This document shows, in pieces, positions 1 through 64,000 of a DNA stretch of 64,000 bases. The notes beneath the pieces were generated by a model. The model searched no databases. It saw nothing but the letters and a program-made list of their open reading frames with translations, and was not told where the DNA came from. Where the stretch lies: assembly GCA_036567965.1 (NCBI GenBank), contig DATCTN010000007.1, forward strand, positions 175,009 to 239,008, in the 5' to 3' direction. The first letter of the stretch is position 1. Each line of letters begins with the position of its first letter. The stretch comes from Candidatus Kryptoniota bacterium. GTDB taxonomy: Bacteria; Bacteroidota; Ignavibacteria; Kryptoniales; JAKASW01. The translations under genes were made by a program, and so were the position numbers.

Positions 1-1
1 C

Positions 2-217
2 GGAGAGTACGAAGCGCTTTCTGCGAAGTGCACGCATCTCGGTTGTACGGTCGATTTCGACCGGACCAAGGATTTCTTCTTTTGTAACTGCCACGGAAGC
101 CAGTTCGATATAAACGGAAAAGTGCTGAAGGGTCCAGCGACGAAACCTCTCCCTCAGTATCTCGTGTCAGTTGCAGACAACAATATTTACGTTTCTGTCC
201 GCAGCGATGTCGCCTGA
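2..217 (+). CDS. Rieske iron-sulfur protein, C-terminal part (runs off the left edge)
   Basis: Only the last 71 residues are in the window. They hold both halves of the Rieske [2Fe-2S] motif: CTHLGC early on and CNCHGS about 20 residues later, giving the two Cys and two His ligands. Such a protein passes electrons from quinol to a c-type cytochrome in a bc1 or b6f complex on the periplasmic face. The stop codon overlaps the start of the cytochrome b gene by one base (TGATG), so the two are translationally coupled and surely belong to one complex. The N-terminal membrane anchor lies outside the window. Confidence 0.93.
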   Translation, partial: GEYEALSAKCTHLGCTVDFDRTKDFFFCNCHGSQFDINGKVLKGPATKPLPQYLVSVADNNIYVSVRSDVA

Positions 218-1269
218 TGTCAATGAAAAATAAACTTACTGGTTTCATCGAAGAGAGATTCAATCTGGCCGACCTTAAGGAGTGGGTTGCCCATAAGACG
301 GTTCCACAGCACAAACACTCGATGTGGTACTACTTCGGTGGGCTCTCGTTGTTCCTGATAGTCGTGCAGGGAATCACCGGCATCTTGCTTGCTTTTTACT
401 ACTCACCGAGTCCGGCCGCTGCAAATGAATCGGTAAGATACATAATGGAAAATGTCCAGTACGGATGGGTCGTACGCTCCATCCACTTCTGGTGCGCGAA
501 TCTTCTTGTGGCGGTCGTGCTTGTCCACATGTTCTCTGTGTTCTTCATGAAAGCATACAGGAAGCCGAGGGAATTGATGTGGGTTCTCGGCGTGGTCATC
601 CTGATTCTCGTTCTCACTTTTGCTTTCACCGGGTACTTGCTCCCCTGGACAACGCTTTCATACTTCGCGACGAAAGTCGGCGTCAACACTCCGCTCGTAG
701 TTCCCCTTGTTGGCGATTTCCTCAGCCGAGTAATGCAGGGAGGCGACGACGTGGGCGCGGCCACACTCACGAGAATGTTCACGCTTCATACGATCATCCT
801 TCCATTCTTCGCGCTGATGTTCGTATCGCTTCACGTATTGCTGAGCCAGATCTTAGGGACAAGCATTCCCGCGTCTCAAAGCTGGAACAGGCACGCAACG
901 AAGTTCTTTCCTGATTTTATGATGCGCGATGCTGCCGTGTGGACCGGGACATTTGCTTTGATACTCGGTGTGGTCGCATTATTTCCCGCCGGACTCAGCG
1001 CAAAAGTCAATCCTCTTGAGCCTGCTCCGGCGGGCATCAAGCCGGAATGGTATTTTTTGTTCGTATTTCAGACTCTCAAGAGCATGCCGGAACTCGCCGC
1101 CGTCGGTGTCGTCACTCTCGGAGCAATAGTGTGGCTTCTTGTACCATTCCTCGACAGACCGCTGCAGAAGCGGAAGATGGATGTCTTCCTTACTCTTTTC
1201 GGAATTGCCGTTCTGCTTTATATTCTCTCGATGACTCTGATCGCTTACATCACCACAGCACAATCATGA
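217..1269 (+). CDS. Cytochrome b of a b6f-type quinol oxidoreductase (b6 and subunit IV fused)
   Basis: A 350-residue integral membrane protein that carries the two b hemes and the quinol site. Heme ligands are visible: His90/His104 (13 residues between) and His191/His206 (14 between). The 14-residue gap is the b6 pattern; bc1 cytochromes b have 13. The quinol-site PEWY motif is at residues 276-279. After the four-helix b6 part there are about three further helices, as in subunit IV, not the four of bc1. Where plant b6 has the Cys that binds heme cn (YCLGG), this protein reads YYFGG, so a covalent extra heme is unlikely. It starts on the last base of the Rieske stop codon. Confidence 0.93.
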   Translation: MSMKNKLTGFIEERFNLADLKEWVAHKTVPQHKHSMWYYFGGLSLFLIVVQGITGILLAFYYSPSPAAANESVRYIMENVQYGWVVRSIHFWCANLLVAVVLVHMFSVFFMKAYRKPRELMWVLGVVILILVLTFAFTGYLLPWTTLSYFATKVGVNTPLVVPLVGDFLSRVMQGGDDVGAATLTRMFTLHTIILPFFALMFVSLHVLLSQILGTSIPASQSWNRHATKFFPDFMMRDAAVWTGTFALILGVVALFPAGLSAKVNPLEPAPAGIKPEWYFLFVFQTLKSMPELAAVGVVTLGAIVWLLVPFLDRPLQKRKMDVFLTLFGIAVLLYILSMTLIAYITTAQS

Positions 1270-1463
1270 TTCTCATTCTCTTGATCCAGGCGAAAGACAC
1301 TCTGGCACTGAGAATACCTTCATTTTCGGACAGGCTGAATTTTCTTCTGCCGCTTATCGTGATCCTGCTGATAGTTATGTTCTTCCTGCTTCTTAAGTCG
1401 TTCGCTGCAAAGGAGCAATCGAAAACGAACACCGCCCGGAGCAGAGGGAAGTCCCCTATCTGA
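1266..1463 (+). CDS. Small single-span membrane protein, possible accessory subunit of the cytochrome complex
   Basis: A 65-residue frame starts at an ATG that overlaps the cytochrome b stop codon (ATGA), the usual sign of coupled translation. It has one strong hydrophobic segment at about residues 28-45 and a basic, hydrophilic C-terminus (KEQSKTNTARSRGK). It has no recognisable family. Position and topology recall the small one-helix subunits of b6f complexes, but that is inference only. It could also be chance, since a 65-codon frame is short. Confidence 0.45.
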   Translation: MILILLIQAKDTLALRIPSFSDRLNFLLPLIVILLIVMFFLLLKSFAAKEQSKTNTARSRGKSPI

Positions 1464-1500
1464 CTCGCCGGCCGTCCCCGCGACACGTCGGCGCCAATCC

Positions 1501-1531
1501 TTGAAAATTCCTCCATACGATTCTATATTGA
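1501..1531 (+). promoter_or_regulatory. Promoter for folB operon, Bacteroidota type
   Basis: TTG at 1501-1503, a 20-base spacer, then TATATTGA at 1524-1531. If transcription starts 4-5 bases after the second element, as at the tRNA and riboswitch promoters in this window, the mRNA has only about 5-6 bases before the folB ATG. Confidence 0.7.
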
Positions 1532-1540
1532 TTAATACCG

Positions 1541-1933
1541 ATGAAGCAACAATGTATCAGACTGAACAACGCCACATTCTACGCGTACCATGGAGTACTG
1601 ACGAACGAGCAGGCATCGGGCGGAAAATTCGAAGTCGACGTCGAGATGTATGGCGATTTCTCGAGGGCGTCTCTCAGTGATCGGCTCAAAGATGCCGTAG
1701 ACTACGAAAGAGTTTACCGGTCCATAAGGGAGCTCGTGACCGAAAAACGCTTCTACTTAATTGAATCACTGGGGGATCAAATAGCCGACAGCATACTGGT
1801 TAATTTTGTCTCAGTTGATCGTGTTATAGTACGCGTGAGAAAGCACACTCCACAGGTAGGGGGTGTGGTTGATTCAGTGGAATTCGAGACTGACAAAGCC
1901 CGCGGGACACCGGACGATGAAGGAAGAAGTTGA
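1541..1933 (+). CDS. folB: Dihydroneopterin aldolase
   Basis: A 130-residue protein of the FolB family, which cleaves 7,8-dihydroneopterin to 6-hydroxymethyl-dihydropterin and glycolaldehyde in folate synthesis. The N-terminus (IRLNNATFYAYHGVL, with the family's F.a.HGv pattern) and the internal YE-R-Y active-site region (DYERVYRSI) fit. Length is normal for the family (about 120). The next enzyme in the pathway, folK, starts within its 3' end by a 17-base overlap, so both are made together. Its promoter lies just upstream with almost no untranslated leader and no clear Shine-Dalgarno sequence. Confidence 0.93.
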   Translation: MKQQCIRLNNATFYAYHGVLTNEQASGGKFEVDVEMYGDFSRASLSDRLKDAVDYERVYRSIRELVTEKRFYLIESLGDQIADSILVNFVSVDRVIVRVRKHTPQVGGVVDSVEFETDKARGTPDDEGRS

Positions 1934-2438
1934 ATGCTTCCTGTCGCTCGGTTCCAACCTCGGCGACAGGTTGAGGTACCTGGATGAAGGAGTTAAGGCT
2001 CTTGGCTCGCTTGAGAAAAGCAAGCTCTTACGCGTCTCCTCGATTTACGAAACTGAACCGGTAGATTATAAAGATCAACCTCAGTTCCTCAACCTCGCTG
2101 CCGGAATTGAGACCAGTATTGAACCGTTGGATCTTCTGGATCGAATCAAAGCGATCGAAGAAATAATGGGCCGAAAGCACCGGGACAGATGGAGAGAACG
2201 GGAGATAGATATCGATATAATATTCTTTGGTAACGAAACCCTCAACACAAACAACCTGGAAGTCCCACACCCCCGGGCTCATCTTCGCAGGTTTGTCCTG
2301 CAACCGCTGAGCGAGATTGCCGGTGACTTTGTGCATCCCCGCTTGCATGAGAGCGTGAATAACCTGCTGAGGCATTGCGGAGACAATTCCAGGGTTGAGC
2401 GACTGAGTTATACTCTTCATGCGGAGGCGCATGACTGA
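1917..2438 (+). CDS. folK: 2-amino-4-hydroxy-6-hydroxymethyldihydropteridine pyrophosphokinase
   Basis: A 173-residue HPPK that transfers pyrophosphate from ATP to the product of FolB. The N-terminus (CFLSLGSNLGDR) is the family's hallmark, followed by ETEPV, then the catalytic block R-x-R-x-R-DIDI (RWREREIDIDIIFF) and the LEVPHPRAHLRRFVLQPL signature. The start chosen is the ATG inside the folB 3' end; an in-frame extension upstream lacks family similarity. The gene is followed by a deoxynucleoside kinase, a neighbourhood also common in Bacteroidota, with an 8-base overlap (ATGACTGA). Confidence 0.95.
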   Translation: MKEEVECFLSLGSNLGDRLRYLDEGVKALGSLEKSKLLRVSSIYETEPVDYKDQPQFLNLAAGIETSIEPLDLLDRIKAIEEIMGRKHRDRWREREIDIDIIFFGNETLNTNNLEVPHPRAHLRRFVLQPLSEIAGDFVHPRLHESVNNLLRHCGDNSRVERLSYTLHAEAHD

Positions 2439-3090
2439 CATCGAAGTCATAACGCCCGAAATAGGGCACATCGCAATAGAGGGCGTGATCGGGGCGGGAA
2501 AGACAAGTCTGACCCTGAAGCTGGCAAAATACCTGAACGGGAAAGCCGTTCTTGAGAAATTTGAGGAAAATCCTTTCCTCGAAAAGTTCTACGACGATAT
2601 AGAACATTACGCCTTCCAGACGCAGATATTCTTTCTCCTAAGCAGGTACCGGCAACAGCAGGAACTAACTCAAATAGATTTATTCGATCAGTTAATTGTG
2701 AGTGACTATTTATTTGAGAAAGACAAAATTTTCGCTTACCTGAATCTGCAGGATGACGAGCTCAAACTCTATGAGTCGCTGGCAGTTCTCCTGGAAAAAA
2801 CGGTTCCGAAGCCCGACCTCGTTGTTTATCTCCAGTGCAACGTCGAGCACCTGATGACAAACATTAAGAAACGAGGAAGAAAATACGAGCGGAATATTTC
2901 CAAGGAATATATTCAAAGTTTAAATGAGGCCTACAACTATTTTTTCTTTCGGTATAAATCCGCGCCACTGCTCATTGTGAACGCCGATCAAATCGATTTC
3001 GTAAACGACGAAAATGATTTTCAGAAACTTGCCGCGGAAATACTTAAGCCTCGCAAGACGGCGGAGTACTACAATCCGATAATGAAGTGA
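2431..3090 (+). CDS. Deoxynucleoside kinase (dGK/dAK family)
   Basis: A 219-residue P-loop kinase that phosphorylates deoxynucleosides for salvage. The P-loop (EGVIGAGKTSL) is at residues 17-27; further family features are the ER-type region (FEENPFLEKFYDD), a FQTQIFFLLSRY segment, the DYLFEKDKIFA motif and a lid rich in arginine (KKRGRKYERNI). Which deoxynucleoside it prefers cannot be told from sequence alone. The ATG at 2431 overlaps the folK stop; an ATG at 2419, four codons earlier, is possible but has no ribosome site. Confidence 0.9.
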   Translation: MTDIEVITPEIGHIAIEGVIGAGKTSLTLKLAKYLNGKAVLEKFEENPFLEKFYDDIEHYAFQTQIFFLLSRYRQQQELTQIDLFDQLIVSDYLFEKDKIFAYLNLQDDELKLYESLAVLLEKTVPKPDLVVYLQCNVEHLMTNIKKRGRKYERNISKEYIQSLNEAYNYFFFRYKSAPLLIVNADQIDFVNDENDFQKLAAEILKPRKTAEYYNPIMK

Positions 3091-3281
3091 TGATTAGATT
3101 ACTCATCTGGATAGTTTTCATTTATGCGATTTACTATTTCATAAAGACTGCAATTCGCGGCGCCGTGAATAAGGGGATTAGAGACTATGAAGCCCGGAAA
3201 GAAACGGAGTCGAAGAAGCGGAGGGAAGTGAAGGTGGATCGCCGCGATATCGAAGATGCCAAGTACGAGGATTTGAAGTAG
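3090..3281 (+). CDS. Small membrane protein resembling DUF4834
   Basis: A 63-residue protein with one N-terminal membrane helix (residues 2-17), then a highly charged tail ending in an acidic patch with aromatic residues (EDAKYEDLK). This layout, and its place beside a deoxynucleoside kinase, resembles the small DUF4834 proteins of Bacteroidota, whose function is unknown. The ATG overlaps the kinase stop by one base (TGATG); a GTG one codon earlier would also serve. Not identified beyond this. Confidence 0.65.
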   Translation: MIRLLIWIVFIYAIYYFIKTAIRGAVNKGIRDYEARKETESKKRREVKVDRRDIEDAKYEDLK

Positions 3282-3307
3282 GCTCCAGTCGTTGAACGGT
3301 TGGAGCC
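3281..3307 (+). other. 12-bp hairpin directly after the small membrane protein gene
   Basis: An inverted repeat begins on the last base of the TAG stop: GGCTCCAGTCGT, loop TGA, ACGGTTGGAGCC (12 pairs, two of them G-T). No run of T follows, so it is not a standard terminator. It covers the TTG at 3292 that could open the next frame, which argues for the GTG at 3316 as the true start and suggests a role in translation or mRNA stability. Confidence 0.6.
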
Positions 3308-3315
3308 AACAGGCC

Positions 3316-4419
3316 GTGAAAAAAATCAACCTCGAACACGTCACGAAGAAAGCTGCAAGATGGCTCCTTTCCCAACTTTCGACCAGACATCACGTAAAAG
3401 CGCGAACAGACAAAACCGAGCGCGCAAAGAGGATCATAGTAATACGACAACACAACCAGTTCGGTGATGTACTTTGCACCGTCCCGTTGCTGCGCGCGCT
3501 TCATCGGCATTTCAATCCCGAAGAGCTGGCAGTCGTTGTATCGCCTGCAAACATGACGGCATTAGAGGGTTGCAGGTACGTTACGAGACTCATCAACTAC
3601 GACAAGCTCGCTTTCTACCGACATCCGAAACTCCTCCTGAGATTCATAAAGGAACTTCGCAGAGGATACGATCTTCTCCTGGTCCCCTCAAACGTGTCGA
3701 TCTCCCTGACCAACGACGTGATTTCTTTTTTCACGAAGGCTCGCACGAAGTTCGGCCCCCGAACTCTCGAGACAAAATCGAACCGGACAAGCTCCGTTTA
3801 CGACATTGCGGTTGATCTTCGATGGGGGGACAAGATCGAGCATCAATCTTTCAGGAACATGGAAGTTGCGGCCCCACTTCGAATCGAGACTCATGAAAGA
3901 GACGGTGAGCTCGAATATGCGATTCCCGCTGATGCCGCGGCCGAGGTGGACCTTTTCATTTCTAGGGTCTCCAACCGCGCAGCGAAGAAAGTCGCGATCC
4001 ATGCCGGCGCAGGAAAGCCGGGGAACCAGTGGAAGCCGGAGAACTTCGCTGCGGTAGCAGATATGCTCCATCACGAGTTCGAGATCGAGTTGTATTTGAC
4101 GGAGGGGCATATGGATCACGAGGTGATCGATTACCTGACCACGCTTCTCAAGGCGCCATTTATCCGTGTGCGAAACATGTCAATTCCGTTTGTCGGGGCT
4201 CTTCTCAAAAAAATGGATCTTGTAATATCGAACGACACCGGGATAATGCATCTGGCGGCTGCGGCCGGTGCTCAGACGCTCTCACTCTTTGGGCCGACGG
4301 ATCCTCTTCAATGGGCGCCGCTAGGACGGCAGCATAGATTCGTCCTCGGTGCGAAGGGTGATATCAACACCATCCAGGTCGGAAGGGTTGTGAACGTCGT
4401 GAGAAAGATGCTGACGTGA
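3316..4419 (+). CDS. Glycosyltransferase family 9 (heptosyltransferase-like)
   Basis: A 367-residue GT-B protein similar to ADP-heptose:LPS heptosyltransferases. Seen are the N-terminal fold (RQHNQFGDVLCTVPLLRAL), a nucleotide-binding region (AIHAGAGKPGNQWKPENFA) and the C-terminal donor-site motif (SNDTGIMHLAAAAGA followed by LFGPTDPLQWAP). It probably adds a sugar to lipopolysaccharide or another surface glycan at the inner face of the inner membrane; the sugar cannot be told. The start is uncertain: a TTG at 3292 lies inside a strong hairpin, so the GTG at 3316 is preferred. The stop overlaps the next gene (GTGA). Confidence 0.88.
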   Translation: MKKINLEHVTKKAARWLLSQLSTRHHVKARTDKTERAKRIIVIRQHNQFGDVLCTVPLLRALHRHFNPEELAVVVSPANMTALEGCRYVTRLINYDKLAFYRHPKLLLRFIKELRRGYDLLLVPSNVSISLTNDVISFFTKARTKFGPRTLETKSNRTSSVYDIAVDLRWGDKIEHQSFRNMEVAAPLRIETHERDGELEYAIPADAAAEVDLFISRVSNRAAKKVAIHAGAGKPGNQWKPENFAAVADMLHHEFEIELYLTEGHMDHEVIDYLTTLLKAPFIRVRNMSIPFVGALLKKMDLVISNDTGIMHLAAAAGAQTLSLFGPTDPLQWAPLGRQHRFVLGAKGDINTIQVGRVVNVVRKMLT

Positions 4420-4817
4420 GAATCAGCCGCCGAATTCCTTCTCTCTCGGATATTAAAGACAGAATTGTTGCGAACCTTTCCAGATTCCAGTTTTCTCAGG
4501 AGCCTGTTCTTCTGATTTTCGCGGCAGTCACCGGAATCCTCGGCGAAATTCGCCAGGCGCTCACCGATAAAGAGGTGAAGAATCTCCTGGATGTCCTGGT
4601 TGTCAAGGATATTTTGGTTCCGACTAAATTAAGTGTTACTCAGAATGAAGATCTCTCTTTTGCACTCAAGCTCATGATTGATGCCGGCGTGCCTTCTGTA
4701 CCGGTTGTAAGAGAGGGAAATCAACTAATGGGAATGCTCTTTCTCAACGACGCGACACAGGCGTACGACAAGAAACTACTTATGAGTGAGGTGTCAACTG
4801 AGTCTGACAAACGCTGA
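4416..4817 (+). CDS. CBS-domain protein, probable internal-deletion remnant of a ClC chloride channel
   Basis: A 133-residue frame on a GTG overlapping the upstream stop. Residues 1-43 look like the cytosolic N-terminus and the beginning of the first helix of bacterial ClC channels (NLSRFQFSQEPVLLIFAAVTGILGE). Residues about 58-120 look like the last CBS domain of such a channel (VKDILVPTKLSVTQNEDLS, then VPSVPVV, then the AYDKKLL ending). The roughly 400 residues of channel core normally between them are absent, with the frame kept open. It may be a decaying gene or a small CBS protein that survived. It cannot conduct ions. Confidence 0.6.
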   Translation: MRISRRIPSLSDIKDRIVANLSRFQFSQEPVLLIFAAVTGILGEIRQALTDKEVKNLLDVLVVKDILVPTKLSVTQNEDLSFALKLMIDAGVPSVPVVREGNQLMGMLFLNDATQAYDKKLLMSEVSTESDKR

Positions 4818-5610
4818 ACTTAAGATTCTTTCGGCTCTCAAAGATCGAACTGAAAGACACAGGCAGAAGCGATTTCTCATTGAAGGGAAACGGAGCGTTA
4901 CGGACGCGCTTAAAGCGAACGCGAGCGTATCCAGGTTAATTCTGAGTCTCGGCTCCAGAACCGATAGGTTTACCGATGTTCTTAGTCTTGCGGAACAAAA
5001 AGAGATCGAAGTGGTCGAATTGCCGGCCGATAAGTTCAGGAAGCTCACGACGACTGAGACAAGCCAGGGAATAATTGCCGTCGGCGATATCCTGGAAAGT
5101 TCGGTCGATGAATATGTTTCAAAGGCACGGTCGAAGAGACAGGCAATTCTGATCATTCTCGACAGAATTGCGGATCCAGGCAATCTTGGGACAATCCTCA
5201 GATCGGCAGTGTGGTTCGGAGTTGAAGCGGTCATCACTGCCCAGGGAAGCGTCGATGTCTACAACCCGAAAGTGGTCCGTTCCGCAATGTCCGCGCTGGC
5301 AAGTCTGCAGGTGATCGAGGATGCCGATCTTGGTGAAAGCATTGCTGCGCTGAAGAAAATCGGATTCAAGATTATCGCCTCTTCCCAGGACGGCAGGGAT
5401 GAATACACGAGCTTCGATTACCCTCCGAAAATTGGATTAGTCTTCGGATCTGAAGCGACCGGAATAAGAAACGAGATTCTCTCCGCTTGCGACTGGACTG
5501 TCTCGATACCGCGTCGCGGAAAAATGGAATCGTTGAATGTGGCCGTCGCCGCTTCCATAGTTCTTGCCGAGATGTGGCGTCAGACAAGCTCAAGGGTCGT
5601 GAAGAAGTAG
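4786..5610 (+). CDS. TrmH/SpoU-family RNA 2'-O-ribose methyltransferase
   Basis: A 274-residue SPOUT enzyme. An N-terminal substrate-binding domain (RQKRFLIEGKRSVTDAL) is followed by the catalytic domain with all three motifs: NLGTILRSAVWFG (motif 1 with its Arg), LVFGSEATGI (motif 2) and IPRRGKMESLNVAVAASIVLAE (motif 3, the knot). It methylates a ribose in rRNA or tRNA using S-adenosylmethionine; the site is not predictable. The GTG at 4786 is the only upstream start in frame and lies inside the CBS gene, so the two overlap by 32 bases. A start nearer SLTNAELK is possible. Confidence 0.88.
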   Translation: MRCQLSLTNAELKILSALKDRTERHRQKRFLIEGKRSVTDALKANASVSRLILSLGSRTDRFTDVLSLAEQKEIEVVELPADKFRKLTTTETSQGIIAVGDILESSVDEYVSKARSKRQAILIILDRIADPGNLGTILRSAVWFGVEAVITAQGSVDVYNPKVVRSAMSALASLQVIEDADLGESIAALKKIGFKIIASSQDGRDEYTSFDYPPKIGLVFGSEATGIRNEILSACDWTVSIPRRGKMESLNVAVAASIVLAEMWRQTSSRVVKK

Positions 5611-5771
5611 CCGGGCGACTGATCTAGGTACGCCTTCCATAGCCCGGGTCGAGTACTTGAGCTCCCTGTCCAACTAGAATATTCATCTACCTCTCTTCTG
5701 CATTTTCAGCAGATCGAATGCGACTGTCTCTGCCGTTCTCGTGCGATCAACCTCCATCTTCAATCTGAATA

Positions 5772-6122
5772 ATGTTAGCCGATTGCCTGATATTCGTAGT
5801 GCATCTGAATAACGATGTGGTCGTACCAGACAATTGGCTGGAAGGGATGATCGAGTGCACGGAAAGTTTTCTGGAAATTTGTATCGTCGGACCAATGAGC
5901 AACAGGATAAGCGGTTACCAACTCGAATCGAATGCAGCATACAAGAAAGTCAGTCAGATGCACCGGTTCGCGGCGAATTATCGAAGGAAGAACAGGAGAA
6001 AATGGATGAAAGCTCCGAGGATTGCCTGGTTCTGCATGCTCATCAAGCGAGAGCTCATTGACAGGATAGGCGGACTCGATGAGGCGTTCGGGACACGGAG
6101 ACCGTTTAAACCTCCTGGTTAA
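5772..6122 (+). pseudogene. Family 2 glycosyltransferase fragment, truncated at both ends
   Basis: About 115 codons resemble the middle of O-antigen or rhamnosyl-type family 2 glycosyltransferases: LNNDVVVPDNWLEGM (the metal-binding LNND region), IVGPMSNRISGYQ, and FCMLIKRELIDRIGGLDEAFG. The conserved GNFEDDDFC block that should follow is missing; the frame ends in unrelated sequence and a stop. The first 80-90 residues of the usual domain are also missing. With the gutted ClC gene nearby, this marks a spot where genes have been lost. It is most likely not functional. Confidence 0.65.
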
Positions 6123-6138
6123 AGTCTGAATCGGGAGA

Positions 6139-6182
6139 ACCGAAACATTGTCTATGTTCGGTGGAAGGGTTAAATTAACCCT
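6139..6182 (+). promoter_or_regulatory. prfB promoter overlain by two inverted repeats
   Basis: TTG at 6148-6150, a 20-base spacer, TAAATTAA at 6171-6178, giving a predicted start near 6182, 15 bases before the prfB ATG. A perfect 8-bp palindrome (AGGGTTAA, A, TTAACCCT; 6166-6182) sits on the second promoter element, and another inverted repeat with one bulge (ACCGAAACAT with ATGTTCGGT; 6139-6162) covers the first. The arrangement is what an operator for a dimeric repressor would look like, but no regulator is known. Confidence 0.6.
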
Positions 6183-6196
6183 AAAAAGGGACAGAA

Positions 6197-7316
6197 ATGT
6201 TCGAACCGCACAAGCAGAAAGCATCAGACCTCAGGACCAGGATCGAAAACCTCCGGAGGTATCTTTGACGTCGAGGGCAAACAATCTGAAATAGAAAAAC
6301 TTCATCAGAAGACCCAGGAGCCTAATTTCTGGGATGATAACAGGGCGGCACAGGCGGTGATGGGGCAGCTCAACGATCTGAAAGCGTGGGTTGATGAATG
6401 GGGAGAAGCTTCGCGAAATGTCGACGATGCGATAGCGTTCATTGAACTCGCGGAAGAGTCGGGAGACGAATCGCATACTAAAGACGTTGAGACAGAACTC
6501 GATAAGGCGGAGAAGCTCGTTTCCGATCTCGAGTTCAAGAAGATGCTCGGGAGCGAAGACGACGAAAAGAACGCGATCCTGACGATTCACGCGGGAGCCG
6601 GCGGGACTGAAGCCCAGGACTGGTCCCAGATGCTCATGCGAATGTACATCCGCTGGGGAGAACGAAACGGGTTCAGTATGGACATCGCGGACATTCTAGA
6701 AGGTGAAGGCGCAGGAATCAAGAGCGCGACAATTGAAGTCATCGGGAAATACGGATATGGTTATCTCAAGGCAGAGAACGGTGTGCACAGGTTGGTAAGG
6801 ATTTCGCCCTTCGACTCCAATGCAAGGCGCCACACAAGCTTTGCTTCGGTGTTCGTTTATCCCGAGGTTGAATCCGATGTCGAAATTGAAATCGACCCGA
6901 AGGATATAAGGTTTGAAACATTTAGATCGGGAGGCCACGGCGGTCAGAACGTGAACAAGGTGGAGACAGCTGTCAGACTAATCCACGTCCCTACGAATAT
7001 CGTTGTTGCTTGCCAGCAGGAACGCTCGCAGTTTCAAAACCGGGAGCGCGCGATGAAAATGCTCCGGTCAAGGCTGTACCTCCTCAAGAAGGAAGAAGAA
7101 GAAGCAAAGAAGAGCGTGATCGAAGGCTCGAAGAAGAAGATTGAGTGGGGAAGTCAGATAAGATCGTACGTGTTTCACCCGTACAATCTGGTCAAAGACC
7201 ATAGGACCGGAGTTGAGACGAGCGACGTGCAAGGCGTCATGGATGGCGATCTTGATCAATTCATAAGAGGATACCTGATGGAGTTCGGACTCGCCGGAGG
7301 TGAGGGCGCCAAATAG
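6197..7316 (+). CDS. prfB: Peptide chain release factor 2, with programmed +1 frameshift
   Basis: RF2 ends translation at UGA and UAA. Codons 1-23 from the ATG at 6197 are followed by an in-frame TGA at 6266-6268; shifting +1 on CTT-TGAC continues into the remaining 349 codons, total about 372 residues. The slippery site AGG-TAT-CTT-TGA-C with a GGAGG anti-ribosome element just upstream matches the E. coli autoregulatory site. The RF2 codon-reading tripeptide SPF ([10 protein letters not shown]) and the catalytic GGQ ([10 protein letters not shown]) are present. AAAAGGGA precedes the ATG. lolC starts 3 bases after the stop, so the two are cotranscribed. Confidence 0.95.
6255..6269 (+). promoter_or_regulatory. 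RF2 recoding signal (SD-like GGAGG and CTT-TGA-C)
   Basis: GGAGG at 6255-6259, TAT, then CTT (6263-6265) and TGA-C (6266-6269). When RF2 is scarce, ribosomes pause at TGA and slip +1; when it is ample, they terminate. The +1 frame remains open for 349 codons. Confidence 0.95.
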
Positions 7317-7319
7317 GAA

Positions 7320-8552
7320 ATGGGATACCCCTCGTTCATAGCAGGACGTTTTCTGCATTCGCGTGTCCATAACAGGTTCATATCTTTCCTTACGTTCTTC
7401 GCTACTGCCGGCCTTGCTATTGGGACGATGGCGCTTCTCATCACCGTTTCCGTTCTCAACGGCTTCCAGAAAAAGATCACCGAAAATGTGTCGAGCTTTA
7501 CGTCGAATATTGAAATTCAAGGGTTCGAAGGGGTCCCGCTTCCCGATTATAAATCTGCTTTGAACAAGATCATGAAAGTAACAAACGTGAAATCTTCTTC
7601 TCCGTTTGTTTCGCATGAGGCAATGATCAGGGCAAGATCGGCGGGCGCGTCGTCTTCGACGGACGGACTCCTTCTAAAAGGGATTGATCCCGCGTACGAT
7701 AGCAGCAGTCTCCGCAACGAAGTCGTGAGTGGACGCTACAATTTGTCGCCACTCGGATCGATGAACCCGCTCATGCTTGGGTCGAAACTTGCGAGGAGAC
7801 TCGGGGTCAGTGTCGGCGATACCATGTTCGTGTTCGGGGTCGAAGGCCTGCCGTCGCCGATGAACCCGCCAAGAGTCCTGCCGTTCGTGCTGACCGGAAT
7901 TTACGAAACCGGCATGTCGGACTACGATGATATCTACGGGTACACGAACATTTCTTCCGCTGCATATCTCTTCAACCTTCGCGCGGGTGAAGTGACAGGT
8001 TATGACATAATGGTGAACGACGTCACCCAGGTGGATAACACCTCAAACAATTTGAGGAGAGCACTCGGATATCCTTTTTACCCGCGGACGATGTTTCAAA
8101 TGTACCGGAATCTCTTCGCATGGGTGGAATTGCAGAAGAAACCAATACCGATAATAATTGCGCTTATCATCATCGTGGCGACTTTTAATATAATCGGAAC
8201 ACTCCTGATGATGGTACTTGAAAAGGTCAACGCGATTGGGACGCTCATGACGCTCGGTGCTACCAGGGGAGCGATCACTCGCATATTCCTGGCCCAGGGT
8301 GCCTTCATAGGTATTCTCGGAACATCCGTCGGCGCGATCATGGCATACGTGCTGCTGGAGCTGCAGAAGAAGTACGAGTTGATCAGGATACCCGGAGATG
8401 TCTATTTCATGAACACGGTGCCGGTGTCAGTGCACGCCGGAGATTTCATTCTCATCGGTGGTACAGCTTTCATTCTCTCGCTTCTTGCGTCTTATCTCCC
8501 GGCAAAGGCGGCATCATCTCTCGACCCTCTCGAATCGGTGAGGTTTCATTAA
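7320..8552 (+). CDS. LolC/LolE-type lipoprotein-releasing permease, first copy
   Basis: A 410-residue FtsX/MacB-like permease: one N-terminal helix (about residues 20-48), a large periplasmic domain (about 50-265) and three C-terminal helices (about 275-405) ending in the family's YLPAKAASSLDPLESVRFH. Together with the next two genes it forms an ABC transporter that draws lipoproteins out of the inner membrane for delivery to LolA and the outer membrane. Two different permeases occur, so the complex should be a LolCE heterodimer. It is coupled to prfB (3-base gap) and to the second permease (TAATG overlap). Confidence 0.9.
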   Translation: MGYPSFIAGRFLHSRVHNRFISFLTFFATAGLAIGTMALLITVSVLNGFQKKITENVSSFTSNIEIQGFEGVPLPDYKSALNKIMKVTNVKSSSPFVSHEAMIRARSAGASSSTDGLLLKGIDPAYDSSSLRNEVVSGRYNLSPLGSMNPLMLGSKLARRLGVSVGDTMFVFGVEGLPSPMNPPRVLPFVLTGIYETGMSDYDDIYGYTNISSAAYLFNLRAGEVTGYDIMVNDVTQVDNTSNNLRRALGYPFYPRTMFQMYRNLFAWVELQKKPIPIIIALIIIVATFNIIGTLLMMVLEKVNAIGTLMTLGATRGAITRIFLAQGAFIGILGTSVGAIMAYVLLELQKKYELIRIPGDVYFMNTVPVSVHAGDFILIGGTAFILSLLASYLPAKAASSLDPLESVRFH

Positions 8553-9790
8553 TGTCGTATTCAAGTTTCATAGCGTTCAGATACCTCAAGTCCAAACGAA
8601 AAGTCGCATCAGTTTCGATCATCTCGCTTATATCTCTGATAGGAGTGATCGTCGGGACCGCGGCGCTGATTGTTGTCATATCCGTATTCAACGGTTTTCA
8701 GGAAATTGTCACAAATATTTTGATAAATTTCGATCCGCACGTTCGCGTTACTTCGATGTCGGGAGAATACCTGTCAGATCCTCAAATCACGCTCGCGAAA
8801 GTTGAGCAGCTCCCGGAGGTCAAGAATGCCACGATGTTTCTCAGCGGAAAGGCAATGATCGTATCGGGCGGAGTAAATAGGGCAGTGAACATAGAAGGCA
8901 TAGTGCCCTCGGAACACGATCGCGTCTCGAGCTTGTCAAAATCCGTGGCGCTGGGTCAATTCCTGGATCCGTCTCGAGACGACCAGATTCTAATCGGCCT
9001 CTCCCTCGCCGACGTACTCGGCGCTGTCGTCGGTGACACAGTCGCAATAATTAGTCCCGCAGGAATTGAACGGAGCCTTACACAGTTCTTCGAACCGAAA
9101 GTGGTGAAATACGTCGTCGTCGGGATTTACCAGTCTGAGAACAAGGATTATGATGCTTACTATGCCTACATGAATCTTGCTTCCGCTCAGCAACTCTTCG
9201 CATCGCCCGGTGCCGAGGCTTCTGTCGGAATGGTAAACGGAATTGATGTCCGACTCTGGGATATCGGGAGGTCGGCTGAAGTGAAAGCGAAGCTTCAAGA
9301 CAGTCTGAGCGGCGTGAAAGTCGAAACCTGGTTCGATCTGCACAAGGATCTCTACAGGATGATGGAGATCGAGAGGATAGTTGCGTTCATCGTTCTGTCC
9401 CTGATCGTCCTCATCGCGGCATTCAATATCCTCGGCTCACTCACAATGACAGTGATAGAGAAGAGACGTGAGATTGGCGCACTAAAGGCTATGGGGGCCA
9501 CTCCTATCGGGATTATGAAGGTGTACTTGATAGAAGGTACGTCGGTGGGCATAATTGGAAGTGTGATTGGACTGGTCCTCGGATATGCCGTCGATGAAGC
9601 TCAGATAAAATTTCAACTCTTCAAACTTGATACGAGCGTTTATATCATTCCCGCTATTCCGATATCGATGCACCTTATGGATTTTATCATCGTGGGTTTG
9701 ACCGCAGTTATAATTTGTTCGCTCGCGGCTTTGTATCCTGCTCGACGTGCCGCAGCAATCGATCCGGCAGAAGCAGTGAGATGGGAGTAA
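8552..9790 (+). CDS. LolC/LolE-type lipoprotein-releasing permease, second copy
   Basis: A 412-residue paralogue of the gene before it, with the same layout: N-terminal helix (about residues 23-50), periplasmic domain, then FtsX-like helices from about residue 275 that include EKRREIGALKAMGA, the coupling-helix signature of the family, and a C-terminal end YPARRAAAIDPAEAVRWE. It makes the other half of the membrane part of the Lol transporter. The ATG overlaps the preceding stop by one base. The ATPase gene follows after 6 bases. Confidence 0.9.
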   Translation: MSYSSFIAFRYLKSKRKVASVSIISLISLIGVIVGTAALIVVISVFNGFQEIVTNILINFDPHVRVTSMSGEYLSDPQITLAKVEQLPEVKNATMFLSGKAMIVSGGVNRAVNIEGIVPSEHDRVSSLSKSVALGQFLDPSRDDQILIGLSLADVLGAVVGDTVAIISPAGIERSLTQFFEPKVVKYVVVGIYQSENKDYDAYYAYMNLASAQQLFASPGAEASVGMVNGIDVRLWDIGRSAEVKAKLQDSLSGVKVETWFDLHKDLYRMMEIERIVAFIVLSLIVLIAAFNILGSLTMTVIEKRREIGALKAMGATPIGIMKVYLIEGTSVGIIGSVIGLVLGYAVDEAQIKFQLFKLDTSVYIIPAIPISMHLMDFIIVGLTAVIICSLAALYPARRAAAIDPAEAVRWE

Positions 9791-9796
9791 TAGACT

Positions 9797-10474
9797 TTGG
9801 CTAAGAGAGTCCTTGAAGGATCTGAAATTCACAAAAGTTATTTCATCGGGAGGAGCGAACTTAAAGTGCTCAAGGGCATCTCGCTCGATATGAGGGAAGG
9901 CGAGATTGCTGCGATCGTCGGTGTCTCCGGAGCGGGAAAGAGTACGCTCCTGCACATCCTCGGGACGCTTGACCGCCCAACCTCCGGCACCGTGAGTTAC
10001 GACGGCAAGGACGTGTTCAGCATGAGAGACGATCGACTTGCACGTTTTCGCAATCTGAAGATCGGATTTGTTTTCCAGTTTCATCATCTCCTTCCGGAAT
10101 TCACGGCTCTTGAGAACGTTTCGATGCCCGGGCTGATTGCCGGGAAGAAAATGTCCGAGGTGAAGAAGAGCGCGGCAAAATTACTCGATGAAGTCGGCCT
10201 GGGTGAACGCTTGGAGCACCGGCCGTCGGAGCTGAGCGGCGGCGAACAACAAAGGGTTGCCGTGGCAAGAGCCCTTGTAAACTCTCCGCAGGTCGTTCTT
10301 GCGGACGAGCCATCTGGAAATCTCGACATGGTAAACGCCGAATCCCTCCACGAATTAATCAGCCGTATATGTAAGAGCCATGGAACAACATTTGTCATCG
10401 CGACGCACAACGAGCACCTGACGAAGCTGGCGAACAGAGTTCTCAAGATCCAGGATGGCATGCTGACGTCATGA
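9797..10474 (+). CDS. lolD: LolD-type ABC transporter ATPase
   Basis: A 225-residue ATPase of the LolD/MacB group. Walker A is GVSGAGKSTLLH (residues 41-52), the ABC signature LSGGEQQRVAVARAL (about 140-154), Walker B VVLADEPSGNLD (about 161-172) and the switch His is in IATHNE. It powers lipoprotein release by the two permeases just upstream. Translation begins at TTG, 6 bases after the permease stop. This closes the prfB-lolC-lolE-lolD unit; a tRNA with its own promoter follows. Confidence 0.92.
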   Translation: MAKRVLEGSEIHKSYFIGRSELKVLKGISLDMREGEIAAIVGVSGAGKSTLLHILGTLDRPTSGTVSYDGKDVFSMRDDRLARFRNLKIGFVFQFHHLLPEFTALENVSMPGLIAGKKMSEVKKSAAKLLDEVGLGERLEHRPSELSGGEQQRVAVARALVNSPQVVLADEPSGNLDMVNAESLHELISRICKSHGTTFVIATHNEHLTKLANRVLKIQDGMLTS

Positions 10475-10483
10475 CCGGCACAA

Positions 10484-10514
10484 TTGTTTCATGTTTGCCT
10501 TCTCCTTAACTTCT
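10484..10514 (+). promoter_or_regulatory. tRNA-Arg promoter
   Basis: TTG at 10484-10486, 20-base spacer, TAACTTCT at 10507-10514. The tRNA begins 5 bases after the second element, which fixes the expected distance from promoter to transcription start in this genome. Confidence 0.75.
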
Positions 10515-10518
10515 AGAA

Positions 10519-10592
10519 GGGCACGTAGCTCAATTGGACAGAGCGTTGGCCTCCGGAGCCAAAGGTTGTGGGTTCGAGTCCCACCGTGCTCA
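10519..10592 (+). tRNA. tRNA-Arg (anticodon CCG)
   Basis: A 74-base cloverleaf: acceptor arms GGGCACG and CGTGCTC (one G-T pair), D stem GCTC/GAGC, anticodon stem TTGGC/GCCAA with loop CTCCGGA (anticodon CCG, reading CGG), a 5-base variable loop and T arm GTGGG-TTCGAGT-CCCAC. The discriminator base is A. CCA is not encoded; CGG follows instead, so the CCA end must be added by the tRNA nucleotidyltransferase. No mRNA gene shares the unit. Confidence 0.96.
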
Positions 10593-10710
10593 CGGTGACA
10601 TAAGCTGCTACTTGCAGAATTTACGTTGAGTAAGAAAATTGCAAATGTTATTCGTGGCGTCCGTTGGCGGAGGGGCAAATCAAATCTATGGGTGAAGTTT
10701 TTTGATCATT

Positions 10711-10749
10711 GTTAACAGAGTTAACGCGTGGGCTCCAGCATGTTTGGAG
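10711..10749 (+). repeat. Paired GTTAAC palindromes and a short hairpin upstream of the zinc-ribbon gene
   Basis: GTTAAC occurs twice with 3 bases between (10711-10716 and 10720-10725); each copy is its own reverse complement, so the pair is a larger inverted repeat. A hairpin with arms CTCCA and TGGAG follows (10733-10749). This may be a regulator site or an mRNA structure. The region 10593-10795 otherwise holds no gene or clear promoter. Confidence 0.4.
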
Positions 10750-10795
10750 TCGAGCAAACCGTACGCGGCTGTTGCTGCCCGGATCGAGACGACTT

Positions 10796-11065
10796 ATGAA
10801 ATTCGGTAAATGTCCCGATTGCCTCGCGACGGCAAGGCTTCAGTCGGACTATCCGAGTTCTTTCCTTACTTCTTTTCTCAAATCGATCGGTCTCATCAGA
10901 ATCAAGAGATGCTCGAACTGCAACGCTGAGGTCTTTGTCGTAATTGGACTGTTCACAACTTCTCGCAAAAGGTTCAAGGTCATCGGTAATCGCATTTTTT
11001 GGTCGGCGTTCATCCTCTGGCTCTTGATAGTAGGTTATGTAGTCATTGAGGCAATGGTAAAGTAG
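10796..11065 (+). CDS. Zinc-ribbon protein with C-terminal membrane helix
   Basis: An 89-residue protein. Two CxxC knuckles (CPDC at residues 6-9 and CSNC at about 42-45) should bind one zinc. A hydrophobic stretch at about residues 68-85 would anchor it in the membrane, with the ribbon in the cytoplasm. No specific family or function is recognised. The ATG at 10796 directly before the zinc ribbon is preferred; the frame is open further upstream to 10709, but that part shows no protein-like character and includes palindromes. Confidence 0.6.
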   Translation: MKFGKCPDCLATARLQSDYPSSFLTSFLKSIGLIRIKRCSNCNAEVFVVIGLFTTSRKRFKVIGNRIFWSAFILWLLIVGYVVIEAMVK

Positions 11066-11148
11066 GAGCGGGCACTTTCCGGCCCGGACATGTGGATCTT
11101 CAGCCGGTCGTCCTCCCGTGCGACATGAGTGCTGTCGCTCATCGTTCC

Positions 11149-11179
11149 TTCCATCAGTCGACGCGCTTCCATATATTTT
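11149..11179 (+). promoter_or_regulatory. Probable promoter of the patatin-like gene
   Basis: TTC (instead of TTG) at 11149-11151, 20-base spacer, TATATTTT at 11172-11179. The start would be near 11183, downstream of a possible GTG at 11118, so it supports the ATG at 11211 as the start of translation. Confidence 0.5.
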
Positions 11180-11210
11180 AGATTGTTATGAAGAGCAATT
11201 GGTCTGTGTC

Positions 11211-13805
11211 ATGAGGAGAATAATAGCCGGGTGGAGGTGGGTGCTACTTCTGCTCCTGGCAGCTTTATCCGGCACCGCTCCGGGCCAGGAAGGAGCGATG
11301 AGGATTGCGGGCAAATATTTTGTCCGACTGGAAAAAATTCGCCCGCGAGTTGCTCTTGTCCTTTCGGGTGGAGGATCGCGCGGAATCTCGCAGGTGGGCG
11401 TTCTTGAAGCCCTGGAGGAAGCTCATATCCCGGTTGACGTAATAGTGGGCACAAGCATGGGAAGCATTATCGGGGGATTATACGCGTCCGGTTATAGTGC
11501 CGATCAGCTTGACTCCATCGCCGTCTCGCAGAACTGGAACGAACTGCTCGCTCTATCAGATGCCGTGAACCGAAGCAATTTGTTCCTGCAGCAGAAATTG
11601 GAGGAAGAGCAGAGCTTTCTCGTTATAAGACTAAACGGCTTCACTCCGGTTCTGCCGTCTGCCCTGGTCAGCGGGCAAAGACTCACCACCTTGCTCACTC
11701 AACTTGTTTTGAACGCGCCGTATCGGGTCATTCGAACTTTTGATGATTTGAAAATACCATTCAGGTCGGTCGCGACCGATATGGTTTCCGGCAAACGGAT
11801 TGTTATTTCGAACGGTGATCTCGCCCAGGCTATGAGAGCAAGCTCTACTGTCCCGGTGGTTTTCACACCAATCTATTCCGACTCTCTCCAGCTCGTTGAC
11901 GGCGGACTCATTTCAAACATTCCGGTCGATGTCGCCAGGGATCTCAAGGTGGACATAGTCATCGCCGTGAATACTACAAGTCCACTGCGTTCTGTAACGA
12001 ATATCGAAACTCCCTGGGATGCCTTGGATCAGGTCACGAGTATTATGATGCAGCTTTCAAACAAACTTCAGTTGGAGAAAGCCGACATCGTGATCACGCC
12101 TTCTCTCCAACGGCACATGGCTTCAGATTTTTCAGGACTTGACTCGCTGATTTACGACGGAAAAATCGCAACCGAAGAAGAAATGTCGAGGATCGATTCA
12201 CTATATGAGGCCGCGGCATTGCGTCTGAAAGAAGATCCGTTGGCCAGAATTAGGCAAAATTCAAATGCGGCCACCTCGCCGTTTCAGGTTGACGACACTA
12301 TTCAGCCGATCAAGCCTTATATGTATAATTCGCTCCTGCAGATTTCAGATGTCAATTTCTTTGGGGCCGAACGAATTCCGGACTCCATCCTGATCAAGCC
12401 GTTTACAGATTTGCTCGGCCACTTTGTAACGCCCAAACAGATTGACGACGCGTGCGAGAACCTTATACGCGTCTATCGCGACAACGATTTCGGGATGGCG
12501 CGATTGCTCGATGTCAGGTATGATTCGACCGCGGCTGTCCTGAATGTCGACCTGGATGAAGGAGATATCCAAGACATTTCGCTTCGAGGAAACGATGTGG
12601 CCAGACCCTTTCTTATCGAACGTGAATTTCCGCTGGCGAAAGAAAATATTTTCCTGACGAGCAGAGCTATCCAGGGCATCAACAATATTTACAGTACAAA
12701 CCTGTTCAGCCAGGTGCTCCTCTCGACCAGGTTCGACCCCTCACCGAATCTCACCATCGATGTCACCGAGAAGAGCTCGCGCCTCCTCAGGCTCGGCCTT
12801 AGGGTGGACAACGAGCGGAACGGCCAGCTTTATGCCTCTGTCTCTGACGAGGATTTGTTTGGCTCCGGTACCCGGGCCGGCATTTCACTCTCCGGCGGAT
12901 TGAGAGACAGACTCGCCGAAGCTTCCATCGGGACGACCAGGATACTGAACACCGAGCTGACGTACGACCTTAACGCATATACCGGATTCAGAAATGTCTA
13001 CAGCTATTCGGACCAGCCCGTGCCCGGTGAACCCACTCTTTGGAATCTCACTACGGACGGCGAGTATCGGATGATAAGATACGGATACGAATTCTCCATC
13101 GGAACACAAATCCGGAGATTCGGCACAGTCAACGCGACTTTAGGTTACGGCTGGGACAGGTTGAAGCCGCTAAGGACTTACACCGAGAGTTATTCGGATC
13201 GAATCGTGTCGCTCAAACTTGGCTCCAACGTGGACACTCGCGACCATGCGGGATTCCCTAGCTCGGGAATTCTGAGCAACGTTTACTTTGAAACCGCCTT
13301 GAAAGGACTGAGCAGCCAAATTTCGTTTACCAAGATCTTCTTCAATTATCAGACGTACCACACTCTCTTTTCGACGGTCACTCTTGGGCAACATTATGAA
13401 TTCGGCTTCGGTGATGCATCGCTCCCTGTCACACGCCAGTTCAGTCTTGGCGGGGAGGATCTCTTTTACGGTCTGCGTGACGACGCACTTCGCGGAAAGC
13501 AAATCTTTCTCGCAAGTTTCGAGCTCAGGACCAAACTCCCGGTCAAGCTTTTCTTCGACACTTATCTTTCCGGTCGATTCGACATCGGAGACGTTTGGGT
13601 GCAACAGCAGAACATAATTCTCAAGACCCTCAAGCAGGGAATTGGCGGATCGCTCGGGTTCGATACGCCTATCGGTCCGGTCGAATTCAGCGCGGGAAAA
13701 GGTTTCTATCCCGGAAGAGATCCGAAAATTCAAACATTGTCAACACCGTGGATATTCTATTTCAGAATCGGAGTGGAGCTCCCCGCGATTTCACTCTTCC
13801 CCTGA
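11211..13805 (+). CDS. Secreted patatin-like phospholipase fused to a BamA-type outer-membrane barrel
   Basis: An 864-residue protein. After a signal peptide (residues 1-25, ending near GTAPGQ) comes a patatin domain (about 45-240) with oxyanion loop GGGSRG, nucleophile motif GTSMG and the catalytic DGG; this is a lipid acyl hydrolase of the RssA/PlpD kind. A POTRA-like segment (about 395-480) and a C-terminal 16-strand surface-antigen barrel follow (about 500-864). PlpD-type (type Vd) proteins have this order: the barrel sits in the outer membrane and the patatin domain is passed through or kept in the periplasm. The gene stands alone. Confidence 0.9.
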   Translation: MRRIIAGWRWVLLLLLAALSGTAPGQEGAMRIAGKYFVRLEKIRPRVALVLSGGGSRGISQVGVLEALEEAHIPVDVIVGTSMGSIIGGLYASGYSADQLDSIAVSQNWNELLALSDAVNRSNLFLQQKLEEEQSFLVIRLNGFTPVLPSALVSGQRLTTLLTQLVLNAPYRVIRTFDDLKIPFRSVATDMVSGKRIVISNGDLAQAMRASSTVPVVFTPIYSDSLQLVDGGLISNIPVDVARDLKVDIVIAVNTTSPLRSVTNIETPWDALDQVTSIMMQLSNKLQLEKADIVITPSLQRHMASDFSGLDSLIYDGKIATEEEMSRIDSLYEAAALRLKEDPLARIRQNSNAATSPFQVDDTIQPIKPYMYNSLLQISDVNFFGAERIPDSILIKPFTDLLGHFVTPKQIDDACENLIRVYRDNDFGMARLLDVRYDSTAAVLNVDLDEGDIQDISLRGNDVARPFLIEREFPLAKENIFLTSRAIQGINNIYSTNLFSQVLLSTRFDPSPNLTIDVTEKSSRLLRLGLRVDNERNGQLYASVSDEDLFGSGTRAGISLSGGLRDRLAEASIGTTRILNTELTYDLNAYTGFRNVYSYSDQPVPGEPTLWNLTTDGEYRMIRYGYEFSIGTQIRRFGTVNATLGYGWDRLKPLRTYTESYSDRIVSLKLGSNVDTRDHAGFPSSGILSNVYFETALKGLSSQISFTKIFFNYQTYHTLFSTVTLGQHYEFGFGDASLPVTRQFSLGGEDLFYGLRDDALRGKQIFLASFELRTKLPVKLFFDTYLSGRFDIGDVWVQQQNIILKTLKQGIGGSLGFDTPIGPVEFSAGKGFYPGRDPKIQTLSTPWIFYFRIGVELPAISLFP

Positions 13806-13841
13806 GTGGGGAAGGGGGAGTCAGGGACCAACGGCGCATAA

Positions 13842-13872
13842 TTGATTACCTGACATGCGCAATGTAATTTTG
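13842..13872 (+). promoter_or_regulatory. Enolase promoter
   Basis: TTG at 13842-13844, 20-base spacer, TAATTTTG at 13865-13872, the closest match here to the Bacteroidota consensus TAnnTTTG. The predicted leader of about 27 bases includes GGAG, 8 bases before the eno ATG. Confidence 0.75.
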
Positions 13873-13902
13873 TAGACAAAATATTTCAAACATGGAGAAA
13901 AA

Positions 13903-15204
13903 ATGAAAATCAAATCACTGGATGCACTCGAAATTCTTGACTCAAGAGGCAATCCCACAGTAGAAGTCGACCTGGTTCTTGAAGACGGGACACACTCGCG
14001 CGCGATGGTGCCGAGCGGGGCTTCAACGGGCGAGAAAGAAGCAACAGAACTTCGCGATGGGGACAAAAAGCGTTATGGCGGGAAGGGCGTAAAGAAAGCT
14101 GTAGAAAATGTCATAAAGAAAATTGCGCCCGATGTCACCAAAAGAAATTTTGATTCTCAGCGGGAGCTTGATTATTCCATGATAGAATTGGATGGGACCC
14201 CGAATAAATCGGCTCTCGGCGCAAACGCGATTCTCGGAGTTTCAATGGCTTACGTCAGAGCGTGCGCGGACAGCGCCGGTGTGCCGCTCTATGAGTTTAT
14301 CGGTGGAGTGAACGCCAATCTGCTTCCGGTTCCCTGCATGAACATAATCAACGGCGGGAAACACGCGGACAACAACGTCGATTTCCAGGAATTCATGATC
14401 GCCCCGCATAACGCCCCGTCGTTCGCCGAATCTATCCGCATGGGCGCTGAAGTGTTTCATAGCCTGCAGTCCGTCTTGAAATCGAAAGGTCTCAGCACTG
14501 GCGTAGGAGATGAAGGCGGCTTCGCTCCTGACCTCAAATCGAACGACGAAGCTGTGGAGGTGATACTGGAGGCGATAACGAAAGCGGGATACAAGCCCGG
14601 AAAAGATGTGAGCATCTGTCTCGACCCTGCTACCAGCGAAATGTGGGTCGACGACTCGACTCGTCGAGACAGCGGAAAGTATTTGTTCTTCAAGAGCTCC
14701 AAGACGCGCAAATCCAGCGACGAAATGGTAAAACTCTGGGAAAGCTGGACGAAGCAATACCCTATCGTGCTGATAGAGGATGGACTCGCTGAGAACGACT
14801 GGGAAGGCTGGAGCAATCTCACTAAAGTCCTGGGCAGTAAAATAGAACTCGTCGGCGACGATCTCTTCTGCACAAACAAGTCAATTCTCGCGAAAGGAAT
14901 CGAGAAGGGAATCGCGAACTCGATATTGATTAAGCTGAACCAGATCGGGACCGTAACCGAAACCCTGGAAACGATCGAGCTGGCATACAAGAACGGCTAT
15001 CGCGCATTCGTATCACACCGGAGCGGGGAGACAGTCGATACCATTATCTCTGACCTTACCGTCGCCGTAAACGCCGGTCACTTGAAAACAGGAAGCGCGT
15101 CTCGTGGTGAAAGGGTTGAGAAATTCAATCAGCTCATGAGGATCGAGAAACAGCTTGGAAAGGCTTCAAGGTTTGCGGGGAAGAAGGCTTTCAAGAACGC
15201 CTGA
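13903..15204 (+). CDS. eno: Enolase
   Basis: A 433-residue enolase, which interconverts 2-phosphoglycerate and phosphoenolpyruvate in the cytosol. Length is typical. Seen are the N-terminal [12 protein letters not shown], the loop [23 protein letters not shown], the metal ligands in DPATSEM-, LIEDGL- and [10 protein letters not shown], the catalytic lysine in [10 protein letters not shown] and the SHRSGET signature. It has its own promoter, a Shine-Dalgarno sequence (GGAGA) and a strong terminator, so it is a single-gene unit. Confidence 0.97.
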
Positions 15205-15228
15205 TCATGTAAAAGCTTCATCATGCTT

Positions 15229-15260
15229 AAAGCCGGATCGCAATCGGTCCGGCTTTTCTT
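15229..15260 (+). terminator. Rho-independent terminator after eno
   Basis: A 9-bp stem AAAGCCGGA/TCCGGCTTT with a 10-base loop, followed by TCTTTT. It lies between eno and the convergent PAP2 gene. Confidence 0.85.
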
Positions 15261-15302
15261 TTGGATCGATGGATTGCGACGACACGTCTCGAGGAAGCGG
15301 GA

Positions 15303-16229
15303 TCAATTGACTTCAGGAAACTCGCTGCCTCGTTTTCTTTCAAGCTTTGATCTGAGCCATCCACCGGTGGACAGGACGAGAATCGCAAACAACACGCCTG
15401 CAATGACATCAACGGCGTAATGATATCTCATATAGACGGTCGCGAAAATCAGGCCGGCCCCGAGTGGTATGATTACCATCGCCGACTTTGCGCGGTATTT
15501 GATAGCGGCAGCAATCGTAATTATCGTCATCTCAGTGTGGCCGCTCGGGAAGCAATCGCGCTGCGCATGGACCGCCGCCTCTGCAACATTCCTGATAGAT
15601 TCGCCTGAGTTGATGACGTCCCTCAAGAAATGTGTAATGACCAGTCCCGGCAACTCCGCGTCCAGGTTCGAGAAATCGTGGAGTGTGAAACGCGGTCCAA
15701 TCGCGGGAACAAGAAAATAACCGACGTAAGATGTATAGAAGCCGTACATAAGCACGAATAAGAAAAAGATGAATCCTTCTTCATTGCGGTCTCTTAAAAG
15801 ATCGAACCCGAGAATTACCCACATAAGGTAGAAGCTGCTGTAACAGATCTGCAGGAACTCTGTAAGCCCGGGAGTTGCGATACGATCCAGATAAGCTGTG
15901 GGGTCAGTCCCGAAAATTGTCTTGTCGAGTCCAATCAGTAGATAATCCAGATCGTGTGGGTTGATCGGATGAACCATTAAGTACAATTCCTTGAAAGTCA
16001 GAAAGATCAGGGGAAGGGAATACCACTGAACTATGAATCTCACAATTGAGTTGTGATGCGTGGCGTCATAATCAACGATTGCAATTATCGCTACCCCCAC
16101 AGTGATATTAGCAAGCACTATTGCCAGAAACATTTCGATCCGCGCGTGGAATATGATCGCCACGATAGAAATTCCGGCTAATCCGATCAGGTTTAACTTA
16201 TCGAGCGAGCGCAATTCAGATAATTTCAA
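15303..16229 (-). CDS. PAP2-family membrane phosphatase
   Basis: A 308-residue membrane protein of the PAP2/lipid phosphatase family. The catalytic motif 2 is clear as CFPSGHTEM (PSGH), and motif 3 reads R-Y-H-Y-A-V-D about 40 residues later; six or more hydrophobic segments precede and surround them. It may dephosphorylate phosphatidic acid, undecaprenyl pyrophosphate or inositol-phosphoryl lipids; the substrate cannot be told. No ATG fits the start; a TTG at 16229 overlaps the end of rsmA by 14 bases and is preferred. It is the last gene of the AsmA-rsmA-PAP2 unit. Confidence 0.82.
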   Translation of the reverse strand: MKLSELRSLDKLNLIGLAGISIVAIIFHARIEMFLAIVLANITVGVAIIAIVDYDATHHNSIVRFIVQWYSLPLIFLTFKELYLMVHPINPHDLDYLLIGLDKTIFGTDPTAYLDRIATPGLTEFLQICYSSFYLMWVILGFDLLRDRNEEGFIFFLFVLMYGFYTSYVGYFLVPAIGPRFTLHDFSNLDAELPGLVITHFLRDVINSGESIRNVAEAAVHAQRDCFPSGHTEMTIITIAAAIKYRAKSAMVIIPLGAGLIFATVYMRYHYAVDVIAGVLFAILVLSTGGWLRSKLERKRGSEFPEVN

Positions 16230-17001
16230 CTTTTTTCTCCAGGCTCTCGAATAGACTGTAGATCTCTTCCGGCGAAAAAGTTTCGACTCTTCTGGTCTTC
16301 CACTTTTCGTCCAGGGCATTTGCCGCAGGTTTTCCATAGTAATGTGAAACGAAATGTCTGAACATCTTTCTGCGCATTCCAAATGCTCTCTTTACAAATG
16401 TCACGAATTCCTTTTCGGTAGCGATCGCCCTGCGTTTTCCAAATGAGATCCTGATAACTCTCGAATTGACCCTTGGCATTGGTCGGAAGCATGTGGGAGG
16501 CACAAGGAACAGTTTCTCAACGTCTGCAACAAGCTGAAGCCGGATTGAAAGTGCGCCATATTCTTTTCCTCCCGACTTTGCGGAGAGTCTCGCCGCAACT
16601 TCATCCTGCACCATCAACACGGCAGAGTAGATCCTGTCACGCTCGTCCACAAGCTTGGAAACGATTTCGCTGGTGAGATTGTAAGGAATGTTCCCGATTA
16701 CCTTGATAGGCGCTTCCGTAATCGGAAAATCATATTCGAGAAAGTCTCCCTGGATCGCTTTAACATTTTGGTTGAGCCGAAAACTGGTTGCCAGTCCCGC
16801 GGCAAGTTCATCGTCCTTTTCTATTGTCTCGATCCTGATTCCCCGTTCAGCCAGGATGCGAGTGAGTGCCCCTTTGCCCGGCCCGATCTCCACTACAAAA
16901 TCATTCTCTTCCGGCGACAGGGCGTCGACGATTTTCGCGGCGATATTCATATCCATCAGAAAATTCTGGCCGAGCGATTTCTTCGGGATGTGGCGCTTCA
17001 C
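16216..17001 (-). CDS. rsmA: 16S rRNA dimethyladenosine transferase
   Basis: A 261-residue KsgA/RsmA protein, which dimethylates two adjacent adenosines near the 3' end of 16S rRNA during 30S maturation. The N-terminus KKSLGQNFLMDMNIA, the SAM-binding VVEIGPGKGALT, the catalytic GNIPYNLTSEIV and the C-terminal RPMPRVNS are all family hallmarks. It starts on GTG. It lies 57 bases after the AsmA-like gene and overlaps the PAP2 gene by 14 bases, so all three probably share a transcript. Confidence 0.95.
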   Translation of the reverse strand: MKRHIPKKSLGQNFLMDMNIAAKIVDALSPEENDFVVEIGPGKGALTRILAERGIRIETIEKDDELAAGLATSFRLNQNVKAIQGDFLEYDFPITEAPIKVIGNIPYNLTSEIVSKLVDERDRIYSAVLMVQDEVAARLSAKSGGKEYGALSIRLQLVADVEKLFLVPPTCFRPMPRVNSRVIRISFGKRRAIATEKEFVTFVKRAFGMRRKMFRHFVSHYYGKPAANALDEKWKTRRVETFSPEEIYSLFESLEKKVEII

Positions 17002-17058
17002 CGGAGTGTCATCAAGAGGTTTAGGGTAATGTGACGGAGCGATGATTAGTAACGCCTA

Positions 17059-19434
17059 TCACCTTGAGAGTAATACGTATTGCGGCTGGCTCGTGCGAGT
17101 CCCTGCTATTTTTCCGCCGAGTGCCACGATAGTGAAACGTGCGTCCGAAGTAGTGCCGCCCGCAACCAGTCCGAGTGAAAGTCCGCCGTCGGCATTTGGA
17201 GTCAAGTCCGGGTAAAGCGTCTTGAGGTGCGACCCAACCTGAGTGCTCACGGGCGGATAGATTCTCATCGTGAGTTTATAATCCAGTGTGCCGTCGAACC
17301 CGTGCCAGCCGTCAAGCCTGAAGTCGAACGGCTTCCCGTACGAAACCAGCCTGTTAAGATATACCCTGCCGTCTGTGATGTCGAAATTGAAATTTGAACT
17401 CGCGACCTTCACGGAATCTCTTCCGTCCGCTCCAAGGAAGGTGTATAGTTTGTTCAAAACCGAGTAGTCTTTGATGATCGCGTTTGAAATCTTCAGCGCG
17501 CCCTTTCCGCCTAATGTCGCTAGGTCGACTTTTCCGGAATCGTCATACACGCCGTTCAACGCGATCAATCCGGCACCGGCGCCTCCGGAAACGTCGACCC
17601 TCCCGAGATACCTTCGGATCAGCCCTCCAAAATTTGAAGTCGAAACGCGGGTCCTTATGCTGAAGGTCGTCTTGTCCTCCTGGCTGTAATCGCTCCAGCC
17701 GGATACGGAGAAGTTTCCGCTGGAGGATGAGTAGTCCATTTTGTTGAGTCTGACGAAATAGTCGAGAAGATCGACGTTGCCGGTCACTCTCGAGAGAGTG
17801 TCAAAAGGGAGAACGCATTTGCCGATCGAGAAGAGGAGCGAGACGTTCGCTGTCGGGAGCCAGCCGAGTGACCCCCTGCCTAGGTTGAAATTCAAATGGG
17901 GGAGTAAGCCGATGGTGCTGAACGTCCGTGACAATACGCTCAATTTTAATGACGGCATTATCGCACCTCTGCCCAGGAAGACGCTTTGGTAGTTTGTCAT
18001 TGTTCCGCTCAGAACCAGATCGCTTGCACCGAGACGAACGAGCATCTTGTTGATCGTCGCGCGATTATCGCGAATCGATATGCTCCCATCGACCTCACCT
18101 CTGTAAAGTGTATCGATGCCGACTGGTATCTGGGCCAGGGCATTTTCAAATACAACTAAACCGCTCGCTTTCGTATTTTTCACGCTCCCGCCGTAATTCA
18201 GATTGTATTTTGCTCTGATAGAACCGGAGAACCGATTATCGTTCGAGATCTCGAGACTGTGTGCGAGTTTTCTCAACTCGACATTTACAAGAAGCTGAAT
18301 CGTCGCGAATTGGGGAGGAGAGAGGACAAGATTTAGCGACGCATAGTTCTCGCCCAATACCGCGCCCGGCATGTAAAGTCTGAAGGCCGAAGAGTCATTT
18401 TGAAGACTGTAGTGCGTGTCCAAGTCTCCAACCGAAAGTGTGTCACCTGATCTCAGTTCCGCTCTAAAATTCTTCAGGTGAGCATAAAGATCTGCTTCAG
18501 GCGTCGATCCGTTCAGTTCATACCTAAATTTGAGGCTCAGCTTGCCTTTAATAGACTCCTCAATCACCTGGTTCTGGAGAAGTTCCGGGAGAAAACCAAA
18601 CAAACTGCGGGCGGACGAATCCGTCGAGGCCGTGTAGAACGAAATCTGTGTCTGAGGATAAAATGCCAGATAAACCGATGAGTGAAGTTCGATCCCGAAA
18701 ACAGAAAGATGATCCGACTCAATGTGAACCTGGTCATGTCTCGTGTCATAATCTAGTTTCGAGCTCGCGTTGATTCTTGTACCGTTGTATAAGTTCGAGT
18801 TGTCCTTCCATAGTTCGAACCTCTCGACATTGAGTCTCGAATTCAGAACAAGCTTATTCTCTTCCACCACCGTCTTTATTTTCGAGGCAAAATCGATATT
18901 CAGGAATTTTGCGGATATTCCCGTCCTGCCGTTGTACCATATTATGTTTCCGTTCGAGATCTCGAAATTTGAGAGTAGAAGACTTGAAAGTGATCCCCTG
19001 ATATTTCTATTCTCCCTGTAGAATGTCTCGCTGAGTAGTTGCTCGGTATTGAGCCTGCCTCTCTGATTTTCCTCAATAAAAATTGTCGGTGAGTAGAAGA
19101 TCACGTTGTTTATTTCAAGCCGGTTCTTGAGCAACGGCAGTATCTTCGCGTCGATCACCACTGCCTTCGCATCCAGCAGGTACGGGCTGTCGAATTTTCT
19201 GTAATCAGGATTCGATACTCTGAAGCCCGTTATCCTGATCCCAATGGTTGGGAAAAAAGAAAGCTCGACCTGCTCGGCGGATACGTCTCGATTCAGGAGC
19301 CGACTTATTTGAGGAAGGACCAGCGCAGAAAGCCTATCGCTGCTGAATATTAGCCGGGATGAGACAACGACAATAAGAATCAATGTCCCGATCAGGGCGA
19401 AGGCCAATTTGACGTATCGTGAGTTATGTCTCAT
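17059..19434 (-). CDS. AsmA-family envelope protein
   Basis: A 791-residue protein with one N-terminal membrane helix (about residues 9-30) and a long, beta-rich periplasmic part. The N-terminal region (LPQISRLLNRDVSAEQVELSF, GIRITGFRVSN) and the C-terminal region around residues 600-760 fit the AsmA/AsmA-C family. Members such as TamB and YhdP are thought to bridge the periplasm and move phospholipid to the outer membrane; this role is inferred from the family. Its promoter lies so close that the mRNA would have only about 3-4 leader bases. Confidence 0.82.
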   Translation of the reverse strand: MRHNSRYVKLAFALIGTLILIVVVSSRLIFSSDRLSALVLPQISRLLNRDVSAEQVELSFFPTIGIRITGFRVSNPDYRKFDSPYLLDAKAVVIDAKILPLLKNRLEINNVIFYSPTIFIEENQRGRLNTEQLLSETFYRENRNIRGSLSSLLLSNFEISNGNIIWYNGRTGISAKFLNIDFASKIKTVVEENKLVLNSRLNVERFELWKDNSNLYNGTRINASSKLDYDTRHDQVHIESDHLSVFGIELHSSVYLAFYPQTQISFYTASTDSSARSLFGFLPELLQNQVIEESIKGKLSLKFRYELNGSTPEADLYAHLKNFRAELRSGDTLSVGDLDTHYSLQNDSSAFRLYMPGAVLGENYASLNLVLSPPQFATIQLLVNVELRKLAHSLEISNDNRFSGSIRAKYNLNYGGSVKNTKASGLVVFENALAQIPVGIDTLYRGEVDGSISIRDNRATINKMLVRLGASDLVLSGTMTNYQSVFLGRGAIMPSLKLSVLSRTFSTIGLLPHLNFNLGRGSLGWLPTANVSLLFSIGKCVLPFDTLSRVTGNVDLLDYFVRLNKMDYSSSSGNFSVSGWSDYSQEDKTTFSIRTRVSTSNFGGLIRRYLGRVDVSGGAGAGLIALNGVYDDSGKVDLATLGGKGALKISNAIIKDYSVLNKLYTFLGADGRDSVKVASSNFNFDITDGRVYLNRLVSYGKPFDFRLDGWHGFDGTLDYKLTMRIYPPVSTQVGSHLKTLYPDLTPNADGGLSLGLVAGGTTSDARFTIVALGGKIAGTRTSQPQYVLLSR

Positions 19435-19441
19435 CTAGATG

Positions 19442-19472
19442 AAAATATAGGTTTTGATGCGTCTAATATCAA
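19442..19472 (-). promoter_or_regulatory. Promoter of the AsmA-like gene, near-leaderless
   Basis: On the minus strand: TTG (19472-19470), 20-base spacer, TATATTTT (19449-19442). The predicted transcription start is at 19437-19438, 3-4 bases before the ATG at 19434, leaving no room for a ribosome binding site. Confidence 0.7.
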
Positions 19473-19503
19473 TTTGCCTGCCGAAAATGTATGCCCGATT
19501 AGA

Positions 19504-19534
19504 TTGGAAAGACTTTACCGGGAAGTTATTTTAG
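19504..19534 (+). promoter_or_regulatory. Possible tmk promoter giving a leaderless mRNA
   Basis: TTG at 19504-19506, 20-base spacer, TATTTTAG at 19527-19534. Transcription would begin at 19538-19539, at or one base after the first base of the GTG start codon of tmk. No other promoter was found in this 103-base gap. The match could be chance. Confidence 0.45.
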
Positions 19535-19537
19535 CAT

Positions 19538-20179
19538 GTGTTTATCGTATTTGAAGGAATCGACGGAAGCGGGAAAACCACTCAAGCTGAGTTGCTGTTC
19601 AAGCGGCTCTCCGGGCTCGGTACTCGTGTTGAGCTCCTTCGCGAACCGGGTGGCACAAAACTTGGCGAAGGCGTGCGTGAACTTCTCCTTCACCGGGCGG
19701 ACCTGGACATAAATGCCAATACCGAATTTCTTCTCTTCTCCGCGAGCAGGGCACAGCTCGTGGCTGAAAAGATAATTCCGATGCTGAACCAGGATATTAC
19801 GGTGATCGTGGATAGATATTTCTATTCGTCGATCGCTTATCAGGGATTCGGTCGAGGCATCCCGATCAGTAGCATAGAAGCTGTGAGCGAATTCGCCACT
19901 CAGGCCTTAGCCCCTGACATTGTATTCCTGATTCGGCTCGACGCAAAAACAGCTGTGCACAGACGAAAGACTGCCAAAAGGGAAGCCGACAGGATGGAAG
20001 ATTCCGAAATAAGATTCTTTGAAAAAGTAAATGAGGGCTTTGAATATTGCGCCCGGAAGGAACCTGACAGGTTCGTAATTGTTGATGGAATGAATACAAT
20101 TGAAAAGATTGCGGAAAATATTTTTGACGCGGTTGCGTTGAGAATGAAGAGAGCCATGGAGGAAAGAAATGCAAAGTAA
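19538..20179 (+). CDS. tmk: Thymidylate kinase
   Basis: A 213-residue dTMP kinase making dTDP. P-loop EGIDGSGKTTQ begins at residue 6, followed by LLREPGGTKLGE (the DR/E-P-G-G region) and VDRYFYSSIAYQG, which binds dTMP. A basic lid (RRKTAKREADRME) is present. The GTG start at 19538 leaves just five residues before the P-loop, as is normal for the family; no ribosome binding site precedes it. The last 11 bases overlap the ctpA-like gene, which will be translated from the same mRNA. Confidence 0.95.
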   Translation: MFIVFEGIDGSGKTTQAELLFKRLSGLGTRVELLREPGGTKLGEGVRELLLHRADLDINANTEFLLFSASRAQLVAEKIIPMLNQDITVIVDRYFYSSIAYQGFGRGIPISSIEAVSEFATQALAPDIVFLIRLDAKTAVHRRKTAKREADRMEDSEIRFFEKVNEGFEYCARKEPDRFVIVDGMNTIEKIAENIFDAVALRMKRAMEERNAK

Positions 20180-21821
20180 GATTCTTTGGGTATTCACGAG
20201 CCTTCTTATCGCGACTAGCATAGGCTTCGTTGCAATACAGGACAGCGACACCTTCTACCAGGTCAGACAAAGCATTGACCTGTTTGGGAATGTCTATAAA
20301 GACGTTGTGGACAATTACGTCGACCCCGTCACTCCGCAGCAGTTTGTCAGAAAAGGGATTGATGCGATGTTATCTTCTCTTGACCCGTACACTGTTTACA
20401 TGGATAAAGAGAATAGCGGCGAAATCGATCTGCTCACGACCGGCAAATACGGTGGTGTGGGAGTTTCCATCGGCACAAACTCCGGGAAGGTCATAATCAC
20501 AGGTGTGCTTGACGGCTACAGCGCCCAACGGCAGGGACTGCGAATCGGCGACGAAATATTAAAGATAAACGGGACTGACATCACTTCTACCAAACTCGAC
20601 AAAATAAGTGAGATGGTGCGCGGAGAGCCGGGAAGTCAGGTAACCCTCACCGTAAAGCGCGAAGGCGAGGAGAGACCTTTTGATGTCGTTCTCGTGCGAA
20701 GCGAAATTCGTGTGAAGTCCGTTTCCTATTACGGAGTCATCGATTCAGGCATAGGGTTCATAAAGCTCGACCAGTTCTCTCGCGGTTCGGATGAGGAAGT
20801 TAAAGATGCACTCACAGATCTTATGGCGCGTGAAAACCTCAAAGGTTTGATCGTGGACCTTCGCAATAATCCCGGCGGCTTGTTGGAATCAGCTGTCAAT
20901 ATTGTCGAGCTCTTCGTGCCGAAAGGGAGTTTGATAGTGATGACAAAGGGACGCGATCCGGCCTCGAACAAAAGGTATGTGTCGGACCAGGATCCGATCG
21001 CGCCTAATCTCCCGCTTGCCGTCCTCGTTAACAACAACACCGCCAGCGCCAGTGAGATTGTGGCGGGGGCGCTGCAGGATCTCGACAGGGCCGTCGTAAT
21101 CGGAACTACAACTTTCGGCAAAGGACTCGTGCAGACGATCCTGCCGCTCGGGTATGAATCACAATTGAAAATTACTACGGCAAGATATTACACCCCGAGC
21201 GGAAGATGCATCCAGAAGATCAACTATGAGCGGAGTCGGGATGGCGAGGACGCCATTCTGCCGGACAGCCTGCGAAAGGAATTTCACACGCTGGACGGGC
21301 GCGGAGTTTATGAAGCAGGAGGCATAGCACCCGACTCGACCGTTGCTCCCGAAAAACATTCCGATTATGTGATTCAGTTAATGCGCGGCGGGTACATGTT
21401 CGACTTTGCGACTGAGTTCCGCTCTGCGCATGATTCCATATCTTCCGATTTCAAAGCCGGAAAGGAAGTTCTGCAACAGCTCAAGACGTTCGTTCAGAAG
21501 AGCGATTTCACTTACACATCACGTCTCGCACAGGTGATCGGCGATGCTCACAATCTCGTTTCTTCCTCTTCAAATTACGATCCTTCGATAGACAAGGATA
21601 TCGTCGCGCTTTCGGATAAAATCAGGGGCGACGAAAAAGAACTGTTCGATAAGCACGCAGAAGAGATATCGGAAATCCTCACGGCCGAGATCGTAGGTCG
21701 GTTCGAAGGGAATAGCGGACAGGTCATGGTCACGCTTGGCTACGACAACCAGGCTAAGACTGCAGAGTCTGTTCTGGTTCAGCGTCCGGTTTACAGAGAA
21801 ATGCTCGGCCTGGTAAATTGA
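20169..21821 (+). CDS. C-terminal processing protease (S41, CtpA type)
   Basis: A 550-residue periplasmic serine protease. A signal sequence (about residues 1-20) is followed by an S41 N-terminal helical region, a PDZ domain (about 90-170: GVGVSIGTNSGK to LKINGTDIT) and the peptidase core with catalytic Ser in NTASASE and Lys in TFGKGLVQT, a Ser-Lys dyad. A 150-residue C-terminal extension is typical of the Bacteroidota/Chlorobi type. Such enzymes trim C-termini of envelope proteins. The ATG lies 11 bases inside tmk, with GGAGGAAAG upstream acting as ribosome site. Confidence 0.92.
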   Translation: MQSKILWVFTSLLIATSIGFVAIQDSDTFYQVRQSIDLFGNVYKDVVDNYVDPVTPQQFVRKGIDAMLSSLDPYTVYMDKENSGEIDLLTTGKYGGVGVSIGTNSGKVIITGVLDGYSAQRQGLRIGDEILKINGTDITSTKLDKISEMVRGEPGSQVTLTVKREGEERPFDVVLVRSEIRVKSVSYYGVIDSGIGFIKLDQFSRGSDEEVKDALTDLMARENLKGLIVDLRNNPGGLLESAVNIVELFVPKGSLIVMTKGRDPASNKRYVSDQDPIAPNLPLAVLVNNNTASASEIVAGALQDLDRAVVIGTTTFGKGLVQTILPLGYESQLKITTARYYTPSGRCIQKINYERSRDGEDAILPDSLRKEFHTLDGRGVYEAGGIAPDSTVAPEKHSDYVIQLMRGGYMFDFATEFRSAHDSISSDFKAGKEVLQQLKTFVQKSDFTYTSRLAQVIGDAHNLVSSSSNYDPSIDKDIVALSDKIRGDEKELFDKHAEEISEILTAEIVGRFEGNSGQVMVTLGYDNQAKTAESVLVQRPVYREMLGLVN

Positions 21822-21848
21822 TTCTCCCGCCGCCGTCGGTTAAATTAT
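21818..21848 (+). promoter_or_regulatory. Citrate synthase promoter
   Basis: TTG at 21818-21820 (overlapping the ctpA-like stop codon), 20-base spacer, TAAATTAT at 21841-21848. The leader of about 27 bases holds TGGAGG. Confidence 0.7.
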
Positions 21849-21878
21849 TACAATCTCTCATGGAGGTTACCAAACTAG

Positions 21879-23030
21879 ATGTCTAATCCAGCTTCAACTG
21901 CTCAAGCACCATCGACATTCGCTAAGGGTCTGGACGGAATTGTAGCAGGTCAGTCGTCTATTTGCTTTATAGACGGATTCAAAGGAGAGCTTGTTTACCG
22001 CGGCATAAACGTCGATGAGCTTGCCTCGAATGCGAGTTATGAAGAAGTAGTCTATCTGCTATGGCACGGTAGTCTTCCCAACAAAGATGAGCTCGTGAGG
22101 CTGCAGAAAGACCTTATCGCGAACCGACCACTGCCGGATCAAGTAGTCTCATTTTTGAAGGGTGTTCCAAAGAATTCCAACCCGATGGATGTCTTGAGAA
22201 CTGCAGTGTCGCTTCTCGGCGTGTACGATCGCGAAGCGGACGACAGCTCGGTCGAGGCAAACTGGAGAAAGTCGGTAAGGCTGGTAGCCCAACTTCCTAC
22301 GATTGTCGCGAATTTTCATCGGATCAGGCTTAATGGCGAATACCTGAAACCGGATACGGCTCTCAGCCACTCCGCGAACTTCCTGTATATGCTGAATGGA
22401 GTGGAACCGGGCGCAACCGCTTCGAGCACATTCGATTGTGCTCTCGTGCTGCACGCCGATCACGAGTTTAACGCGTCTACATTCTCTGCGCGAGTTACGG
22501 CAGCAACGCTTTCCGACATCTATTCCGCAATTACATCCGCAATCGGTACTTTGAAGGGGCCGCTTCACGGCGGCGCGAACGAAGAAGTTATGGAAATGCT
22601 TCTCGAGATTAAAACTGTCGCGAACGTGGAACCTTACCTGCAGAAACTCTTCGCAGCAAAGAAGAAAGTTCCGGGTTTCGGGCACCGTGTCTATAAAGTT
22701 GAAGATCCGCGCGCCAAGCACCTTAGGAATTTCTCAAAGAGGCTCGGTGAAACTATCGAAAATCTGAAATGGTTTGAGATTTCAGAGAAGATTGAAGAGT
22801 ACGTAAAAAAAGAAAAGGGGCTCGCTCCTAACGTCGATTTCTACTCTGCGTCAACCTATTACTATCTGGGAATTCCTATTGATCTGTTCACGCCGATCTT
22901 CGCAGTTAGCAGGGTAGCAGGCTGGACCGCACATGTGATGGAACAGTACGTAAATAACAGATTGATAAGACCGATTTCCGAATACACGGGGCCTCGGGAT
23001 GTGCACTTCTTACCCATCGACGAGCGCTGA
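21879..23030 (+). CDS. gltA: Citrate synthase
   Basis: A 383-residue citrate synthase, condensing acetyl-CoA and oxaloacetate. The catalytic triad is visible: His in GPLHGGANEEV, His in VPGFGHRVYK and Asp in APNVDFYSAS. The length suits the short, dimeric type found in Gram-positive bacteria and archaea, not the 427-residue NADH-sensitive E. coli type. A Shine-Dalgarno sequence (TGGAGG) precedes the ATG. It opens a stretch with isocitrate dehydrogenase and aconitase nearby. Confidence 0.95.
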   Translation: MSNPASTAQAPSTFAKGLDGIVAGQSSICFIDGFKGELVYRGINVDELASNASYEEVVYLLWHGSLPNKDELVRLQKDLIANRPLPDQVVSFLKGVPKNSNPMDVLRTAVSLLGVYDREADDSSVEANWRKSVRLVAQLPTIVANFHRIRLNGEYLKPDTALSHSANFLYMLNGVEPGATASSTFDCALVLHADHEFNASTFSARVTAATLSDIYSAITSAIGTLKGPLHGGANEEVMEMLLEIKTVANVEPYLQKLFAAKKKVPGFGHRVYKVEDPRAKHLRNFSKRLGETIENLKWFEISEKIEEYVKKEKGLAPNVDFYSASTYYYLGIPIDLFTPIFAVSRVAGWTAHVMEQYVNNRLIRPISEYTGPRDVHFLPIDER

Positions 23031-23161
23031 GTAAGCCTTATCTCAGGTCACTTGATGTTATTCGAATTTCGCAATTGTGTTGTTCGGTTCTGGATCAGTG
23101 CACAACATCTCAGAGGCTGTTCCTGAGTATTATTATTTCCATTCCTTGAAAATGATTCATC

Positions 23162-23611
23162 ATGCAGATTGATAATTGTGCTTTCTGTAAAATAGTCAGA
23201 GGGGAATCGTACGCTCAGTTTCTATACGAGAGCGCCGAAAGTGTCGCGTTCCTGGACATAAATCCCATCAATTTCGGCCACGCGCTCGTTGTCACGAAGG
23301 ATCATTATCGCACGTTCCTCGATCTTCCGCTGCCTGTCCTCACGGATGTGGTCGAATCGTTGAGAGTAGTTTCAAGAGCGATCACAGAGACTCTCCAGGC
23401 GGCAGGACTCAATATCTTTAGCAATAACGGAAGTGCAGCGGGTCAATCAGTTTTCCATTTCCACTTTCACGTTACACCGCGATACGAGGACGATGGGCTG
23501 AAGATTCGTCCGCATCTGAAGATGTACGAGTCCCTCAGCCAAATGACTGATTACGCCGAACGAATACGCGCCACGATTCAAGTCTACGATAAACCAGGAG
23601 TACGATCATGA
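23162..23611 (+). CDS. HIT-family nucleotide hydrolase
   Basis: A 149-residue histidine-triad protein of the HinT/Hit group: N-terminal [10 protein letters not shown], middle [19 protein letters not shown] and the active-site [10 protein letters not shown]. These enzymes hydrolyse AMP-lysine or similar phosphoramidates and dinucleoside polyphosphates. The zinc-type Cys pair (CxxC) of some HIT proteins is present at residues 6-9. Its stop overlaps the isocitrate dehydrogenase start (ATGA), an odd but clear coupling. No promoter of the window's type was seen in the 131-base gap before it. Confidence 0.9.
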
Positions 23612-24936
23612 TTACTTACGAGAAACTGTCAGCACATACAAAAGGCGGGAAGATCGAAAATGTGGACGGAAAACTGAAGGTGCCCGACAATCCGATTATT
23701 CCATTCATCGAAGGTGATGGAACAGGTCCCGACATCTGGCGAGCAAGCAGACTTGTGTTTGATGCGGCGGTTCACAAAGCATATGGCGGCAAGAAGAATA
23801 TCGAGTGGATGGAAGTTTTTGCCGGCGAGAAAGCGAATAAAGTTTACGGCAGGGAGGTGTGGCTCCCGGACGACACTGTGAAAGCTATAAGAGAATACGT
23901 TGTTGCGATAAAGGGACCGCTAACTACGCCGATCGGTGGTGGAATTCGGTCGCTAAACGTGGCGCTTCGACAAATGCTCGACCTATATGTCTGCCTTCGC
24001 CCGGTAAGATACTTTAACGGCGTGCCATCTCCTGTGAAGCATCCGGAAAAAGTCGATATGGTAATTTTCCGTGAGAACACGGAGGATATATATGCAGGAA
24101 TTGAATACGCCGCGGGGACTTCGGATGCCCAGAAGATTCTAGACTTCCTTGCAAAAGAATTCCCGAAAGGCTTTGATAAGATCCGCTTCAACACAAAAGC
24201 AAAAGCCGAGGAATTCTGGAACGCTGTGGGTGCAAAGGACTTTCCAAGCGAAGTCAAGATCGGAATTGGGATAAAGCCCGTGAGCTACAGCGGAAGCGTC
24301 AGGTTGATTCACAGTGCCATTTCATACGCGATCAAGTACAAACGCAAATCAGTGACAATAGTACATAAAGGCAACATTATGAAATTCACGGAAGGCGCGT
24401 TTCGTGATTGGGGGTTTAGTGTTGCCAGGGAATTCTTCGGTGCGGTCGAAATCGATAAAGGTCCGTGGTGCAGAATCCCGGATGGGAAGGCCGGTGCAGG
24501 CATAATCATAAAGGACAGCATTGCAGATATAACATTGCAGCAAGTGCTCACCCGACCGGAAGATTTCGATGTGATTGCAACGCTGAATCTGAACGGCGAT
24601 TATTTGAGCGATGCTTTGGCAGCTCAGGTGGGCGGAATAGGGATAGCACCCGGGGCAAATATAAATTACATAACTGGTTTCGCAGTATTCGAGGCGACGC
24701 ATGGCACCGCGCCTAAGTATGCGAATCTCGATAAGGTCAATCCGGGATCTCTCATCTTGAGTGGCGTGATGATGCTTGAGTATCTGGGCTGGAATGAGGC
24801 GGCGCAGATGATCACTTCAGCGATGGAGAAGACGATCAAGTCAAAAACAGTGACTTATGACTTTGCGAGGCTCATGCAAGGCGCAACGGAAGTCAAGACA
24901 TCCGAATTCGCCCAGGCTATCGTCCGAAATATGTAA
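23608..24936 (+). CDS. icd: Isocitrate dehydrogenase, NADP type
   Basis: A 442-residue decarboxylating dehydrogenase making 2-oxoglutarate. It aligns with the E. coli enzyme: the substrate loop RSLNVALRQ includes the serine that is phosphorylated in E. coli; [10 protein letters not shown] holds the Lys-Tyr pair that selects NADP, and YDFARLM keeps the nearby Arg. So NADP is the likely cofactor. Start and stop are shared with its neighbour by overlap with the HIT gene; a strong terminator follows 24 bases after the stop. Confidence 0.96.
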
Positions 24937-24960
24937 GTCAGCCTTTCAAAAGTGGTTTCG

Positions 24961-24985
24961 AGGCGGCTTCCGGCCGCCTTTTTTA
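24961..24985 (+). terminator. Rho-independent terminator after icd
   Basis: Stem AGGCGGC/GCCGCCT with loop TTCCG, then TTTTTT. Confidence 0.9.
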
Positions 24986-24994
24986 TTTTCCCTC

Positions 24995-25025
24995 TTGACA
25001 ATTCAATCTTATTATTTTAACTTAA
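24995..25025 (+). promoter_or_regulatory. Promoter of the lrp-glnA unit
   Basis: TTG at 24995-24997, 20-base spacer, TAACTTAA at 25018-25025. The region from here to the ATG at 25067 is very AT-rich with repeated TTAA motifs (TTAATTGGGTTAA and TTAATTAATTA), which an Lrp-type regulator could bind to control itself; this is inference. Confidence 0.7.
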
Positions 25026-25066
25026 TTGGGTTAAATAGCTTAATTAATTAGAAGACTACATCAATC

Positions 25067-25543
25067 ATGTTAACCGGCGGCGACAAGAAGCTCGACCCGA
25101 TCGATCATCGGATCCTCGAAATACTCCAAAAGAATGCGAGGACGAAACTAAACGAAATGGCGCAACAGCTCGGGCTGACGATCCCGACCATCTCGGAGCG
25201 AATCCAGAAGCTTGAAGACCGCGGCATTATCAAAGGGTACACCGCCGTTCTTGATGCGAAAAGGCTAGGCAAGGACATCACTGCTTTTATCACAGTCTCA
25301 ATCGACTCAAGCAAACACTACCAGATGTTTATGGAACGTGCGAGGGAGACCGAGGAAATACTCGAGTGTCACTCCGTGACCGGCGAAGGGTCGCATCTTC
25401 TGAAAGTCCGTGCCGAAAACACAAACTCCCTCGAGAAACTTCTTTCCCGCATCCAGTCGTGGCCCGGCGTGTTAAGCACCAAGACGAGCGTCGTTCTATC
25501 GACAATCAAAGAGTCAACAGTAGTAAAAACACAAAACAATTAA
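25067..25543 (+). CDS. Lrp/AsnC-family transcriptional regulator
   Basis: A 158-residue regulator. An N-terminal winged helix-turn-helix (about residues 8-60; [20 protein letters not shown] as recognition region) is joined to a C-terminal RAM/AsnC effector domain (about 70-150; [17 protein letters not shown]). Such proteins form octamers that sense amino acids. Only 13 bases separate it from glnA, so it most likely controls glutamine synthetase and itself in response to an amino acid, perhaps glutamine; the ligand is not visible. Confidence 0.92.
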
Positions 25544-25556
25544 CCAGGAGGAACAA

Positions 25557-26993
25557 ATGGCAAAAGGGGCCAAGTCCGCCAACGATGTTGACAAACTGCT
25601 GAAGTTTGTCAAGGACAGCGGCGCTGAAATTATCGATCTGCGATTCACGGACATCCCCGGTCAGTGGCAGCATTTTTCAATTCTCCCTTCCGAACTTGGT
25701 GAGAATTCTTTTGAAGAGGGAGTAGGATTTGACGGTTCAAGCATTCGAGGCTTCCAGGCGATCCAGGAAAGTGATATGGTTCTGATTCCCGATGCGAAAA
25801 GATATTTCATGGATCCTTTCACCGTTCACAGAACTGTCAATATTGTGTGCGATGTAAAGGACCCCATTACCGGGGAGCCGTACAGGCGTGACCCGCGATT
25901 CATCGCTCATAAAGCCGAAGCTTATTTGAGATCGACCGGACTCGCAGACACGGTTTACTTCGGACCCGAAGCCGAGTTTTTCATTTTTGATAATGTCAGG
26001 TTCGATCAGACAATAAACAGCGGATTTTACGAGATCGATTCGGAAGAAGGGTTCTGGAACAGCGGAAGGAGTGAGGGCAAGAACCTCGGCTACCGTCCTA
26101 GAACCAAAGAAGGATATTTCCCGGTTCCACCGACGGACAGTTTGCAGGATATCAGGTCAGAAATGGTGCTGACTATGAAGAAGGTTGGAATCGATGTGGA
26201 GGTCCATCATCACGAAGTAGCTACGGCGGGTCAGACTGAAATCGACATGCGATTTAATACCCTTACTCACATGGCCGACAATCTCATGACCTACAAGTAC
26301 ATCACGAAGAACGTTGCGAATAAGCATAGCAAGACTGTTACGTTTATGCCCAAACCGCTGTACGGCGACAATGGGTCAGGCATGCATGTGCATCAAAGCT
26401 TGTGGAAAGCGGGAAAGCCTCTTTTCTACGGCAATGGCTATGCTAACCTGAGCGAGATGGCGCTCTACTACATAGGTGGTCTCCTGAAACACGCGTCTGC
26501 TCTTTGCGCAATAACTAACCCGACAACGAATTCCTACCACAGACTTGTGCCGGGTTTCGAGGCGCCTGTGAACCTCGCTTACAGCCAACGCAACAGATCA
26601 GCTTCCGTCAGAATTCCGATGTACTCGAAGAATCCGAAAGCGAAGCGAATCGAGTTCCGTGTGCCTGATCCATCGACGAACCCCTATCTGGCTTTTCCCG
26701 CACTCATGATGGCGGGACTGGACGGCATTCTCAACAAGATCGATCCGGGTGAACCGCTTGACAAGGACATTTATGATTTGTCACCTGAAGAATTGCGAAA
26801 CGTTCCGTCGACCCCAGGTTCACTCGAGGAAGCTCTGAAGGCTCTCGAGAGGGATCATGAATTCCTGTTGCGCGGAGACGTGTTCACCGAGGAACTTGTC
26901 AACCTGTGGATAAAATACAAGATGGCGAACGAAGTCAAGCAGGTTGCGTTGAGACCTCACCCGTATGAATTCATGTTGTACTACGACATTTAA
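25557..26993 (+). CDS. glnA: Glutamine synthetase, type I
   Basis: A 478-residue GSI enzyme making glutamine from glutamate, ammonia and ATP. Landmarks: [11 protein letters not shown], the metal site [35 protein letters not shown], the KxxNxYxRLVPG-like [18 protein letters not shown], and [15 protein letters not shown]. Tyr406 lies in DIYDLSPEE, matching the adenylylated tyrosine loop of the GSI-beta type, so control by an adenylyltransferase is possible. A very good ribosome site (AGGAGG) precedes the ATG. Cotranscribed with the Lrp gene; a terminator follows. Confidence 0.97.
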
Positions 26994-27017
26994 TCGTCCT
27001 TTCTGCAAGAACTGTCG

Positions 27018-27048
27018 AAAAGGCTGCCCGGGAGGCAGCCTTTTTTTT
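27018..27048 (+). terminator. Rho-independent terminator after glnA
   Basis: Stem AAAGGCTGCC/GGCAGCCTTT, loop CGGGA, followed by eight T. Confidence 0.92.
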
Positions 27049-27054
27049 ATCTCA

Positions 27055-27085
27055 TTGAAAGAGCGAAAAAATTGTGATAAATTTT
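27055..27085 (+). promoter_or_regulatory. Aconitase promoter
   Basis: TTG at 27055-27057, 20-base spacer, TAAATTTT at 27078-27085, just behind the glnA terminator. Predicted leader about 31 bases with TGGAG. Confidence 0.72.
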
Positions 27086-27119
27086 TCCATAGCACGATAG
27101 TAACAATGGAGTGATTCAA

Positions 27120-29834
27120 ATGGCTACCACGACCAATTCGTTCAGCACCCAGAAAGAATTCAAAATCGGAAAATCAAGTTTCAGAATTTTCCACCTTGCG
27201 GCACTCACTGAAAAGAAATACGATATCTCCAGACTCCCGTACTCGATTCGAATTCTTCTGGAAAATCTGCTGCGGCATGAAGACGGAAAGATAGTTACAA
27301 AGTCTGACATCGAAGCACTTCTGAACTGGGACGGCAAGCATCTTCCTGAAAAAGAAATCGCATTTATGCCGGCAAGGGTTCTCCTCCAGGATTTCACGGG
27401 CGTGCCCGCAGTGGTCGACCTGGCAGCCATGAGAAGCGCCGTCAAGAGATTGAAGGGAAATACTGAGAAGATAAATCCTCTCATTCCTTCCGAATTGGTC
27501 ATAGATCACTCGGTCCAGGTCGATAATTTCGGGACCGTCGACTCATTTCAGATAAACGCTGATCTCGAATTCAGCAGGAACACCGAGAGATATTTGCTCC
27601 TCCGATGGGGACAAAAGGCTTTTAAGAATTTCAAGGTGGTTCCACCTGATACCGGGATAGTTCACCAGGTCAACCTCGAGTACCTGGCCCGGGTAGTGGA
27701 GACGCGCGTCCAGCGCGATGTGGTCCATGCGTTTCCCGATTCGCTGGTAGGAACGGACTCACATACGACTATGGTAAACGGTCTTGGTGTTTTCGGGTGG
27801 GGTGTAGGTGGAATTGAAGCGGAAGCTGTCATGCTTGGTCAGCCTTACTTTATGCTAACGCCGGAAGTTGTCGGCGTCAGACTGACGGGAGAACTCCCGG
27901 AAGGATCTACCGCTACCGACCTCGTTCTCACAGTGACGCAAATCTTGCGGAAGAAGGGAGTGGTCGGCAAGATCGTGGAGTTTTTCGGTTCGGGATTGGA
28001 GAAGCTGAGTCTCCCCGACCGCGCCACCATCGCAAACATGGCGCCTGAGTACGGAGCTACGATGGGATTCTTTCCGGTCGATGACGAGACTATAAGATAT
28101 CTGGTTCTTACAGGGAGGACTGATGAGCAGGTCGCAATTGTTGAAACCTATTGTAAGGAACAGAAACTTTTCTGGCATGAAAATGACCCGGAGCCGGTCT
28201 ACAGCGATCTTGTTGATATCGACATGCGGAGCATAATTCCGTGCGTCTCTGGGCCGAAACGCCCGCAAGACAGAGTTGAATTGAAGGACGTAAAATCCTC
28301 TTTCAAGAAATCGCTCACTGCCTCTACGGCAGAGCGCGGATTTGAATTAAATAACGACCAGGCTACGAAGTCAGTCCAAGTGAAGAAAGACGGTTCGTCT
28401 TTCGAGCTGCATAATGGATCGGTCGCGATTGCTGCTATAACAAGCTGCACCAACACCTCCAATCCCAATGTCCTCGTCTCTGCGGGACTCCTTGCGAAGA
28501 AAGCAACGGAGAAATACGGTCTGCGCTCCAAGCCTTGGGTAAAGACAAGTATCGCTCCCGGCTCGCAGGTCGTGATGGATTATCTGAAGGAGGCGGGATT
28601 GGTCAGCGCTTTGGAGAAATTGAAATTCAATCTTGTCGGCTTTGGCTGCACGACATGCATCGGAAACAGCGGTCCTCTTGATGAGAGTATTTCGGCCGCA
28701 ATCGAAAAAGAGGGACTTGTCGTGGCATCTGTATTGAGTGGAAATCGGAACTTCGAAGGTCGCATCAATCCGCATACTCGAGCGAGCTATCTTGCTTCAC
28801 CTCCGCTCGTGGTTGCTTATGCGATTGCGGGAAGAATCGATTTTGATCCAATGAACGAACCCGTCGATTATACTAAAGACGGAAAACCTGTTTACCTCAA
28901 AGACATCTGGCCTACTCAGTCGGAAGTTGCAGATGCCGTCAGAAAATCTGTGAAACCCGGTATGTTTCGCGCCCGATATTCCCATGTGTTTGAAGGCGAC
29001 AAAAACTGGAAAGGGTTAAGAGTTCCTGACGGGGATGAGTACAAGTGGGTAGCTGATTCGACATACATCCAGGAGCCGCCTTTCTTCAAAGAGATGTCCC
29101 AACAACTTTCCGACGTTGGTGACATTTCAAATGCGAGAGTTCTGGCGCTTCTCGGCGACTCGGTAACGACAGACCATATTTCACCTGCAGGCTCGATTCC
29201 CGCGAAGAGTCCCGCGGGCAAATATCTTATTGACCACGGTGTCCAGCCAAAGGATTTCAACTCATATGGCGCGCGCCGCGGGAACCATGAAGTCATGATG
29301 CGCGGTACGTTTGCCAATATCAGGCTGAAAAATCTTCTTGTCCCCGGTACCGAAGGCGGTTGGAGCGTTCACCTCCCGGACGGCGAGAGGATGACGTTGT
29401 ATGACACATCAATGAAATATCAGGCGGAAGGAATACCACTTCTCGTGATCGCGGGGAAGGAATACGGCAGCGGCAGCTCCCGCGATTGGGCCGCAAAGGG
29501 AACTCTACTCCTCGGGGTCAAAGCTGTCATCGCGGAAAGTTATGAGCGAATCCACAGAAGCAACCTCGTGGGACTCGGAGTCCTTCCACTTCAGTTCAGA
29601 CATGGAGAAAGCGCAACGTCGCTCGGTCTTACCGGCAGGGAAGTCTATTCGATTACCGGTATCGCGGATCGCCTTAGTCCCCATAAGATCCTGAACGTGG
29701 TTGCAAGTGATGAACACGGGAATCCAAAGACCTTCGAAGTTATCGCGCGCCTCGATAGCAACGTCGACGTTGAGTATTATTTGAACGGCGGCATTCTTCT
29801 TACGGTATTGAGGCAGATGTTGCAGGTTAGCTGA
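27120..29834 (+). CDS. acnA: Aconitate hydratase (AcnA type)
   Basis: A 904-residue aconitase of the AcnA/IRP group, isomerising citrate to isocitrate with a [4Fe-4S] cluster. Cluster cysteines are in SCTNTSNP and in GCTTCIGNSGP. Further landmarks are LVGTDSHTTMVNGLG, the C-terminal swivel domain GSIPAKSPAGKYL and EYGSGSSRDWAAKG. The ATG at 27120, 8 bases after GGAG, is chosen over a GTG three codons earlier. It completes the citrate-to-2-oxoglutarate set with gltA and icd. Confidence 0.96.
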   Translation: MATTTNSFSTQKEFKIGKSSFRIFHLAALTEKKYDISRLPYSIRILLENLLRHEDGKIVTKSDIEALLNWDGKHLPEKEIAFMPARVLLQDFTGVPAVVDLAAMRSAVKRLKGNTEKINPLIPSELVIDHSVQVDNFGTVDSFQINADLEFSRNTERYLLLRWGQKAFKNFKVVPPDTGIVHQVNLEYLARVVETRVQRDVVHAFPDSLVGTDSHTTMVNGLGVFGWGVGGIEAEAVMLGQPYFMLTPEVVGVRLTGELPEGSTATDLVLTVTQILRKKGVVGKIVEFFGSGLEKLSLPDRATIANMAPEYGATMGFFPVDDETIRYLVLTGRTDEQVAIVETYCKEQKLFWHENDPEPVYSDLVDIDMRSIIPCVSGPKRPQDRVELKDVKSSFKKSLTASTAERGFELNNDQATKSVQVKKDGSSFELHNGSVAIAAITSCTNTSNPNVLVSAGLLAKKATEKYGLRSKPWVKTSIAPGSQVVMDYLKEAGLVSALEKLKFNLVGFGCTTCIGNSGPLDESISAAIEKEGLVVASVLSGNRNFEGRINPHTRASYLASPPLVVAYAIAGRIDFDPMNEPVDYTKDGKPVYLKDIWPTQSEVADAVRKSVKPGMFRARYSHVFEGDKNWKGLRVPDGDEYKWVADSTYIQEPPFFKEMSQQLSDVGDISNARVLALLGDSVTTDHISPAGSIPAKSPAGKYLIDHGVQPKDFNSYGARRGNHEVMMRGTFANIRLKNLLVPGTEGGWSVHLPDGERMTLYDTSMKYQAEGIPLLVIAGKEYGSGSSRDWAAKGTLLLGVKAVIAESYERIHRSNLVGLGVLPLQFRHGESATSLGLTGREVYSITGIADRLSPHKILNVVASDEHGNPKTFEVIARLDSNVDVEYYLNGGILLTVLRQMLQVS

Positions 29835-29869
29835 AACAAAAGCGTCAATTTTGGCAAACCGCCGAAAAT

Positions 29870-29900
29870 TTGGAACTTTGGCAGTTTTTTAATAGATTGG
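29870..29900 (+). promoter_or_regulatory. rpmE promoter
   Basis: TTG at 29870-29872, preceded by T (TTTG), 20-base spacer, TAGATTGG at 29893-29900. The leader of about 15 bases consists of little more than the ribosome site (AGGAG). Confidence 0.68.
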
Positions 29901-29919
29901 TGACCTAATAGGAGATAAA

Positions 29920-30153
29920 ATGAGAGCCGGAATTCATCCAAAATATCACACAGTGACGGTCACATGTGTCTGCGGAAATACATTCAAGACAAGATCGACA
30001 GAACCGGGTCAATTCCTGAAAGTTGAAATTTGTTCCAACTGCCATCCGTTCTTCACGGGCAAGCAAAAGCTCATAGACTCTGCGGGAAGAGTCGAGAAGT
30101 TCATGCAGAAATACGGCAAGAAGGTGAAGTCGGATCCTGCCGCTTCTGCTTAG
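29920..30153 (+). CDS. rpmE: 50S ribosomal protein L31
   Basis: A 77-residue L31 of the large subunit. The zinc-type cysteines are present: CVCG near residue 16 and CSNC near residue 36, followed by [20 protein letters not shown], the family signature. As a zinc-containing (C+) form it may act as a zinc reserve. Single gene with its own promoter and Shine-Dalgarno sequence. The 226 bases after it show no gene, terminator or promoter that I can support. Confidence 0.97.
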
Positions 30154-30379
30154 GAGCAAACAGTCGATTCTCTATCGGGCGCCCCACCGCCGACATTGAG
30201 AGACGTTTTCGGTCATAGTTGTGTTCATGAAGAGCAGGCGTTGCACAAACGAGAATATTATCCCTAGCAATTCGAGCAGACCAATTATTCGAGTTCGTTG
30301 ATCCAGACCGGGCATGCGTTGAATTCGAGTAAGTGGGCCGAGGGCTACCGCAGGCAAAGAAAGGTCAGGGGATGCAGAG

Positions 30380-31768
30380 ATGGAACAGCCTAGAAGACAT
30401 TACGGTTCTCCAAACCAAGAAGCCGACGTTGTTCTCTACGACACCGCAAGGGAAATTGCAATTAAGGTTCTAAACAGAGTCGAGAGAACCGATTCATATC
30501 TCGACAAGCTCCTCGATTTCGAATTGCGAAACTCTGACATGAGCAGGGTAGATAAAGCGTTTCTTACTGAGCTGGTCAACGGTACGATACGGTGGAAAAT
30601 GCGGATCGACTACGTAATCTCGCAATTTTACCGGGGCGACTATCCTAAGCTGGACATCAATATCAAAAATGCTATCAGGCTGGCGATGTACCAGATAATG
30701 TTCCTTGAACGCGTGCCTCAGTCCGCGGCGGTGAATGAGTCGGTCGAGTTTGTCAAGAAGCTCCGGGGACAGTATCTGGCAAATCTGGTGAACGCCGTCC
30801 TGCGTTCGGCTATCAGGAAACTCGAGGTGGTCGAATATCCATCCGTCGAAGAGGATCCCGTCAAGGCTCTTGCGACTGTGCACTCATTTCCGTTGTGGAT
30901 GGTCAGACGATTCATCAATCGCTTCGGAGTGTACGAGACGGAGCAATTACTGTCTGCGCTGAACGACAGGCCGCGGCTGTCAATCAGGGTTAACACGGGA
31001 AGGATCTCCGTCGATAAGCTCGTGTCAGATTTCGAAACCGTAGGACTCAAGGTGACGCGCGCACATTATATTCCGAATTTTCTTTACGTCGAAGGTCTTT
31101 CCAGGATCAGTGAACTCGACTCCTTCCGGGGCGGTCAGTTCACAGTTCAAGATGAAAGCGCGGGACTGGTTTCCAAACTTCTTGATCCGCAGCCCGGCGA
31201 ACGGATCCTCGACATGTGTGCAGCCCCCGGAGGGAAGACGACTCATATCCTTGAGTTGACCGGCGGTGATGTCGAGCTCACGGCAATCGAAAAGTACGAG
31301 ACACGCGGACGGCTGATTGTCTATTCTCTCGAAAGACTCGGGTATACAAACGTGCAGGTTGTTACAGCGAATGCCGCGACTTACACTCACCCTATGCTAT
31401 TTGACCGTATAGTTGTTGACGCGCCTTGCACCGGCATCGGGGTCATAAGAAAGAAACCCGATTCCAAGTGGAAAAGATCTGCCGAAGATTCCACGAATCT
31501 TCATGAGGTCCAGCAGCAGATACTCGAAAACGCATCGACTCTTCTTAAACCGAACGGCATTCTCGTTTACAGTACATGCACCATCGATTCCGAAGAGAAC
31601 CAGGATGTCGTGACGGAATTTCTCGGCAATCATCCCGACTATCATGTGGAAGCAGCTGACCAGTTCGTCGACCGTGCATTGGTGGGACGTGAAGGATTCG
31701 TGGAGACTTTTCCGCACCGGCACGATATGGACGGCGGCTTCGCCGCACGACTCCGCAGGTCCGCTTGA
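30380..31768 (+). CDS. rsmB: 16S rRNA m5C967 methyltransferase
   Basis: A 462-residue RsmB (Sun) protein. An N-terminal NusB-like RNA-binding domain (about residues 20-155; VDKAFLTELVNGTIRW) is followed by a ferredoxin-like linker and the Rossmann methyltransferase: SAM motif ILDMCAAPGGKTTH (about 276-289), DAPCTGIGVIRKKPD with one catalytic Cys and VYSTCTIDSEENQ with the other. It methylates C967 of 16S rRNA. Its operon partner fmt is not adjacent here. Confidence 0.94.
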   Translation: MEQPRRHYGSPNQEADVVLYDTAREIAIKVLNRVERTDSYLDKLLDFELRNSDMSRVDKAFLTELVNGTIRWKMRIDYVISQFYRGDYPKLDINIKNAIRLAMYQIMFLERVPQSAAVNESVEFVKKLRGQYLANLVNAVLRSAIRKLEVVEYPSVEEDPVKALATVHSFPLWMVRRFINRFGVYETEQLLSALNDRPRLSIRVNTGRISVDKLVSDFETVGLKVTRAHYIPNFLYVEGLSRISELDSFRGGQFTVQDESAGLVSKLLDPQPGERILDMCAAPGGKTTHILELTGGDVELTAIEKYETRGRLIVYSLERLGYTNVQVVTANAATYTHPMLFDRIVVDAPCTGIGVIRKKPDSKWKRSAEDSTNLHEVQQQILENASTLLKPNGILVYSTCTIDSEENQDVVTEFLGNHPDYHVEAADQFVDRALVGREGFVETFPHRHDMDGGFAARLRRSA

Positions 31769-31773
31769 TTTTC

Positions 31774-31804
31774 TTGTATACGATTAATCCGTTTAATAAC
31801 TTTC
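31774..31804 (+). promoter_or_regulatory. Promoter of the aldolase gene
   Basis: TTG at 31774-31776, 20-base spacer, TAACTTTC at 31797-31804; leader of about 22 bases with TTGGAGG. Confidence 0.72.
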
Positions 31805-31829
31805 TATCGAAAACATTTTGGAGGTGTAA

Positions 31830-33179
31830 ATGATTAAGAATGTTGATGAACTGAGCAGCAGCGTGAAAGGTGTCGTTGATGTTGACGGCTGGAAGAGTGT
31901 GAAGATCGGAAATCCCGACAAGCTTCGGGCTTCGGTGATCGATACACTCGTTAACGAGTCGGTTTTCAATCCGAGCGAAGAAGTGAAGACGAAGACGAGA
32001 TGGATGATAAGAGAGCTAGCGAGGAGTCTTGGCTGCGGTTCGGCGTCGATCCAGAATTTATACTCAGCATACGGAAAGGGTGAAGTGTCAGGATTTACGG
32101 TGCCCGCCGTGAACATACGAGGAATCACGTATGACTTCGCACGTGCGATGTTCAGAGTAGCAAAGAAGAACAATGTCGGACCTTTTGTTTTTGAAATTGC
32201 GAAATCGGAAATGGGTTACACCGACCAGAGGCCTGCTGAATATTCAGCTTGTGTGCTTGCTGCCGCAGTGAAAGAAAACTACAAGGGCCCCGTGTTCATA
32301 CAGGGCGACCATTTTCAGTTCAATGCAAAGAAATTCGCTCAGGATCCCCAGAAAGAGGCGGAAGGAATACGCTCGCTTATCAAGGAAGCGATCGCGGCGG
32401 AGTTTTACAATATCGACATAGATTCCTCTACCCTCGTCGATCTCAGCAAGAAGACCACCGAGGAACAGCAGCGGAGCAATTTTGAACTTGCGGCTGAGAT
32501 GACCGCGCTGATTCGCGAAGTGGAGCCGAAAGGCGTAACTGTCTCAGTTGGCGGAGAAATCGGGGAAGTGGGCGGAAAGAACTCCACTCCTGAGGAATTC
32601 AGGGAGTACATGCGCGGGTATGTGAGGACTTTAAATGCGAAGAAGAGCGGCGCGACAACAATCAGCAAGATAAGTGTGCAAACCGGCTCGAGCCACGGCG
32701 GAGTGCCGCTGCCCGACGGCACGGTCGCGCAGGTCAAAATTGACTTCGGCGTACTCCAGTCGATATCGGAAATCGCCCGCAAGGAATACAAGATGGCGGG
32801 AGCGGTGCAGCACGGCGCGTCAACTCTTCCCGAAGAATTGTTCGACAAGTTCCCGGGTGTCGGGACCGCTGAGATCCATCTTGCAACGGGCTTCCAAAAC
32901 CTCCTGTTCGACGTCTTCCCCAAAGACTTCCGCAACACGGTGTACGATTACCTGAGAAAGAACTGTGCCGACGAGAAGAAGCCCGATATGACCGATGAGC
33001 AGTTCATTTACAAGACGCGCAAGAAGTCGTTCGGACCATTCAAGCAGCAGATGTGGAACCTGGGGAAAGATTGGTTCGCCACGGCCAACGCAGAGCTTGA
33101 AAAAAGACTCGAGTTCCTTTTCTTGAAGCTCAACACAAAGAACACGAAGGCCGTTGTGGACAAATACGTCAAGGTGTAA
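31830..33179 (+). CDS. Class II aldolase, fructose-bisphosphate aldolase family (long form)
   Basis: A 449-residue TIM-barrel aldolase. Class II features are the zinc/substrate stretch FIQGDHFQFN, the Glu-containing SVGGEIGEVGGKNST, a TGSSHGG loop and VQHGASTLPEELFDKF. It is about 100 residues longer than E. coli FbaA; the extra sequence is mostly N-terminal (residues 1-75) and C-terminal (from about 385). Long proteins of this kind occur in several phyla lacking a standard FbaA, and probably cleave fructose 1,6-bisphosphate, but tagatose-bisphosphate or another sugar phosphate is possible. It has a strong ribosome site (GGAGG). Confidence 0.82.
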   Translation: MIKNVDELSSSVKGVVDVDGWKSVKIGNPDKLRASVIDTLVNESVFNPSEEVKTKTRWMIRELARSLGCGSASIQNLYSAYGKGEVSGFTVPAVNIRGITYDFARAMFRVAKKNNVGPFVFEIAKSEMGYTDQRPAEYSACVLAAAVKENYKGPVFIQGDHFQFNAKKFAQDPQKEAEGIRSLIKEAIAAEFYNIDIDSSTLVDLSKKTTEEQQRSNFELAAEMTALIREVEPKGVTVSVGGEIGEVGGKNSTPEEFREYMRGYVRTLNAKKSGATTISKISVQTGSSHGGVPLPDGTVAQVKIDFGVLQSISEIARKEYKMAGAVQHGASTLPEELFDKFPGVGTAEIHLATGFQNLLFDVFPKDFRNTVYDYLRKNCADEKKPDMTDEQFIYKTRKKSFGPFKQQMWNLGKDWFATANAELEKRLEFLFLKLNTKNTKAVVDKYVKV

Positions 33180-33221
33180 TCCGATCCACGACCTCCCCGG
33201 GAGAAGGGATCAATTCGCCGA

Positions 33222-34610
33222 TTGACGAACACAGCGTCTCATGAGAAGATCAAAGCGGCTATCAGTTCACTGGTAGCCGCGGTCTTTCTTACGACGTTCA
33301 AGCTCGCGGTGGGACTCACCACCGGGAGCCTTGGCATACTCAGTGAGGCTGCTCATTCAGGTCTCGACCTCATGGCGGCAGGCATGACATTTTTCGCGAT
33401 ACGTGCTGCCGATAAACCCGCCGACTCCGAACATCATTACGGCCACGGTAAGTTTGAGAATCTCTCCGCTCTTTTCGAAACGCTCCTCCTCCTTATTACT
33501 TGCTACTTCATTGCGCGTGAAGCCGTGCATCGTCTAATGGTCAAAGGTGTCGCGATCGACATTACGTTTTGGAGCTTTGCTGTCATGGCAACATCGATCG
33601 CTGTGGACTTCACGAGGGCAAGGATGCTTTCTCGCGCTGCAAAAAAATATCATAGCCAGGCGCTTGAAGCGGACGCTCTTCATTTTTCGACTGATATACT
33701 CAGCTCGGGTGTGGTCATAATCGGCTTGATCGGCGCAATGAGCGGATTCAATTTCGCCGACCCGATCGCTGCGCTCGGTGTGTCGGTCATCGTAGTTGTG
33801 ATAAGTTTCCGCCTCGGCAAGAGGACCATTGATGTTCTTGTAGACAGGAGTCCGGACCCCGGCCTTGTGGAAGCAATAAGATCGGCTGCTCTAGGTACCG
33901 ATGAAGTCCAACTTCTTAAGAGTCTTCGCGTCAGAGTCGCAGGCGGCAGAATCTTCGTCGATATGGTGGTCGGTCTTCCACGACTCCTCCCGTTTGAACG
34001 CGCGCACTCGCTCGTTGACGAAATCGAAAGACGAGTACGAGGTGTAAGAGATGGTGTCGATGTGGTCGTACATGCCGAGCCGGTTGAAACTCAAAAGGAA
34101 ACGATAATCGACAAGATCAAGCTCTCGGCCGAGAGAACCGCGAGCAAAATTCATGAAGTTGAAGTCTTCTCAACACAAACCGGTATAGTTGTAGACCTTC
34201 ACCTTGAAGTAGATGACGTCGACTCGATTGACGCCGCTCACGGGAAAGCGGACAACCTCGAAAGAGAAATCAGGAACCAGGTTCCTGCTGTGGACCAGAT
34301 TTTCGTGCACATAGACACGTCGACTTCCCGTCCAAGAACCGCTAAGTCGGTTGATTTACGGAGCAGCGACCTCCCGGAAAAACTCACTAAGTATGTTCGA
34401 TCCCGCCGCGGAGTAGTCACGTGCTCCAACCTGAATTTCGCCGAGAGTGAAAAGGGAATTCGCGTCGCGATGACATGCCAGTTTGATGAAACTTTTTCAT
34501 TTGAAGATACCGTTAGAATCGTAAATGAGCTCGAAGAGTCGATAATCAAACAATTTCCGGAGATTTGGAGAGCCGTCATCCACCAGGAACCGATTTCACA
34601 TTCCAAATGA
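33222..34610 (+). CDS. CDF-family cation efflux protein with extended, triplicated cytosolic domain
   Basis: A 462-residue cation diffusion facilitator exporting a divalent metal (Zn, Fe, Mn or Co) in exchange for protons. Six helices fill residues 10-205; metal ligands are HSGLD in helix 2 and HFSTD in helix 5. The first cytosolic CTD ends at about residue 290 (DVVVHAEP). Two more domains of the same fold seem to follow, each ending in a strand with a His (IFVHIDT near 367; AVIHQEP near 457). Normal members have one and are about 300 residues. Start is TTG. It opens a long gene array; its stop overlaps the next ATG. Confidence 0.88.
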   Translation: MTNTASHEKIKAAISSLVAAVFLTTFKLAVGLTTGSLGILSEAAHSGLDLMAAGMTFFAIRAADKPADSEHHYGHGKFENLSALFETLLLLITCYFIAREAVHRLMVKGVAIDITFWSFAVMATSIAVDFTRARMLSRAAKKYHSQALEADALHFSTDILSSGVVIIGLIGAMSGFNFADPIAALGVSVIVVVISFRLGKRTIDVLVDRSPDPGLVEAIRSAALGTDEVQLLKSLRVRVAGGRIFVDMVVGLPRLLPFERAHSLVDEIERRVRGVRDGVDVVVHAEPVETQKETIIDKIKLSAERTASKIHEVEVFSTQTGIVVDLHLEVDDVDSIDAAHGKADNLEREIRNQVPAVDQIFVHIDTSTSRPRTAKSVDLRSSDLPEKLTKYVRSRRGVVTCSNLNFAESEKGIRVAMTCQFDETFSFEDTVRIVNELEESIIKQFPEIWRAVIHQEPISHSK

Positions 34611-35794
34611 TGAGACCGTATTACACCGACCCGTACACATTGGAATTCAAGTCTGAAATTCTTAAGTCAATCATTGTTCGCGGCAAGCCGGCGGTAATCT
34701 TGAGCGAGAGTTATTTCTATCCGACCTCAGGCGGGCAGGAGCATGACACCGGAACTATTAACGGCACTGATGTAGTCGACGTTGTCGAAGAGAATGGTGA
34801 GGTTGTGCATGTTCTCGCTGAGAAGTTGAACGAAGGCCCAGCGGACTGCAAGATTGACCGCGAGCGCCGGGTTTCCAATATGCAGCAGCATACCGGCCAA
34901 CATATTCTTTCCGCCGCTTTCGAGAATCTTTTCGGCATAGAAACCGTTTCATCCCGGCTTGGCGAAACCACAGGAACAATCGATCTTTCGCGTCAGCCCA
35001 CTCCAGACGAAGTCTCCGAAGTGGTTTCGAAAGCGAATGAGGTGGTCCGCGATGACAGGAAGGTCATCGTTCACTTTGCCGATAAGTCGGATATTTCTTC
35101 GTTTAAGTTGAGGAAACCTCCTAAAGTCGAAGGGACGGTACGAATCATTGAAGTAAAGGACTTCGACTTCTCAGCGTGCGGCGGAACTCACTGCACCCAC
35201 ACATCCGAGGTAGGCCCAATACTCACGGGCAATCTTGAAAAAATAAAGGCGTCTCTCACCAGGATAGAGTTCTATTGCGGTGGCAGGGCGATCCACCAAT
35301 ACAACATGCTCAACGGCATCGTCCTCGAGAGCACAAGACTTCTTTCGACGCAACCGACCGAACTTTCGGTTGCGATCCAAAAATTGAAGAACCAGTCACA
35401 AGAGAAAGACGGGAAAATAAAGGCGTTGAGCGAACGGGTACTTTCCGCTCTCTGCCAGCGACTTTCGGAACAGCTGAGGAAATCTCAGGAGCAGCTTGCA
35501 ATCGTCGATTTAAATGAGGAAGTTGCAGATTCGAATGAGCTAAGATATGTTTCAAGTTGTGTGGCAAGAGAAATCGATAAGTCATTTATGTTTCACAGGC
35601 AAGAACAAAACGTCTGTCAAATCAATCTGAACCTAAAGGGAGACGACAGGCAAATCCAGATCCTGATCGACTCGCTGCGCAAAGATCATGATGCAAAAGG
35701 CGGAGGAAGAAACGGTTTCTACACTTTGAACTTCGAGAGCTCGAAACTCCGGGAAATTATTGCTGTTATTAAGAAGGCACTCCTGAATGGCTGA
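34607..35794 (+). CDS. AlaX-type alanyl-tRNA editing protein with DHHA1 domain
   Basis: A 395-residue trans-editing protein that hydrolyses mischarged Ser- or Gly-tRNA(Ala). The N-terminal part matches the start of the AlaRS editing region ([12 protein letters not shown]), the zinc site HTGQH (residues about 100-104) plus [11 protein letters not shown] (about 190-200), and a C-terminal DHHA1 domain (about 290-395; [10 protein letters not shown] as GG motif). The form with DHHA1 is the longer AlaX type. ATG at 34607 overlaps the CDF stop (ATGA); an ATG one codon later would serve equally. Confidence 0.88.
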
Positions 35795-36062
35795 CGCACG
35801 CGCCCATCTTTTGGTAAGCGGTTCCGTTCAGGGAGTCGGCTATCGATTCTTTGCCATCCGGAAGGCGGATTTGTTCGGGCTCAAGGGATTTGTCAGGAAC
35901 CTGATAGACGGCAGGGTGGAGATCGTTGTGGAGGGCGACCGAGGTCTCATCGAGGAGTTCCTAAAAGAAGCGAGGGTCGGCCCGATGGCAGCCCATGTGA
36001 CGGACGTGAGAGTCGAATGGGACAAGCCGACGTACGAATTCAAAGGATTCAACAGCAGATGA
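35787..36062 (+). CDS. acyP: Acylphosphatase
   Basis: A 91-residue acylphosphatase hydrolysing carboxyl-phosphate bonds such as 1,3-bisphosphoglycerate or acetyl phosphate. The signature [17 protein letters not shown] holds the catalytic Arg, and [18 protein letters not shown] the catalytic Asn. Length is normal. It overlaps the AlaX gene by 8 bases and ispF by 4 (ATGA). Confidence 0.95.
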
Positions 36063-36526
36063 AAATTGGTTTCGGTTTTGACGCGCACGTTCTTGTCGAG
36101 GGGAAAGCTCTGAAGCTCGGTGGAGTATTGATTCCCCATCCGAAGGGACTGCACGGACATTCGGACGGCGATGTTGTGCTCCATGCGTTGAGCGACGCGA
36201 TTCTCGGAGCATGTGCGCGTGGAGATATCGGAGTTCACTTTCCGGACATTGACGCCTCCACTACGGGAATAGACAGCAGGGAAATACTCGCCTTCTGCCT
36301 GAAAACTGCTCTAGAGAGTGATTTGAGGGTGAGCAACATTGATATCGTCCTGATAGCAGACGAGCCCAAAATGAATCCGCATTACGAGAGTGTCCGGGAA
36401 TCTATCGCCGAACAGTGCAACGTTCCTCCGAATGTCGTGTCGGTTAAATCGAAAACGACCGAAGGAACACTGGTCGGCCGAACCGCCATCGCGTGCATCG
36501 CAGTTGTCCTTATGGATGAGCTTTGA
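36059..36526 (+). CDS. ispF: 2-C-methyl-D-erythritol 2,4-cyclodiphosphate synthase
   Basis: A 155-residue IspF of the MEP isoprenoid pathway, turning CDP-ME 2-phosphate into MEcPP and CMP. Zinc ligands are in FGFDAHVL (DxH) and the catalytic loop is [18 protein letters not shown]; the C-terminal [19 protein letters not shown] is also diagnostic. It works as a trimer. The ATG at 36059 overlaps the acyP stop; the reading frame is open further upstream but adds nothing of the family. ispD is not in the window. Confidence 0.96.
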
Positions 36527-37134
36527 CTGACCTCGAAGCTGCCATAAATTACTTGAGCCATACACAACCGGCGTACCTGTATTTGTCGCTGTTCTTCTTC
36601 GCCTACCTTGAAAACTTATTTCCGCCATCACCGAGCGATCTCGTAATAGCGTTCGTCGGTTCCCTCGTCGGAGCCGGAAGATTGAATCTTGCGGTGGCAA
36701 TACTTTGCGCAACGGCCGGTAGCACGGCCGGCTTTGCGACTATGTACTACGTAGGATTTCTCATCGGGAGGAGGATCATCGACTCCGGCCGGATTCGGTT
36801 CCTTCCGCTCGGCAGGATCAAGACTGTAGAGGGTTGGTTCGCAAAATACGGGTATGGACTCGTCATCGCAAACCGCTTTCTGTCGGGGACGCGTGCCATA
36901 ATTTCGTTCTTCACCGGCTTGTCGGAACTCCCGATCCGCATAGTGCTTCCTCTTTGTGCTGCCAGCGCACTCCTGTGGAACACAATCCTTATTTCCGGCG
37001 GCTGGTTTCTCGGCCACAACTGGAAACGATTGGAAATGTACCTGGAGATTTATGGGACGGTGGTACTAGTTCTGCTGGGATGCACCGCATTGTTCTTCAT
37101 ACTAAGATTTTTTCTGAAGCGTGCCCATGCTTAA
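36523..37134 (+). CDS. DedA-family membrane protein
   Basis: A 203-residue polytopic membrane protein of the DedA (SNARE-associated, VTT) family, members of which flip undecaprenyl phosphate or phospholipids and maintain membrane homeostasis. Signature parts are ENLFPPSPSDLVIAFVGSL near the start (re-entrant loop with acidic residue) and RFLSGTRAIISFFTGLSE with the conserved basic residues. It begins on TTG overlapping the ispF stop (TTGA). Confidence 0.9.
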   Translation: MTDLEAAINYLSHTQPAYLYLSLFFFAYLENLFPPSPSDLVIAFVGSLVGAGRLNLAVAILCATAGSTAGFATMYYVGFLIGRRIIDSGRIRFLPLGRIKTVEGWFAKYGYGLVIANRFLSGTRAIISFFTGLSELPIRIVLPLCAASALLWNTILISGGWFLGHNWKRLEMYLEIYGTVVLVLLGCTALFFILRFFLKRAHA

Positions 37135-38329
37135 GAAGATATTGACATGGATCGGACTTCTCATTGCTTTAATAATTATTTGTTCAGTGGGAAACGACTT
37201 GATGACGTACCAAATATTCCGCCAGGCAGGAGTGAATTTCGGGAAGTATCATGAGTATTCAGGTGTCATACATATTCATACGCAATACTCTGATGGAAGC
37301 GGAACTTACGCGTCGATCGCCAGAACATGCGACTCCCTCGGATTGCATTTCGCGATCTTCACGGACCACAATACGGTCCAGCCGTTTAGAGACAGTCTCA
37401 ACAGGCGATTCGGGATGACGTTGGTCGTGCCCGCAGTCGAGATCTCGACTGACGGAGAACACGGTCATTTCCTGGTGATCGGAGACAGCGTCCCGCTGAT
37501 TCCTCGCAACGGTGTGACTTCCGACTCGGTCTTTCACCAGGCAGTCAGGGACCGTAGCACCATAATACTGGCGCATGTGTTTCATCCGAGAAACACTTTG
37601 GACTGGGACAATTGGAATATCGGCAATTTCACCGGAATCGAACTATATAATTTCGATGAAGGCTGGAGGAACACACTTAACTTCTTCAGGATAAACAAAC
37701 TTATCGGCGCTTGCATCGCATACCGATTCCAGGACGAGTCGCTAAACTATTTGCTCGATTTTCCTGAAAAGGAAATGAGAAGATTTGACGAGCTGAATCA
37801 GAAGCGTAAGGTCGTGGGCATCGGATCTCTTGATGCTCATTCCAATCTCAAGATTGGAAAGAACTCGTACATCGATTTCCCATCTTACGTAAGCCTCTTC
37901 AACCTGGTACAGACCGTGGTCGTAACGAGAGAGCCGTTCAACGGGAACTACGGTCATGACAGAGAAATCATTCTGCGCGCAATCAATCAGGGAAACTCCT
38001 TCGTCTCATTTTCCGGATTGGAGGAAGCTCGAGGCTTCCTGTTCACAGTGATGTCGGGGGATACTGAGGCTGTAATGGGTGACAGTATCAGACTCACCGA
38101 TCAAATGCATCTTGATGTCATTCTGCCCGACAGCGGATATGTGGAGGCTGAGATCCTGCGTGACGGCACGACTATCGGCAAATATGACAACAAGGAAAGC
38201 ATCAACCTAAGAATAACTGCGCCGGGAGAATATCGGGTCCAGGTTTTTCAGAAGAGAGCTATGCTGCCACTCTTCATAAAACGCTCGTTCCCCTGGATCC
38301 TGTCTAATCCGATCTACGTTTACAGGTAA
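37127..38329 (+). CDS. Membrane-anchored PHP-domain phosphoesterase
   Basis: A 400-residue protein with an N-terminal membrane helix (about residues 4-22) and a PHP metal-dependent phosphoesterase domain outside the membrane. Metal-binding motifs are in order: HIHTQYSDGSG, FTDHNTV, the Glu of PAVEISTDGEHGHFL, LAHVFHP and GSLDAHSNL. A beta-rich tail of about 90 residues follows. The substrate is unknown; relatives hydrolyse phosphoesters of sugars, nucleotides or DNA. The ATG overlaps the DedA stop by 8 bases; lnt starts 7 bases after the end. Confidence 0.85.
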   Translation: MLKKILTWIGLLIALIIICSVGNDLMTYQIFRQAGVNFGKYHEYSGVIHIHTQYSDGSGTYASIARTCDSLGLHFAIFTDHNTVQPFRDSLNRRFGMTLVVPAVEISTDGEHGHFLVIGDSVPLIPRNGVTSDSVFHQAVRDRSTIILAHVFHPRNTLDWDNWNIGNFTGIELYNFDEGWRNTLNFFRINKLIGACIAYRFQDESLNYLLDFPEKEMRRFDELNQKRKVVGIGSLDAHSNLKIGKNSYIDFPSYVSLFNLVQTVVVTREPFNGNYGHDREIILRAINQGNSFVSFSGLEEARGFLFTVMSGDTEAVMGDSIRLTDQMHLDVILPDSGYVEAEILRDGTTIGKYDNKESINLRITAPGEYRVQVFQKRAMLPLFIKRSFPWILSNPIYVYR

Positions 38330-38336
38330 GACATAG

Positions 38337-39959
38337 ATGCCAAGATTATCTGACGTGCTGACATCTAAGATCGCGTTGTGCGCCATTTCGGGACTTATCC
38401 TCGGGCTTTCCTTCCCGCCATTTCACTTCAGCTGGCTTGCGTTCGTCGGATTCGTCCCATTTCTTATCACAATTGAAAAAGCTGAGAACTACAGAGACGC
38501 ATTCAAATTATCGTACGTTGCTTTTCTTGTTCTCAATGTGGTGGTGATATACTGGATCGGTGGCTGGTCGAGGGAAAGTGATCCGTTCATGATGATCGGT
38601 GGCGTGGCGCTGATGCTCGGTCACCCTCTTTTCTTTACAGTCCCGATCTTGTTTTATCATTTCCTCCGAAAGAGACTTGGCAGGAGCACAATATTCATCT
38701 TCCCATTCATATATCTTTCGTTTGAACATCTTCACTCCATTAGTGAGGTCGCGTTCCCCTGGCTCACCGTCGGCTATTCTCAGTCATATAATCTGGCAGA
38801 TATCCAGTTCGCGCAGTTTACCGGCCTTTTTGGGATTTCCTTTCAGGTTCTGCTCGCGAATACTTTTTTCGCGATAGCTGTTAAATCGTTCACAACGATG
38901 TCGGACTCCAGGTGGATGAAGGTGGCTTGTTGCACGATCGCGGGCCTCCTTCTGATTATCATCCCGGAAATATACGGCCTGAATGTCCTGCGCCATGCCG
39001 ACACTTCCAATGCATCTCATATCAAAGTCGCGGTGGTTCAACCTAACATAGATCCCTATGCCAAGTGGAGCGGTTCTCCCACTCAGATACTGAGGACTTA
39101 TGAAGGAGAAACGAGGAAGATTCTCAAGTCGAAGCCGGACCTTGTAGTATGGCCGGAGACGGCAATCCCATTCTACATTCTTCTTCCGCAGCTGACTTAC
39201 TTTAGGAACGAACTTGAATCGTTTATCGACTCAAATGATGTCTGCCTGCTGAGCGGAGTTCCGCTCGCCTACTACTTTTCTGCCGCCGACAGTGCAAAGC
39301 CAAGCAGTCATTACGATTCGATTGAACGGAAGTACTACGATGCCTATAACGGGGCAGCCCTCTTCGAGCCGCATAGCGGAAACTTTCAGACTTACGGGAA
39401 GATTATACTTGTTCCATTCGGCGAGAGAATTCCATATGCCGACGCGGTCCCCTACCTGATCAAACCCCTCGAGTGGGGCGTCGGGATTAGCAACTGGGCC
39501 CGCGGTTTGGACACCACAATCTTCAAGCTCCCCGATGGGAATCAATTCGGAACAGTGATCTGCTATGAAAGCATTTTCCCGGATTATGTAAGACAGTTTG
39601 TGAAAAGGGGGGCGAACTTCATTGTCATCATAACGAATGACGGTTGGTTTGGCAAATCATCCGGCCCGCCACAACACGCAGCGTACGCTTCAATACGAGC
39701 TGTAGAAAATCGGAGGGCAATTGTCAGATCTGCTAATACGGGGATATCTGAAATGATTGACGAGTACGGCCGATTCATAGGAAAACCAACCGGACTCGAC
39801 ATAAGTGCAACTTTGGTCGCCGATGTCCCGTTGGCAAGAAGACTGACATTCTATACCAGACACGGAGATGTTATTGCTCAAATTGCCGAAGGAGTCACGT
39901 TAGTCTCTATTCTTATCGCGCTTTTTCTTAAATTCAAGTATAAAGAGAAGGAGAGTTAG
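38337..39959 (+). CDS. lnt: Apolipoprotein N-acyltransferase
   Basis: A 540-residue Lnt that adds the third acyl chain to outer-membrane lipoproteins. An N-terminal block of about six to seven helices (residues 10-215) precedes a nitrilase-like domain with the catalytic triad: Glu in VVWPETAIPF, Lys in GKIILVPFGERIPY and Cys in TVICYESIFPD. ITNDGWFG follows, as in all members. A last helix near 515-535 closes the protein. With LolCDE in the same window, most of the lipoprotein sorting route is represented. Confidence 0.95.
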   Translation: MPRLSDVLTSKIALCAISGLILGLSFPPFHFSWLAFVGFVPFLITIEKAENYRDAFKLSYVAFLVLNVVVIYWIGGWSRESDPFMMIGGVALMLGHPLFFTVPILFYHFLRKRLGRSTIFIFPFIYLSFEHLHSISEVAFPWLTVGYSQSYNLADIQFAQFTGLFGISFQVLLANTFFAIAVKSFTTMSDSRWMKVACCTIAGLLLIIIPEIYGLNVLRHADTSNASHIKVAVVQPNIDPYAKWSGSPTQILRTYEGETRKILKSKPDLVVWPETAIPFYILLPQLTYFRNELESFIDSNDVCLLSGVPLAYYFSAADSAKPSSHYDSIERKYYDAYNGAALFEPHSGNFQTYGKIILVPFGERIPYADAVPYLIKPLEWGVGISNWARGLDTTIFKLPDGNQFGTVICYESIFPDYVRQFVKRGANFIVIITNDGWFGKSSGPPQHAAYASIRAVENRRAIVRSANTGISEMIDEYGRFIGKPTGLDISATLVADVPLARRLTFYTRHGDVIAQIAEGVTLVSILIALFLKFKYKEKES

Positions 39960-39964
39960 TCACG
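39948..39964 (+). promoter_or_regulatory. Ribosome binding site facing an ACG start codon
   Basis: GAAGGAG ends at 39953 and ACG is at 39962-39964, 8 bases on, an ideal distance. In this frame no ATG, GTG or TTG lies between the upstream stop (39941-39943) and codon 18, and the conserved threonine aldolase N-terminus begins right after this ACG. Confidence 0.6.
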
Positions 39965-40993
39965 AATTACATCGATCTGAGAAGTGATACTGTCACGAAA
40001 CCGAATGACGAAATGCGAAGGGCAATGGCCAACGCGGAAGTCGGAGACGATGTCTTCGGCGAAGACCCGACAGTCAATCGGCTTCAGGAGCGAGTTGCCG
40101 CCCTCCTTGAAAAAGAAAGCGCCGTTTACGTTCCTAGCGGCGTGATGTCTAACCAGTTGGCACTCAAGACACACACCAACGCCGGCGATGAAGTAATTGT
40201 CGAGAAAGATTCGCACATATTCAATTATGAGACTGCGGCGCCCTCGCTATTGTCCGGAGTTCAGCTCAACCCTGTGCAGGGAATCAGAGGCCTGATGACC
40301 GCCCGTGATGTCGAGGAGGCTATAAGACCTGACCTGTACTACATGATGCCGACTCGACTCGTCTGCGTGGAGAACACACATAACAGGGGAGGCGGTACAA
40401 TTTATCCGATGAAGACGATCGAGGAGATCAGGGATGTTGCTCGCCGACATAGTCTAGGTTACCATCTTGATGGTGCAAGACTTTGGAACGCGTCGGTTGC
40501 CACGGGCATTAGCGTCGCTGATTACGCACGACAATTCGATTCGGTTTCGGTCTGTCTTTCAAAAGGTCTCGGTGCACCTGTCGGATCGGTTTTGACCGGG
40601 ACGAAAGAGTTCATAAACAGAGCACGGCGGTTCCGCAAGATATTTGGCGGCGGAATGCGGCAGGTGGGAATCCTGGCAGCTGCCGGACTTTACGCGCTCG
40701 ATCACAACATCGGCAGACTTGCTGAGGACCATGAGAAAGCAAAAACCTTTGCGCGGATCATTGCTGAGTCGCCGTTGTTTGAGGTTAACATCGACCATGT
40801 CGAGACAAACATAGTTATCTTCGGAGTCAAGCCGCCCCTCAATGTGAATAAATTGATAGCCGACGCGAAAGGGATCGGCGTTCTTCTCTCCGCCGGCAGT
40901 GCAGGAAAGGTCAGAGCGGTCACACACCTTGACGTTTCGCGTCAGGATGTCAAGAAGGCTGCGGAACTTCTCGCGAAATATAGTATCGACTGA
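39962..40993 (+). CDS. Low-specificity L-threonine aldolase, apparent ACG start
   Basis: A 343-residue PLP enzyme that splits threonine into glycine and acetaldehyde. The N-terminal NYIDLRSDTVTKP is the most conserved part of the family and lies upstream of the first ATG (40013), so starting there would remove needed residues. Counting from ACG the length equals that of normal enzymes. Other landmarks: VGDDVFGEDPTV, YHLDGARLWNASVA, and the PLP lysine in SVCLSKGLGAPVGS. The start could be ACG, GTC at 39959, or an ATG lost by a base error. It sits 2 bases after lnt. Confidence 0.88.
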   Translation, partial: TNYIDLRSDTVTKPNDEMRRAMANAEVGDDVFGEDPTVNRLQERVAALLEKESAVYVPSGVMSNQLALKTHTNAGDEVIVEKDSHIFNYETAAPSLLSGVQLNPVQGIRGLMTARDVEEAIRPDLYYMMPTRLVCVENTHNRGGGTIYPMKTIEEIRDVARRHSLGYHLDGARLWNASVATGISVADYARQFDSVSVCLSKGLGAPVGSVLTGTKEFINRARRFRKIFGGGMRQVGILAAAGLYALDHNIGRLAEDHEKAKTFARIIAESPLFEVNIDHVETNIVIFGVKPPLNVNKLIADAKGIGVLLSAGSAGKVRAVTHLDVSRQDVKKAAELLAKYSID

Positions 40994-41057
40994 CGGCGCT
41001 TGATGAGATATCATATTCGGGCCATGTATGCGAAACGGGCCGGGGAATTCGCGACGG

Positions 41058-42557
41058 ATGACGCCTGACAATCTGAGAATTCCGGCACTGAGGGAATTGG
41101 AAGCTGCGAAATCCTCGGGTTATACACACTACCCGGTGGTGTCGGAGATCTTCGGCGATATCCTTACCCCGGTAGGATTGTATCTGAAATTACGTTCTCT
41201 CGGGAAGGACAGCTTCCTTCTTGAGAGCGCCGAGGGGGGAGAAAAGATCGGAAGGTATTCTTTCCTTGGTGTAAATCCATTCGCCACGCTCGCCGTGGAA
41301 GAGGGCACCGTACGCATCACCACAAAAGGTAAGACCACAAAACGGCCGGGGAATCCGATCCTCGAGCTGAAGGAATTCTTCGGGAGCTTTAGAGTAGTGC
41401 CGACCCAGGGTCTTCCGAGGTTTTCTGGAGGAGCAGTCGGATATTTCGGATATGATTTTGTAAAGTACCTGGAGTCCATCCCGATACCGAAATCAGAAGA
41501 CCCTCTCCCGGACCTTCTTCTGAACGTCTACGATACGGTGGTAGCGGTGGATAATCTCAAAAGAAGGGTTGAGCTTATCTCGTTGGTTCCCCTGCAGGGC
41601 GATCCACGTGATCTTGGGAAAGCACTTGACATTCGCATAGCCGACCTGAAAAGACTTGAAGACACACTGGTGCTTTCTCACGTCGCTACAGAGGCGGATG
41701 GATTTGATTCTAACGAACCGAAATTCAATATCTCGAGGGAGACTTTCAAACGAAATGTCGTGCGGGCCAAAGAGTATATCGTTGACGGGGACATATTTCA
41801 GGTCGTCCTCTCTCAACGTGCTGACTTCGAATACAAGGGGGATCCATTCCTTCTTTATAGAGCCGTGAGGGCACAGAACCCCTCGCCGTACATGTTTTAT
41901 CTTGAGTCAAATGTAAGTGGGAAACGGCTTGCTGTCATCGGTTCATCTCCGGAGATGTTTGTACGGAAAGAGGGTACAAGAATCGAGATGCGTCCAATTG
42001 CCGGAACGCGACCGAGGGGATCGACGCAGGAGGAGGATGAAGCCTTGACGCGCGAGCTTCTCAACGACGAAAAGGAAAAAGCCGAACACGTCATGCTAGT
42101 GGATCTCGGGCGCAATGACATTGGCCGCGTCGCGTCAACGGGGAGCGTATACGTCGAGAATTTCATGCACGTCGAAAAATTCTCTCATGTGATGCATATC
42201 GTCAGCGACGTCGGCGGAGGCATAGAGAAGGGAAGGGATGCAGTCGAGACCCTTGCTGCCTGTTTTCCTGCCGGCACCCTGAGTGGAGCGCCAAAGGTGC
42301 GGGCAATGGAAATTATTACAGAACTTGAGAAGAGTGCACGCCAAATTTATGGAGGAGCGGTGGGTTACATCGACTTCAATAACAACATGGATACGTGTAT
42401 CGCAATCCGTACCTTCGTCGTACACGGCGACCTGGGCTCCCTGCAGGCAGGCGCCGGAATCGTCTACGATTCGGATCCCGACAGAGAATACGAAGAAACA
42501 CTTAACAAGATGAAAGCTAATCTCGAAGCTCTGAGGTTGGTCAAGAATTTCAAATGA
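41058..42557 (+). CDS. trpE: Anthranilate synthase component I
   Basis: A 499-residue chorismate-using enzyme that makes anthranilate with ammonia from TrpG. The LLES motif (SFLLESAEGGEKIGRYSFLG) of the tryptophan feedback site is present, which favours TrpE over PabB. The catalytic half has PIAGTRPRG, LVDLGRNDIGRV and FPAGTLSGAPKVRAME. The first ATG of the frame is at 41028; 41058 is preferred because it directly precedes family-like sequence, but either may be used. It overlaps trpG by 4 bases. No other trp gene is nearby. Confidence 0.92.
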   Translation: MTPDNLRIPALRELEAAKSSGYTHYPVVSEIFGDILTPVGLYLKLRSLGKDSFLLESAEGGEKIGRYSFLGVNPFATLAVEEGTVRITTKGKTTKRPGNPILELKEFFGSFRVVPTQGLPRFSGGAVGYFGYDFVKYLESIPIPKSEDPLPDLLLNVYDTVVAVDNLKRRVELISLVPLQGDPRDLGKALDIRIADLKRLEDTLVLSHVATEADGFDSNEPKFNISRETFKRNVVRAKEYIVDGDIFQVVLSQRADFEYKGDPFLLYRAVRAQNPSPYMFYLESNVSGKRLAVIGSSPEMFVRKEGTRIEMRPIAGTRPRGSTQEEDEALTRELLNDEKEKAEHVMLVDLGRNDIGRVASTGSVYVENFMHVEKFSHVMHIVSDVGGGIEKGRDAVETLAACFPAGTLSGAPKVRAMEIITELEKSARQIYGGAVGYIDFNNNMDTCIAIRTFVVHGDLGSLQAGAGIVYDSDPDREYEETLNKMKANLEALRLVKNFK

Positions 42558-43123
42558 TCCTTTTAATTGACAATTACGATTCGTTCACGTACAACTTATA
42601 CCAGTATCTCAAGGAACTCGGTGCGGAGGTCTATGTTTCCAGGAATGATAGGATTACCATAAAGGACATAGAGGAAAAGAAACCTGAAGCGATCGTGATA
42701 TCGCCGGGGCCTAAGACTCCTGCTGAAGCTGGGATCTCCGAAGAAACGATTCGGCGATTTTACAGATCAGTACCAATCATGGGTGTTTGTCTTGGTCATC
42801 AAGCGATCGGGGAGGTGTTTGGCGGTAAGATCGTCAAGGCACGGATCCCGATGCACGGAAAGACGTCCCAAATAATTCACAATGGAAAATCGATATTCAG
42901 CACGATGCCGATTCCTTTTGCAGCTACACGTTACCATTCGCTGATAGTTTCTGGCGTGGATTTACCCGAGGAGCTTGAAGTGCTTGCATGGGCCGATGGA
43001 GGCACTATAATGGGCTTGAAGCATCGGGACTATCCCACCGTGGGAGTGCAGTTTCACCCCGAATCGGTAATGACGGAAAATGGAAAAATACTCTTGCAAA
43101 ACTTTTTGGATGGAAAGATTTGA
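42554..43123 (+). CDS. trpG: Anthranilate synthase component II (glutamine amidotransferase)
   Basis: A 189-residue class I glutaminase that feeds ammonia to TrpE, and perhaps to PabB as well. N-terminus LLIDNYDSFTYNLYQYL, oxyanion region VISPGPKTP, nucleophile in GVCLGHQAIGEVFGG, and the His-Glu pair in VGVQFHPESVMT are all visible. Length is normal. The ATG overlaps the trpE stop (ATGA), so the two subunits are made in equal amounts. Confidence 0.95.
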   Translation: MILLIDNYDSFTYNLYQYLKELGAEVYVSRNDRITIKDIEEKKPEAIVISPGPKTPAEAGISEETIRRFYRSVPIMGVCLGHQAIGEVFGGKIVKARIPMHGKTSQIIHNGKSIFSTMPIPFAATRYHSLIVSGVDLPEELEVLAWADGGTIMGLKHRDYPTVGVQFHPESVMTENGKILLQNFLDGKI

Positions 43124-43124
43124 A

Positions 43125-43829
43125 ATGAGCACAACAGTAAATCATTTTCAGAACAACGATCGGATGTCGATGCTGGAGGCACGCCAGAGGGATGTCTGGA
43201 GAATATTCCGGATCATGTCCGAGTTTGTCGACGGGTTTGATTTGATGGGCCGGGTCGCGCCGGCGGTCTCCATATTCGGATCGGCTAGGATGAAGGCCGG
43301 TTCTAGGTACTATGAGCTGACTCGTCAGGTCGCACACGATCTCGCGAAAGCCGGGTATGCAATCGTAAGCGGCGGCGGAGGTGGTTTGATGGAGGCGGCC
43401 AACCGTGGTGCTCGAGAGGGCGGCGGAGAGTCCATCGGGCTGAATATCGCGCTCGACTTCGAACAGAAGGCGAACGATTTCATAGACAAAGATAAGCTTA
43501 TGACTTTTCAACACTTCTTCGTAAGAAAAGTGATGTTTGTAAAATACGCGCAGGGGTTCGTGGTGATGCCGGGCGGTTTCGGAACTCTTGACGAATTTTC
43601 AGAGGCGATAACGCTGATCCAGACGAGAAAGACAAGAGAGTTTCCTGTCCTCCTCATGGGAAGCAAATACTGGGAGAAGCTCCTCCTCTGGATGGAAGAA
43701 ACTGCGCTCGCCGAAGGATGTATTGCCGAAGAAGATATGAAGATGTTCCATCTTTGCGATGACCCGGATGAAGCAGTTACAATTATAAAAGATTTTGGGA
43801 TACGTCATGGTTACGTCACGAATTTCTAA
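43125..43829 (+). CDS. LOG-family protein (TIGR00730), nucleotide phosphoribohydrolase
   Basis: A 234-residue Rossmann-fold protein of the LOG / lysine decarboxylase-like family. Diagnostic motifs are SIFGSARMKAG, SGGGGGLMEAANRGA and VMPGGFGTLDEFSEA (PGGxGTxxE). Members release the base from nucleoside monophosphates; in plants this activates cytokinins, in bacteria the role is mostly unclear. It starts 1 base after trpG and overlaps the following transglycosylase gene by 23 bases. Confidence 0.9.
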   Translation: MSTTVNHFQNNDRMSMLEARQRDVWRIFRIMSEFVDGFDLMGRVAPAVSIFGSARMKAGSRYYELTRQVAHDLAKAGYAIVSGGGGGLMEAANRGAREGGGESIGLNIALDFEQKANDFIDKDKLMTFQHFFVRKVMFVKYAQGFVVMPGGFGTLDEFSEAITLIQTRKTREFPVLLMGSKYWEKLLLWMEETALAEGCIAEEDMKMFHLCDDPDEAVTIIKDFGIRHGYVTNF

Positions 43830-44973
43830 GCACCCCCTGCAACTAATATTGCCTGTTGGATTTCTCGTTGCGACCGGCGTCGGGTTAGCTCTGCATAACC
43901 ATTTGGTTGCCGACGCGCGCGCGCAAGTCATCATGAACCCACAACACGTGAGTCGCCTCTCATCGTACAGGATTCCCGATTCACTTGAGTTCTGCGGCGA
44001 GCGGGTCCCGCTGGAAATACCTGATGTCCGGGAGCGGATGGAACAGGCGTTCTATGTGGAACTCTCGGACGCTCAGATTATCCTCGATCTCAAACGAAGC
44101 ACAAAATATTTTCCCTTCATCGAACAGAATCTCAGGGATATGAATCTGCCTGAGGATCTCAAATATCTTGCTGTGGCGGAAAGCGCGCTGAGAAATCTCA
44201 TTTCCAATAAAGATGCGGCAGGAATCTGGCAATTTACAGACGACACCGCGAGGAGGTATGGACTCATAGTTAATGAGTACGTCGACGAGCGTTTCAACTT
44301 CCATAAAGCAACGCAGGCGGCGCTCAGATGCCTTAACGACTTACGTACTACTTTTGGAAGCTGGTCGCTCGCTGCCGCTGCATACAACATGGGTGGCGGT
44401 GGGATAAAATCAAGCCTGGACTACCAAATGGTGAGGAATTACTACAGCCTATACCTGAACGATGAAACCTACAGATTCGTCTTCAGAATTGCGGCGATCA
44501 AGCAGATCATGGAACACTATCAGTCTTACGGCTTTGATCTTACCGAGTCAGATTTTTATCCGCCTGCCGAAACGAAGCTCGTCGTCGTTGCTCGAATTCC
44601 TGACATTGCTACGTGGGCGCGCCAACAGGGATCCAGCTACAAGGAAGTAAAATATCTGAACCCCTGGCTCGTGAACAGGAGCCTCCCGATTGGAACGTGG
44701 GCCGTTGAGCTTCCGAAATATTCGCAGCCGGTCGTGTTCACAAGTGCTGTGCCGATAATTGACGACACGACATCCGTCTCAGGCGCGCGCCAGTCCTCCT
44801 CACAGGCATTCCTTTACCTCGTGAAACCAGGTGACACTCTTGAAAGGATAGCTGAAAGATACGGGATCTATACGAAAGATATCAGAGAATGGAACGGAAT
44901 GGGCAAACGAACATCGATCCACGCCGGGCAGAGGTTGAGAATCTACCTTGACAGCCAGGCGGTTGAAAAATGA
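43807..44973 (+). CDS. MltD-like lytic transglycosylase with LysM domain
   Basis: A 388-residue periplasmic peptidoglycan hydrolase. An N-terminal hydrophobic signal/anchor (about residues 8-28) leads to an SLT domain (about 110-230) with the catalytic Glu in VAESALRNLISNKDAAGIWQF and AAAYNMGGGGI; a LysM peptidoglycan-binding domain lies at about 335-382 (YLVKPGDTLERIAERYG). It cleaves glycan strands to form anhydro ends. It closes the gene array that began with the CDF transporter. The start is an ATG 23 bases within the LOG gene. Confidence 0.9.
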   Translation: MVTSRISKHPLQLILPVGFLVATGVGLALHNHLVADARAQVIMNPQHVSRLSSYRIPDSLEFCGERVPLEIPDVRERMEQAFYVELSDAQIILDLKRSTKYFPFIEQNLRDMNLPEDLKYLAVAESALRNLISNKDAAGIWQFTDDTARRYGLIVNEYVDERFNFHKATQAALRCLNDLRTTFGSWSLAAAAYNMGGGGIKSSLDYQMVRNYYSLYLNDETYRFVFRIAAIKQIMEHYQSYGFDLTESDFYPPAETKLVVVARIPDIATWARQQGSSYKEVKYLNPWLVNRSLPIGTWAVELPKYSQPVVFTSAVPIIDDTTSVSGARQSSSQAFLYLVKPGDTLERIAERYGIYTKDIREWNGMGKRTSIHAGQRLRIYLDSQAVEK

Positions 44974-45069
44974 AGAGTTAGAAACACCGTTCTCCGATCG
45001 GCGGACTTTCAGCTAAGGTCGTACAAGGCAGAAGAAGAAAATGAAGATTGATCCGGCGCCAACATAAGT

Positions 45070-45092
45070 CTCACTTACGAATACTTAGTGAG
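45070..45092 (+). other. Short hairpin upstream of the propeller gene
   Basis: CTCACT and AGTGAG with an 11-base loop, 35 bases before the ATG of the next gene. No promoter of the type found elsewhere is intact here; the nearest has TTG, 20 bases, then TCACTTAC, one base off at the key TA. Confidence 0.3.
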
Positions 45093-45126
45093 AAAGAAAA
45101 TTCCCACATTGAGAAGGAGGAGGACG

Positions 45127-48100
45127 ATGTCAATCAACACACCATTAAACGGGGCAGTGGCCGAGCCCGGAATCGCTTGGTCGCATCCAGTGCTTTTACT
45201 TATCGCGCTTTTTTTATCGGCTTTCGCGCCAGTCATCGGCATGCCACAAAAGGATACATCGGACGTTCTGCAGAATATTGAATTTCGGAATATCGGGCCG
45301 GCAGCTGCAGGTGGAAGGGTCAGCGCAGTCGTCGGAATCGCTGGACAGCCGAACATTTACTACGTTGGAGCCGCCGGCGGCGGCGTCTTCAAAACCATCG
45401 ACGGCGGCATATCGTGGAAATCCGTGTTCGACAAGGAGCCATGTCTCTCGATCGGAGCGATTGCGTTGGCTCCGTCCAACCCAAATTACGTATGGGTCGG
45501 CACAGGCGAAGCGAATCTGAGGAACGATATAATCACAGGAAAGGGAGTCTATTTCTCTCCTGACGCGGGAAAATCCTGGGAATCAATGGGACTGAAAGAT
45601 GCCGGTCAGATATCAAGGATCGTGATCGATCCCACTAATCCCAACGTCGTCTTTGTCGGCGTCATCGGGCATGCCTGGGGCGCAAATCCTGACAGGGGAG
45701 TGTTCAGAACTTCCGACGGCGGAATAACTTGGGACAAAGTCTTGTACGTTAATGACACGACCGGCGCTTCAGACCTCGTGATGGATCCAGGAAACCCAAA
45801 GGTTCTATTCGCGGCGATGTGGCAGGTAATGCGTTATCCCTGGGCACTTAACGACGGCGGAACGGGAAGCGGCATATATCGGTCTACCGACGGCGGTACA
45901 ACTTGGAAACACTTAACGGAAGGATTGCCGAAAGGACCTCTCGGCCGGATCGCGCTCGCAGCGGCGCCGAGCGACCCGAATCACATCTACACACTTGTAG
46001 AATCGAAGGAGGGTATGCTCTGGGATTCGAAAGATCTCGGAGATAATTGGAATATGATTACTAATAATCATACTCTGGACGTTCGGCCGTTTTATTTCTC
46101 GAGATTCGTTGTCTCTCCTGAGAACGAGGACCGACTCTTCTTTCTGTCGTTCTTGATTTCCGAATCGACCGATGGCGGCAAAACTGTAAAGAGCGTCAAC
46201 GGGAGAGTTCATGTCGACCACCACGACATATGGATCGACCCGTCCGACCCGAACCGCATAATCATTGGAAATGACGGCGGCGTTTATCTTTCTGCGGACC
46301 AGGGACAGACATGGCGGTTCCTCAACAACCTGCCGATTGAACAGTTTTATGAAGTTGCCACGGATGACAGCAATCCATACAATCTCGGCGGAGGATTGCA
46401 GGATAACAATGCGTGGTACGGCACCTCGAACAATTTGTACGGAGGAAGTATCACAGGCCAGAACTGGTACACCGTTGCAGGCGGCGACGGTGAGTATGTC
46501 GTCCCGGCTCCGAGCAACCCGGATATAGTCTATGCCGAATCGCAGAACGGCTGGCTCTCCAGAATCAATGTCAAGACCGGGATCTCTAGAGACATCCGTC
46601 CGTACTTGTATGACGCACCGGATATGCCTCCATCGCGGCTAAAGTACAGATTCAACTGGACAACTCCAATTGCCGTTTCACTGACTAACGAGAACGAGGT
46701 CTTCCTCGGAGCCAACGTGCTTTTCAAAACTGATGATGGCGGACAACATTGGGACGTCATCGGCCCCGATCTCACGAGGAATGACAAATCAAAACAAATC
46801 CCGAGCGGCGGAAAAGTCAATCTCGACATCAGCGGTGCGGAAAATTACGATACGATCCTATCGATCGCGATTTCTCCACTAGATTCGAATGTCATTTGGG
46901 TGGGAACAGATGATGGTCTGGTCCAGGTTACGCGAGATGGCGGAAAGAGCTGGGACGAAGTCGCGAAGAATGTCTCTCATCTACCCGAGTGGGGACGCGT
47001 TTACCAGGTTGCCCCGTCTCCAATTGATAATGGTGGATGTTATATCGCAGTCGACAGGCACGAGCTCGACGATAACAAGCCGTATGTATTCAAGACTGCC
47101 GACTACGGAAAATCTTGGACATCCATTTCAACGGGATTGCCCGCGGATGATCCTGTGCATGTCGTAAGAGAGGACCCGAACAGAAAAGGATTTCTGGTTG
47201 CTGGGACAGACGCCGGCATGTATTTTTCAACAGACAACGGAAGGGAATGGAATCAATTCAGAACCAACTTTCCGTCGGTCTCTGTCTACGACCTTAAGTT
47301 TGTAAAACAGACTCATGACCTGATTGCCGCAACACATGGACGCGGCATTTTCATCATGGACAACATTTCAAACCTTGAACAGCTAAATGAGGCGGAGGAA
47401 AGTGACGCATTTCATTTATCTGCTGCAATCCCATCCTACGCGTACCACGTGTGGGGGAAGGATGCGTTCAACGATCTTAGCACATATTCGGCGCCCAATC
47501 CACCTCACGGCGTAATAATCGACTATTATCTCAAGGACACGCTATCAACGACCAAGTCGGAAAAAAGCGAGCACGAGACGCCGGTGAAAATAGACATCAA
47601 GGACACATCAGGGACACAGATTGCAACGCTGTACGGCCCTGCAAAGAAGGGGTTCAACAGATTCGTATGGAACATGAGATATCAGAGTCCTGTTCCTCTG
47701 AAGATAGGCTCAGCCGAGGCATCTCGTGCGAATCCGTTCACAACGTCGGGCCCACTTGTCTCGCCGGGCATGTATAAGATTGTGGTATCGGCTGCTGGAG
47801 TTACTCAATCCACCGATGCCCAAGTTCTCGCGGATCCGCGATTTGAGGCCCCGGTGGAATATTTCACTTCAAATGCACGATCGGGCCTCGAAGCCCGAAC
47901 AAATATTAATGCGCTCAACGAACTTCTCAATCGAACCCAATCACTCCAGGATCAAATAGCCACAATCAAGAAGTCGCTCGCGACTGACGAAGAAGGAACC
48001 CGGGCCGGCAAATATAAATCGATAAGTTCTCAGCTTGACTCATTGGGCAAGTCGATCGCCTCCATAAAGGATTCCATATACAACGGCACGATCCAGCACG

Positions 48101-48363
48101 AGGTTGGCGAGGACGATATCCACGCCTTTACGGATTTTCATTCTAGCCTCACCGGGATCATGTACGCATTCATGTCGCCTTACGACGGGCCGCCGTCAGA
48201 CATAGCCTTGGAGATGCTAACTCAGCTGACGGTAAAACTCAGCCAATACTTGAACCGGTTCAACGACATCTTGACCGTTGACATACCAAGCTTCAACAGG
48301 TCGGCACTCGCTGAGGGCACTCCGACAATATTTGCAGGACCTGTAATCGAGCTTAAGAAGTAA
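45127..48363 (+). CDS. Secreted BNR/VPS10-type beta-propeller protein
   Basis: A 1078-residue protein. A signal sequence (about residues 20-40) is followed by NIEFRNIGPAAAGGRVSAVVG, the start typical of large glycosyl hydrolase-annotated sortilin-like proteins. From residue 60 to about 740 there are many propeller repeats of the form S-x-D-G-G-x-T-W (for example DGGISWKS, DGGITWDK, DGGTTWKH, DGGKSWDE). The last 330 residues are a beta-sandwich and helical part with NRFVWNMRY. Family members are often called sialidase-like, but no catalytic residues are evident and the true role is unknown. The ribosome site is strong (AGGAGGAGG). Confidence 0.85.
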   Translation: MSINTPLNGAVAEPGIAWSHPVLLLIALFLSAFAPVIGMPQKDTSDVLQNIEFRNIGPAAAGGRVSAVVGIAGQPNIYYVGAAGGGVFKTIDGGISWKSVFDKEPCLSIGAIALAPSNPNYVWVGTGEANLRNDIITGKGVYFSPDAGKSWESMGLKDAGQISRIVIDPTNPNVVFVGVIGHAWGANPDRGVFRTSDGGITWDKVLYVNDTTGASDLVMDPGNPKVLFAAMWQVMRYPWALNDGGTGSGIYRSTDGGTTWKHLTEGLPKGPLGRIALAAAPSDPNHIYTLVESKEGMLWDSKDLGDNWNMITNNHTLDVRPFYFSRFVVSPENEDRLFFLSFLISESTDGGKTVKSVNGRVHVDHHDIWIDPSDPNRIIIGNDGGVYLSADQGQTWRFLNNLPIEQFYEVATDDSNPYNLGGGLQDNNAWYGTSNNLYGGSITGQNWYTVAGGDGEYVVPAPSNPDIVYAESQNGWLSRINVKTGISRDIRPYLYDAPDMPPSRLKYRFNWTTPIAVSLTNENEVFLGANVLFKTDDGGQHWDVIGPDLTRNDKSKQIPSGGKVNLDISGAENYDTILSIAISPLDSNVIWVGTDDGLVQVTRDGGKSWDEVAKNVSHLPEWGRVYQVAPSPIDNGGCYIAVDRHELDDNKPYVFKTADYGKSWTSISTGLPADDPVHVVREDPNRKGFLVAGTDAGMYFSTDNGREWNQFRTNFPSVSVYDLKFVKQTHDLIAATHGRGIFIMDNISNLEQLNEAEESDAFHLSAAIPSYAYHVWGKDAFNDLSTYSAPNPPHGVIIDYYLKDTLSTTKSEKSEHETPVKIDIKDTSGTQIATLYGPAKKGFNRFVWNMRYQSPVPLKIGSAEASRANPFTTSGPLVSPGMYKIVVSAAGVTQSTDAQVLADPRFEAPVEYFTSNARSGLEARTNINALNELLNRTQSLQDQIATIKKSLATDEEGTRAGKYKSISSQLDSLGKSIASIKDSIYNGTIQHEVGEDDIHAFTDFHSSLTGIMYAFMSPYDGPPSDIALEMLTQLTVKLSQYLNRFNDILTVDIPSFNRSALAEGTPTIFAGPVIELKK

Positions 48364-48382
48364 CAAAGAGCTGCAAGGCGGA

Positions 48383-48416
48383 GAGGCTGGCCGAAAGATG
48401 AGACGGATCCAGCCTC
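48383..48416 (+). terminator. Hairpin after the propeller gene
   Basis: GAGGCTGG and CCAGCCTC, with an inner CCG/CGG pairing, 20 bases after the stop. There is no T run, so it is either a Rho-type end or an mRNA-stabilising structure. The rest of 48417-48600 holds no gene I can support. Confidence 0.45.
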
Positions 48417-48600
48417 CCCGGTTATGCGTAAGTGGTGGTTGTAGAATCAGTGTTATGTTACTCTACCTCTTCTCATGCGCAGCCTCGCCCTTTGAAGCTT
48501 CTTTGCTTCTTCCTGCATTAATTTACTTCTCCCCTCCGATCCGTGACTGGGCTGAATCTTCTACGCGAGCAATAATATCTCTCCTCTCGTTAGCACGTTC

Positions 48601-48631
48601 TTGATTCTCTGCCGAAGCTTTCCTAGATTCC
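48601..48631 (+). promoter_or_regulatory. Promoter of the thiamine operon
   Basis: TTG at 48601-48603, 20-base spacer, TAGATTCC at 48624-48631. Transcription is expected at about 48635, exactly the first base of the riboswitch P1 stem. Confidence 0.75.
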
Positions 48632-48634
48632 TCT

Positions 48635-48726
48635 GTCCGTTAGGGGTGCTGTCCCGAGCAAGTACGGGACGGCTGAGATAAACCCTACGAACCTGATCTG
48701 GGTAATACCAGCGGAGGAAAATGGAC
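48635..48726 (+). ncRNA. TPP riboswitch (THI element) aptamer
   Basis: P1 is formed by GTCCGTT (48635-48641) with AATGGAC (48720-48726). Between them lie the conserved parts: AGGGGTGC, the pyrimidine sensor CTGAGATAAACCC, and the pyrophosphate sensor GAACCTGATCTGGGTAATACCAGCG followed by GAGGAAA. A variable P3-type helix (GTCCCG/CGGGAC) is at 48651-48670. It binds thiamine diphosphate and lowers expression of the operon below. Confidence 0.95.
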
Positions 48727-48739
48727 CTTGCTCTCCTCG

Positions 48740-48786
48740 AAGCCGTTTTTGTCTGCTGGCTCCCAGCACTCGGAAACGGCTTTTTT
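48740..48786 (+). terminator. Riboswitch-controlled terminator
   Basis: Stem AAGCCGTTT/AAACGGCTT with an inner GCTGG/CCAGC hairpin, followed by TTTTTT. It lies between the aptamer and the first gene, so control is by transcription attenuation: thiamine diphosphate present, transcription stops here. Confidence 0.88.
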
Positions 48787-48801
48787 AGTTGAGGAAAACC
48801 A

Positions 48802-51369
48802 GTGAAGAAGCGGATAATTACACCTATTCTTTTCATGTTGTTAGGAGTACCCTCAGTCCAAGCCCAGCAGATCTACTCCATTGTTGGAACAGTGCTTGAC
48901 GGCGCAGATGGAGGTCGCGTCGGCAATGCCATCGTCAGAATAGCTCAATCAAATCTGTCCACTCGTGCTGATTCTGCCGGCCACTTTCGGTTATCGGGCC
49001 TTGGTTCCGGCGGGTACAAGCTCATCGTCTCCGCGGACGGTTATTCGTCCGCTGACACAAATGTCACGGTGCCGGGACCAGAACTTACTATAATTATTTC
49101 CCGAAGGACCTACAGGTTGCAGCCGGTTCTGGTAACAGCTCAAATCGCCAGCGAACGAAAATCACCGGTGACGTTCTCCAATCTCTCCCGCAAGGCTATT
49201 CAGGATCAGTTCATTGTGCAAGATGTGCCCGTCATCCTGTCTCAACTTCCATCGATGATCCAGTACTCAGAAAACGGTGAAGGCGTCGGATACAGTTATG
49301 TCACCATGAGAGGGTTCGATCAGAGCCGGATTTCGGTGATGATAAACGGCATCCCACAGAATGATCCGGAAGATCATAACGTCTATTGGATCGATGTGCC
49401 TGATCTTCAGTCAAGCACACAATCGGTTCAGGTTCAACGTGGCGCCGGAAGCGAATTTTATGGACCACCGGCGATCGGCGGATCAATAAATCTCCTGACC
49501 TCAAATTTCTCAAGCGAGAAAAAACTGAATGTCACGTTTGGAATAGGCACGACTGGAAGTCCCGGTGACATCAAATTCGTGTCCCCTATTTTATCAAGCG
49601 AGTCTGGTCCCAGCTCGAGCGGGATAATCCAGAAATACTCGGCGACGTTCAGCTCGGGCATCGTTTCAGAAAGCTACTCATTCTATGCCCACATTGCCAA
49701 GACGCTGTCCGATGGCTACAGACAGGATTCCTGGGTGAATCTTGACAGCTATTTCCTAAACGCAACAAGGTACGACGATGATGCGACTACCGAGATAAAC
49801 ATATACGGGGGGCCGATCGCGGACGGTCTGTCTTATCTTGGACTACCCAAATTCGCAGCGCTCGACAGAACACTGCGAACGCAGAACTGGGATGATTGGA
49901 GTGCAGACAGTAACTCGGTGAGTTACTCTTCACATGCGACCAGGTACATTTCCGCCGATGGCCGCGACACAGTCTTTGCAGTTCCGAGGAGACAGCCGGA
50001 AGTAGAAAATTTTTCCCAGCCACACATTGAATTATTAAATGAATGGAAAATTTCTCCATCAGTCACCCTGAATAATTCCTTCTTTGTCGTCGACGGATCC
50101 GGGTTCTTCGACTATGACGGTTCCTGGGCAGACACCAGCTATTTCCGGATGACTTACCAGAATGGTTTTAGCCCTGTTCAGAACCCCACTGACGCGCTGA
50201 TCCACGCATACGAAGACCTGCAGCAATTCGGTTGGCTGCCCAGGATCACGCTTGAGCACGACAATGGCACACTTGTCCTCGGCTCAGAGTTAAACCGCAG
50301 CTTTTCAGACCACTGGGCGAGCATTCGTTCCGCCGACAACCTGCCTGCCGACTTCCCTCTCGACTTCCGTTACAACGAGTGGCACGCACGAACCGACGTC
50401 GCGGCTTTCTACGGCCATGAATTGTATGAGCTTGCAAGTCGCACTACCGCGATGGTCGACCTAGAATACGAATTTAAGCAGTACCTATTTTACGGAGAAA
50501 AGTTTGTGGGCAATCGTTTCACAGTGCCGTACCACTTTCTTAACCCGCGCATCGGGATCAATTACGATCTATCCAGTACATCAAATATATACGCAAGCGC
50601 AAGCCGTACATCGCATGAACCCCAGCTCTCGAGTATCTACAACGCAGATGAATCGAGCGGCGGCGAGATTCCCCATTTCGGGTTGAACCCCGACAGCACG
50701 ATTAATTTCGGTCACCCACTTGTCACACCCGAAACTCTCAACGACTTTGAAATGGGTTATGGTTACCATTCCGCTCAGCTGTCGCTCGGTGTCTCTGCCT
50801 ACTGGATGGAATTTTACGATGAATTAATTTCAAACGGCTTGCTTGATAAGTACGGTCAACCGATCGCAGGAAACGCTAAGCGAACGAGGCATGTCGGCCT
50901 CGAGTTGGAATCAAACTGGGCCGTCAACCAAAACATATCCTTGTATGGTAACTTCACTCTCAGCCGAAATCGTCTCATTAATTTCACCGCGTACTCAGAC
51001 GCAGATGGTAACCCGGTTGCGGCTGGGATCCTCCTTGACGGAAACAGGATTTCAGGATTTCCCGACTTGCTGGGTAACATTCGAGCGACGTACTCGACAG
51101 GCGATTTCTCATTAATGCTGTTGGGACAGTATGTCGGCTCTCAATATACTGACGATTTCCAACTTTCGTCGAGAGAGATAGATCCTTATTTCGTGATGAG
51201 CGCGTGGATAAGCTATACCATCAGGAACGCGTTGGCATTTTCTGCAGTCGAATTCAAATTGTACGTTAACAATCTGTTTAATACCATCTACATCGCCCAC
51301 GGCGAAGGAATCTACTTTTATCCGGCAGCCGAGCGAAATTTCTTTTTGAATTGTTCAATCAATCTGTGA
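48802..51369 (+). CDS. TonB-dependent outer-membrane receptor, probable thiamine uptake
   Basis: An 855-residue receptor. Signal peptide (residues 1-21, ending in VQA), a carboxypeptidase-regulatory-like domain (about 25-110), a plug domain (about 125-235; VTMRGFDQSRISVMINGIPQND, QVQRGAGSEFYG) and a 22-strand barrel to the C-terminus. Being first behind a TPP riboswitch, it most likely carries thiamine or a precursor across the outer membrane using TonB energy; Bacteroidota are known to have such riboswitch-controlled receptors. The start is GTG after GAGGAAAA. Confidence 0.88.
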   Translation: MKKRIITPILFMLLGVPSVQAQQIYSIVGTVLDGADGGRVGNAIVRIAQSNLSTRADSAGHFRLSGLGSGGYKLIVSADGYSSADTNVTVPGPELTIIISRRTYRLQPVLVTAQIASERKSPVTFSNLSRKAIQDQFIVQDVPVILSQLPSMIQYSENGEGVGYSYVTMRGFDQSRISVMINGIPQNDPEDHNVYWIDVPDLQSSTQSVQVQRGAGSEFYGPPAIGGSINLLTSNFSSEKKLNVTFGIGTTGSPGDIKFVSPILSSESGPSSSGIIQKYSATFSSGIVSESYSFYAHIAKTLSDGYRQDSWVNLDSYFLNATRYDDDATTEINIYGGPIADGLSYLGLPKFAALDRTLRTQNWDDWSADSNSVSYSSHATRYISADGRDTVFAVPRRQPEVENFSQPHIELLNEWKISPSVTLNNSFFVVDGSGFFDYDGSWADTSYFRMTYQNGFSPVQNPTDALIHAYEDLQQFGWLPRITLEHDNGTLVLGSELNRSFSDHWASIRSADNLPADFPLDFRYNEWHARTDVAAFYGHELYELASRTTAMVDLEYEFKQYLFYGEKFVGNRFTVPYHFLNPRIGINYDLSSTSNIYASASRTSHEPQLSSIYNADESSGGEIPHFGLNPDSTINFGHPLVTPETLNDFEMGYGYHSAQLSLGVSAYWMEFYDELISNGLLDKYGQPIAGNAKRTRHVGLELESNWAVNQNISLYGNFTLSRNRLINFTAYSDADGNPVAAGILLDGNRISGFPDLLGNIRATYSTGDFSLMLLGQYVGSQYTDDFQLSSREIDPYFVMSAWISYTIRNALAFSAVEFKLYVNNLFNTIYIAHGEGIYFYPAAERNFFLNCSINL

Positions 51370-51376
51370 TTCCAAG

Positions 51377-52000
51377 ATGACCTTCGAAAACTTTGTCCTC
51401 GTGTTTTGTAATGGGATTTCGCAATCAAAAGCGCGATTAGAATCTCTCTTGCCGAAACCTTCCCTGGTGGCATGTGCTGACGGTGGAGCAAGTATTGCGA
51501 TATCACTCGGGTACAAACCGGATTTCATTGTCGGCGACCTGGATTCGCTGGACCCAGGTCTTGGTAACCTTCAGAATACTAAAATCGTTAAAGTAGAATC
51601 GCAGAACGACACTGATCTCGAAAAGACACTTGATTTCCTGCTTGGTAAGGGATGCGATCATTTCATGGTCACCGCGTTTTCAGGTGGCCGAATAGACCAT
51701 ACGCTCGCCAACATCGAAATCGCCTGCGCCTTCTCGAGAAAGTGCACGATAGTTCTGGCCGATGAATCGTACATTCTGTTTCCCGTCACTGAACGGTATG
51801 AAGGAGAAGTTCCACCCGGAACGACGATATCCGTAATTGCCACGGAGGACGAGACGGTAGTTACAACCACGGGTCTATTCTACAAGTTGGACCATGAGAG
51901 ACTCGCCAAAGGCGGTCGTGGGATAAGCAACTATTCTGTAAACGGACAGGTTGGCGTCGAGGTCCACCGCGGCACCGTTTTAGTCATGCTAAATGTCTGA
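51377..52000 (+). CDS. thiN: Thiamine pyrophosphokinase
   Basis: A 207-residue enzyme that turns thiamine into thiamine diphosphate using ATP. The family motifs are ACADGGASIAISLGYKPDFIVGDLDSLD and SQNDTDLEKTLDFLL in the catalytic domain, with a C-terminal beta-sandwich domain holding GRGISNYS, the thiamine-binding region. It begins 7 bases after the receptor gene and ends 3 bases before the symporter gene. Its presence points to thiamine itself, not only the pyrimidine part, as the imported molecule. Confidence 0.93.
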   Translation: MTFENFVLVFCNGISQSKARLESLLPKPSLVACADGGASIAISLGYKPDFIVGDLDSLDPGLGNLQNTKIVKVESQNDTDLEKTLDFLLGKGCDHFMVTAFSGGRIDHTLANIEIACAFSRKCTIVLADESYILFPVTERYEGEVPPGTTISVIATEDETVVTTTGLFYKLDHERLAKGGRGISNYSVNGQVGVEVHRGTVLVMLNV

Positions 52001-52003
52001 ACG

Positions 52004-53449
52004 TTGGTGAAGGCGACTCTTTCTCCGGCCGACTGGACAGTACTGGCGGTCTATTTCGTAGCTGTGGTATTCGTCGGCTTCAGGGCGGCAAGGAGGGCGC
52101 ACGGTCATATCGACGAATACCTGGTGGCAGGACGAAGTCTCACATTGCCGATATTCGTTGCCACTCTTGTATCGACGTGGTACGGCGGGATACTCGGTGT
52201 CGGGGAGTTTTCGTACAGGTACGGGATTTCCAACTGGTTCATCTTTGGCGCGCCATATTACTTCTTTGCGCTTCTTTTCGCGATCTTCCTTGCCCCGCGA
52301 GTCCATAAGGCGGCGCTTCACACGATTCCGGATAAACTCAGGGAAAGTTACGGGAATCCGACCGCCACAATGGGGTCGTTCCTAACCCTGTTCATAGTCA
52401 CTCCTGCACCGTACGTGCTGATGGTGGGAATAATAGTAGAAATGCTTTTCGGCTGGTCTCTTGCTGCATCGGTGACCTTCGCTACAGCTGCATCTGTGGT
52501 ATATCTATATTCAGGCGGCCTTCACTCGGATGTAAGAACCAACACACTCGAATTCCTTCTGATGTATGTGGGCTTCGGAATCATTCTTCCATTTTGCTTT
52601 CTGAACTACGGAGGTCTTCCCTTCATACGGTCGCATGTCCCTGCCGGGCATCTTACTCTCACGGGAGGAAACTCATGGCAGTACATAATCGCCTGGTTTT
52701 TCATCGCAAGCTGGACTTTGATCGATCCGGCATTTCACCAGAGATGTTACGCCGCGAAGTCAGCATTCGTCGCGAGATATGGAATCATAACCTCAATTGC
52801 TTTCTGGTTCTTTTTCGATTTCATGACTTCCACAACAGGATTATACGCCCGCGCAATCGTACCCGGACTCGCTCAGCCGGCAATGTCATACCCAGCGCTT
52901 GCAGAAGTGGTGCTTCCCGGATTCGTCAAGGGGTTGTTCTATGTCGGCATGCTCGCGACAATCATGTCGAGCCTGGAGAGCCTGACGTTCATCTCCGCAG
53001 TAACTATCGGAAAAGATATCCTCTACAGGATGCTTCATTCTGCTGATGTTGGAATTGATTCGAGGAAAAAGATATTAGAATATTCGAGAATAGGAATTTT
53101 CGCGACCGCGGTCATCTCGATTGCGATCTCCCTCTTTATTCCTTCGGTGATCGCCATGTGGTACGATCTCGGCACCGTATTCGTCCCAGGACTCCTGATT
53201 CCACTCGTGACCAGTTACTTCAGTCCTCTGCGTGTTTCAGGGAAATACATTTTTCTCTCGATGACTTTCGGGTGGTTGACATCGATGTGTTGGCTCACCG
53301 TCGGTCTGCTAAACGGCAGTTCGCTCTCACCTTCCTACATGCTCGGCATACAACCTATGTATCCGGGACTCACACTCTCTGCGGTGTTTTATGCCGTCGG
53401 ATTGGTGGACAAGAAATTAAACAAGAGAACGGGAATCACACGAGGGTAA
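52004..53449 (+). CDS. Sodium:solute symporter family protein, candidate inner-membrane thiamine transporter
   Basis: A 481-residue SSS-family transporter with about 13 helices. Family features: an N-terminal extracellular end, DEYLVAGRSLTLPIFVATLVSTW near helix 2 and ATIMSSLESLTFISAVTIGKDI in the sodium-binding helix 8 region. In related thiamine operons of Bacteroidota the inner-membrane step is done by PnuT; here an SSS protein occupies that place. SSS proteins have been proposed before as thiamine-pathway transporters from riboswitch control. TTG at 52004 or GTG at 52007 may start it. Confidence 0.85.
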   Translation: MVKATLSPADWTVLAVYFVAVVFVGFRAARRAHGHIDEYLVAGRSLTLPIFVATLVSTWYGGILGVGEFSYRYGISNWFIFGAPYYFFALLFAIFLAPRVHKAALHTIPDKLRESYGNPTATMGSFLTLFIVTPAPYVLMVGIIVEMLFGWSLAASVTFATAASVVYLYSGGLHSDVRTNTLEFLLMYVGFGIILPFCFLNYGGLPFIRSHVPAGHLTLTGGNSWQYIIAWFFIASWTLIDPAFHQRCYAAKSAFVARYGIITSIAFWFFFDFMTSTTGLYARAIVPGLAQPAMSYPALAEVVLPGFVKGLFYVGMLATIMSSLESLTFISAVTIGKDILYRMLHSADVGIDSRKKILEYSRIGIFATAVISIAISLFIPSVIAMWYDLGTVFVPGLLIPLVTSYFSPLRVSGKYIFLSMTFGWLTSMCWLTVGLLNGSSLSPSYMLGIQPMYPGLTLSAVFYAVGLVDKKLNKRTGITRG

Positions 53450-53459
53450 CAGGCTGCCG

Positions 53460-54059
53460 TCAAAAACTCTTTTTGAGGGACAGAGCCACACTCACGCGAC
53501 CATTCGGAGACACGGAAAGACCCGGAGAGACGTCAAAACCCGATAGTTCGGCGTCAACATAGGCGTCCAGCATTGACAGCAAGTACACACCTGCGATGTA
53601 CCACGCATATGAATCCCTTTGGTCATGGTACATATCTCTTTCACTCAATAGAGCTGTGCTATCCGTGTGCTGGCTGTAAAGAGATCGGTAGTTCTTGTAG
53701 TTCTTGTTGTTTGAGATCCACTGTGAAACGAAGAACGCCTGGACCCCGAAAATCACCGGCACTTTCCAATAGCTGCCGTTGTAGACCTGGCCTCCTCCTG
53801 GGATGACGGCTGAAAGGAGAACTGCCACGAGGGGAGATTTCAGTTTTTCTTTTACTGCCTCAGTATCGCCTGAGAAACTGACGCCGGCCAATGTGGTGTC
53901 GGGGATCGCGGCCGATAGGCCCAGCGCCTCTCTCAAGTCTAGACAGTTACTTGTGACGATCTTGTCGTTCAGACTCTGACTTGACGCCTTGAGCGGAGCG
54001 AACAAAATCAGAAGGATACAGATCAAAAGTAATGATCGAATTATTTTACTTCCGGGCAA
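53460..54059 (-). CDS. DUF5683-like membrane protein
   Basis: A 199-residue protein with a signal or anchor helix (residues 8-26) and two further hydrophobic segments near residues 75-105 and 150-165 (AVLLSAVIPGGGQVYNGSYWKVPVIFG). That motif and a position right after parB are typical of DUF5683 proteins in Bacteroidota, of unknown function. It overlaps ridA by 14 bases. It ends 10 bases from the end of the convergent symporter gene, with no clear terminator between them. Confidence 0.75.
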   Translation of the reverse strand: MPGSKIIRSLLLICILLILFAPLKASSQSLNDKIVTSNCLDLREALGLSAAIPDTTLAGVSFSGDTEAVKEKLKSPLVAVLLSAVIPGGGQVYNGSYWKVPVIFGVQAFFVSQWISNNKNYKNYRSLYSQHTDSTALLSERDMYHDQRDSYAWYIAGVYLLSMLDAYVDAELSGFDVSPGLSVSPNGRVSVALSLKKSF

Positions 54060-54417
54060 TTATCTCAATCTCAATAAGTGCGTTTCTAGGAAGGCCCGAC
54101 ACTTCAACCGTGCTTCGAGCGGGAGGATTATTCTTAAAATACTCAGCGTAGATTGCGTTGAACTTGGCGAAGTCAGACATATTCTTCAGATAAACGGTAG
54201 TCTTCACCACGTCTGAAAGTGAACAACCGCCGGCATTCAGAACCGCCGAAATATTCTTGATTATCTGGCGCGTCTGTTCCTCCAGAGTGTCGGGAAGTTC
54301 TGCGCTTTCGGGCTTCAAACCAATTTGACCCGAGAGGAAAAGGAAGCCGCCGCTTTCGACAGCCTGTGAGTATGGACCGATCGGTTCAGGCGCCTCTTTT
54401 GATTTGAGAGTCTTCAC
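54046..54417 (-). CDS. ridA: RidA-family enamine/imine deaminase
   Basis: A 123-residue RidA/YjgF protein, which hydrolyses reactive 2-aminoacrylate and similar imines released by PLP enzymes. Visible are GPYSQAVESGGFLFLSGQIG, the conserved Asn/Lys region NISAVLNAGGCSLSDVVKTTVYLKNM and the catalytic Arg in PPARSTVEVSGLPRNALIEIE. It trims in as a trimer in the family. It lies 4 bases after parB and overlaps the DUF5683 gene, an unusual place for this gene. Confidence 0.95.
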   Translation of the reverse strand: MKTLKSKEAPEPIGPYSQAVESGGFLFLSGQIGLKPESAELPDTLEEQTRQIIKNISAVLNAGGCSLSDVVKTTVYLKNMSDFAKFNAIYAEYFKNNPPARSTVEVSGLPRNALIEIEIIARK

Positions 54418-54421
54418 CGGT

Positions 54422-55354
54422 TCATTCCTCCCGATCTCCGAGTATCAGCTCAACGACGCGACCAAGATCCTCTTCGCTGTAAAACTCTATCCTCACTTCA
54501 CCCTGGTTGTTCTCGCTATAGTTAATCTTCACTTGTGTGCCTAAGTGCCTTTTTAATTTATCTATTAGGTCTGATACGATTATGTCCTTTCTCGAGGGCA
54601 TTTGATCCACCGAGCTCATTTCCGCCGGTCTGGACGATGCCTTGATTTTCGGGATAAGGATTCGCTTTACTTCTTGCTCAACCTGCCGAACGCTCAATTT
54701 CTCACGCGCGATCTTGTTAAACACCCTGAACAGTTCTTTCTGATCCTCAATCGCGAGTAGGGCGCGGGCATGACCAGCGGATACCTCGCCTGCCGCAAGA
54801 CTCTTTTGAATCTGAGGCGGCAACTTCAGGAGTCGAAGGAAGTTCGTTACCGTTGCTCTATCCTTCCCCACCCGCTCGGCAACTTTCTCTTGCGTCAGCG
54901 CGCATTCATCAATTAGTCGCTGATAGCCGGTCGCTATCTCGATAGGATTGAGATCCTCGCGCTGAAGATTCTCGGTCAAAGCAAGCTCAAGAAGCTTAGC
55001 ATCCGAGTCGATTTTGATAATGTATGCGGGGATTTCCTCGAAACCCAGCTCAATGACCGCCCTGAGTCGTCTCTCACCTGATATTAACTCGAATCTCCCT
55101 TCCTCCACCTGTCTTACCGTGATTGGCTGGACAAGCCCGTTCTCCCTGATCGAGCTCTTGAGTTCTTCGAGACTCTCGCGGTGAAATTCTTTCCTCGGTT
55201 GATATTTGTTTGCGCTGATCCTTCCTACCGCGATCTTCGATATCGAATCTGGCGCATGGACCTTGGCGACATCCAAAACCGATTTCTCGACATGCCCAGA
55301 ATCTTTCCGAATCAATGCGTCTAATCCACGACCAAGTCGAATATTAGATTTCAT
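54422..55354 (-). CDS. parB: Chromosome-partitioning protein ParB
   Basis: A 310-residue ParB/Spo0J. The N-terminal LGRGLDALI, the nucleotide-binding domain with NKYQPRKEF and the CTP-site motif ISGERRLRAVIELG, then the HTH with ALTENLQREDLNPIEIATGYQRL and TQEKVAERVGKDRATVTNFLRLL. The C-terminal dimer region follows. It loads at parS sites near oriC and spreads as a CTP-driven clamp. It overlaps parA by 4 bases. No parS sequence was seen within the window. Confidence 0.95.
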   Translation of the reverse strand: MKSNIRLGRGLDALIRKDSGHVEKSVLDVAKVHAPDSISKIAVGRISANKYQPRKEFHRESLEELKSSIRENGLVQPITVRQVEEGRFELISGERRLRAVIELGFEEIPAYIIKIDSDAKLLELALTENLQREDLNPIEIATGYQRLIDECALTQEKVAERVGKDRATVTNFLRLLKLPPQIQKSLAAGEVSAGHARALLAIEDQKELFRVFNKIAREKLSVRQVEQEVKRILIPKIKASSRPAEMSSVDQMPSRKDIIVSDLIDKLKRHLGTQVKINYSENNQGEVRIEFYSEEDLGRVVELILGDREE

Positions 55355-56196
55355 ACGCTTGAGTTTTCTCTATTCTTGACGATAGGAGTCTCAGCCGGCA
55401 CCTTCCTAACTTGAGGGTCCGGTTTGAGGTTTATCGAGTTGCGTTCCAGTAGCTCACGCGCCAATTCCATATAATGCCTGGCACCTAGCGAGGCGGCATC
55501 GTAAAGAATAATCGGCTTTCCAAAACTTTGCGCTTCGCTGAGTCTCACGTTGCGGCCGATAATGGTTTTAAAAACCATTTTCTCGAAATATCGGCGGACC
55601 TCTTCGACCACTTGGTTCGATAATTTAAGCCTCGAATCGAACATTGTCAGGAGGACCCCCTCCAACTCGAGTGTCGAATTCAGATTGCGCTTGACCATGG
55701 CGATAGTATTTAGAAGCTGTCCCAAACCTTCCAAAGCAAAGTACTCAGTCTGGACCGGCACCAAGACACTGTCAGCCGCGACAAGTGCGTTCACAGTAAG
55801 AAGACCCAGTGAAGGAGGACAGTCGATGAACACGTACTCGTATTGATTCCTGACTTCGGCCAACGCTTTCTTCAGGAGCGATTCTCGATTCTCAATTTCC
55901 ACGAGCTCAATCTCGGCACCTACCAGGTTGATATCGGACGGCATCAGCTTGAGAAAGCCCAGTGACGTTTCCCTTACCACCTCGGAGGAGTTCGTTGAAC
56001 CTATGAGCATTCCGTATGTGCTCGTGTGCGGCTCATTCTTGTCGAAGCCGAGGGCGCTCGTCGCATTCGACTGAGGATCTATGTCGACGAGAAGGACTTT
56101 ATGTTCCAATGCGGCCAGGCACGCACAAATATTGACTGTCGTGGTCGTCTTGCCGACGCCACCCTTCTGATTCGCGACAGCTATTACTCTTCCCAT
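55351..56196 (-). CDS. parA: Chromosome-partitioning ATPase ParA/Soj
   Basis: A 281-residue Walker-type ATPase. The deviant Walker A is VANQKGGVGKTTTTVNICA at the N-terminus; VLLVDIDPQSNATSALG is the Walker A' region and YVFIDCPPSLG the Walker B. The length and lack of an N-terminal HTH place it with chromosomal ParA (Soj). It drives segregation of the origin region with ParB. A promoter with a leader of about 40 bases precedes it. It heads the parA-parB-ridA-DUF5683 unit. Confidence 0.96.
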   Translation of the reverse strand: MGRVIAVANQKGGVGKTTTTVNICACLAALEHKVLLVDIDPQSNATSALGFDKNEPHTSTYGMLIGSTNSSEVVRETSLGFLKLMPSDINLVGAEIELVEIENRESLLKKALAEVRNQYEYVFIDCPPSLGLLTVNALVAADSVLVPVQTEYFALEGLGQLLNTIAMVKRNLNSTLELEGVLLTMFDSRLKLSNQVVEEVRRYFEKMVFKTIIGRNVRLSEAQSFGKPIILYDAASLGARHYMELARELLERNSINLKPDPQVRKVPAETPIVKNRENSSV

Positions 56197-56240
56197 TTTG
56201 CCGTCAGAATGTTATTTCCTGTGGGATAAATCACTTGAAC

Positions 56241-56271
56241 GAAATATATATCTAACCGTTCTGATTTTCAA
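56241..56271 (-). promoter_or_regulatory. parA promoter
   Basis: Minus strand: TTG (56271-56269), 20-base spacer, TATATTTC (56248-56241), a near-perfect TAnnTTTG. Start expected near 56237, about 41 bases before the ATG. Confidence 0.75.
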
Positions 56272-56314
56272 TAAATCGACAGGAATAAAAGATCGTCCGT
56301 AATCAAGATAGATT

Positions 56315-57019
56315 CTATGCGACCCGGATTCGTGTGCCAGTGACACACCGGGACTCATCCGAGGCAAGGAACACAAAAGATTCTGCAACTTCGCTGGGCT
56401 CCTTCAGCGAGTTCGGGTCGAGATCGGGATAGGCTTTTCGTATCATGTCCGTTCTTGTCCGCCCCGGATCGACCATATTCACTCGCACACCAGTGTCTCT
56501 CAACTCTTCAGCCAACATCAGGGTCATTCCCTCAACTGCGAACTTTGAAGGGAGATACGGCCCCCAGTTAGGATTAGGTCGAGCAACCACGCCCGATGTC
56601 ACGTTGATTATGGAACCCCGCCGCTGCTTCAGCATTTCAATTGCAGCGAGCTTGCTCAAGAGAAAGCTCCCGGTGACATTAGTTGCAAATATCTCTTCCC
56701 ATTCCGCGACCGAGACGGATGTAAGGCCGACGCGATTACCAAGCAAGCCGGCCGCGTTGACAAGAACGTCAACCCGCCCATGAAGATTCATCGTTTCCGA
56801 GACCACGAGTTCACAGTCTTTCACTTTTGAAATGTCGGCCGCGATTGCTTTCACTCTTGAACCATTTCCTGATACTCCGACAACCAGAGAATCCAGAAGT
56901 GCGACATTTCTCGCGACCGCCACAACCTTTGCCCCCTCTTCAATGAACCTGAGAGCAACTCCCCTGCCGATGCCGCGGGATGCGCCCGTTACGATCGCTA
57001 CCTTGTCCTTGAGCCGCAT
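56315..57019 (-). CDS. Short-chain dehydrogenase/reductase
   Basis: A 234-residue classical SDR. Cofactor motif TGASRGIGRG (residues 12-21), NAAG (about 88-91) and the catalytic Ser and Tyr-Lys in TSGVVARP and GPYLPSKFAVEG (YxxxK). It reduces or oxidises a hydroxyl or keto group with NAD(P)H; FabG-like activity is possible but the substrate is unknown. It is divergent from the Fe-S oxidoreductase gene, with which it shares a promoter region. The predicted mRNA begins at the ATG, so it may be leaderless. Confidence 0.88.
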   Translation of the reverse strand: MRLKDKVAIVTGASRGIGRGVALRFIEEGAKVVAVARNVALLDSLVVGVSGNGSRVKAIAADISKVKDCELVVSETMNLHGRVDVLVNAAGLLGNRVGLTSVSVAEWEEIFATNVTGSFLLSKLAAIEMLKQRRGSIINVTSGVVARPNPNWGPYLPSKFAVEGMTLMLAEELRDTGVRVNMVDPGRTRTDMIRKAYPDLDPNSLKEPSEVAESFVFLASDESRCVTGTRIRVA

Positions 57020-57023
57020 TTGT

Positions 57024-57054
57024 AAAATTTACTCAAGTGAATACTCGCCTTCAA
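57024..57054 (-). promoter_or_regulatory. SDR promoter (divergent, leaderless)
   Basis: Minus strand: TTG (57054-57052), 20-base spacer, TAAATTTT (57031-57024). Transcription is expected at 57019-57020, and the ATG begins at 57019. Confidence 0.7.
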
Positions 57055-57085
57055 TTGATTGTATTGGCGCATGTCGATATATTTT
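57055..57085 (+). promoter_or_regulatory. Promoter of the Fe-S oxidoreductase gene (divergent)
   Basis: TTG at 57055-57057, 20-base spacer, TATATTTT at 57078-57085. Its TTG abuts the CAA of the SDR promoter, making CAATTG. The predicted start near 57089 lies after the upstream ATG at 57071 and before the ATG at 57107. Confidence 0.68.
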
Positions 57086-57106
57086 CTAAATGATGCTTCG
57101 GCGAGA

Positions 57107-59128
57107 ATGAAACTGGCCGCTTTCGCGTTGGTCTTATCGGGTGCACTCATTTTCTTTTTGGTCAATGTCAGGAGATTGGTGCGCTATCTACAGACCGGCA
57201 AACCTGAAGATCGATTCGATCGTCCCCTTGAACGGCTGAGGAAAGTACTTACAATTGCCCTCGGCCAGAAAAAGCTACTCCGGGAGCCGCTAGCCGGTTG
57301 GATGCACTTTTTCATATTCTGGGGATTCGTAATCCTGCTGACGGCGATACTTGAGACTTTCCTCCAGGGGTTTGGAAATGACCTCTCCTTTAAGTTCCTG
57401 GGAATTCTTTACTCTCCACTTGTCTTCATGCAAGATATCATGGGCGCCTTGGTCGTCATCTCCGTCATCGTAGCGTTATATCGCAGAAACATCGCTCATG
57501 TCAAACGTCTCCGCATGGCGGGTCATTCCCAATTCGACGCTAACGTGATCCTGTGTCTCATCCTCCTGATAATGATCACCATGTTCCTTCAAAACGCGGC
57601 GCATATTTCCATCGAAGCCGCAAGTGCGGGAGCTTCCGACACCTTAAACGCCCGATCAAGAATTTTCTCCAGCGCCATTTCGGGTATCTTTTTTGTTTAC
57701 CCACTTGCGACCCGGGAAACTATTTTCCAGCTCTTCTGGTGGTTCCACGTTCTACTCGTACTGGGGTTCCTGAATTATCTCCCCTACTCGAAGCATCTCC
57801 ACATCGGTTCGTCGTTCTTTAACGTCTACTTCTCAAGCCTTGCGCCGCGTGGAGAATTGAAGATGCTCAACCTCGAGGCCGAGAACATAACGCGGTTCGG
57901 TGCAGGCGATATCGAGGACCTGTCGTGGAAGCAGCTCCTCGACGGCTACACCTGCACTGAGTGTGGTCGATGTGACTCAGTCTGCCCGGCGAACATTACG
58001 GGCAAGCCGCTTTCGCCTCGGAAGATCATCACCGACATTCGCCGCAGGACAATGGAGAAAGCTCCGGCGATCGTGGCCGGCGAAAATGTGGACGACTCAC
58101 ACATCGTCGACAAATTCATCAGCGAAGAAGAGTTGTGGGCTTGTACCACGTGCAGGGCGTGCATGGAAGAATGCCCGGTGATGATAGAGCACGTGGATTC
58201 TATTGTCGACATGCGCCGGTTTCTTGTCCTCAACGAATCGCGATTCCCGACTGAGTTGGGTGCGGCATATCGTAATCTCGAGAATAACTTTTCCGTGTGG
58301 GCGTTCAACTGGCGTGACCGCGCGAAATGGACGGAAGGATCCGACATACCCATCGCGGCGGAAGTCAACGATGATTTCGATATTCTTTACTGGGTCGGTT
58401 GCGCCGGGAGTTTCGATGCACGATATCAGAAAGTCGCGAGGGCATTCTCGGAAATAATGAAGAGAGCTGGAATTAAGTTCGCCATTCTGGGCAACGAGGA
58501 AAAATGTACGGGCGACCCGGCTCGAAGAAGCGGGAACGAGTATCTGGCACAAACACTTATCAAAGAGAACGTTCAGACCCTGTCCAAACACAAAGTAAAG
58601 AAGATTGTCGCTTCTTGTCCTCACTGTTTCAATACCTTGAAAAACGAGTATCCGGATTTCGGAGGCAACTACGAAGTACTCCACCACACAGAACTTATCA
58701 ATGAGTTGATCAAATCAGGCAAATTTAAACTTGGTGCAGACCAGAAAGCAAAGATCACATATCACGACAGCTGTTATATCGGACGATATAACGGCGTTTA
58801 CGATGCTCCTCGTGAAGCGATGTCGCATATGGGCGGCGTGGAGCTTGTCGAGATGAAGCGCACGAAGGATAAAGGGCTGTGCTGCGGTGCGGGAGGCGGA
58901 AGAATGTGGATGGAGGAGACAACAGGCAAAAGAATTAACATCGAAAGAACGGAGGAGGCACTCGCGACCGGCGCAGGTGTCATCGCTTCAGCATGTCCGT
59001 TCTGCATGACGATGCTGACAGATGGTGTGAAGGCAAAGGAAGCATCTGCAGTGCAAGTAAAGGATATCGCCGAGTTGTTACTGGAAGCAGCCGGAGGAGA
59101 GCAGCTAAAGAGTTCTGCAACATCTTAA
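57107..59128 (+). CDS. Membrane-bound Fe-S oxidoreductase, EMR/FadF type
   Basis: A 673-residue protein. An N-terminal nitrate-reductase-gamma-like domain of about six helices (residues 1-245) with heme-type His residues is followed by two [4Fe-4S] clusters (CTECGRCDSVCP from residue 283; CTTCRACMEECP from 346) and two CCG domains (VGCAGSF near 432 with SCPHCFNT; DSCYIG with LCCGAGGG and SACPFC) as in heterodisulfide reductase HdrDE. Proteins of this build pass electrons from reduced electron-transfer flavoprotein to menaquinone in fatty-acid oxidation. No etf genes are in the window, so the donor is inferred. The start at 57107 is preferred to 57071 because of the promoter. Confidence 0.85.
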   Translation: MKLAAFALVLSGALIFFLVNVRRLVRYLQTGKPEDRFDRPLERLRKVLTIALGQKKLLREPLAGWMHFFIFWGFVILLTAILETFLQGFGNDLSFKFLGILYSPLVFMQDIMGALVVISVIVALYRRNIAHVKRLRMAGHSQFDANVILCLILLIMITMFLQNAAHISIEAASAGASDTLNARSRIFSSAISGIFFVYPLATRETIFQLFWWFHVLLVLGFLNYLPYSKHLHIGSSFFNVYFSSLAPRGELKMLNLEAENITRFGAGDIEDLSWKQLLDGYTCTECGRCDSVCPANITGKPLSPRKIITDIRRRTMEKAPAIVAGENVDDSHIVDKFISEEELWACTTCRACMEECPVMIEHVDSIVDMRRFLVLNESRFPTELGAAYRNLENNFSVWAFNWRDRAKWTEGSDIPIAAEVNDDFDILYWVGCAGSFDARYQKVARAFSEIMKRAGIKFAILGNEEKCTGDPARRSGNEYLAQTLIKENVQTLSKHKVKKIVASCPHCFNTLKNEYPDFGGNYEVLHHTELINELIKSGKFKLGADQKAKITYHDSCYIGRYNGVYDAPREAMSHMGGVELVEMKRTKDKGLCCGAGGGRMWMEETTGKRINIERTEEALATGAGVIASACPFCMTMLTDGVKAKEASAVQVKDIAELLLEAAGGEQLKSSATS

Positions 59129-59152
59129 ACAAAACATAGAACGGGAGGCAAA

Positions 59153-59974
59153 TTGAAACCACGTGCAATCGTGTTAGTGATCATGTTTATGGCCAGTGCG
59201 AGCGTCATGGCCCAGCACAAACTTGAGTACAAGTCGTCCGGCGGTGTGCCGTTGCATTACAAGGCCCATACTCTCCTCGGAACCACTCAGTCTATGATGG
59301 GACAGGAGTCTACTGCTCAGATCGTGTCGGATCAAAGCATGACTGTGTCCAGCACAAAGAGCGGTGATGAGCTCGTCTTCGATATCACGGTCGATTCCAG
59401 CAATAACAAGACGATCCTGTCGACCGGCGACACGACACAGACCCCGTCCCCTGCTGTCGGCAAGACGAAGGAAACTCACATCCACCCGGACGGAGAGGAA
59501 ATCTCGTCAAAGTGGCTCGACACCACATTCGCGAATTCGCAGGCGGGACAGTTGCGGGATCTGGGAAATTTCTTTTTCAAGCTGCCGGCCGAGGAGGTGT
59601 CATCCGGATCAACATGGAATCAGAAAAAGGACGACACCGTTCTTACGCCTGGCGGCCAGGGACAGATTTTGGTCAACACCGACACTGATTACAAGTTGAC
59701 GGGTGAAGAGGAAATTGACGGTGTTACGTGCGCGAAAATTGAATATACCGGAAAAGTCAAGCTGAAGGGCGCAGCGACAATTCAGGGAATGGACCTCGCA
59801 ATCGACGGCGGAGGTACCGTGACAGGAACTGCCTACTTCGATTATGGAAACGGCCGGGTTGTTAAAGTAAGCGGCGACTCGAATCAGAATATCGTTATGG
59901 CAACCTCGGGTGAAAACGCAATGACCATACCGATGACACAGAAGACGAACTACTCTCTCTTTCTAGTGAGGTAG
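59153..59974 (+). CDS. Secreted protein resembling DUF6263
   Basis: A 273-residue protein with a signal peptide (residues 1-20, ending in VMA) and a beta-rich body. Its YKSSGGVPLHYKAHTLLGTTQSMMGQ start and SGSTWNQKKDDTV / GVTCAKIEYTGKV middle recall DUF6263 proteins, which are exported and of unknown function. The TTG start is preceded by an excellent GGGAGG. It lies 24 bases after the Fe-S oxidoreductase gene and may be cotranscribed. Its 3' end overlaps that of the convergent DUF4340 gene by 25 bases. Confidence 0.7.
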   Translation: MKPRAIVLVIMFMASASVMAQHKLEYKSSGGVPLHYKAHTLLGTTQSMMGQESTAQIVSDQSMTVSSTKSGDELVFDITVDSSNNKTILSTGDTTQTPSPAVGKTKETHIHPDGEEISSKWLDTTFANSQAGQLRDLGNFFFKLPAEEVSSGSTWNQKKDDTVLTPGGQGQILVNTDTDYKLTGEEEIDGVTCAKIEYTGKVKLKGAATIQGMDLAIDGGGTVTGTAYFDYGNGRVVKVSGDSNQNIVMATSGENAMTIPMTQKTNYSLFLVR

Positions 59975-60849
59975 TCCTTCCGGATTTGTCTCAGTGACCT
60001 GAGAAGGTTCTCTGGAAGCGTGGGACTCACCACGTATACTTGATTCGTGGCTGAGCTGGACAGGCAATCTAGCTCAGCTACTTTGAATATCTTGCCCGAG
60101 ACTTGGCGTCCGCTGCTCTCCGAAAACTCAAATTCTACGAGGGTATTCGCGGCGGAAACGACTGAGTCGATGAAGTCCATTGCCTCAACCCCTACAAGGC
60201 TTTCGGTCGGCTCAGTTATTCTGGACGATGGCAGCTGGCGTCCATTAACTTCCCACACGGTGTCCTGCCTTACGAAGTGGTACAGAGTGTCGCCAACTTC
60301 AAACTCGACAGACTGAAGATCAGACAGGTTGGCAGTGAAAATGCGCTTCTCGCGCCAATCCTTCAGTGGTTCATCGACGAACGTTCTGAGATTTTCCGAC
60401 AACTCGAGCACCTTCGATTCGCCCGCGACCTGGACGTAACATCCTTCAAAATCAGGAGTAGTGCCTCCGATATTCAAGGAAACTACTTTTCCCCCGCTCG
60501 TCTTAACGGTCAACGTCGAGGATCTAAAACCGTACGCGGCAGTATCAGATAAGTCGCTAGCAACTGCAAACCCTGAAGGGTCGGTGGAAATCTTTGAGAG
60601 AAGCATTTCAACTTGCCCCTGGTCCGCCGGATTGGCCACGGGCGATTCAAGCATCCACCTTCCCTGCTCCCTCTTCAGTCTGATTGCGAAGCGGCCGTCC
60701 AGAGATATCTCATTGATGGTCGATGTATCCAGACCGGCAAATAAATGGGTGCGGGCGGTAGTTGAAGTCCTGGACGTAAATCTCTGTATCAAGTAGCCGG
60801 CGGCCAGAACAAGAACCGCGGCCACGAGAATCTTAGTTGACTTCTTCAT
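59950..60849 (-). CDS. DUF4340-domain membrane-anchored protein
   Basis: A 299-residue protein with an N-terminal membrane helix (about residues 5-22) and a beta-rich periplasmic part. RLKREQGRWMLESPVANPADQGQVEMLLSKI is the DUF4340 hallmark; this domain is regularly found after GldG-like genes in ABC cassettes. Start is either ATG 60849 (chosen) or 60867; both lie inside the end of the GldG-like gene. Function unknown; likely part of the same machine as its neighbours. Confidence 0.82.
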   Translation of the reverse strand: MKKSTKILVAAVLVLAAGYLIQRFTSRTSTTARTHLFAGLDTSTINEISLDGRFAIRLKREQGRWMLESPVANPADQGQVEMLLSKISTDPSGFAVASDLSDTAAYGFRSSTLTVKTSGGKVVSLNIGGTTPDFEGCYVQVAGESKVLELSENLRTFVDEPLKDWREKRIFTANLSDLQSVEFEVGDTLYHFVRQDTVWEVNGRQLPSSRITEPTESLVGVEAMDFIDSVVSAANTLVEFEFSESSGRQVSGKIFKVAELDCLSSSATNQVYVVSPTLPENLLRSLRQIRKDYLTRKRE

Positions 60850-62419
60850 TTTTGTTTTCTTCATCATCCGCCAGACTTGCCTGATAAGCTTTCCGCCGGT
60901 TTACGGACCTACGCCAGTATACCAAACCGAGCACGAGAACAAGAAGTGGGGGGATTGCGATAATCGAGTCTTTGGTTGTTGCACGCGCGCCCTCTGAAAC
61001 TGGCTTCAACGGCGGCGGCAGGAACGATTTCGACCGGATTGAAACCAGCCCGAGATCGTCGGCAAGATAATCGGCAGTGTTCAAGAATACTGAAAGATTT
61101 TCCGGATTGCTCAAGAAGACGTCCCGTATAAAATTTCCATTTCCCATCACCACGATTCGCTCAGTTCCTTCCTTGCGTCTGTCGGGATTCATTATCGCAA
61201 AGCGATCCGAGTCGGATACGGCGGTGTGAATCTTTCCGCTTATCGCCGCGCCGAGCAAGAGGTGATGGTCGAGGAACATGTCCTGGGTGAAATGGACGGT
61301 CGGATCAAGGTTATAAAAACCGGTCTGGATGCCGCTGTGATCGCTCGTGAAGGCAAAAGGGGTTACGTTCAGATGGAGCCCGTGTGCAAATGAAGTATCC
61401 ACTTCGCTCGCGAACGGAAAAACAATCTGATGTAGATTCTGCGTGACGGTAAATGATTTATCGAAGTTGCTCACGATTGGGATGTATGGATTCGGTAGCG
61501 CGGTCTGTATGGTGAAGCCCCCCTCACGCTGCATCACCGATACTGATGCACAAGCGGCGTCCCGCACAAGATCTTTCCGAATATTGAAACCGTATGATCC
61601 GAATACACCGTTGAGATTTAAAGGCAGATCCGATGCGTACTGGCTCTGCATCGACGCGCTCGACATGCCCATCAGGAAAGCCGCCCTTCCGCGATTCATC
61701 ATGTATTGATCGAGGTTGTAAAGCTGAGAGTCCGCGAAAATTGTGGTGGGCTGTATCAGAATCAGAGCGGAGACGCTGTCAGGAACAGGGGCGGAGAAAT
61801 TCACCGGGAGAAGGATGTAGCGACTAGTCAAAGCGTCCTGGGCTTTCTGGATATCGGAGAAGGCCGGCTCGCCGTTCCCTTGAGCGATCGCGATCGTCTT
61901 CCGGTTCGGATTGATCAGCCTGTCGATTCTCGAAGCTACTTCGTACTCAAAGTTTGAGAGATCCTCAATTACAGGTAAGGATTGTTTTCTCGCGCGGTAC
62001 TCGATCACCATCCCCATGAATGCGCGTTTCACTTCCAGTTTGTCATTGTTTACAACCTGCACCTGAATCTGGGGGATACCATCGGACATCGCCTTGTTGA
62101 CATCGGCGTCGCTGGTAGGATCATAGATCTCGTATTCCAGTTTTCCTCCCGAAAGGCTGCGAAGTTCCTGAAGCATGTCGACCAGAGCCCGTCTGTTATT
62201 CACGTATGGTGACGGCAGATCCGAATTGAAATAGACTCTCACAATCATGTTGTCCTTAAGACTTCTCAGGAGTGCTTCAGTCGCAGATGAGAGAGTGTTT
62301 ACTCTGTCCCTTGTCAGATCGATCCTTAGGAAAAGATTGCTCGCAACCACATTGGCAAGTACGACTACCGCAAAATAGAGAACAAGCTGAACAATCGAAT
62401 CTCTCGAGGACTTTTTCAT
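60833..62419 (-). CDS. GldG-like ABC transporter auxiliary protein
   Basis: A 528-residue protein with one helix near each end (about residues 12-32 and 492-510) and a large extracytoplasmic part of the ABC-transporter auxiliary (GldG) family: IDLTRDRVNTLSSATEALLRSL, RVYFNSDLPSPY, YEIYDP and AIAQGNGEPAFSDI, the last from a DUF4350-like region. In Flavobacterium GldG is needed for gliding and SprB secretion; in non-gliders such cassettes are widespread and of unknown role. The ATG overlaps the permease stop (ATGA). Confidence 0.88.
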   Translation of the reverse strand: MKKSSRDSIVQLVLYFAVVVLANVVASNLFLRIDLTRDRVNTLSSATEALLRSLKDNMIVRVYFNSDLPSPYVNNRRALVDMLQELRSLSGGKLEYEIYDPTSDADVNKAMSDGIPQIQVQVVNNDKLEVKRAFMGMVIEYRARKQSLPVIEDLSNFEYEVASRIDRLINPNRKTIAIAQGNGEPAFSDIQKAQDALTSRYILLPVNFSAPVPDSVSALILIQPTTIFADSQLYNLDQYMMNRGRAAFLMGMSSASMQSQYASDLPLNLNGVFGSYGFNIRKDLVRDAACASVSVMQREGGFTIQTALPNPYIPIVSNFDKSFTVTQNLHQIVFPFASEVDTSFAHGLHLNVTPFAFTSDHSGIQTGFYNLDPTVHFTQDMFLDHHLLLGAAISGKIHTAVSDSDRFAIMNPDRRKEGTERIVVMGNGNFIRDVFLSNPENLSVFLNTADYLADDLGLVSIRSKSFLPPPLKPVSEGARATTKDSIIAIPPLLVLVLGLVYWRRSVNRRKAYQASLADDEENKNEEVN

Positions 62420-63144
62420 TTCGATCTGAGCTCCAGCCATTTTGAAGTGAGGCTGTAGAACAAAAGTATCACACCGCCGAAATAAACAACGTCCCTTAGA
62501 TCGACGACGCCCTTGTAGAAGTTCTCGAGATGGAAATCGGAGCTCGCGTACTGGAGAACGAAGGCGACAGGCCCCGCGGTCAATGCCGTCACCTTGTCCA
62601 GGATGAATAAGATGAAAAGGATGAAGAGGCAAATTATGAAAGACGCGACCTGGTTTTGAGTCAGGCTCGAAGCAAAGATCCCTATCGAGACGTAGCTTGC
62701 CGCGAGAAACAGCATCCCGATGTAGCCTGCAAGAACGGCACCCGTATCAATATCACCAAGCGTTGCTATTACTATATAGTATAAGATGGTTGGGATCAGC
62801 GCAGCAATGACAATCGCATAGCACGATGCCATCTTGGCCGTGATCAGTTGTCCCCTGCTTACCGGATGAGTTGAAAGCACCTCTATCGTTCCGTTCTTGA
62901 ACTCCTCCGCGAATCCTCGCATCGTGAGGGCCGGTACGAAAAACAAAAACAGGATTTCGGTAAGCGAGAAGAATGGCCGGAGTGTCGCCACATTCGACAG
63001 GAACAGGCTGTCCGCGAATAGGTATCCCGAAATAAGGAGGAAGACGATGATGACGACGTACGCCGTGGGAGTTTTCAGAGAAATCAAAATCTCTTTCTTC
63101 ACGATCGAAACGAAACCGCTACTTTTCACTTTCCTCCGATCCAA
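62416..63144 (-). CDS. GldF-like ABC-2 permease
   Basis: A 242-residue membrane protein with six helices of the ABC-2 permease type (VKKEILISLKTPTAYVVIIVF at the first helix; FFVPALTMRGFAEEFKNGTIEVLSTHPVSRGQLI as the coupling region). With the ATPase before it and the GldG-like gene after it, it forms one exporter. TTG at 63144 has AGGGA 8 bases upstream; a GTG at 63129 is the alternative. It overlaps the ATPase gene by 26 bases. Confidence 0.88.
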   Translation of the reverse strand: MDRRKVKSSGFVSIVKKEILISLKTPTAYVVIIVFLLISGYLFADSLFLSNVATLRPFFSLTEILFLFFVPALTMRGFAEEFKNGTIEVLSTHPVSRGQLITAKMASCYAIVIAALIPTILYYIVIATLGDIDTGAVLAGYIGMLFLAASYVSIGIFASSLTQNQVASFIICLFILFILFILDKVTALTAGPVAFVLQYASSDFHLENFYKGVVDLRDVVYFGGVILLFYSLTSKWLELRSK

Positions 63145-64000
63145 TTGTCAATTCCCTGAATACCTTTTCCAGATCTGAGCCGGCTCCGGAAAAATCCAGA
63201 ATCTTGTAGCCGTTGCCGACGCATGTATCAAATATCCTCTCTCTTGCAGATTCGTCATCATCGATCGACAGCTCTATTATCACGCTTCCCTTCTCTTTGT
63301 AAGAAGAAATCCTGCGAGGGTGAAATGCAATCTCGAAAATTGATTTGACCGAATCGACCGGCGCGGTCGTTTTCAGGCGAAGTATGATGCTGCCTGCGTT
63401 GTTGTGTTGAAGTTCGTCGGAAGTCGCGTCGAGTACAAGTTTCCCCTTGTTTATGATCAGCACCCGATCGCAAAGTGCACGAACCTCCGAGAGAATATGA
63501 GTGGAGAGAATTACATATTTTTCTTTTGCCAATTCCGAAATCAAATTCCGTATTTCGATCACCTGGTTCGGGTCGAGCCCGGAAGTCGGCTCATCAAGAA
63601 TCAATATCTGTGGATCGTGGATGATTGCCTGCGCGAGACCGACCCGCTGCCTGAAACCTTTCGAAAGATGGGAGATCGGATCGAAAAGCACGTCCCTCAA
63701 ACCACACCGGAGGGTCACGAAGGCAAGCCTCTCCTTCACTTCCGCGTCGGTTAATCCCGAAAGCTCCGCTACGAAGCGTAAGTATTCTTGCACTTCCAGC
63801 TCGGTATAAAGCGGGTTGCTCTCCGGCAAATAACCTATCTTCTTCCTGAGTCCGACGGAATCCGTCGTGACATTCTCTCCATCGATCGATACGGCTCCAG
63901 AAGAGGCCGCGAGGAAGCCGGTTATGATTCTCATGGTGGTAGTCTTCCCCGCTCCGTTTGGTCCGAGGAAGCCTACCACGCTCGGGTTTGTTATCTCAAA
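63119..64000 (-). CDS. ABC transporter ATPase (GldA-like), runs off the right edge
   Basis: The 3' 293 codons of an ABC-2 ATPase. Walker A is GFLGPNGAGKTTTMRI, signature SHLSKGFRQRVGLAQAI, Walker B ILILDEPTSGLD, switch ILSTHILSE. A C-terminal regulatory domain of about 85 residues follows. The frame stays open to the end of the window (FEITNPS just before the Walker A strand), so the GTG at 63979 is internal and the true start lies beyond. It drives the GldF/GldG-like complex. Confidence 0.92.
   Translation of the reverse strand, partial: FEITNPSVVGFLGPNGAGKTTTMRIITGFLAASSGAVSIDGENVTTDSVGLRKKIGYLPESNPLYTELEVQEYLRFVAELSGLTDAEVKERLAFVTLRCGLRDVLFDPISHLSKGFRQRVGLAQAIIHDPQILILDEPTSGLDPNQVIEIRNLISELAKEKYVILSTHILSEVRALCDRVLIINKGKLVLDATSDELQHNNAGSIILRLKTTAPVDSVKSIFEIAFHPRRISSYKEKGSVIIELSIDDDESARERIFDTCVGNGYKILDFSGAGSDLEKVFRELTIGSEESEK

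Follow-up and report, generated by a model that had tools for sequence, protein, structure and literature searches.

A riboswitch-controlled operon from a Candidatus Kryptoniota bacterium very probably gives a thiamine-auxotrophic organism everything it needs for thiamine salvage, and in this route a protein of the sodium:solute symporter (SSS) family replaces PnuT as the importer. The operon lies in a window of 64,000 nucleotides, the window being the whole stretch of DNA that was analysed. In the proposed route, a TonB-dependent receptor would let thiamine through the outer membrane, the SSS protein would then carry it over the inner membrane together with Na+, and ThiN would convert it to thiamine pyrophosphate (TPP), which would both trap the substrate and feed the TPP enzymes. 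Once plentiful, TPP would bind the aptamer in the leader, and a stem would then mask the Shine-Dalgarno (SD) site of the first gene. Here, we infer the substrate (thiamine), the driving ion (Na+), the direction of transport and the mechanism of the riboswitch.

The idea of an SSS thiamine importer is already known from ThiV/SSSP, Dur31 and Caldithrix abyssi. New here are the definition of the family, its breadth, its exclusion with PnuT and ThiC, the mapping of the pocket, and a likely translational expression platform. The SSS protein would fill a missing step: PnuT is absent from the examined genomes of Kryptoniota, Ignavibacteriota and their relatives that lack ThiC. Furthermore, with a defined family and a motif, annotation pipelines could call thiamine auxotrophy and uptake correctly.

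The operon, its genome and its leader

The locus contains the following features.

48601-48606 and 48624-48629 (together 48601-48629), forward strand: predicted promoter, TTGATT, 17 bp, TAGATT; motif kept across the genus
48632-48736, forward strand: TPP riboswitch aptamer (THI element), RF00059, 68.6 bits against a gathering threshold of 54.3
48734-48740, forward strand: anti-SD strand UCCUCGA, pairing with 48789-48795 in the MFE fold
48738-48786, forward strand: hairpin inside the anti-SD stem, then TTTTTT, a possible intrinsic terminator in the computed fold
48789-48795, forward strand: SD region UUGAGGA, at -13 to -7 relative to the GTG start codon (48802)
48802-51369, forward strand: TonB-dependent outer-membrane receptor, predicted thiamine receptor of the OMthi type, with PF07715 (Plug), PF00593 (beta-barrel) and CarboxypepD_reg
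51377-52000, forward strand: thiN, thiamine pyrophosphokinase, TIGR01378, 141.1 bits against a cut-off of 76.4
52004-53449, forward strand: SSS-family protein, predicted Na+-coupled thiamine importer, PF00474, 88.2 bits against a cut-off of 22.8

The three genes share one strand, with 7 bases between receptor and thiN and 3 bases between thiN and the SSS gene, and the gene that follows (53460-54059) runs in the opposite direction. An earlier, sequence-only reading of this DNA had given the same gene order and gaps, and both agree with the coordinates and the domain matches. Receptor orthologues sit under TPP riboswitches whether PnuT or the SSS protein comes next. Convergent to the operon, the window carries genes for DUF5683, RidA-like, ParB-like, ParA-like and SDR proteins on the reverse strand (53460-57019), and ORFs of like size and strand follow the operon in three genus members (L091, L092, L096).

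The genome (4.1 Mb, 100% complete) contains neither ThiC nor ThiE, and it has five Transket_pyr domains of TPP enzymes and a single thiN, which is an equivalog match to TIGR01378. With thiN and TPP enzymes present but ThiC and ThiE missing, thiamine itself must be imported. Moreover, HMP and thiazole are unusable because ThiE is absent, so the imported compound is thiamine or thiamine phosphate. The SSS protein was the sole inner-membrane candidate found in a search that covered PnuT and PnuC. It had already been named as the only candidate for the inner step, which PnuT provides in other Bacteroidota operons of this type, and indeed no PnuT/PnuC (PF04973) was detected within the operon or at any other place in the genome. 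Another thiamine transporter under riboswitch control would have spoken against that reading; the genome holds no second TPP riboswitch.

An alternative substrate would be the pyrimidine precursor HMP, or an amino-pyrimidine. Such a role has been proposed for the ThiV of Pelagibacter, likewise a riboswitch-controlled (TPP) member of the SSS family, and HMP uptake was measured in that organism (PMC11452348). The F244-H245 pair in TM6 of our protein also resembles the published HMP/thiamin symporter signature. However, HMP cannot be joined to thiazole in a genome without ThiC and ThiE, and both enzymes are also missing from 33 of the 41 SSS-carrying genomes among the relatives. In addition, the SSS gene comes after thiN, whose product acts on thiamine, and not after thiE, thiD or thiM. 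The need of ThiN for thiamine, together with the absence of ThiE, argues against the role assigned to the Pelagibacter protein, and we regard HMP import as very unlikely here.

In the leader, each of the 13 members of the genus has the motif TTG-N3, 17 bp, TAnATT at a constant distance from P1, compared with a mean of 0.28 of 13 and a maximum of 3 in shuffles, and 7 or 8 bases separate the promoter end from CCGTTAGGGG every time. This conservation suggests that transcription probably starts at P1 of the aptamer, and it supports the earlier claim of one promoter with P1 at the predicted RNA start; a generic sigma-70 scan found no promoter upstream of the aptamer. The aptamer match spans positions 1-105 of RF00059, i.e. 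the whole model, which identifies it as a TPP riboswitch. It is the only one in the genome.

In four members of the genus (L171, L174, L176 and L180, from G002, G005, G007 and G011), the aptamer has roughly 30-60 additional bases, inserted as two hairpins, in the J4/2-P1 region between CCAGCG and GGAAAATGGAC. The inserted sequences differ among the four but are self-complementary, and the window aptamer has none. These insertions probably explain the low RF00059 scores (41-45 bits) of the four aptamers.

The conserved expression platform likely acts by sequestration of the SD region, and thus by translational control, rather than as a pure terminator. The outer stem pairing with the SD region is kept in 12 of the 13 genus leaders, with pair changes that are in some cases on both sides (position -2, for instance, can be A-U, G-U or G-C). 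It is this conservation that makes the case, and not the energies of the anti-SD/SD duplexes, which differ only modestly between matched (-12.8 kcal/mol) and mismatched (-11.3 kcal/mol) strands. Purely transcriptional regulation, in which TPP binding would expose an intrinsic terminator before the receptor gene, would be compatible with a thiamine importer. The strong hairpin at 48738-48786 with its TTTTTT tail fits such a terminator, and a T6 run occurs in one relative too (L172). In most genus relatives, however, the run after the hairpin is poor (TTTATT, TTTAAT or similar), yet the SD-pairing stem is there, and a consensus terminator scan did not list the window hairpin. Moreover, transcripts of riboswitch-linked transporter genes in B. 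thetaiotaomicron hardly respond to thiamine (PMC5613172). We therefore consider purely transcriptional control unlikely, although termination at the T6 hairpin, added to SD control, is possible in the window genome. Of the attenuating terminator claimed earlier, the hairpin and its T6 tail are present and fold; as a shared element of the genus, the SD stem takes its place.

Linkage to thiN and exclusion with PnuT and ThiC

Among 61 relatives examined, 41 have an SSS homologue at E < 1e-70, compared with best paralogues near 1e-20. In 34 of these 41 genomes the gene follows thiN directly, and 29 of the 34 show the full order riboswitch-receptor-thiN-SSS, with the riboswitch about 3.05-3.4 kb upstream, a receptor-sized space. 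Beyond these relatives, 80 SSS loci were drawn from a set of 85,000 species genomes; thiN stands just before the SSS gene in the majority of these loci, which come from Kryptoniota, Ignavibacteriota, KSB1, Fidelibacterota, Acidobacteriota and Armatimonadota. The search for SSS genes beside thiN under TPP riboswitches, which had been proposed as a check, thus found the arrangement repeatedly. Our own model detected a TPP riboswitch in 48 of the 80 loci, nearly always upstream of the operon. The named relatives of the SSS gene come from Kryptoniota and Ignavibacteriota assemblies. Since the loci of Armatimonadota consist of riboswitch, thiN and SSS but show no recognised receptor (L146; L169 has an extra ORF in between), thiN-SSS appears as the core.

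Two loci depart from the common layout. In L131, the TPP riboswitch (from 462-562 onward) is followed by three extra ORFs of about 270, 220 and 335 aa and only then by receptor, thiN and SSS. In L159, the receptor gene is split into three successive ORFs before an intact thiN and SSS, which suggests a frameshifted or decaying receptor.

In a midpoint-rooted tree, the thiN-linked members from Armatimonadota, Acidobacteriota, Fidelibacterota, KSB1, Ignavibacteriota and Kryptoniota group together, with the f15 group outside and one nested clade without thiN linkage. This f3-like clade (L135, L143, L147, L150, L151, L156, L167 and L072:6357-7838; support 100/100) no longer has D241 and R247 (see below), and in the members checked its SSS gene is found near genes for a class I fumarase and a SIS-domain protein. 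Its substrate may possibly have changed. Two f3 genomes examined retain riboswitch, receptor and thiN. The f15 homologues (L073:5406-6785 and L076:2337-3707) form an outgroup with 36-40% identity, and the gene in L076 lies within a housekeeping cluster of RNase HII, GTP cyclohydrolase, an SRP-type GTPase and a CDP-alcohol phosphatidyltransferase. Because the f3-like clade is off thiN with altered residues and f15 sits among housekeeping genes, not every SSS homologue need transport thiamine.

Further scans gave no additional context. A lax Rfam scan of the unlinked f3 and f15 loci and of G024 revealed no hidden TPP riboswitch, and a scan of viral contigs found no relative of the SSS protein. 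Among the matches listed in a plasmid search, SSS proteins were only ~23-27% identical, and the three regions inspected had no thi neighbours.

The distribution of the SSS family was compared with those of PnuT and ThiC across 218 genomes of Bacteroidota, all with a completeness of 90% or more. The SSS gene was present in 63 of them, a count that includes distant homologues (f18, f19, f21, f29, f31, f32) regardless of thiN linkage, and ThiC in 75. PnuT/PnuC was found above the cut-off in 90, some of which may be PnuC, as PF04973 does not separate the two; a match below the cut-off in G197 (one stop, 23.6 bits) was excluded. Not a single genome combined SSS with PnuT/PnuC, nor SSS with ThiC. 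Eight of the 63 SSS genomes carry f15 homologues, which are perhaps not thiamine carriers, and the overlap is still zero without them. The 143 ThiC-less genomes divide into 63 with SSS, 73 with PnuT/PnuC and seven with neither. The p-values of this exclusion, down to 1e-33, ignore kinship and overstate independence. Among the 61 near relatives, the genomes without SSS have ThiC (11) or PnuT (3), or else are five f6 genomes and G019, which is 71% complete.

Both states, SSS or PnuT, occur within families f8, f17 and f32, pointing to swaps in at least three families. For example, G058 of f17 has the order riboswitch-receptor-thiN-PnuT, with PnuT in the exact slot of the SSS gene and no SSS orthologue. 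That the SSS family would be a non-orthologous replacement of PnuT is well supported by these comparisons of gene content. The thiN linkage, the exclusion with PnuT and ThiC, and the slot in G058 also strengthen the earlier view of the SSS protein as a good candidate for a sodium-driven thiamine carrier, a function that is predicted.

SSS and ThiC are both present in two genus members, G007 and G010. The latter has a second TPP-riboswitch operon (L085:5616-9398) with thiC, an AIRS-type kinase (probably thiL), thiD and thiE, and it kept the salvage operon too. In G007, ThiC and ThiE are near a second riboswitch.

Predicted fold and substrate pocket

The predicted model of the SSS protein (pLDDT 94.6, pTM 0.92) is closest in fold to CHT1 (Z 38.3 over 463 residues, 3.0 A), followed by SiaT (Z 35.8) and SGLT1/2, and the best profile match in the PDB is also a CHT. 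The predicted fold, and the alignment of S322/S323 with S346/S347 of CHT1, assign the protein to the LeuT fold with a Na2 site. By structural alignment, W62, Y91 and W406 of the CHT1 cage correspond to W59, Y85 and W386, W141 and W254 to T133 and D241, and Y67 falls in an alignment gap. Three of the five aromatic residues W62/Y91/W141/W254/W406 of the full CHT cage are thus kept, and the gate residues Q259/R260 map to Q246/R247. Every one of the 63 thiN-linked sequences has D241, F244, Q246 and R247; in the unlinked f3-like clade, D241 is replaced by A or S and R247 by F.

Thiamine, like choline, is a permanent cation. For such a substrate, a partly retained cation cage with an added acid would be a reasonable pocket, a view that draws on homology rather than on docking. 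A CHT1-like pocket would offer a direct mutagenesis route to the recognition of thiamine by a Na+ symporter.

The closest NCBIfam names for the protein are sss, panF and PutP, and no NCBIfam model identifies it as a thiamine transporter. Assignment to the PanF pantothenate symporter (TIGR02119) was rejected, at 65.5 bits against a cut-off of 328. The protein could in principle carry an unrelated substrate such as choline, proline or pantothenate, its position in the operon being incidental. The nearest characterised structures are indeed choline and sugar transporters, PanF and PutP are the nearest names (PanF far under its cut-off), and the f3-like clade shows that family members are able to leave the operon. 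Against this stand the linkage to thiN over several phyla and the strict exclusion with PnuT and ThiC, which make an incidental position highly improbable.

We lean towards a more specific form of the thiamine importer. The thiN-linked SSS subfamily, with its motif DPxF[HY]QR in TM6, would be a dedicated high-affinity Na+/thiamine symporter, holding the thiazolium cation in an aromatic cage of the CHT type that has been remodelled and has gained an Asp. It would have been swapped with PnuT several times, in Bacteroidota and neighbouring phyla.

Comparison with known systems

The closest parallel is the operon of Bacteroidetes in which PnuT (PF04973) is found with OMthi and Tnr3/ThiN (PMC5613172). 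Both combine a TPP riboswitch, a receptor, an inner-membrane importer and a kinase, and the receptors are homologous (42% in G058). The inner-membrane protein differs, being here an SSS protein, i.e. a LeuT-fold Na+ symporter, and the two never occur together in the 218 genomes.

Earlier proposals of SSS proteins under THI control, to which the sequence-only reading had alluded, do exist. In Caldithrix abyssi, the locus Cabys_3975-3977 was published in 2017 as a candidate for thiamine transport (PMC5317091). By its published gene content, it resembles our operon: a TPP riboswitch is combined with genes for a TonB receptor, a sodium-solute symporter and a thiamine pyrophosphokinase. That publication names the SSS protein but gives no family, phyletic test or mechanism for it, whereas the family, the exclusion and the pocket are given here.

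The name ThiV was introduced in 2002 for SSS proteins controlled by TPP riboswitches (Rodionov 2002, as cited in PMC2211319 and PMC4260697), and ThiV was later counted among the B1 transporters of gut genomes by Rodionov and colleagues (PMC6593275). Our protein shares the SSS family and the riboswitch with ThiV/SSSP. The HMP-salvage context of ThiV/SSSP, with thiE present, is not that of our genome, which has no ThiE. The ThiV of Pelagibacter is assigned to HMP (PMC11452348), a compound that would serve no purpose in our organism, where the SSS gene is partnered with thiN; the two are set apart by their context. Of the ThiV residues Y78, D139 and F254 with its adjoining H (SiaT numbering), Y85 in TM2 and F244-H245 in TM6 look equivalent, and Y137 is perhaps at the place of D139.

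Genetic evidence of thiamine transport exists for the fungal protein Dur31 (NCU01977; PMC5997356). Like ours, it is of the SSS family and controlled by a TPP riboswitch, but it belongs to a eukaryotic, Dur3-related branch and has no kinase or receptor operon. Finally, CHT1 (SLC5A7), whose choline cage residues were taken from PMC11589582 and PMC13220886, is the closest solved fold, with W62, Y91, W406, Q259, R260 and the Na2 serines kept. Unlike CHT1, the SSS protein has T133 and D241 in place of W141 and W254, a gap at Y67, and a different gene context.
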